Shown here: piece by piece, positions 1 to 24,779 of the stretch | How the letters are laid out: each line of letters opens with the position of its first letter | Numbering within the stretch: position 1 is the stretch's first letter | Origin: a virus | DNA length: 24,779 nucleotides | IMG/VR virus record: IMGVR_UViG_3300001450_000176 | Coordinates: 778 to 25,556 of that record | Strand: one strand, 5' to 3' | The notes under the pieces: generated by a model | Seen by the model: the letters and a program-made list of their open reading frames with translations, nothing else | What the model was told of the DNA's origin: nothing | Databases searched by the model: none | Translations under genes and position numbers: made by a program

Positions 1-348
1 ATTATGCTTTTTAATTCCTTCCAAAGTCATATAAACAATGTTCCAACCATTCCAAAACCTATGATTATGAATATAACCCTCAACAAAGTTTTGAAAGCCA
101 TTATAACTATCTAGATAAATTTTCCCAAAATGATATTCTTCTTTTGGCTCTTCATTCGTAAAGATAATTTTTTTATCTTTTATATCATTTAAAAAATTTT
201 CATTTTCTAAGCTTATAGTCTTTACAAAGCCCCCACCATAAGCACAAAAATATAATTTGTTATTCTTCACTTCTTCAATATTTCTATAATATGAAAAATC
301 ACTATTACATAAATATTTTTTATCTTTTATTATTTCTAGAATATTCAT
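1..348 (-). CDS. Hypothetical protein, C-terminus cut by window edge
   Basis: The frame is open from an ATG at 348 to the window edge, giving 116 codons with no stop. The start is supported by AGAAAGGAAAA just upstream, the same ribosome binding site used by the neighbouring small genes. The peptide begins MNILEIIKDKKYLCNSDFSY and is rich in Lys, Asn, Tyr and Phe. It is soluble-looking, with no membrane segment and no motif I recognise. It is the last visible member of a minus-strand train of small genes, and its ribosome binding site lies in the final codons of the gene at 351-530, so the two are probably translationally coupled. Function unknown. Confidence 0.6.
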   Translation of the reverse strand, partial: MNILEIIKDKKYLCNSDFSYYRNIEEVKNNKLYFCAYGGGFVKTISLENENFLNDIKDKKIIFTNEEPKEEYHFGKIYLDSYNGFQNFVEGYIHNHRFWNGWNIVYMTLEGIKKHN

Positions 349-350
349 TT

Positions 351-530
351 TTAATTTTCCTTTCTTAAATTTAAAATTTTTTGTCTTAATGGTTCAATAT
401 ATTTTATTAAACCTTTTTTTTCACAAAAAATTGTTGCATCAATACCATGAAAATCTGGGTTATCATTGCCACTTATAAAAAGTTTTAAAACTTCTAATTC
501 TTTTTTATTAATTTCTAATTTAATTTTCAT
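351..530 (-). CDS. Small hypothetical protein, 59 aa
   Basis: The 60-codon frame runs from an ATG at 530 to TAA and ends in LRKEN. It starts MKIKLEINKKELEVLKLFIS. The first 25 residues look like a beta strand then an amphipathic helix. No family is recognised. The DNA around its start (AAGAAAGGAAAATTAAAAATG) is the same as that at the start of the next gene at 348. Its own C-terminal LRKEN codons are the ribosome binding site of that next gene. It lies 2 nt after the gene at 533-766, so it belongs to one polycistronic minus-strand unit. Its reality rests on the ribosome binding site, the spacing and the open frame. Confidence 0.55.
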   Translation of the reverse strand: MKIKLEINKKELEVLKLFISGNDNPDFHGIDATIFCEKKGLIKYIEPLRQKILNLRKEN

Positions 531-532
531 TT

Positions 533-766
533 TTAATTTTCCTTTCTTAAATGTTCATCAATAAAAGTTTCAACTAATTTGATACTTTTATTATTACTTG
601 TTTTATTAATTAAAATTTCTTTAGTTCCATCAAGATATAAAATTTTTGTTTTATATCCTTTTGTAGGTATTATTTTCAAAAGTTTATCATTTTCATGATA
701 AATATTAAAGCTGTTGGGGTTTTGAACTATTTCAAAACCCCTATAAATAAAAGTTTTATTTTTCAT
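533..766 (-). CDS. Small hypothetical protein, 77 aa
   Basis: This 77-aa frame starts at 766 and begins MKNKTFIYRGFEIVQNPNS. Residues 45-55 read YLDGTKEILIN, and a closely similar segment (YFHNGTKEILTN) occurs in the next gene upstream at 756-899, so the two look like diverged copies. The predicted make-up is mainly beta strands, with a short helix near the C-terminal LRKEN. The start overlaps the end of the upstream gene by 11 nt and has AGAAAGGAAAA in front. No family recognised. A small early regulatory or host-takeover protein would fit the context, but that is inference only. Confidence 0.6.
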   Translation of the reverse strand: MKNKTFIYRGFEIVQNPNSFNIYHENDKLLKIIPTKGYKTKILYLDGTKEILINKTSNNKSIKLVETFIDEHLRKEN

Positions 767-899
767 TTTCTTTTTTCCTTTCTATAAATTGTTGATTAGT
801 CAAAATTTCTTTAGTTCCATTATGAAAATACAAAACAAAGTAAGAAATAATTTTATTTTGTTTATATAAATCAAATCTTTTTATATTTTTAAAGATCAT
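756..899 (-). CDS. Small hypothetical protein, 47 aa, paralogue of the 533-766 product
   Basis: The frame is open from 950, but I choose the ATG at 899 because it overlaps the TGA of the preceding gene as ATGA, a classic coupled junction. The 47-aa product begins MIFKNIKRFDLYKQNK and contains YFHNGTKEILTN, matching the 77-aa neighbour. The shared segment is also visible as DNA: AAAATTTCTTTAGTTCCAT occurs on the plus strand in both genes (near 609 and 802). This suggests a tandem duplication, with this copy shortened at the N-terminus. Its C-terminal ERKKENEK codons form the ribosome binding site of the next gene. Function unknown. Confidence 0.5.
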   Translation of the reverse strand: MIFKNIKRFDLYKQNKIISYFVLYFHNGTKEILTNQQFIERKKENEK

Positions 900-1105
900 T
901 TTAGAGCTTTTAATAATGCTGTGACTTTTAAAACTTCTTCTTTTTCCCAATATCTAGAAATTCCAGAAGTGTTAGGCTCTTCATTTATATCACTTATTAA
1001 ATTATCTAATTCATCTTTTAAATATGGGGCTACACTTAAAGCAACTAAAACATAGTCCAAACAACTTGAATTTATATCTTCAGTAATTTTTATTTTATTA
1101 TTCAT
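896..1105 (-). CDS. Small hypothetical protein, 69 aa (alternative start at 1228, 110 aa)
   Basis: The frame is open from 1228 to 896. Two starts are credible. The ATG at 1105 (MNNKIKITEDINSSCLDYVL) has AAAGAAAGGA in front. The ATG at 1228 (MINKKEEHKNFRFF) has GAGAAAGGATAAAATAAA in front. The extra 41 residues are very basic and low in complexity, while the 69-aa part looks like a folded helical domain, so I give the shorter form. Both products could be made in frame. The end overlaps the next gene as ATGA. No family recognised. It is the first gene of the minus-strand unit. Confidence 0.5.
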   Translation of the reverse strand: MNNKIKITEDINSSCLDYVLVALSVAPYLKDELDNLISDINEEPNTSGISRYWEKEEVLKVTALLKALK

Positions 1106-1258
1106 TTTATTTTTTCCTTTCTTTATTTCTTTATCCATTTTAACAAAATTATTTAATTCCCCTTTTTCAAATTTACTTAACTTTTTAAAAAAACGAAAAT
1201 TTTTATGCTCTTCTTTTTTATTAATCATTTTATTTTATCCTTTCTCAATAAATATAAT

Positions 1259-1268
1259 AAAATACTAT
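1259..1268 (+). promoter_or_regulatory. AAAATACTAT motif, possible phage promoter element
   Basis: The sequence AAAATACTATAATTTATAAT contains a perfect TATAAT. The same AAAATACTAT core lies just upstream of genes at 3130 and 3983. Here its orientation is plus, away from the nearest gene (start 1228, minus), and the next plus gene starts 290 nt away, so its target is unclear. Confidence 0.3.
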
Positions 1269-1306
1269 AATTTATAATATAAAAATACAATACTTATTAT
1301 ATATAC

Positions 1307-1350
1307 AACCCTTCATTATAACCCTCCATTATGACAATAAGGGTTTTTTT
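1307..1350 (+). terminator. Hairpin plus T tract, terminator-like on the plus strand
   Basis: AACCCTT at 1307-1313 pairs with AAGGGTT at 1339-1345, followed directly by a T run. A nested pairing uses the second AACCCT at 1320. No plus-strand gene lies upstream in the window, so it may end a short leader or antisense transcript, or be fortuitous in this AT-rich gap. Confidence 0.3.
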
Positions 1351-1460
1351 AAATTTTTGGCTTTTTTCCTAGATTTTTCAAGTGTTCTTCTTTTGTTCTT
1401 TTAAAAATTTTAAATTTTTTTATTTTTTTTTTTTTAAAAAATATTCTGGCCCCAGGATCT

Positions 1461-1547
1461 GAAAACACTATTGGGCTGAATCAGTTTGAAATCTTTTCAA
1501 TGCTTGATTTGAAAACACTATTAGGGTAAATCAGTTTGAAATCTTTT
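1461..1547 (+). repeat. Two copies of a 37-bp direct repeat upstream of the methyltransferase
   Basis: Copy 1 is at 1461-1497 and copy 2 at 1511-1547, with a period of 50 bp and three visible mismatches. Each starts GAAAACACTATT and ends TCAGTTTGAAATCTTTT. Each contains AAAACACTAT, close to the AAAATACTAT motif seen upstream of other genes. The second copy ends 12 nt before the methyltransferase ATG, so the repeats cover its promoter/leader region. They could be a duplicated promoter or a pair of operator sites. Confidence 0.75.
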
Positions 1548-1559
1548 TGGAGAGAAAGC

Positions 1560-2690
1560 ATGAAATTAAGACATTTAGATCTTTTTTCTGGAATAGGTGG
1601 TTTCAGCCTGGGCTTGGAAGCGACAGGTGGATTTGAAACAGTTGCCTTTTGCGATATTGAGAAGTATTGTTTAGAAATTTTAGAAAAAAGATATCCCGGC
1701 GTTCCCCGGTACACGAATATTAAGGAGTTAAACCATGACACAATCAAAACAGATGGAGTTTTTCCAATCGACATCATTACAGGAGGATACCCTTGCCAAC
1801 CTTTCTCCGTTGCAGGTAGAAAAAAAGGTGAAAAAGATCCAAGACATCTCTGGCCAGAAATGTTTAGACTTGTCCAAGAGCTGCGACCGACTTGGGTTAT
1901 TGGAGAAAACGTTAGTGGGCACATTAAACTCGGTCTCGACACCGTTCTCAAGAACTTGGAGAGTGAAGGTTACGCCGCAAGGACGTTTAGTATTTCAGCT
2001 TCGAGCATCGGCGCGAACCACCAAAGAGAAAGAGTCTGGATCGTGGCACACTCCGACAGTAATGGATCATCTTCCAACAAGAACCGAAGAGGCTTTGAAA
2101 AAACAATACATGAATCATCGAAAGGGGAGGACAGAGCATTCAACATTGAGAGATCAAGTAACATTTCCAAAACCAGCTCAAATGTGGCGAACTCCAGACA
2201 ACATGAAAGGGGGCTCGAACCTTCCGGGAATAAAGAAAGCATTGGACGAGGGTCATCTGAAAAGACCGAGTGGTCATCAGATGCAAATCAGACTTCAGGA
2301 TCAAGTCAAAGAGGAGAGATTATGGCCGACACCAAAAACATCGGATCAATACTCAGCTCACATGAAGGAGAACGAAAAGGGAATTCCACACGATGTAGCG
2401 AAGGGCAACCTAAGGGGGATGGTCAAACAATGGCCAACACCTCAAGCGAGCGAACATCACGCGGGGAGACCAGGCGGGAAGATGCAGAAAATGTTGGGCA
2501 ATCATCCAGACGTCCGTGGGACGGGTGGTGGGACATTGAACCCAACGTGGGTAGAGTGGCTAATGGGATACCCAAAAGGGTGGACAGACTTAAATCACTC
2601 GGAAATAGTCTCGTCCCTTCCATTCCCTACTACATCGGACTCAGCATCCTCCAAACCTATGAAGACGAATTGGCCAACACCTCTGAGTAG
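1560..2690 (+). CDS. dcm: DNA cytosine-C5 methyltransferase (Dcm-type)
   Basis: This 376-aa enzyme would transfer a methyl group from S-adenosylmethionine to C5 of cytosine in phage DNA, probably to evade restriction. Visible motifs: AdoMet loop DLFSGIGG (7-14), catalytic PCQPFS with Cys79 (78-83), ENV (116-118), QRERVWIV (155-162) and motif X LKSLGNSLVP (344-353). The start is the ATG at 1560 with GGAGAGAAAGC in front; an in-frame ATG at 1536 lacks this. The stretch from about 165 to 330, where the target recognition domain should be, is a polar Ser/Asn/Arg/Glu-rich run with recurring VANS, MADT and MANT segments. From 1735 onward the DNA also encodes a second protein in the +1 frame. GC content is clearly above the flanks. 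Recognition sequence unknown. Confidence 0.93.
   Translation: MKLRHLDLFSGIGGFSLGLEATGGFETVAFCDIEKYCLEILEKRYPGVPRYTNIKELNHDTIKTDGVFPIDIITGGYPCQPFSVAGRKKGEKDPRHLWPEMFRLVQELRPTWVIGENVSGHIKLGLDTVLKNLESEGYAARTFSISASSIGANHQRERVWIVAHSDSNGSSSNKNRRGFEKTIHESSKGEDRAFNIERSSNISKTSSNVANSRQHERGLEPSGNKESIGRGSSEKTEWSSDANQTSGSSQRGEIMADTKNIGSILSSHEGERKGNSTRCSEGQPKGDGQTMANTSSERTSRGETRREDAENVGQSSRRPWDGWWDIEPNVGRVANGIPKRVDRLKSLGNSLVPSIPYYIGLSILQTYEDELANTSE
1722..1737 (+). promoter_or_regulatory. Strong ribosome binding site inside the methyltransferase gene
   Basis: AAGGAG at 1722-1727 stands 7 nt before the ATG at 1735. It is among the best Shine-Dalgarno matches in the window and lies inside methyltransferase codons, which argues that the overlapping frame at 1735-2958 is really translated. 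Confidence 0.7.
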
Positions 2691-2958
2691 AGATTGGAAA
2701 GATGGAAAAAAAATTCCTCCATCAGTTCGAAAAGGGACAAAAGGTCATTCACTTGCAACAAAAGTTTTGGAAGAAGAAGAAAAGATGTGGCCAACACCAA
2801 CAGCGAATGACGGAAAGCGAGGCGAGATAAACGAAGATGGAACAGTAAAAGATACTTGGAAAAAAAGAAAAGCTAGGTGGGCAGCTAAGGGTGTTCATAT
2901 GCATAAACCTTTAGACATTGCTGTTGCTTTAGATCTGGAGAAAAAAAATGATAAGTAA
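1735..2958 (+). CDS. Overprinted methyltransferase-associated protein with repeated WPTP motifs, 407 aa
   Basis: This long frame starts inside the methyltransferase gene, is +1 relative to it, overlaps it for 956 nt and continues 268 nt beyond. Evidence that it is real: AAGGAG 7 nt before its ATG; six Trp-x-Thr-Pro segments (WHTP 104, WRTP 151, WPTP 197, 233, 313, 352), the last beyond the overlap; a conserved-looking NPTWVEWLMGYPKGW (269-283); and the next gene starting inside its last codons. From memory, similar WPTP and LNPxWVEWLMG proteins occur next to or fused with phage Dcm-type enzymes, but no function is established to my knowledge. A target-recognition or partner subunit for the methyltransferase is possible, since M.EcoHK31I is, as I recall, a C5 enzyme with a second subunit read from an overlapping frame. 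The role is inferred. Confidence 0.8.
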   Translation: MTQSKQMEFFQSTSLQEDTLANLSPLQVEKKVKKIQDISGQKCLDLSKSCDRLGLLEKTLVGTLNSVSTPFSRTWRVKVTPQGRLVFQLRASARTTKEKESGSWHTPTVMDHLPTRTEEALKKQYMNHRKGRTEHSTLRDQVTFPKPAQMWRTPDNMKGGSNLPGIKKALDEGHLKRPSGHQMQIRLQDQVKEERLWPTPKTSDQYSAHMKENEKGIPHDVAKGNLRGMVKQWPTPQASEHHAGRPGGKMQKMLGNHPDVRGTGGGTLNPTWVEWLMGYPKGWTDLNHSEIVSSLPFPTTSDSASSKPMKTNWPTPLSRDWKDGKKIPPSVRKGTKGHSLATKVLEEEEKMWPTPTANDGKRGEINEDGTVKDTWKKRKARWAAKGVHMHKPLDIAVALDLEKKNDK

Positions 2959-3043
2959 AATTTTATTAGGATTAATTTTAATTGTTTTAATTTTTATTGC
3001 TGTCATGGTTTGGGCAATAGGAGAGAAGTTATCTGAAAAATAA
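2948..3043 (+). CDS. 31-aa single-pass membrane peptide
   Basis: ATG at 2948 overlaps the end of the previous gene and has GGAG 7 nt in front, an ideal spacing. The product MISKILLGLILIVLIFIAVM is followed by WAIGEKLSEK. Residues 4-22 are one continuous hydrophobic helix, with a charged C-terminal tail. It may be a small phage membrane protein such as a holin-like or superinfection-exclusion peptide. Nothing beyond membrane insertion can be claimed. Its coupling to the methyltransferase pair suggests co-expression with them. Confidence 0.55.
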   Translation: MISKILLGLILIVLIFIAVMVWAIGEKLSEK

Positions 3044-3074
3044 AGAGTGGAAATAGCCTAGAAAACAGCCATAT

Positions 3075-3111
3075 TTGACATGTTTAGTAATATAATGTAA
3101 TAAAATACTAT
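3075..3111 (+). promoter_or_regulatory. Promoter region for the 3130 gene
   Basis: A perfect TTGACA lies at 3075-3080. The shared motif AAAATACTAT lies at 3102-3111, 19 nt before the ATG at 3130. The two are too far apart to be one ordinary sigma-70 promoter (a 17-nt spacer leads only to the weak TAATAA), so either element may be the active one. Confidence 0.45.
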
Positions 3112-3129
3112 ATTAAAGAAAGGAAGAAA

Positions 3130-3354
3130 ATGTTTGAATTTTTAAAGAATATTATACAGCCAAAAAAAATAAAAGAGCCTGGTGATATTAAATTTAAAGA
3201 TTGTATTAGATCTATATCAGCGAAACACGGATCGCGTGGCTCGTTACTTCAAAACTTATTAGTGTCTTATGTTACAGATGAAGAGCATGAACATGAAGAG
3301 TGGAGAATAAATAGTTTAATGAGTGAAGAACCAAGAAAGGGAGAACATGATTAA
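3130..3354 (+). CDS. Hypothetical protein, 74 aa
   Basis: The 74-aa protein begins MFEFLKNIIQPKKIKEPGDI. AAAGAAAGGA precedes the ATG. It has a basic N-terminal third and an acidic, His-containing tail (TDEEHEHEEW near 49-58). No membrane segment and no family recognised. It is the first gene of a plus-strand group of four small overlapping genes, with a promoter-like region directly upstream. Its last codons carry the ribosome binding site and start of the next gene. Confidence 0.6.
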   Translation: MFEFLKNIIQPKKIKEPGDIKFKDCIRSISAKHGSRGSLLQNLLVSYVTDEEHEHEEWRINSLMSEEPRKGEHD

Positions 3355-3514
3355 AAAAATTTTTAACTATTTTAGAAAACCAAAACCAACATTAATTTGG
3401 ATGCATATTAATAACTCACAATATTATGGAGTCATTGGATGGTTAGCTAATGATCGTAAACAATCTGTTAAAGGAGAAGATTATTGGAAAAGAGAAGGTC
3501 AATTAAAAAAATGA
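3347..3514 (+). CDS. Hypothetical protein, 55 aa
   Basis: The ATG at 3347 lies inside the last codons of the previous gene and has AAGGGAG in front; an in-frame upstream start at 3323 lacks this. The product begins MIKKIFNYFRKPKPTLIWMH and is basic, with several aromatic residues (IWMHINNSQYYGVIGWLAN). No family recognised. The end overlaps the next gene's ATG as ATGA. Function unknown. Confidence 0.5.
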   Translation: MIKKIFNYFRKPKPTLIWMHINNSQYYGVIGWLANDRKQSVKGEDYWKREGQLKK

Positions 3515-3717
3515 ACCCTTACGGAACTTTTTCACACTGCACTAATTGTTATAAAAAATATCATCATCAAGTGATGGTTCAAACAGGTAATGGAATAAAT
3601 CATTACTGTTTAAAATGTTTTAATTTAAAGGAGAACGAAAATGAAAAAGAAAAAACAAACACATTACAATCAAATGATTACAGTGAAGACCAGAAAGCTG
3701 CTCGAGAAGCTTTGTAG
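3511..3717 (+). CDS. Small CxxC/CxxC zinc-ribbon-like protein, 68 aa
   Basis: ATG at 3511 overlaps the stop of the preceding gene (ATGA); a TTG at 3484 is less likely. The sequence MNPYGTFSHCTNCYKKYHHQ carries one CxxC pair and HYCLKCFN a second about 25 residues later, the spacing of a treble-clef or zinc-ribbon knuckle. The C-terminal third is Glu/Lys-rich. It may bind zinc and act in DNA or protein contacts. No family assigned. Its last 77 nt overlap the next small gene in another frame. Confidence 0.5.
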   Translation: MNPYGTFSHCTNCYKKYHHQVMVQTGNGINHYCLKCFNLKENENEKEKTNTLQSNDYSEDQKAAREAL

Positions 3718-3796
3718 AAAATCAAAACTTTCTAAGCCTATGCAATTAGAAAGACTTTTGGAAGAAGCAACTGTTTTTTTTAAAGTTGATTTGTAA
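3641..3796 (+). CDS. 51-aa possible ribbon-helix-helix protein
   Basis: ATG at 3641 has AAAGGAG about 8 nt in front, inside the end of the previous gene. The product starts MKKKKQTHYNQMITVKTRKL. It continues as two Lys/Leu-rich helices joined by a KLSKPMQ turn. The pattern of basic N-tail, short strand (MITVKT), helix, turn and helix resembles Arc/MetJ-type ribbon-helix-helix regulators, though the match is by eye and weak. The last 17 nt overlap the convergent gene at 3780-3983. A small DNA-binding regulator is a reasonable guess. Confidence 0.45.
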   Translation: MKKKKQTHYNQMITVKTRKLLEKLCRKSKLSKPMQLERLLEEATVFFKVDL

Positions 3797-3983
3797 AAAA
3801 CTTTGGATCTTCTGTGACAGGCCCTAGAATTTTTCTTAGGGCTTGTAAACCTTCTGTTAAAATACTTTCCCATTCTTCTTTTTTAAATACTGTGTTGAAT
3901 TGAGGATTATAAAATTTAAGAGATACCTTACCACATTTTGAACATTGAGATATTTTTCGAATAGGACTATTAGGTAAATTCAT
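3780..3983 (-). CDS. Small CxxC protein, 67 aa
   Basis: The 67-aa product begins MNLPNSPIRKISQCSKCGKV, giving one CxxC knuckle at residues 14-17. A Trp/Glu/Leu-rich helical region follows (KKEEWESILTEGLQALRKIL) and then a short tail. AAAGGAG lies upstream at ideal spacing. The shared AAAATACTAT motif lies on the same strand 23 nt before the ATG, so the gene probably has its own promoter. A single Cys pair could form a zinc site through dimerisation. No family recognised. Confidence 0.6.
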   Translation of the reverse strand: MNLPNSPIRKISQCSKCGKVSLKFYNPQFNTVFKKEEWESILTEGLQALRKILGPVTEDPKFFTNQL

Positions 3984-4005
3984 ACCACTCCTTTTTTTGC
4001 GAATT

Positions 4006-4015
4006 ATAGTATTTT
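4006..4015 (-). promoter_or_regulatory. AAAATACTAT motif upstream of the 3983 gene
   Basis: On the minus strand the sequence reads ATAAAATACTATAATTCGC and includes a perfect TATAAT. It lies about 20 nt upstream of the ATG at 3983, a sensible place for a -10 box with a very short leader. Confidence 0.5.
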
Positions 4016-4031
4016 ATAAGAGAGAAAACAA

Positions 4032-4086
4032 GTATTTTGGTGGAACGGAGGAAAATAATAAAAGGGAGTCTTGTCCCACCAAATAC
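4032..4086 (-). terminator. Long inverted repeat between minus-strand units
   Basis: GTATTTTGGTGGAAC at 4032-4046 pairs with GTCCCACCAAATAC at 4073-4086 (one bulge, one imperfect pair), around a 26-nt loop. It follows the stop of the minus operon at 4117 and precedes the promoter of the 3983 gene. On the minus strand the stem is followed by TTGTTTTC, so a terminator is the simplest reading. An operator or mRNA-stability structure is also possible. Confidence 0.45.
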
Positions 4087-4116
4087 AATTAAATTATAAT
4101 AAAATAATTTTAAAAT

Positions 4117-4314
4117 TCAACGTAAAAACTCTTTTAACCAAGAATCTTCTTGTAAAAGATGCTTATACTTCCATGTGCAATACTCTTTGCTGAAGTCTCC
4201 ACCTAAAAAATCGTTATAAATACAGTCTCTTAAAAAGACTTGATAAGGAGAATAATATCTCCAAATACATGTACTAATTATAATTGCAGCACAAATTATA
4301 ATTGTTTTAATCAA
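4117..4314 (-). CDS. Small membrane-anchored protein, 65 aa
   Basis: Begins at TTG 4314, which overlaps the TGA of the upstream gene as TTGA. The N-terminus MIKTIIICAAIIISTCIWRY is a hydrophobic segment of about 15 residues after one Lys, fitting a signal anchor or signal peptide. The rest is hydrophilic with two further Cys and several Trp/Tyr. It is the last gene of the minus operon led by the SNF2 helicase. A role in the envelope, such as lysis or exclusion, is possible, but no family is recognised. Confidence 0.5.
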   Translation of the reverse strand: MIKTIIICAAIIISTCIWRYYSPYQVFLRDCIYNDFLGGDFSKEYCTWKYKHLLQEDSWLKEFLR

Positions 4315-4529
4315 GTATCACTAGAAACAAACATTGCTGATTCTAAACACCAAGTATGTACAAAGAATGGGTTAAACCCCTGAGCTTCTGCTTTATTCTG
4401 TAAATCATTTTCTATATTCACACGTCTTACTTCGCACTTCGTTTCATCAAACCATAATTCTGCTGTATGTTTTACTGAAGGCATCCCAGGCATAGATATC
4501 ATTGAAATTAATAACCAAATTTTAATCAT
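4311..4529 (-). CDS. Small probably exported protein, 72 aa
   Basis: The frame is open from 4565, but the ATG at 4529 overlaps the end of the HNH gene and yields a good signal sequence: MIKIWLLISMISMPGMPSVK. The mature part has two Cys (near 32 and 61) that could form a disulfide, and the segments ELWFDETKCEV and NPFFVHTWCLES. It is probably periplasmic. The 3' end overlaps the next gene by 4 nt. No family recognised. With its downstream neighbour it forms a pair of small envelope-directed proteins. Confidence 0.55.
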   Translation of the reverse strand: MIKIWLLISMISMPGMPSVKHTAELWFDETKCEVRRVNIENDLQNKAEAQGFNPFFVHTWCLESAMFVSSDT

Positions 4530-5040
4530 TGATTGATGATAAGATGGTTTTACACCAAAATTCAAGTTCTTTTTCCGTCATATCACCCTTCATAAGGTTG
4601 TATCTATAACAAACAAGCTGAATATTACTTAAAGTATACAGTTTTAAGTCGTTATTAATTCTATCAATAGACACATTAGTGTTAACTTTTCTTTGCCCTT
4701 TTAAATGTGTTAGTGGTATTCCTGTTTTTGCACATTTATAATTTTGTTTTTTAAAAAGATATAATAAATTATCTACAGTTAAATTAGGGTCAACAGGATG
4801 CCTACTTCTATTTTTTCCATTTTTTGCATCTTTCAACCAATGATTAAAAAATTTACGAGGGTCTGCACTTATAATGGCTTTATCTCTGTCACCTTTTCCA
4901 TTAACCCAAACGTGTTTATTATGCCTACTTGAACAAACCTTACACCAGGACTTACGTCCATCTATTTTATTTTCTTTTTTTCTATCAAATTGATTTAAAG
5001 GTTTAACTCTTTTACAACGAGTGCAGCTCTTTTCTATCAA
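4522..5040 (-). CDS. HNH-type homing-like endonuclease, 172 aa
   Basis: A predicted DNA nuclease. The N-terminus carries a two-knuckle zinc finger (CTRC at 6-9, CKVC at 33-36). The C-terminal half carries a variant HNH core: YKCAKTG (101-107), SIDRIN (124-129) and NIQLVCYRYNLMKGD (139-153), where Asp126 sits where many HNH proteins have D-H. The start is TTG at 5040, with AAAGAG 9 nt in front inside the previous stop region; no upstream in-frame ATG fits. It could be a mobile free-standing endonuclease or a replication/recombination nuclease acting with the adjacent helicase. Confidence 0.8.
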   Translation of the reverse strand: MIEKSCTRCKRVKPLNQFDRKKENKIDGRKSWCKVCSSRHNKHVWVNGKGDRDKAIISADPRKFFNHWLKDAKNGKNRSRHPVDPNLTVDNLLYLFKKQNYKCAKTGIPLTHLKGQRKVNTNVSIDRINNDLKLYTLSNIQLVCYRYNLMKGDMTEKELEFWCKTILSSIND

Positions 5041-5045
5041 CTTGT

Positions 5046-5276
5046 TTACTCTTTATGAATTTTGTAATTTTTAAAACACTCTGGATCAAGAAGTGGTCCG
5101 TAATAGATTGACAAGGAATCTTCAACGCCCTCTGTCCATGTTTGGCTATAATACTTAGTTTCATCGAGTTCTCCTTGTGAGTGACAAATTTCACACTGCT
5201 CAATTGATGTTTCTGCTTCGAATGATAATCTAACATATCCATTTCCTTTACAGTTATAGCAAATCATATTAACCAT
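5046..5276 (-). CDS. DnaJ-type zinc-finger protein, 76 aa
   Basis: CYNCKGNGY at 6-14 and CEICHSQGE at 28-36 form one CxxCxGxG-type zinc knuckle pair as in the central domain of DnaJ, without any J domain. The rest is acidic and aromatic. It overlaps the helicase 3' end: the ATG at 5276 is taken as start, and an in-frame ATG at 5267 would give an ATGA junction. Small DnaJ-like fingers are common in phage replication regions and may mediate protein-protein contacts. Its partner is likely the helicase or HNH protein, by neighbourhood only. Confidence 0.65.
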   Translation of the reverse strand: MVNMICYNCKGNGYVRLSFEAETSIEQCEICHSQGELDETKYYSQTWTEGVEDSLSIYYGPLLDPECFKNYKIHKE

Positions 5277-6751
5277 TTTCTTACTTCCTCTGCTAACACC
5301 GATGTAGCAAGGTTTATTTTATTTCTAAGAGCATAAATAATTTTTTCATCCACTGTTCCTTCAGCAACTAAATCAATATAAGTAACTTTATCTTTTGTTC
5401 CAATACGATGATTGCGTGCCTCTGCTTGTTCTCTTATTTCTAAATCATAATTATTAGAATAAAAAACTGTTAGGCTAGCTGCTGTTAACGTTATACCACG
5501 TCCCCCGGTCATTGGTTGACCTATAAAAAATCTTGTCATTGGATCTGTTTGAAATCGTTCAATGTATTCTTGTCTTACATTCTGAGGAGTGTCACCATAA
5601 TAAGTGACCACGGACCCCGGCCCATACTTCTTTGATAATGTTTTTTCAATTGCTTGAATGTCGTGACGATAATTCGCCCAAATGATCACTTTTTCACCAT
5701 GCTCTTCTAGAATAGCACATAGTTCTTTAATACGATTGTTAGGTAATGAAACAACTTTATTATCATCGGTAGCCATGTGGCCACACACTATTTGGTGAAG
5801 TCTTATCATTTGAGCGAGCACTGACGTAGTCGTCAATGTTTCTTCCTTGAGCTGCACTAAAGCAAATTTCTTCATTTGCATGTAAGCATCAAGTTGTTCC
5901 GTGCTTAATGGAACAGATCTTTTCATCCATACTTGATCAGGTAAATCAAGAGCGTCTTTCTTTAATACCCGGTAGGAAAACTGTCTTAACTTTTTATTTA
6001 ATTCTTCTAAATTTTTATAGCCAACTACTTTATTAAATGACCTTCCTCCAAAAGATAATTTTTGCATCTGACAATATCGAGCACGAAAAGTATATATAGA
6101 ACTAAAACCAAGCAGCTCATGATTTAAAAAATTACATTGAGCATATAAATCTTCAGGAGAATTAGTAATTGGAGAACCTGTCATGATAACTCTGTACCTT
6201 GCCAGACTACCAAGTTTAGTTATTGCCTTTGTTCTTTGTGCTGTTGAATTTTTAATCACAGTGCTTTCATCTACAACCATCATTGCTTGACGAGTTAATA
6301 AAAAACGATCTGCAAATTTTTTTCCACGATCCGTGGTAAATGCATCAACATTCATTATCAAAACATTTAAATGTACTTTTGCAGGCTCTACTAAAAATAA
6401 ACTTTGTAATTCTTCTTCATGCTTTTTTGTTTTTTGACCTGTCCAAACGACTACGTTACGATCAACATGTTCTGGCATATGTGTTTCAATTTCTTTTACC
6501 CATGTTCCTTTTACACCATTAGGACAAATAACTAATACACCAAAAACAAATCCATTGTCATATAAGTAAGAAACACCATCAATTAATACTTTTGTTTTTC
6601 CACAACCCATCTCCATAAGTAATGCAAATTCATTTTCCCCTCTTTTTAAATGATTTAAAAAGGCTCCCATTGCAGCTAATTGATGGCTAAAAGGCTTAGT
6701 TTTAAAGCTATATTTTATGTTACTCATACTTTCTAATTTTTTTAATAACAT
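5264..6751 (-). CDS. SNF2-family DEAD/DEAH-like helicase/translocase, 495 aa
   Basis: A superfamily 2 ATPase of the SWI2/SNF2 type, likely moving on double-stranded DNA during phage replication, recombination or chromatin clearance. Motifs counted from 6751: Walker A MEMGCGKT (46-53), Walker B VVDEST (159-164), MTGSPI (190-195), motif V GGRGITLTAA (416-425) and motif VI QAEARNHRIG (442-451). Both RecA-like lobes are complete and the length is normal for phage versions. The frame is open to 6823, but that would overlap the divergent gene at 6799. I take the ATG at 6751; one at 6727 is also possible. It heads the minus operon with the zinc-finger, HNH and two exported proteins. Confidence 0.92.
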   Translation of the reverse strand: MLLKKLESMSNIKYSFKTKPFSHQLAAMGAFLNHLKRGENEFALLMEMGCGKTKVLIDGVSYLYDNGFVFGVLVICPNGVKGTWVKEIETHMPEHVDRNVVVWTGQKTKKHEEELQSLFLVEPAKVHLNVLIMNVDAFTTDRGKKFADRFLLTRQAMMVVDESTVIKNSTAQRTKAITKLGSLARYRVIMTGSPITNSPEDLYAQCNFLNHELLGFSSIYTFRARYCQMQKLSFGGRSFNKVVGYKNLEELNKKLRQFSYRVLKKDALDLPDQVWMKRSVPLSTEQLDAYMQMKKFALVQLKEETLTTTSVLAQMIRLHQIVCGHMATDDNKVVSLPNNRIKELCAILEEHGEKVIIWANYRHDIQAIEKTLSKKYGPGSVVTYYGDTPQNVRQEYIERFQTDPMTRFFIGQPMTGGRGITLTAASLTVFYSNNYDLEIREQAEARNHRIGTKDKVTYIDLVAEGTVDEKIIYALRNKINLATSVLAEEVRKWLI

Positions 6752-6756
6752 TTTTA

Positions 6757-6785
6757 TTGTGTTTTTAAAATAAAAATAATATAGG
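6757..6785 (+). promoter_or_regulatory. Weak promoter-like sequence in the divergent gap
   Basis: TTGTGT at 6757 and TATAGG at 6780 are 17 nt apart, in the 47-bp gap between the SNF2 start and the gene at 6799. The -10 is poor and the leader would be only a few nucleotides, so this is tentative. Confidence 0.25.
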
Positions 6786-6798
6786 GTTATTAAGAAAG

Positions 6799-7143
6799 AT
6801 GAAAGACACAGAAAAAAAAGCAAAAGTATTTGTGGTACAAGAGGTATCTAAATTTAATATTATCTCTGCACAACAATATGGACAACTAATTCCTTTATAT
6901 GAAGAAGGAAAACAAATTATGTTGTCGCCTGGTCCTGCAATTCGTAAAGCCAAAAGCATTATGAAAGATTTTAGTGACGATGATTACTTATTATTAATTG
7001 GTGATCCAGCTATGATAGGTGTTGCTTGTTCTGTTGCTTCTTACAATAATAGGGGAAAATATAAAGTTCTTAAATATGATAGAAGAACCTATACCTATTA
7101 TCCTATACAGATAGACTTAAATGAAAGGAATAGTTATGAATGA
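6799..7143 (+). CDS. Conserved phage hypothetical protein, 114 aa
   Basis: The 114-aa product begins MKDTEKKAKVFVVQEVSKFN. Its middle reads LSPGPAIRKAKSIMKDFSDD, and a hydrophobic core YLLLIGDPAMIGVACSVASY follows, then a basic aromatic tail. The alternating strand/helix pattern suggests a compact alpha/beta domain. From memory, similar proteins occur in replication regions of other marine phages without assigned function. AAGAAAG precedes the ATG. It is divergent from the SNF2 operon and overlaps the next gene by 8 nt, leading the replication-associated plus operon. Confidence 0.75.
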   Translation: MKDTEKKAKVFVVQEVSKFNIISAQQYGQLIPLYEEGKQIMLSPGPAIRKAKSIMKDFSDDDYLLLIGDPAMIGVACSVASYNNRGKYKVLKYDRRTYTYYPIQIDLNERNSYE

Positions 7144-7693
7144 TAAAGTCGATTTTACGAACTTTCAAACTCAAGAAAAAAAAGTAGACATCAGCGAAGT
7201 ATCAGATGTCTCTGAAGTTTCAAATCAATATTTACATATTGAATCTGAGATACTTAACCTAGAAGAACAGGTTAAAAGAAAAAAACAAGAGCTGCAACAA
7301 GCCAATGACAAAATTGTTGAACTTATGACACAACGGGGAGTCAAAGAAATAAAAACTGTTGAGGGTGACTCTGTTAGTTTTAAGCCTTTTTATAGAGGTA
7401 CTATAACTAAAGAAAATCAACCTGATGCATTTCAATGGTTAGAAGACAATGGACATGGTGACTTAATCAAAAACATTGTTTCAATAAAGTTTGGTAAGGG
7501 TGATAATGAAGAAGCTGATAATCTAGTTAACGAATTACAGCAAAGAGAATTATACCCAGATCAAAAACGCAAGGTCGAGCCTATGACCTTGAATGCCTTA
7601 ATTGGTGAACAAATAAACAAAGGTAACGATATACCAATGGAAATGTTTAGTGTTTTTATTGGTAGTAAAGTTAAAATTAAACGAGGAAAATAA
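7136..7693 (+). CDS. Coiled-coil phage replication-region protein, 185 aa
   Basis: The ATG at 7136 has AAAGGA 6 nt in front and overlaps the previous stop; an in-frame ATG at 7121 is less well placed. Residues of about 33-65 form a coiled coil (NLEEQVKRKKQELQQANDK). A compact domain follows with GDSVSFKPFYRGTI, a DLIKNIVSIKFGKGD segment and a basic end SKVKIKRGK. I recall this architecture as a recurring uncharacterised family in phage replication modules. Its position before a putative single-strand-binding-like protein and the primase suggests an accessory replication or nuclease-modulating role, which is inferred. Confidence 0.7.
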   Translation: MNDKVDFTNFQTQEKKVDISEVSDVSEVSNQYLHIESEILNLEEQVKRKKQELQQANDKIVELMTQRGVKEIKTVEGDSVSFKPFYRGTITKENQPDAFQWLEDNGHGDLIKNIVSIKFGKGDNEEADNLVNELQQRELYPDQKRKVEPMTLNALIGEQINKGNDIPMEMFSVFIGSKVKIKRGK

Positions 7694-7695
7694 CG

Positions 7696-8517
7696 ATGAA
7701 CGATGTTACGAGAAAAAAGAAAAATGAAATATCGACTGAGGTTATTGACTTTTCTTCCCACGCTGGTGTTGGGTTTGAAAATGTCAATGCTGGAGAAATG
7801 GCAATTCCATTTTTAAAAATTGCTAGCTCTCAAACACCTGAAGTTAAAAAATCAAATGCAAAATATGTTGAAGGACTTGAGCAAGGAAATATTTTTAACT
7901 CAGTAAATAAAGATTTTTACAACAGTATAACTGTTGTTCCTTGTGCTTTTAGAGTACGCTGTGTTGAATGGTCTCCACTTGGAGAAGGTTCTGGTTATCC
8001 AGAAAAAATTTATACTCCAGAAAACTGTCCTCCTCTTACAAGGGGTGCAGATGGTGAAGATCATTATATGATTAATGGTGCAATGAGCCCAACTTATATT
8101 GTGAGAACTGCCGAGTATTTTGTTTTGCGAATGAATGATGATGGCTCTTTTGAAAGATGTCAAATTATTATGCAGAAAACTCAATACAAAAAATCCCGTT
8201 ATTGGAATACAATGATGATGAATCAAAAAGTACAATCCAAGAGTGGGTCACTTATGACTCTTCCTATGTTTGCGAATGTTTATAAAATGGAAACTGTTCT
8301 TGAACAAAATAAGAAGAATGATTGGTGGGGATGGAAAATAACATTAAATAAATCTATTAATGATTTAAAAAATCCATCTTTTATTGTGGGGGAAGCACAA
8401 AACTTTCATGAACTAGTCAGTTCTGGATCAATTGATCCAGCTCCTGAAGCTATGGCAGATGCCGAGGAAATTGTTGAAGTCAAGCCTCAATCAGCTTATA
8501 GCGAAGTTCTTGGCTAA
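7696..8517 (+). CDS. Conserved phage protein, candidate single-stranded DNA-binding protein, 273 aa
   Basis: It lies 2 nt after the previous stop and has GAGGAAAATAACG in front. Residues of about 34-90 (IPFLKIASSQTPEVKKSNAK, later SITVVPCAFRVRCVEWSP) match a pattern I remember from widespread phage proteins near primases. The aromatic, basic, strand-rich core and the acidic C-terminal tail (EAMADAEEIVEV) resemble phage single-strand-binding proteins, whose acidic tails dock partners. The operon closes with a strong terminator just after it. The binding function is inferred from position and tail. Confidence 0.7.
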   Translation: MNDVTRKKKNEISTEVIDFSSHAGVGFENVNAGEMAIPFLKIASSQTPEVKKSNAKYVEGLEQGNIFNSVNKDFYNSITVVPCAFRVRCVEWSPLGEGSGYPEKIYTPENCPPLTRGADGEDHYMINGAMSPTYIVRTAEYFVLRMNDDGSFERCQIIMQKTQYKKSRYWNTMMMNQKVQSKSGSLMTLPMFANVYKMETVLEQNKKNDWWGWKITLNKSINDLKNPSFIVGEAQNFHELVSSGSIDPAPEAMADAEEIVEVKPQSAYSEVLG

Positions 8518-8529
8518 CATTAAATTTTA

Positions 8530-8549
8530 GGGGGCATAGCCCCCTTTTT
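8530..8549 (+). terminator. Rho-independent terminator
   Basis: GGGGGC, a loop of ATA, GCCCCC, then TTTTT. It is the clearest terminator in the window. It lies 12 nt after the stop of the 7696-8517 gene and just before the primase ATG, so it separates the two operons or attenuates read-through into the primase. Confidence 0.9.
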
Positions 8550-8562
8550 AATTTTATGAATT

Positions 8563-10166
8563 ATGAAAGTAGAAAAATTTAAAAATATATTTAGTGGTTT
8601 AGACCGTGCACATGGAGAGTATCGTTATACTGACGTAAAAGCTAATGGGAAAAAAGATGGTAAAATGTTCACGAAACACGAACCACCAACTCTTCATATG
8701 TATGAAAATCATTTGGAAGGTAAAGAACCTGCTCTTGGTATTGTGCCAATTCGTGACGATACAACATCTTCATGGGGATGTATTGATGTAGACGAATACC
8801 CTTTGGATCATAAAAAATTATTATCAAAAATAAGAGAATATAATTTACCACTAGTAATGTGCTCATCAAAATCTTTTGGTGCACATATTTTTCTTTTTTC
8901 AAAAAAACCTCAATCTGCTGCTTTATTTCAACAAAAACTTAGAGAGATAGCTTCTTATCTTGGCCATGCAAAAGCAGAAATATTTCCTAAACAAACACAA
9001 CTTGCCAATGAAAGAGATACAGGTTCATGGTTAAATTTACCTTATCATGGTGAAACCCGGTACGCGTATCTTGATAATGGTGAGGGAGCTACTCTCGAAG
9101 AATTCTTTGAACTATATGATAAATATGTTTGTGATGATATCAGTAAAATAACAATGCAGGTTAAACAAGAAGTCATACCTGAAGGACCACCATGCTTACA
9201 AATATTAACAACACAAGGATATCCAGAAGGTACACGCAATAATGGATTATTTAACATAGGAATTTTTTATAGAAAATCTAATCCAGATAATTGGGAGGGT
9301 TTAATGGAAAAATATAACATGGATTATATGGATCCACCTTTGGATGCAGGAGAAATTATTACACTACAAAAACAAGTGAGATCAAACAAAACAGATGGTT
9401 CTGCCAAATATTCTTATCGTTGTAATGATCAACCAATTCTCTCTGTATGTCAAAAAGCTTTATGTAAACTTAGAAAACATGGCATAGGTCAATCTGATTT
9501 TGATCACCCAGAGTACAGTGACTTGTCTGTTTTAGGTGATGAGTTATGGTTTTTAAATGTAGGAGATAGAAGAATAGAAATAGATGATATTGATGTTTTG
9601 TATAGCCATAGATTAATTAGAAAAACTGTTGGTAAACAATTATTAAAATTTGTCCCTTCAATGAAAGATAAAGATTGGGATGAAATTCTTTCTATATTGT
9701 TTGAAAAAATTAGACAAGAAGAAGCTCCTTCTGATGCATCAAAAGTTGGTGAGTTTAATGATTATCTAAAAGAATTTTGCATAGGTAGAGGTGAGGCTTA
9801 TTCTATAGATGAGTTAGACATGCAAAAAGCATTTACAGATAATGAGAAAACAAAAGAGTTTACAATTAATGAAGAAAAAATTGAAGCTAATCCAACTTAT
9901 TTTAGATTAGTAGATCTATCAAAATGGTTAGAAAATAGTAAGAATTTTAAAGTAAAAAGAATTTGGGTTGTTCAAAGATTAAAAGATTTAGGCGGGTTGA
10001 ATATTACAGTTTCTGTTAGAAAATACAAACAAGAGTATGGATGTTACCTGCTTTTGAAAAATCTACAGAAGAAATCGATCTTCCTTCAGTGCTTACTGAG
10101 AAAGAGGTATCAAGAGAAGATCAAGTATTGGGGGGTAAGAATGAAGAAGAGGAAATTCCGTTTTGA
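8563..10166 (+). CDS. AEP-type (archaeo-eukaryotic) primase, frame break near C-terminus
   Basis: A predicted DNA-dependent primase. Visible are the metal-binding CIDVDEY (73-79), SSKSFGAHIFL (101-111, His108) and AEIFPKQ (138-144), plus a later Cys cluster (YRCNDQPILSVCQKALC), giving the catalytic domain then a C-terminal region. The 8563 frame reads sensibly to about 10038. It then becomes basic and low-complexity and runs to 10335 inside the next gene. The true end is visible one frame back: from 10041, MLPAFEKSTEEIDLPS leads to NEEEEIPF and a TGA at 10164 that overlaps the next start as TTGA. One missing base near 10039-10041 (or a -1 shift) joins the parts; I see no slippery heptamer. 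The start has no clear Shine-Dalgarno. Confidence 0.85.
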
Positions 10167-11689
10167 TAAAAATTATTTTAGGTCCACCGGGAACAGGAAA
10201 AACAACGACATTACTAAATATTTGTCAGCAAAAAAAAGAAAGTGGAATAGCTTGGGACAAGATAGGTTTTTTTTCTTTTTCCAAAAAAGCTGCTTACGAA
10301 GCCAGAGACAGAGCCAGAGAAAAGTTTCAAGCTAGTAAAGATGATTTAGTTCACTTTCGTACATTACATAGTTTTGCTTTAAGTCATCTCCCACAAGATG
10401 AAAGTAAGTTAATGAAATCAAAACATTGGAAAGAACTTTCTGAAACAATTGGTTTTAATTTAGTTTTTGATAACAATGATCAATCTATCTATACAAATAC
10501 AAATTATCGTTATGCTAATTTAATTAATTTAGCTCGTTTAAAAGATATTTCTCTTAAAGAAGCATTTGATTTTTATAATGATGAACAGTCAATAAGGTGG
10601 GAGAGATTAGATTATATTGATAGAGCAATAAAAAAATATAAAAAAAAGAATGATGTCTTTGATTTTACTGACATGATAGTTGATTACACAAATGACACAT
10701 TTTCAACACACTTTGATGTGCTCTTTATTGATGAAGCACAAGACATGCCACGCATTCAATACAACATGGTTGATAAACTTATTAAAACAAGCAAAGAAGT
10801 TTACATTGCTGGGGATGATGATCAAGCTATTTTTAGGTGGTCTGGTGCAGATATCGATAAATTTATTAATTTAAAAGGTGATGTTACTGTTTTAAATAAA
10901 TCTTATAGGTGTCCAAAAAGAATTTATAAATTAGCAAATTTTATTATTAGTCACATAAGAAAAAGAAGACCTAAGATTTGGGAACCCAAAGAAGAAGAGG
11001 GTAAAATTTATAGAGTTGCAGCTCTTAAACACATAAATATATCTGAAGGTAATTGGTTAATTTTAGGAAGAACTAAAAAAATTAGAAATGAAATTATAGA
11101 AGATACACTAAAAGATTTAGGTTATTGGTATGGAAGGGGAGAACATAGACCCGTATCACGAACCATAATTGATGCTATAGATATTTGGGAAAAACTACAA
11201 CAAGGTGAATTAATAAGTTTAAAACAAACATCAACACTATATTCAAAAATTAAATCTGAAAAAAAGAAAAATGGTATTGGTATTAAAAGAGGAGGTAAAT
11301 CTTTTAAAGGTGTAAATGAAGATTCTTTATTAAGTCTTGATGACCTTAAAAAAAATCATGGGTTATTATCTGATGGTAATTGGTATGATGTTTTAGATAA
11401 CATAGATGCTTATGAGATTGTTTATTTAAGAAGACTTAAAGATCTTGGTGAAGATTTTAGTAAAGAACCAAGAATAAGAGTGTCAACAATTCATCAAGCT
11501 AAAGGTGGAGAATGTGATAATGTAGTTGTTCTTTTAGATTTAGGTAAATTAGTTTATAAGTCTTATACAAAGAATCCTGATGATGAACACCGGGTATTTT
11601 ATGTAGCTGTTACAAGAGCAAAACAAAATTTGTATATTGTAGAGTCTCAGAAACAAGAAGGTTATAGAATGTATGGTGATGAAAGATGA
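10163..11689 (+). CDS. UvrD/Rep-like superfamily 1A helicase, 508 aa
   Basis: An ATP-dependent DNA helicase for unwinding at the replication fork or in recombination. Motifs: Walker A GPPGTGKTT (7-15), DEAQD (190-194), GDDDQAIFRWSGAD (217-230), SYRCP (247-251), STIHQAKGGECDNVV near residue 446, and VFYVAVTRAKQNLYIV near residue 477. It is shorter than cellular UvrD because the 1B/2B subdomains are reduced, as in many phage versions. The start is TTG at 10163, overlapping the primase TGA. The 3' end overlaps the next ATG by 4 nt. Frame intact throughout. Confidence 0.93.
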   Translation: MIKIILGPPGTGKTTTLLNICQQKKESGIAWDKIGFFSFSKKAAYEARDRAREKFQASKDDLVHFRTLHSFALSHLPQDESKLMKSKHWKELSETIGFNLVFDNNDQSIYTNTNYRYANLINLARLKDISLKEAFDFYNDEQSIRWERLDYIDRAIKKYKKKNDVFDFTDMIVDYTNDTFSTHFDVLFIDEAQDMPRIQYNMVDKLIKTSKEVYIAGDDDQAIFRWSGADIDKFINLKGDVTVLNKSYRCPKRIYKLANFIISHIRKRRPKIWEPKEEEGKIYRVAALKHINISEGNWLILGRTKKIRNEIIEDTLKDLGYWYGRGEHRPVSRTIIDAIDIWEKLQQGELISLKQTSTLYSKIKSEKKKNGIGIKRGGKSFKGVNEDSLLSLDDLKKNHGLLSDGNWYDVLDNIDAYEIVYLRRLKDLGEDFSKEPRIRVSTIHQAKGGECDNVVVLLDLGKLVYKSYTKNPDDEHRVFYVAVTRAKQNLYIVESQKQEGYRMYGDER

Positions 11690-11961
11690 TATCTAAAGAA
11701 ATATTACAAGAAGCATCAGATCTTATAGGCGGAGAAAGGAATAAAGATTACGGAGATAAACTTAAAAATCATCAGCGCATAGCTGATTTATGGTCTATTT
11801 TTTTAGAAATAAAAATAGAACCAGAGCAAGTTGCTATCATGATGGGTTTAGTAAAAATAGCTAGGATTATGCATTCTTCTAAAAAAGATAACTTTGTTGA
11901 TTTAGCTGCATATGCAAGCATAGCTGGTGAAATAGTTCAACGAAAGGGTAAAAATGACTAA
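11686..11961 (+). CDS. DUF6378-like phage protein, 91 aa
   Basis: The 91-aa helical protein contains LIGGERNKDYGDKLKNHQRI, then ADLWSIFL and a later FVDLAAYASIAGEI. This combination (R-x-K-D-Y-G-D, N-H-x-R-I, W, then D-x-A-x-Y-A) matches the conserved phage DUF6378 domain as I know it; function is unknown. The pattern vaguely recalls MazG-like all-alpha nucleotide pyrophosphatases, which would suit a replication operon, but the metal-binding residues are not clearly present. It overlaps both neighbours, 4 nt upstream and 8 nt downstream. Confidence 0.85.
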   Translation: MISKEILQEASDLIGGERNKDYGDKLKNHQRIADLWSIFLEIKIEPEQVAIMMGLVKIARIMHSSKKDNFVDLAAYASIAGEIVQRKGKND

Positions 11962-13826
11962 TGTTACACAAACAAATTTTTTTAAACCAAAGCCAGAATG
12001 GATTCCTCCACATGAATTACCTGACATTTTTGATGCAAGAGTTATTGCTTTTGATTTAGAAACTTATGATCCAGAATTAAAAAATAGTGGCCCTGGTTGG
12101 ACAACAAAACAAGGCCATATAATAGGTATTGCTGTAGCTGTTGATGGATGGAAAGGTTATTATCCTATAAGACACGAAAATGGTTTTAATTGGGATAGAA
12201 GAAGAGTCATTAATTGGTTTACAAAATTAATGAAAACAGATGCTATAAAAGTAGCTCACAATGCTCTTTATGATTTAGGATGGCTTCATGCAGAAGGTAT
12301 TGAGGTAAACGGGCCAATAGTGGACACAATGATAATGGCTCCCATAATAAATGAAAATAAATTTTCTTATGCTTTAAATGCTGTGGGAAAAGATATGTTG
12401 AACGAATGGAAAGATGAAAACTTATTAAAACAAGCTGCTACTGAGTTTGGTGTAAATCCAAAAAGTGAAATGTATAAACTACCAGCTATTTTTGTTGGCT
12501 CATATGCTGAACAAGATGCTGACTTAACATTAAGATTATATCATCACATGATACCTATAATTGAAAAAGAAAGTCTTAAAGATGTTTATAATTTAGAAAT
12601 GAGTTTGTTACCCATAATATTTAATATGATTAAAAAAGGAGTAAGGGTTGATGTTCAAAAAGCACAAAGTTATAAAAAAAGTTTTAAGAATACAGAAAAG
12701 AAGATATTGGATAGTGTATTGGCAGACACGGGTATTGCAGTTGATGTTTGGGCTGCAGCAAGTGTGGCGAAAGTTTTTGATAAACTTAAAATAAAATATC
12801 CAAGAACAGAGAAAACTAAAGCACCTAGTTTCACAAAAGATTTTTTACTTAATCATTCTCATCCAATTGCTAAAAAAATACAGAGTGCTAGAGAATATAA
12901 TAAAGTTCAATCAACATTTTTAGATACAATTTTAAAACATGGTAAAACAGGAAGAGTTCATGCAAGTATTCATCAAATGCGTGATGGAGAATCAGGTACT
13001 TTAACAGGTCGTTTAAGTTATTCTAATCCAAATTTACAACAACTACCTTCTCGTAATAAAGAAATTAAGAGAAAAATAAGAGGTTTATTTTTACCAGAGG
13101 AGGGTGAGACATGGGGATCTTTTGACTATAGTCAACAAGAACCACGGATCGCGTCACACTATGCATTTGCTCTTGGATGCGAAGGATCTGAAAAAATTGT
13201 AGAAGAATATACAAAAAATCCCAAAGCAGATTTCCACAATATAGTAGCAGAAATAGCTAAGATCGAAAGGGATCAAGCCAAAACTATTAACTTAGGATTG
13301 TTTTATGGAATGGGTGTTAATAAACTTTCTAATGAACTGCAAGTAGATGTTGATGTTGCAAGGGAGATCTTAAAGGAGTACAATAATAAAGTACCTTTCG
13401 TTAAGGATTTAGCGACAACGGTAACAAATTACGCCAACAGTGAAGGTTATGTCACAACACTCAAGGGAAGAAAATGTAGATTTGAATTGTGGGAACCAAC
13501 CACCTTTGGCGTATTTAAAGCACTCCCAAAAGAACAAGCAAAATTAAAATATGGTAAGCATCATCATTTAAAACCTGCGGGAACATACAAAGCCTTAAAT
13601 AGATTAATACAAGGATCAGCTGCTGATCAAACAAAACAAGCAATGATAGAATTACACAAAGAAGGTAACTCCTTTAATACAAATTCACGATGAACTCACT
13701 TTAAGTTTTGATGGCTCTGAAGAAACAAAAAATAAAATTATTTCGATAATGGAAAATGCAATTAAATTATCTGTCCCAAGTAAAGTTGATTGCGATGTAG
13801 GAAAATCGTGGGGAGATGCTGTTTAA
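11954..13826 (+). CDS. Family A DNA polymerase with 3'-5' exonuclease domain, frame break before motif C
   Basis: The replicative phage polymerase. Exonuclease: DLET (34-37), HNALYD (102-107), YAEQD (184-188). Polymerase: TGRLSYSNPNLQQLP (351-365), motif A FDYSQQEPR (Asp391), motif B RDQAKTINLGLFYG with Arg439, Lys443 and Tyr451. The 11954 frame stops at 13693 after HKEGNSFNTNSR, before motif C. In the frame one base further on, from 13668, the DNA reads TPLIQIHDELTLSFDG and continues to GKSWGDAV and a TAA at 13824. That restores the essential His-Asp-Glu motif C and a normal C-terminus, about 624 aa in all. So one extra base or two missing bases lie near 13665-13670. It overlaps the DUF6378-like gene and ends the replication operon. 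Confidence 0.93.
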
Positions 13827-13834
13827 AAATTTTC

Positions 13835-13870
13835 TTGACTTTAATATTATATAATATAATATAATATAAT
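13835..13870 (+). promoter_or_regulatory. Promoter with overlapping TATAAT boxes
   Basis: TTGACT at 13835-13840 is followed by an ATAAT tandem repeat that contains TATAAT three times, at 13855, 13860 and 13865. Spacers are 14, 19 and 24 nt, so the middle box fits best. The gene at 13891 follows, with AAAGAAAGGA in front of its ATG. Confidence 0.6.
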
Positions 13871-13890
13871 ATTTAAAAGAAAGGAAAATA

Positions 13891-14124
13891 ATGAAATTAA
13901 ATAATAATGAAAGAAATATTCTCATACATGCATTAAAATTGTATGCTGATGATATTATAAATAAAGAAAATATAGATGTATCATATCGTTGGACAAGAAA
14001 ATTGTCTGTTATAAAAATACCAGATTACATTACAGAGGAATATGGTGATGAAAAAAAAGACAAAGATTCTTTTTCATATGAAAGTTATTGTAATATAACA
14101 GCTAAATTATTTAATGATAAATAA
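13891..14124 (+). CDS. Hypothetical protein, 77 aa
   Basis: The 77-aa protein begins MKLNNNERNILIHALKLYAD. It has a long amphipathic first helix, a central basic strand region (RKLSVIKIPDYI) and an acidic stretch (EEYGDEKKDKDS). No family recognised. AAAGAAAGGA lies in front of the ATG and its own promoter lies just upstream. The next gene starts directly after its stop. It follows the polymerase but is set off from it by a promoter. Confidence 0.6.
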   Translation: MKLNNNERNILIHALKLYADDIINKENIDVSYRWTRKLSVIKIPDYITEEYGDEKKDKDSFSYESYCNITAKLFNDK

Positions 14125-14280
14125 ATGAAAAAAACTTTACATGAAAGATTAATTTTAAGATCAATTGAATTAGATAAGGTCGCGTTACGCGACCCTATGA
14201 GCTCTAAACAATTAAGAGATAGAATAAATTGGGAAAGAATTAAAAAGATTTTAAATAAAAGGTATGAAAATAAAGATTAG
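14125..14280 (+). CDS. Small basic protein, 51 aa
   Basis: The ATG directly follows the stop of the previous gene. The product MKKTLHERLILRSIELDKVA continues LRDPMSSKQLRDR and ends in a second basic helix. It has many Arg and Lys and no Cys, which would suit a nucleic-acid-binding or structural helix pair. No family recognised. A perfect 7-bp hairpin (14178-14194) lies inside the coding sequence. The 3' end overlaps the convergent gene at 14277-14480 by 4 nt. Confidence 0.5.
   Translation: MKKTLHERLILRSIELDKVALRDPMSSKQLRDRINWERIKKILNKRYENKD
14178..14194 (+). repeat. Perfect GC-rich inverted repeat
   Basis: GGTCGCG, loop TTA, CGCGACC: a flawless 7-bp stem in very AT-rich surroundings, with three CpG steps. 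It lies in the middle of the 51-aa gene near the point where the plus and minus operons converge. It is not followed by a T tract. Confidence 0.6.
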
Positions 14281-14480
14281 TTTTCTAATGCTCTTTCAAG
14301 CAATATCTCTAATCTTATTACTCGTTCTTTTATTTCTGGTATATCTTGTAATATTATTGCTTCTAGTTGGGTTTGTTTTGACTCGACTGCTTGTAGTCTT
14401 GTTGACATCATTCCATAAGTCGCTCCAGCAGCTACGAGTATTAAGCCGAACCAAATAATGTTTTTAAGACTATTTTCCAT
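14277..14480 (-). CDS. Small membrane protein with coiled coil, 67 aa, holin-like position
   Basis: The N-terminus MENSLKNIIWFGLILVAAGA continues TYGMM, giving one transmembrane helix at about 7-25. A heptad-like tail follows (RLQAVESKQTQLEAIILQDI). One-helix plus coiled-coil proteins of this size at the end of a virion operon are often holins or small inner-membrane accessory proteins, but I cannot assign this one. Its ATG shares one base with the stop of the upstream gene (TAATG), so it is coupled to the structural operon. Confidence 0.6.
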   Translation of the reverse strand: MENSLKNIIWFGLILVAAGATYGMMSTRLQAVESKQTQLEAIILQDIPEIKERVIRLEILLERALEN

Positions 14481-15736
14481 TAGATTAGCTTATTAAAGAA
14501 CAAACCTGCTGTTGGATTATCTCCTCCCACATCACTTACTCCCCCGGTCAGCGTCCCACCAAACAATGGTGTTGTGTAAGAAACACCTTGATTTTGAAGA
14601 TCTAAATCTAGTCCTTTACCATCATTTAAAATTTCTCGATACTCATTAACTTGATCTACAATAGGTGTAACTTGATCTACAATAGGTTGAAAATTAGGTT
14701 GAAAATTACCAAACAAATTAGCTGTTTCAATTTCTTTAGGAAGAACTTGGTTAATTCCCGTATTTTGTGCATTTATCATTGGTGGAAAAACTTCTTGTGT
14801 TGGAACAATATCTCTTAGTAATTGATTAGCTTTCAAAAAATCACCTGATGTAAGTTGATTTGTATCTTTTAATTTTTCAAAAGTTGATGCAAAATTAGGT
14901 GGTAACACATTACTTGGGTTATTTAATGTATTGTAAAAAGTAAAAGTATCTTGAGCATTTTGTATTTTAGTATTTTTATAAGAAGTTTTTTCATCTTTTA
15001 TTGCTTCAATATTAGTTTCAGATGTATCGTCTTCACTAATTGGCCCTACTTGTAATCTTCTTTGTATTTCATCAGGATATCCTTCAATGTTTAAACTATC
15101 ATAATCATAACTACTTGATGCATTTGGATAAGGGTCTACGAACTTAGGGTTAATAACATTAGCTATTTTATCTTTTAATGTACCAACACCAATGCTTAAT
15201 TTATCTTTTAATGTTCCTCCAATACTTGATACTATTTTTCCTCCAAGAGTATTTTTAATAAAGTTTGCAGGGGCATTCATTGCAAAACTTGTAAGAGGAA
15301 ATTTTTTTGCATATGCCTGCATCATTTCTGGAGAGGAATTTATTAATCTATTTAATTTTCTTTGATATTCATTACGACCATCATTGTAAAAATTAAACAT
15401 TGATAATGCAGCTTGATTCATTTTTCCATTTTTTGTATTTCTTAATATAAATTCTTTTCTCTTTTTAGGTATATCTTGAAGAACAGATTCAACAGTTGAT
15501 GGTTGATTTTTGTCATCTTGATTGTTTTGAATAAAACTTTCTAATTGTACATTTGGAGACTGGTATGTTACAACATTTGGATTTTGATTAACATAAGTTT
15601 CTATTCCTGGTCCTGCAGGACCCATTTGATTAGGATTAATACTAACACTTCCAGTAGTATCAGTACTTCCAGTAGTACTAGTACTACCACTACTAGTATT
15701 GTAAACATTTTGTCCTGGTACATATGTAAAAGCCAT
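14480..15736 (-). CDS. Virion-operon protein of unknown function, 418 aa
   Basis: The N-terminus is a Ser/Thr/Gly-rich low-complexity stretch (residues about 14-32), followed by Pro/Asn/Gln-rich sequence with QMGPAGPG. The middle is helical with two GTLKDK segments (IGGTLKDKLSIGVGTLKDKI). The C-terminus is Gln/Asn-rich with two IVDQV repeats and a Gly-rich end. No enzyme motif is visible. The extended, low-complexity nature and the position after the large ejection-like proteins suggest a minor virion or tail-associated protein. The start directly abuts the previous stop. Confidence 0.7.
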   Translation of the reverse strand: MAFTYVPGQNVYNTSSGSTSTTGSTDTTGSVSINPNQMGPAGPGIETYVNQNPNVVTYQSPNVQLESFIQNNQDDKNQPSTVESVLQDIPKKRKEFILRNTKNGKMNQAALSMFNFYNDGRNEYQRKLNRLINSSPEMMQAYAKKFPLTSFAMNAPANFIKNTLGGKIVSSIGGTLKDKLSIGVGTLKDKIANVINPKFVDPYPNASSSYDYDSLNIEGYPDEIQRRLQVGPISEDDTSETNIEAIKDEKTSYKNTKIQNAQDTFTFYNTLNNPSNVLPPNFASTFEKLKDTNQLTSGDFLKANQLLRDIVPTQEVFPPMINAQNTGINQVLPKEIETANLFGNFQPNFQPIVDQVTPIVDQVNEYREILNDGKGLDLDLQNQGVSYTTPLFGGTLTGGVSDVGGDNPTAGLFFNKLI

Positions 15737-18364
15737 TTACACCACCATCTGTTTAGGTTTTTTTCTTTGTGTCATTAAAGAGGCTATTCCTCCTTGATTA
15801 GCAAACAAAGGCATACCAAATGATTCTAATTTTTGTTGGGTTTCTGGATTTATACTAGATCCTGCAGGACCCGGTGTTGACTGTGTTGTTGGTGCTGAAG
15901 CATCAAGTGTTACCGGGGAATCAATAACATTAGCCATAATATCAGAATTTGGTTCAGGTATTTCTATAGAAGGTAGTGTTGAAGCATCATCTACATTTAT
16001 ATCAATTAAATTTTCTGAAGAAGTTTCTTCGTTAATTTGATTAATAAGAGCCTCAGTATTATTTTTTTTCTTATTATCTTCTGCGTTTGGTAGTGTCTCT
16101 GGAGGAGTTAACATAAACTCTAACCCCTTTAAATCTTCTAATTTTAATAGACCTTGATCTACAGCATTTGTTGCTACATTTTTTGCATTTCCTTCACTAA
16201 AAAATGCTTCTTTTACACCTACTTCAAGCATATTTAACAAACTACGTGATATTAATCCTTTTGCTTTACCTTCTCCTGCAGAGCTAGCTAATTTTAAATT
16301 CATTAAATTATGAACAAATTTTGGATTACTGAAAGCTTTTGCTATAGCATAAGGTCCGCCTAAAATAAAACCAGATAAAGCAAGGTCATACTGAGTATTT
16401 CCTGTTGGAGAACCAAGTGCAATACCTAATGCTGCTACTCCTTGTAATGCACCAAATTGACCACTTTGAAGAAATAATGTTCCTCCTCCAGTATCAATAC
16501 CTTTTTCTTGTGCTTTAGCTAAACCTCTTAAATATTTTCTAAAATTAAGCATGGCTTTAGGATTTTTTGCAATAGCATTATTTGCGAAAAGAGGTTCCAT
16601 AATATCTTTTCCTTTACCTCTAAATCCATCTAGAGCCCCTAAAACTCCTTTAGCATTAACTACTCCTGTAAGTGCATCGACATTGGTTGATAGAACATCA
16701 GTTAAAAAAGAACCTTGAATTTTTTGTGTCATAAGTTCAGCAGCTTCTCGAGTAATAATATTATTATCTACTCCTTGTTTTAATAAACCAAAAAAAGCTT
16801 CTACTCTTGCAGGTTTACCTGCAGTAATAAAATTCTTAGCAATAGAATTAGTCATATCTAAGCCTTTTTTAGTAAATCCTTTTGATTCACCAATTAAAAG
16901 ACCAGTGATAAAATCCATGTTAAATGTGTCAGCACCTTTTTTATATAAACCATTTGCTTCAGCATATAGTTTCATAATTTTATCTAATTCTTTTTTTGAA
17001 TATTTTTTTGCACCATCTCTATTAAGAGTTTTTGCCAAAGCTTTCATTGAATCATCAATCGAATCTCCTGTAGCATCCATTAATGCACCAGCTATTTTCT
17101 TAAATTTTGGACTTCCTGCTATACCAGTTTTAAAGATACCTGTTTCTGATAAGAAATAAGATCTCATATTATTAGCAGTTTCTATATCAACTTTACCATT
17201 ACCTCCTTCAAACTGTTTGAGATAATTTTTAAGAGCTTTAATATTTGGATCATTAGGATCGACAGGTCTTCCCCCTACTCCTTTTCCATACAAAGTTTTT
17301 ATTTGATTGTTTAATACTTTTGTTAAACCAGATATATCTATAACTTTAGCATTTCTTCCAACTAATTTAGAAATTTCTTTTGCAACATTTGTATACGCAC
17401 CTTCAACAGCTTCATCATAAAAATCTTGTCCTTTTAATAAAAAGTTTTTCATTAAGTCATCAACATTTTCTTGACTAGCTCTTTTCATAAATACTGAAAC
17501 CATGTTAGCTGTAACATTGTCTCCTGAGCCTTCACTAAATTCTCTTGCTAAAAATTTACCCATTTCATTTTGAATAACTTCAACACTTTTAATTCCTTGT
17601 TTTTGCATAGCACCACCACCAAAAATTGATAGTTTAGCAATTTGTTCCAACATATCTATTGTTCTTGATGTAGATAATCTTGCTGGTGTTACCGTTGATC
17701 CTCCAGCTTCAGCTATTTGTAAAGCTATTCTTGAAGCATCTTCAATATTCTCTCCTTCTTTTCCTCTAAATATTTTTCTTAAATAAGGAAAGACTTTACC
17801 TAGAACTTGAAATGCACCCTCTCCAGCAGCTTCTCTTAATCCATAACCAAGTGCCTCTTTATATGAATCTGCAAATGGAGCTGATCCCCCGGTGCCACCC
17901 ATAAATGCTGCAATTGTTTTTGAATACCTAGGATATTTTTGAACAAATGCTGCAATCCTTGCGGGTAAAGTTGCTTGTCCATATACTGGTAAAAATGTAG
18001 GTAATACAATACCTCCCACAATAGCACCAATTTCTTTTTGAACATTTTTTTTTGTAAAAAAATTTCCTGCTTTTTCGGCACTAAGGTGAAGTGCAGCATA
18101 ATCCATATCAGTTGCTTGAGTTTGATTTGGAGATAATATTGTTAATGCACCATATATCATTTTTAAATTATCAAATTCATCTTGAGTTATTGGTTGCATA
18201 GGATCTGGAATTCGTCCTGCTTTTCTTTCAGAATCTACAGCAGCTTGCGTGTCTTCATCCAACAAGCCAAATCTTTCAAAGTTTAATAATCTTTGTGTAT
18301 CTTTACCCTGATCAGCTAAATCATCTAAAGTGCTAAAATACTCTTTCCCTGCAACATCAGCCAT
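15737..18364 (-). CDS. Large virion protein, candidate internal/DNA-ejection protein, 875 aa
   Basis: An 875-aa protein of mostly helical sequence with Gly-rich hydrophobic segments that could insert into membrane (EIGAIVGGIVLPTFLPVYGQ near 107; GVAALGIALGSPTGNTQYDL near 667, then LALSGFILGGPYAIA). It ends with a long acidic Asn/Pro/Ser-rich linker and a basic tail FANQGGIASLMTQRKKPKQM. No enzyme motif seen. Size, membrane-active segments and neighbours resemble podovirus inner-core/ejection proteins. A similar FAxxGG signature recurs in the two other large products of this operon. It starts 1 nt after the 1028-aa gene. Confidence 0.7.
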   Translation of the reverse strand: MADVAGKEYFSTLDDLADQGKDTQRLLNFERFGLLDEDTQAAVDSERKAGRIPDPMQPITQDEFDNLKMIYGALTILSPNQTQATDMDYAALHLSAEKAGNFFTKKNVQKEIGAIVGGIVLPTFLPVYGQATLPARIAAFVQKYPRYSKTIAAFMGGTGGSAPFADSYKEALGYGLREAAGEGAFQVLGKVFPYLRKIFRGKEGENIEDASRIALQIAEAGGSTVTPARLSTSRTIDMLEQIAKLSIFGGGAMQKQGIKSVEVIQNEMGKFLAREFSEGSGDNVTANMVSVFMKRASQENVDDLMKNFLLKGQDFYDEAVEGAYTNVAKEISKLVGRNAKVIDISGLTKVLNNQIKTLYGKGVGGRPVDPNDPNIKALKNYLKQFEGGNGKVDIETANNMRSYFLSETGIFKTGIAGSPKFKKIAGALMDATGDSIDDSMKALAKTLNRDGAKKYSKKELDKIMKLYAEANGLYKKGADTFNMDFITGLLIGESKGFTKKGLDMTNSIAKNFITAGKPARVEAFFGLLKQGVDNNIITREAAELMTQKIQGSFLTDVLSTNVDALTGVVNAKGVLGALDGFRGKGKDIMEPLFANNAIAKNPKAMLNFRKYLRGLAKAQEKGIDTGGGTLFLQSGQFGALQGVAALGIALGSPTGNTQYDLALSGFILGGPYAIAKAFSNPKFVHNLMNLKLASSAGEGKAKGLISRSLLNMLEVGVKEAFFSEGNAKNVATNAVDQGLLKLEDLKGLEFMLTPPETLPNAEDNKKKNNTEALINQINEETSSENLIDINVDDASTLPSIEIPEPNSDIMANVIDSPVTLDASAPTTQSTPGPAGSSINPETQQKLESFGMPLFANQGGIASLMTQRKKPKQMVV

Positions 18365-18365
18365 A

Positions 18366-21300
18366 TTAACTTCCTTTTCCGTGTACTTTTATTTGTTCTA
18401 TAAGAGACTCAAAGTTTGTTTTTTCATCCTCATCTCCATACAACATTTTTTCAGGTGAAACTTCTCCTAAACCTAAATTCATATTTTTTTGGAAATTTTT
18501 GATTGTCTGTGCATTAGAAAGCTGTGTTAATAAATCAATATTTACATCTATATAAGGTATTGCATTCTCTATCATATCCTCACCAAATAAATTACCTGCA
18601 ATTTTCGATTGTGTTTGCCATTCAGCATCATAATTTTTTAATCGTTGAACATACATTTTAGCTGCTATTTGAAGGAAATCTGCTTTAGTATCTCCAGATA
18701 ATCTTCTACCTTCACCTCTAGTTAAATTGTTATAATTTTTCCAAATAAATTCTGGGACACCACCTGCAGTTTCTGCTGTTGCAAATTCTCCTTCACGAAC
18801 AACAGAGTTAGGATCAAGCATTTTCATAAATTGATAAACAAAGGATATATCACCTGCACCTGTATCGGCAGTAGCGGATACAAGAAGTTCGCCCATTTTA
18901 TCTTGACTCTCTACTGTTGTTTCAACAATAGCAGAATCATACCATTTGTTTTTGTAATCAACGACAGCATTTACTTTTTGCCAATCTTTTGGAGGGTTGT
19001 TTACCTTAAACTCTAATTCTTCTATCTTTAACATTTGTTCAATTGCATCATTTGTAAGTTTGTCATTTAAGAAATTTAATTCAATCTCACCTTTATCATT
19101 AACAATTCTTTGTCCTTCAGTATCCATTACTGTTTTCTCAATATCTTTTTTCAATTGTTCAAGGTTTAATTCTTTTTCCTCTGGAAGATATTCTAAATTA
19201 ACAACCTCTTGAGCATTAATAATTCTTTTATTATTATTATCAAGGATCTTAGCTGTTAGATCTGCACTAAATCCTTCTTCTGCATATTGATTTTGATAAG
19301 TTTTATATTCGTTTTCAAGGTCAATAGATTCACCTGTTAATTTTATATTTTTAATTTCAGCTTCTTTTTCTTTTAAAAGAAGAAAGTTATTGTCGGTATT
19401 AAAATCATAGTCTTGCTCAAGTCTATCTATTTCAGCTTGTAGTTTGTCGCCTTTAAGACCTTCAAGTTCATCAGCATATTTAGTTGTAATAATTTTTTGT
19501 TTTAAATTTTCTCCAGCAATATCTAATTGAACGAGTGTTGTCTCCAATTCTGCTTCTAGTTTTGGACGAAGTGTGTCGTTTTTAATACTTTGTTCAATAT
19601 TTGCTAAATCAATTTTTTTAAGTTCTCTTACAAGAGTTTCTGGTTTAAACTCAAGAACTACTTCTTGAATAGCATTATTTATTTTTTGACTATCAATTAA
19701 AGCATTTTGTTCGGTTACTTTTAAATCTGCAAAAACATCAGCATATTTTAATTCTACTTCTGAAAGAGCTGTTTCCGTTTTTATTTTTTCTGTTTCTGCT
19801 GTAGTTTTACCTATTCTAGCTTCAAGGTCAGCAATAGATTCTGCTGTAAATAAATTTGGGTTTGCTAATACTTCAGATTCTTTTCTAAATACTTTTTGTA
19901 AACTTTCATTTACATTTGGTGTGTCAGGATTATCTCTTAAATAAACTTGCATTAAAGGATCTTCTTTTGATTTCATAGCTTCTGTTAAAGCTAAGTTTTT
20001 AATTTGTGATGTTTGTTTTGATGTTAAAGCATCATAATTTTTTGCTATTTTACCAATAGCTGCAGTTCCCTCTGGTAATATGTCTTTTAAATCAGCTCCT
20101 TGAGCATAGGCAAAAGCTAAAGGAGAAACAACACTTGTTAATATTTCTCCAATCATTTGATCTTTGGTAGGCCCTTGTCCTCCTAATATTTCAGAAAACA
20201 ATTTGTAATTATCTTGATACTTATTCATGATTGCTTGATTACCTGTTCCTAAAGGAGTTTCCATATCATTTATCATGCCTAATAAAAAACTTGCAGTTTC
20301 TGGATATTGGATAGTATCATCACTTTTGGTTGATTGATTTAATAAACCAGATTCTTTTAAATATTGATCTTCAACACTTGCACCAGAAGAACTAGTGCCG
20401 TTAGAATACTTTGGGATCTTGAGTACGGCTCCCCCTTCTGCAAATTGTGCAATGCCTGTACCCATCATTTCTGGAGGCATATTTTGTCCTTCAACTTGTG
20501 CAATGCCTGTATCGGCAGCTTCTGTCTCTAACATTTGCATAACGGGTTGAATTAAAGCTAAAACACTGTCTGGTGTTTGTTGAGCATCTTCTTGACCAAC
20601 AAGTTGAGCTAGTTCATTACGTCTTTCTTCTTCTGATGCATTATCTCCTCTTGTTGATTTCATCAACTCATCATAATCTTGTGCACCATCTATTTGTTCT
20701 CTAGATTGTTCTCCTTCTTGAACCATAGAAGCTGCTTGCTGTTCACCAAAACCATCTAAAATACCTACATTACCTGCATCAACTTTTTCACCCATCATAG
20801 GAGAACCTTCTTGTCTAAATCGCATTTGACTTAATTCTTCTAAACCATTTGTTTCTCCACCCATTGCAAAGCCTGGAAACATCTCACCTTCTCTTACAAC
20901 AGAGCGTGATGGTGATAGTTCCCCTTCTCTTACAACAGAGTTAGGGTCTAAATTTTTTAAATAATTTAGTTCACTTGAAGGCATTAATTCACCTTCTCTT
21001 AAAAAATAATTAGAAGAATTCATTTTTTCAATTTTTTCACCTTCTCTTAAAACAGAATAATCATCGGGAAGTAATTCACCTTCTCTTACAACAGAGTTAG
21101 AGTCTCCTCTTTCAATTAATTTTCCTTCATTAACAGCAGCTTCCAGATCAAAATTTAATGAAAATACTCCAGGGTCAAATTCTAATGGATTTAACAATCC
21201 ATCAAAAATTAAAGATATTTCAGTATCACTATACCCTTTATCTCGGTAAAAATTCGTATCAGATTCTTTTTGAGAACCTGTGCTTGGTTCAGCTTTTCCA

Positions 21301-21452
21301 ACAATATTTGAAAGAGCTTCCATTAATTTTGAAGCAATACCTTGCTCTCCTTTTTCTGATGAACCCTCCTCACGATTGACCACGGGCATCGGACCACGTG
21401 AAGGTGGCATTGCAGAGGGTCTTCTAAATAATGGTCTATTTAAAACTGACAT
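18366..21452 (-). CDS. Giant coiled-coil virion protein with repeated VREGE peptide, 1028 aa
   Basis: Layout: Pro/Gly-rich N-terminus; residues 107-190 hold five strong copies of S-V-V/L-R-E-G-E (VVREGE 121, VLREGE 134, FLREGE 150, VVREGE 173, VVREGE 185) plus weaker ones (NEGKLI 108, RQEGSP 213, VQEGEQ 244). Then FAMGGE (195-200), TGIAQ repeats and FAEGG, a long charged coiled-coil region of about 540-830, and a compact C-terminal part. That part has a sixth copy, LDPNSVVREGEFATAETAGG (VVREGE at 884-889), and a basic helical end. From memory, the DPxSVVREGE segment is conserved once in phage virion proteins linked to DNA ejection. The start shares one base with the previous stop (TAATG). Likely an internal virion or ejection protein. 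Confidence 0.75.
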   Translation of the reverse strand: MSVLNRPLFRRPSAMPPSRGPMPVVNREEGSSEKGEQGIASKLMEALSNIVGKAEPSTGSQKESDTNFYRDKGYSDTEISLIFDGLLNPLEFDPGVFSLNFDLEAAVNEGKLIERGDSNSVVREGELLPDDYSVLREGEKIEKMNSSNYFLREGELMPSSELNYLKNLDPNSVVREGELSPSRSVVREGEMFPGFAMGGETNGLEELSQMRFRQEGSPMMGEKVDAGNVGILDGFGEQQAASMVQEGEQSREQIDGAQDYDELMKSTRGDNASEEERRNELAQLVGQEDAQQTPDSVLALIQPVMQMLETEAADTGIAQVEGQNMPPEMMGTGIAQFAEGGAVLKIPKYSNGTSSSGASVEDQYLKESGLLNQSTKSDDTIQYPETASFLLGMINDMETPLGTGNQAIMNKYQDNYKLFSEILGGQGPTKDQMIGEILTSVVSPLAFAYAQGADLKDILPEGTAAIGKIAKNYDALTSKQTSQIKNLALTEAMKSKEDPLMQVYLRDNPDTPNVNESLQKVFRKESEVLANPNLFTAESIADLEARIGKTTAETEKIKTETALSEVELKYADVFADLKVTEQNALIDSQKINNAIQEVVLEFKPETLVRELKKIDLANIEQSIKNDTLRPKLEAELETTLVQLDIAGENLKQKIITTKYADELEGLKGDKLQAEIDRLEQDYDFNTDNNFLLLKEKEAEIKNIKLTGESIDLENEYKTYQNQYAEEGFSADLTAKILDNNNKRIINAQEVVNLEYLPEEKELNLEQLKKDIEKTVMDTEGQRIVNDKGEIELNFLNDKLTNDAIEQMLKIEELEFKVNNPPKDWQKVNAVVDYKNKWYDSAIVETTVESQDKMGELLVSATADTGAGDISFVYQFMKMLDPNSVVREGEFATAETAGGVPEFIWKNYNNLTRGEGRRLSGDTKADFLQIAAKMYVQRLKNYDAEWQTQSKIAGNLFGEDMIENAIPYIDVNIDLLTQLSNAQTIKNFQKNMNLGLGEVSPEKMLYGDEDEKTNFESLIEQIKVHGKGS
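18786..18818 (-). repeat. C-terminal copy of the SVVREGE coding repeat
   Basis: Encodes LDPNSVVREGE in the 1028-aa protein. It uses GTT CGT where the N-terminal copies use GTA AGA, so it is not a recent copy of them at DNA level. Confidence 0.6.
20883..21134 (-). repeat. Array of VREGE-coding repeats
   Basis: On the plus strand CCTTCTCTTACAACAGAG occurs identically three times (near 20889, 20933 and 21079), and two diverged copies lie between (near 20992 and 21039). Spacing in protein is 12-23 residues. The DNA identity of three copies points to recent duplication inside the coding sequence. Confidence 0.75.
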
Positions 21453-22381
21453 TAAAATACTCCTAACTTTTTCAAACCACCAATACCTGATAGCATTCCT
21501 ACACCAGTTCCTATAGCTTGTTGTAGTGGGCTAGCACCTGTGCCTCCTCCACCTATGTTCATTACCTGTCCAGAAGTTGGGGCTCCTTGATAAATATCTG
21601 ATAAGAAACCAAGTTGTTGATATGGTTGCATCCTTGGTTCTAATAAATTTCTTCGTTTGACATCTGCTTGTTGTTGAGCAAATTGTTGTTGCATTCCACC
21701 AATACCAAGTAAGTTAGAAGCATCTTGTTGTCCCATACCTTGAACTTGAGCTCCTAGACTAGCAAAACCTGAACCTAATTGTGCTTGTTGTTGACCTAAT
21801 GCACCTATACCTAATGCAGCTAATCTTTCTCTCTCTAATTGATTTTGTACTCCTGATTGTGCTTGACCAAAATTCTGCATGTTTAATTGTGCTAATGCAC
21901 GTGCTCTTGCATCTTGTAAATTTCCTCCAAGTTCTGCTTCTTGAACCCCGAAACGCGCACCACCAAAAGCTCCTGCTTGTTGTGCTTGCGTTGCTAAATT
22001 TGATTGTGCTAAAGCTCCCTGTTTATCCAACTCTGACATTGTTGCATCAATAACAGACTGTTGAAAAGGATTCATGTAAGCATCTAAATCGGATTGAGTT
22101 GGGGCTCCTCCAATTCCTGCAAGTTGACTAGCAGCGTATCCCGTAGTTCCCAAACCTTGTTGCATAGCTTGTTCTGCTTGCGTAAGAAAAGGCTTGTAAG
22201 CTCCAATACCTTCCTTCGTTAATTGTAAAGCATCTTTTTGATCTTGAGTTAAATCAGCTAAAATATATTCAGGTATTGCATAACCTTGTTCAGCTAATGC
22301 TTTAGCTGAATCCATTAAACCTAGTTTACGAGCTTCTATATCGGCGGCTTCTCTATTTATATATTCTTGTACTTCAGCCAT
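21452..22381 (-). CDS. Gln/Ala/Gly-rich virion protein, candidate DNA-ejection protein, 309 aa
   Basis: After a helical N-terminus (MAEVQEYINREAADIEARKL) comes DLDAYMNPFQQSVIDATMSE, then QQAGAFGGARFGVQEAELGG and long Gln/Ala-rich repeats. The end is Gly-rich (NIGGGGTGASPLQQA, GVGMLSGIGGLKKLG). The YMNPxQQxVID plus GAFGGxRxGVxEAE combination is one I remember from virion proteins of many podoviruses, thought to be ejected with DNA. The Gly-rich hydrophobic C-terminus could be membrane-active. Start and stop each share one base with the adjacent genes (TAATG), so expression is tightly coupled. Confidence 0.75.
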   Translation of the reverse strand: MAEVQEYINREAADIEARKLGLMDSAKALAEQGYAIPEYILADLTQDQKDALQLTKEGIGAYKPFLTQAEQAMQQGLGTTGYAASQLAGIGGAPTQSDLDAYMNPFQQSVIDATMSELDKQGALAQSNLATQAQQAGAFGGARFGVQEAELGGNLQDARARALAQLNMQNFGQAQSGVQNQLERERLAALGIGALGQQQAQLGSGFASLGAQVQGMGQQDASNLLGIGGMQQQFAQQQADVKRRNLLEPRMQPYQQLGFLSDIYQGAPTSGQVMNIGGGGTGASPLQQAIGTGVGMLSGIGGLKKLGVF

Positions 22382-23409
22382 TATGCCGCTCCTCTTGATT
22401 GCTCAGAAAGTGTACCACCTTTTTCTAAATTTTTCATCATTTCATACATTTTTTTTGCACCTGATCTTCTATCTCCATCACCTGCATTACGAACTGCTTT
22501 TGCTGTAAAGACAAATTCTCCATCACTTAACATTGCTGGTATGTCATCACTTGTCCCAGTTCCCGGTCCATTAATCTTTCCTGTTTTACGAGGAAAATAT
22601 TTTTCTGAACCATCTGCCAATTGAATAATACCACCTTTATTTGCTCTAATAAAATCAGTAGGTAAATCTGATATAGGCATTCCGTAATAATCTTGCATAT
22701 CTTCCATGTAATAAGGGTTTGTACCAATACCTGCAACTTGAAATTGTTGTGGGTCTTGATAATAAAATGGATTTAAAGCATAAGGATCTCCGGGTACATA
22801 TTCTTCTTCTGCTTTTTTTGCATCAAAGTAAGTCAACACTGGAGCTGCAATAGTAGAGGCAAGTAAACCTTTTGATAAAAGATCACTACCTTTCTTTTTT
22901 ACAACGTCTTTTGTAGCATCTTTAAGCATTAATTCATTAACATAACTTGCTGTTTTTTCATCTTCTAAAATAGCTGGGTTTATACCTTTATTTTCTAAAA
23001 ATGTTTTTGGAGTTAATTTATCACCAACCTCAGTCACTACTTTACCTGCAGTGTCTGTTACTCTTGGAAGTAATTTATTTAAAACATTGTAGTTATCACC
23101 AAAAGCAAAATTACCACCAATACCTTTACCTGCAAAACCTTGTAAAGGACCAAAGCGTCCTGCGATTGAACCAAGACCATAACCTAGAGCTGCATTTTTA
23201 AGAGATTCTTCAACTGATTTACCAGCAATAAGACTTCCAATACCAGAACCAATACCTGCTCCAGCAGAGCCACCAAGTAAAAAACCAATACCTGCTCCAG
23301 CTATGGGAGCTACTTTTTTAACAGCTTTTTTTATTTTTTTAAAAATTTTACCAACAAAACCACCAATTCCATATTGAGGTATTGTTTCTAAAAATTGTTC
23401 GTCAATCAT
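22381..23409 (-). CDS. Gly-zipper virion protein with GPGTGTSDDIPA motif, 342 aa
   Basis: Residues 25-75 form a basic segment then a glycine-zipper hydrophobic stretch (AGAGIGFLLGGSAGAGIGSG, IGSLIAGKSVEES), typical of membrane-inserting or pore-forming virion proteins. The C-terminal 85 residues contain RANKGGIIQLADGSEKYFPR and GPGTGTSDDIPAMLSDGEFV, followed by FTAKAVRNAGDGDRRSG. This GTGTSDxIPAxLSxGEFV block recurs in many phage tail and internal virion proteins, from memory; its role is not known to me. It is the first gene of the structural operon, with AAAAGGA 7 nt before the ATG at 23409. Confidence 0.8.
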   Translation of the reverse strand: MIDEQFLETIPQYGIGGFVGKIFKKIKKAVKKVAPIAGAGIGFLLGGSAGAGIGSGIGSLIAGKSVEESLKNAALGYGLGSIAGRFGPLQGFAGKGIGGNFAFGDNYNVLNKLLPRVTDTAGKVVTEVGDKLTPKTFLENKGINPAILEDEKTASYVNELMLKDATKDVVKKKGSDLLSKGLLASTIAAPVLTYFDAKKAEEEYVPGDPYALNPFYYQDPQQFQVAGIGTNPYYMEDMQDYYGMPISDLPTDFIRANKGGIIQLADGSEKYFPRKTGKINGPGTGTSDDIPAMLSDGEFVFTAKAVRNAGDGDRRSGAKKMYEMMKNLEKGGTLSEQSRGAA

Positions 23410-23486
23410 GCATAATCCTTTTATAGCAACTGTTTTTTGTGTTGAAAAAGCAAGAAGGCAAGACTTGAAGAATAAGCCAATTTAAT

Positions 23487-23500
23487 CCTATATTTATAGG
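23487..23500. promoter_or_regulatory. Palindrome in the divergent intergenic region
   Basis: CCTATATTTATAGG is a perfect inverted repeat (6-bp arms, 2-nt centre) in the 139-bp gap between the divergent structural operon and the oxygenase genes. It could be an operator for both directions. Clear -35/-10 pairs were not found here. Confidence 0.35.
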
Positions 23501-23548
23501 CAAATTATTGCTATATGACAATAGATATTTGCAAGTAGAAAGGAAACC

Positions 23549-24199
23549 ATGTCAACAAAAGTAAATTTTAATGCAATAAGACCATTTGGTCCTACTATTT
23601 TACAAGGTCAACTACCGAAAGATCTTATTAAAATTTTAGATGACGAAGCAACAAAACTATTAGAAGTTGATGCATTAGCTAAAGAATGGGATCACTCAAT
23701 GCATTTAGCGGGTAATGTTAAACAAGAAGTACGTTACCCTCCTAATTTTCTAAACTCACTTGAATTTTCTCCAATTTTAAATGCACTACAAATTATTGTT
23801 GAACAATACATTTCAATACCACCTGCTTCTGACACTATAAGTGTAAAAGATGTAGAAACAATGAGTATTACAAGTATGTGGATTGTATCACAATTTGCGG
23901 GCGATTTTAATCCTATGCATGTTCACGATGGTGAACTATCAGGCGTTATATACACAAGAATACCAAAAGACCTTAAAAACGAATATAAAAAAGAAGATCA
24001 TTATCCTTGTGTAGGCGACATACATTTTATGTGTGGTCAAGCTGCTAAATTTTCAGGTAATGGTTTTCAAGCTACTCCTAACGTTGGAGATATATTTTTG
24101 TTTCCAAGTTGGTTATCGCATGCAGTATATCCATTTAGAACACCAAACCAAGAGCGAAGATCAATGTCATTTAATGTTGATTTAAAAAGAAAACCTTAG
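23549..24199 (+). CDS. 2OG-Fe(II) oxygenase, 216 aa
   Basis: A predicted non-haem iron dioxygenase using 2-oxoglutarate and O2. NPMHVHDGELSGVIYTRIPK (121-140) supplies the first metal ligands, and GDIFLFPSWLSHAVYPF (180-196) supplies His191. ERRSMSFNVD follows, with an Arg for 2-oxoglutarate binding. This order matches the Pfam family of putative phage and bacterial 2OG-FeII oxygenases (2OG-FeII_Oxy_5). The domain is complete. Substrate unknown; phage members may modify virion proteins, nucleotides or host metabolites. AGAAAGGAAACC lies before the ATG. The next oxygenase gene overlaps its stop by one base. Confidence 0.9.
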   Translation: MSTKVNFNAIRPFGPTILQGQLPKDLIKILDDEATKLLEVDALAKEWDHSMHLAGNVKQEVRYPPNFLNSLEFSPILNALQIIVEQYISIPPASDTISVKDVETMSITSMWIVSQFAGDFNPMHVHDGELSGVIYTRIPKDLKNEYKKEDHYPCVGDIHFMCGQAAKFSGNGFQATPNVGDIFLFPSWLSHAVYPFRTPNQERRSMSFNVDLKRKP

Positions 24200-24779
24200 T
24201 GTTAAGAGCTCACAAAAATAATAAAAAAAATAATTTTATTGCTGGTTGGTATATCGAAGATTCTTTAGTTTGTGATAATATAATAAGATTTTTTAATAAA
24301 AATTCCAATTACATAGACAGAGGAGGAATGGGTGTAGAGGGTCAAATAGATTTAGATAAAAAAAACTCTTTTGATTTAGGCCTTGATAGTGATGACAATA
24401 GAGAACCTTTGTTGTCCTATAAAGAAAATTTATCTAAAATTTTAGAATTGTATAAAAATAAATACAAAATGTGTAGTGAACAACAAAATCAATGGGGTTT
24501 ATATGAAGGATATAATATACAAAAATATCCTAAAGAGGGAGGTTATCCAGCTTGGCATTATGAAAACACAGGATACGAGTATAGAATTAATAGACATTTA
24601 GTTTTTATGACTTACTTAAATGATGTTTTAAAAGAAGGCGAGACTGAGTTTATGTATCAAAAGATAAAAATAAAACCAGAAAAAGGATTGACATTGATTT
24701 GGCCTGCTACTTGGGAATACACGCATCGTGGTAACATTTGCTTCAATCAAGAAAAATATATTATAACTGGGTGGTATTC
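24199..24779 (+). CDS. Second 2OG-Fe(II) oxygenase, prolyl-hydroxylase-like, 3' end cut by window
   Basis: GTG at 24199 shares one base with the previous stop (TAGTG), mirroring the TAATG junctions elsewhere. The frame stays open to the window edge (193 codons). YPAWHYENTG (His120, Glu122) and IWPATWEYTHRG (His176) give the H-x-E...H iron site, and KYIITGWY follows with a basic residue for 2-oxoglutarate. RHLVFMTYLNDVLKEGETEF is typical of phage P4H-like enzymes. It is a different subfamily from its neighbour, so this is not a simple duplication. Substrate unknown. Confidence 0.85.
   Translation, partial: MLRAHKNNKKNNFIAGWYIEDSLVCDNIIRFFNKNSNYIDRGGMGVEGQIDLDKKNSFDLGLDSDDNREPLLSYKENLSKILELYKNKYKMCSEQQNQWGLYEGYNIQKYPKEGGYPAWHYENTGYEYRINRHLVFMTYLNDVLKEGETEFMYQKIKIKPEKGLTLIWPATWEYTHRGNICFNQEKYIITGWY

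Follow-up and report, generated by a model that had tools for sequence, protein, structure and literature searches.

A C5 cytosine methyltransferase gene in the genome of a marine phage is overlapped in the +1 register by a second long open reading frame, which raises the question of whether the second frame is translated and what its product does. The locus lies in a stretch of 24,779 nucleotides (positions 778 to 25,556 of IMG/VR record IMGVR_UViG_3300001450_000176), which we call the window; all coordinates refer to it. The original prediction, made from the sequence alone, proposed that the second protein may be a partner subunit responsible for DNA recognition. Our analysis makes it highly probable that the two products, here named alpha and beta, are two subunits of one phage C5 methyltransferase, with beta supplying the target-recognition domain and motif IX.

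Layout of the overlapping genes

The two genes and the elements of alpha are as follows.

1560..2690, + strand: alpha, putative catalytic subunit of a C5 cytosine methyltransferase, 376 aa (PF00145, 1e-42; phrog_363, 3.7e-77; AF2 core resembling M.HhaI and M.HaeIII)
1735..2958, + strand: beta, putative second subunit, +1 frame, 407 aa (phrog_1008, 5.7e-38; +1 overlap kept in 281/284 loci)
1722..1727, + strand: AAGGAG ribosome-binding site of beta, 7 nt 5' of its ATG
1578..1604, + strand: alpha motif I (DLFSGIGGF), sequence and conserved columns
1782..1808, + strand: alpha motif IV with the catalytic Cys (GGYPCQPFS), inside the overlap, sequence and conserved columns
1905..1913, + strand: alpha motif VI (ENV), invariant columns
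2022..2045, + strand: alpha motif VIII (QRERVWIV); selection changes frame just 3' of it
2079..2510, + strand: alpha residues 174-317, predicted disordered, an out-of-frame reading of the beta recognition region (pLDDT 30-48; dN/dS 1.17)
2598..2618, + strand: alpha motif X (LGNSLVP), nearly invariant (helix 354-375, pLDDT 81-94)

The alpha start codon lies at 1560 and that of beta at 1735, and the overlap of 956 nt begins at alpha residue 59. The elements on which the original prediction had drawn were recovered in the window: both long frames, the ribosome-binding site of beta, the repeated WPTP motifs (six WxTP starts), the NPTWVEWLMG block at about 2539-2568, and an extension of beta 268 nt past the alpha stop, in which WPTP units start at 2671 and 2788. 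The methyltransferase has kept its conserved motifs, as had been noted, since the PF00145 match includes I, IV, VI, VIII and X. The overlap had also been placed exactly on the target-recognition region of alpha; that region is indeed covered, but the catalytic motifs IV, VI and VIII lie inside the overlap too.

The overlap has a G+C content of 0.48 and the whole window one of 0.32. When the synonymous codons of alpha were shuffled, the beta frame acquired 3.3 stops on average, whereas none is observed (p=0.0045). With beta held fixed, shuffling gave 11.6 stops in the alpha frame, again against none observed (p<0.0005). It is therefore unlikely that both frames are open by chance.

Other frame irregularities were seen elsewhere in the window. 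A family A DNA polymerase frame (11954-13740) ends at 13693, and the expected continuation, IHDELTLSF, is open in the next frame; this one-frame break near 13680 is either an assembly error or real. At 10050-10335, the primase frame (8563-10335) has an odd basic tail and shares 173 nt with the helicase frame (10163-11689), and an acidic tail that ends near 10163 is read in another frame. This overlap is possibly another single-base frame break.

Conservation of the overlap among relatives

The +1 overlap is kept in 281 of 284 distinct, de-duplicated related loci, with a median length of 815 nt; one locus was scored as +2. Because the loci (numbered L below) were collected by family queries and not drawn at random, this figure describes conservation inside the family and is no estimate of the frequency among C5 enzymes at large. 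In the first 167 loci, half of which were found through alpha only, a +1 frame matching beta was always present. When the beta profile was run against bacterial genomes, 76 of 80 loci showed the overlap, spread over many phyla (by record title, Bacteroidetes, Firmicutes, Proteobacteria, Spirochaetes, Acidobacteria, Planctomycetes, Nitrospira, Chloroflexi and others), and an independent scan of IMG/VR with the alpha profile found the overlap in 71/71 new loci. Plasmids yielded only four weak relatives.

Ordinary enzymes behave differently. The controls were 21 full-length single-chain C5 enzymes (20 from bacterial genomes that carry the family, one from a Streptococcus phage); their +1 frame holds 12-36 stops and its longest opening is 29-160 aa. 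The beta profile gave only two weak N-terminal matches to these controls (21 and 14 bits). Homologues in which stops fill the second frame, which the original prediction had named as evidence against itself, were found among ordinary single-chain enzymes only and not within the family.

In one Roseovarius chromosome the alpha/beta locus occurs five times with identical scores (L188-L192), perhaps as repeated prophages. In a Synergistaceae MAG (L209, 1143-2643), alpha is split by an HNH-endonuclease-like insertion resembling an intron or homing element, and alpha resumes in another frame.

Selection in the two frames

Selection was examined in 16 independent close pairs, with dN/dS by the Nei-Gojobori method without correction for the overlap and with one set of substitutions used to score both frames. 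Counted by alpha codon position (1/2/3), the differences were 99/85/212 before the overlap and 136/71/217 in the stretch from motif IV to VIII, and they changed to 496/238/255 in the recognition region (Fisher p=1.7e-24). There, the most variable position was the third base of beta in 16/16 pairs (p=2e-8). The dN/dS of alpha was 0.22 before the overlap, 0.29 in IV-VIII and 1.17 in the recognition region, while that of beta was 0.92 in IV-VIII, 0.23 in the recognition region, 0.15 at IX-X and 0.22 in the tail, and the two frames point in opposite directions in the recognition region (1.17 vs 0.23). These results show that selection passes from the alpha frame to the beta frame after motif VIII. 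The check that had been proposed at the outset, purifying selection in each frame separately, gave a positive answer for alpha up to motif VIII (0.22-0.29) and for beta across the recognition region; in that region the excess of synonymous change in the second frame, whose lack would have spoken against dual coding, is present in all 16 pairs.

The coding role of the beta N-terminus is less firmly shown, because the beta dN/dS is 0.92 in IV-VIII. Alpha third positions change there at half the rate seen upstream (0.122 against 0.244; Wilcoxon p=6e-4), which would follow from a coding beta in this stretch; it is a weaker line of evidence.

The alpha chain

By its PF00145 domain and motifs I, IV (PCQ), VI (ENV) and VIII (QRxR), alpha is a C5 methyltransferase. 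A fold search with its AF2 model returned M.HhaI, M.HaeIII and DNMT1, and PADLOC gave generic methyltransferase matches to alpha and none to beta. The model is mostly confident at residues 1-165 and 340-375. Residues 174-317, which had been suspected of disorder from the sequence, are predicted at pLDDT 30-48 and have no secondary structure except for three residues; alignments of alpha with PDB sequences stop at about residue 165. With this stretch disordered and evolving at dN/dS 1.17, a target-recognition domain and a motif IX of its own are absent from the alpha chain.

The beta chain

The regions of beta are as follows.

1849..2043, + strand: N-terminal conserved region (SGQKCL...TWRVKVTPQGRLVFQL), dual-coding with alpha IV-VIII, conserved columns
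2044..2184, + strand: recognition unit 1 (WHTPTVMDH...), wholly absent in the 97%-identical L085
2185..2322, + strand: recognition unit 2 (WRTPDNMKGG..., type T2)
2323..2430, + strand: recognition unit 3 (WPTPKTSDQ...), absent in L002 and L086
2431..2535, + strand: recognition unit 4 (WPTPQASEH..., type T6)
2536..2592, + strand: motif IX-like block (LNPTWVEWLMGYPKGWTDL), from order and position in L250, L223 and L212
2671..2787, + strand: unit after motif IX (WPTPLSRDW..., type T9), mostly past the alpha stop (tail dN/dS 0.22)
2788..2958, + strand: last unit and C-terminus (WPTPTAND..., type T19)

A Shine-Dalgarno-like motif precedes 124 of 141 beta starts, against 312 of 1314 internal ATGs. 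The distance from the motif IX block of beta to the GN of motif X in alpha is exactly 53 nt in 124 of 133 loci. The profile match of beta, phrog_1008 (5.7e-38), is labelled 'DNA methyltransferase'; no match was found in Pfam or NCBIfam, and no relative in PDB by sequence, either as a single query or as a profile. AlphaFold modelled beta alone with low confidence (pLDDT 61, pTM 0.30), and a fold search with this poor model gave chance matches only. A poor stand-alone fold is what a partner-dependent domain might show. Alignment of the beta profile with canonical C5 C-terminal domains by hhalign was not significant (probability value 0.14), the best local match in this non-significant comparison being EWLMGYPKGWTD to motif IX. 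Motif IX was assigned to beta by order and spacing in L250, L223 and L212.

Three units of the beta frame (starting at 2431, 2671 and 2788) open with one exact 11-mer, TGGCCAACACC, which could be a recombination point for unit shuffling.

Relatives with the parts rearranged

Several relatives carry the same parts in another arrangement. In L131, alpha stops right after motif VIII; from there on many stops fill its frame, while beta is open to the contig end. L223 and L212 have an alpha of motifs I-VIII only, and a beta in which modules, NPDWVEWLMG and motif X follow in one frame. In L239, alpha has both I-VIII and X; the modules and motif IX are in a frame further downstream that has essentially no overlap with it. 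The mycobacteriophage Kingmustik0402 (L251) has two adjacent genes, gp79 with I-VIII and gp78 with modules, IX and X. All parts are found in a single chain in gp71 of mycobacteriophage IrishSherpFalk (L250), in the order I-VIII, LPTP modules, EWMMGWP and GNGVVP, and its spacing from IX to X equals that of the ordinary enzyme L257. Moreover, phrog_1008 matches both the in-frame C-terminal half of L250 (1.3e-57) and the window beta, and one in-frame unit of L250 is 77% identical to a +1-frame unit of L303. From these rearranged relatives, the phrog_1008 match and the unit common to L250 and L303, it is very likely that the content of beta is a methyltransferase recognition region together with motif IX.

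Putative recognition units as an exchangeable array

The recognition region of beta is a row of W/F/L-x-T-P units with a median spacing of 40 aa (10th-90th percentile, 29-52 aa). Mostly 1-7 units stand before motif IX, and their number tracks the length (rho 0.73). Betas whose remaining sequence is at least 85% identical differ by 38 distinct indels of at least 20 aa. Of these, 31 start no more than 3 aa from a unit boundary, where 6.0 would be expected, and almost every one of the 31 covers a single whole unit. Pairs that differ by a single-unit indel are L154/L155 (99.7% identical), L101/L109, L119/L126 and window/L085. Unit types are also common to otherwise distant betas; T12, for example, was found in 16 betas whose N-terminal identity goes down to 0.23. 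The types recombine freely, as in T2-T32-T14-T7-T5, T2-T23-T14-T32-T5 and T2-T14-T5, and 214 distinct arrays were counted among 253. These data show that WPTP units are gained, lost and shuffled as wholes, and suggest that the array serves mix-and-match, multi-target recognition.

In the window, the array reads unit 1, T2, unit 3, T6, motif IX, T9 and T19, with types taken from the 93%-identical relative L001. T9 and T19 lie mostly past the alpha stop here and T9 is found before motif IX in other betas, which indicates that the units need no dual coding.

We lean towards the reading in which a widespread vocabulary of units of about 40 residues, each for one short DNA target, is shuffled across phages and bacteria of many phyla in the +1 frame of alpha. 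Since the units would be read in the +1 frame of the alpha gene, each swap would have to leave both frames open.

Unit types T0, T4, T15 and T20 are nearly always first, and T6, T10 and T16 always last before motif IX; the position of a unit may have a structural role.

Alternative explanations and the proposed mechanism

That beta is not translated, its +1 frame being a mirror of the constraints on alpha and of base composition, is extremely improbable. Part of the beta N-terminal profile does mirror alpha, because two ordinary enzymes match it weakly (14-21 bits); however, the recognition region is conserved in beta and unconserved in alpha, beta past the alpha stop has a dN/dS of 0.22 and stays open where the alpha frame of L131 is full of stops, and ordinary enzymes carry 12-36 stops in +1. 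Beta might instead be an overprinted protein with another job outside the methyltransferase, for example an inhibitor or anti-restriction protein, as its poor stand-alone fold and lack of a solved or Pfam relative would allow. We regard this as very improbable, because a beta unit lies in frame inside the single-chain methyltransferase L250, and the units with the IX block are fused to motif X in L223 and L212. A +1 ribosomal frameshift from alpha, giving a fused protein of I-VIII, recognition region and IX with no separate beta subunit, would agree with the single-chain relatives such as L250 and with a recognition region that directly continues motif VIII in +1. It is very improbable in view of the conserved ribosome-binding site of beta (124/141), the roughly 100 beta residues upstream of the switch point, motif X, which stays in alpha's own frame, and the relatives in which alpha ends after VIII (L223, L212, L131) or beta is essentially non-overlapping (L239).

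The remaining alternative keeps beta as the partner subunit and concerns how it reads DNA: the WPTP units would read one long compound site in series, in the manner of TALE repeats. The regular spacing of about 40 residues, the variable number of units and the preference of some types for the first or last position are in line with it. Serial readers reuse types, whereas the same type occurs twice in none of the 253 arrays (13.8 expected), and the unit lengths vary (spacing 29-52 aa between the 10th and 90th percentiles). Serial reading is therefore rather unlikely, and the lack of repeated types argues for parallel reading, with one target per unit.

Taken together, we infer that alpha and beta are both made and assemble into one methyltransferase, and that beta reads the DNA with one target per unit. 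Alpha would fold the catalytic domain, with AdoMet binding, the catalytic Cys and motifs I-VIII and X. Beta would be translated from its own start within the alpha gene and provide the parts missing from alpha, namely the target-recognition domain and motif IX. The alpha reading of the recognition stretch would be a mere disordered linker, whose frame is proposed to stay open because the ribosome must reach motif X. Each interchangeable WPTP unit of about 40 residues probably reads one DNA site; if so, one enzyme could shield phage DNA from several host restriction enzymes, and the function is probably anti-restriction through multi-target methylation. The proposed role of beta as the recognition partner is supported by the change of frame under selection, the predicted disorder of the alpha linker, the naturally rearranged relatives and the modules that are shared. 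Beyond that proposal, the recognition region is a shuffling module array, and motif IX appears to have moved into beta.

Annotation and significance

Members of the same gene family are already clustered in PHROGs, sometimes annotated as DNA methyltransferase; to it belong phrog_1008, the 'g55 internal gene' of Paenibacillus phage Shelly and the 'Mte8-like' ORF28 of coliphage K1H. Most inspected records annotate just one of the two frames. In the record of Komagataeibacter phage phiKX1 (L164), a piece of beta is a hypothetical protein and alpha is unannotated, and many phage records show the reverse. Literature searches on overlapping methyltransferase genes in phages did not return a description of the function, subunit role, modularity or breadth of this family.

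Dual coding that is both long and deeply conserved is rare. Here it occurs in several hundred related pairs, accompanied by fused, split and separated relatives, which makes the alpha/beta locus a tractable system for the evolvability of overlapping genes. If our reading is true, phrog_1008 and its kin, a large and mostly unannotated family, would be the specificity subunit of phage methyltransferases. A unit-by-unit code would then be open to long-read methylome data, and could help to predict which restriction systems are evaded and to build methyltransferases of chosen specificity.

Comparison with known systems

In M.EcoHK31I, the gene of the large subunit also contains, in an alternative frame, the coding sequence of the small subunit, and the window beta is likewise encoded in an alternative frame overlapping the alpha gene. 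This enzyme had been named as a precedent in the original prediction, and PMC3404938 confirms it: M.EcoHK31I (YGGCCR) is described there as a two-polypeptide C5 enzyme whose large subunit has motifs I-VIII and X and whose small subunit alone has motif IX. Compared by motif layout, the window pair is the same, with I-VIII and X in alpha and IX in beta. That source reports the recognition domain of M.EcoHK31I as predicted in the large subunit, whereas selection and modules place that of the window in beta, which also bears a variable array of WPTP units. M.EcoHK31I is the nearest analogue of the window pair in its proposed way of working.

M.AquI is also a C5 methyltransferase of alpha and beta subunits, and L223, L212 and L251 similarly put motifs IX and X in the second subunit. 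The window, unlike M.AquI, keeps X in alpha and has only IX in beta; M.AquI is split within the variable region.

The multispecific C5 enzymes of Bacillus temperate phages, as described in PMC12707154 with reference to Trautner et al. 1996, carry several arrayed recognition domains against many restriction systems. The window beta resembles them in its exchangeable array of units of about 40 aa; their domains share one polypeptide with the catalytic part, whereas the window array lies in a separate polypeptide encoded in an overlapping frame. What is new here is the combination of the overlapping frame with the WPTP unit array, and the scale on which it occurs.
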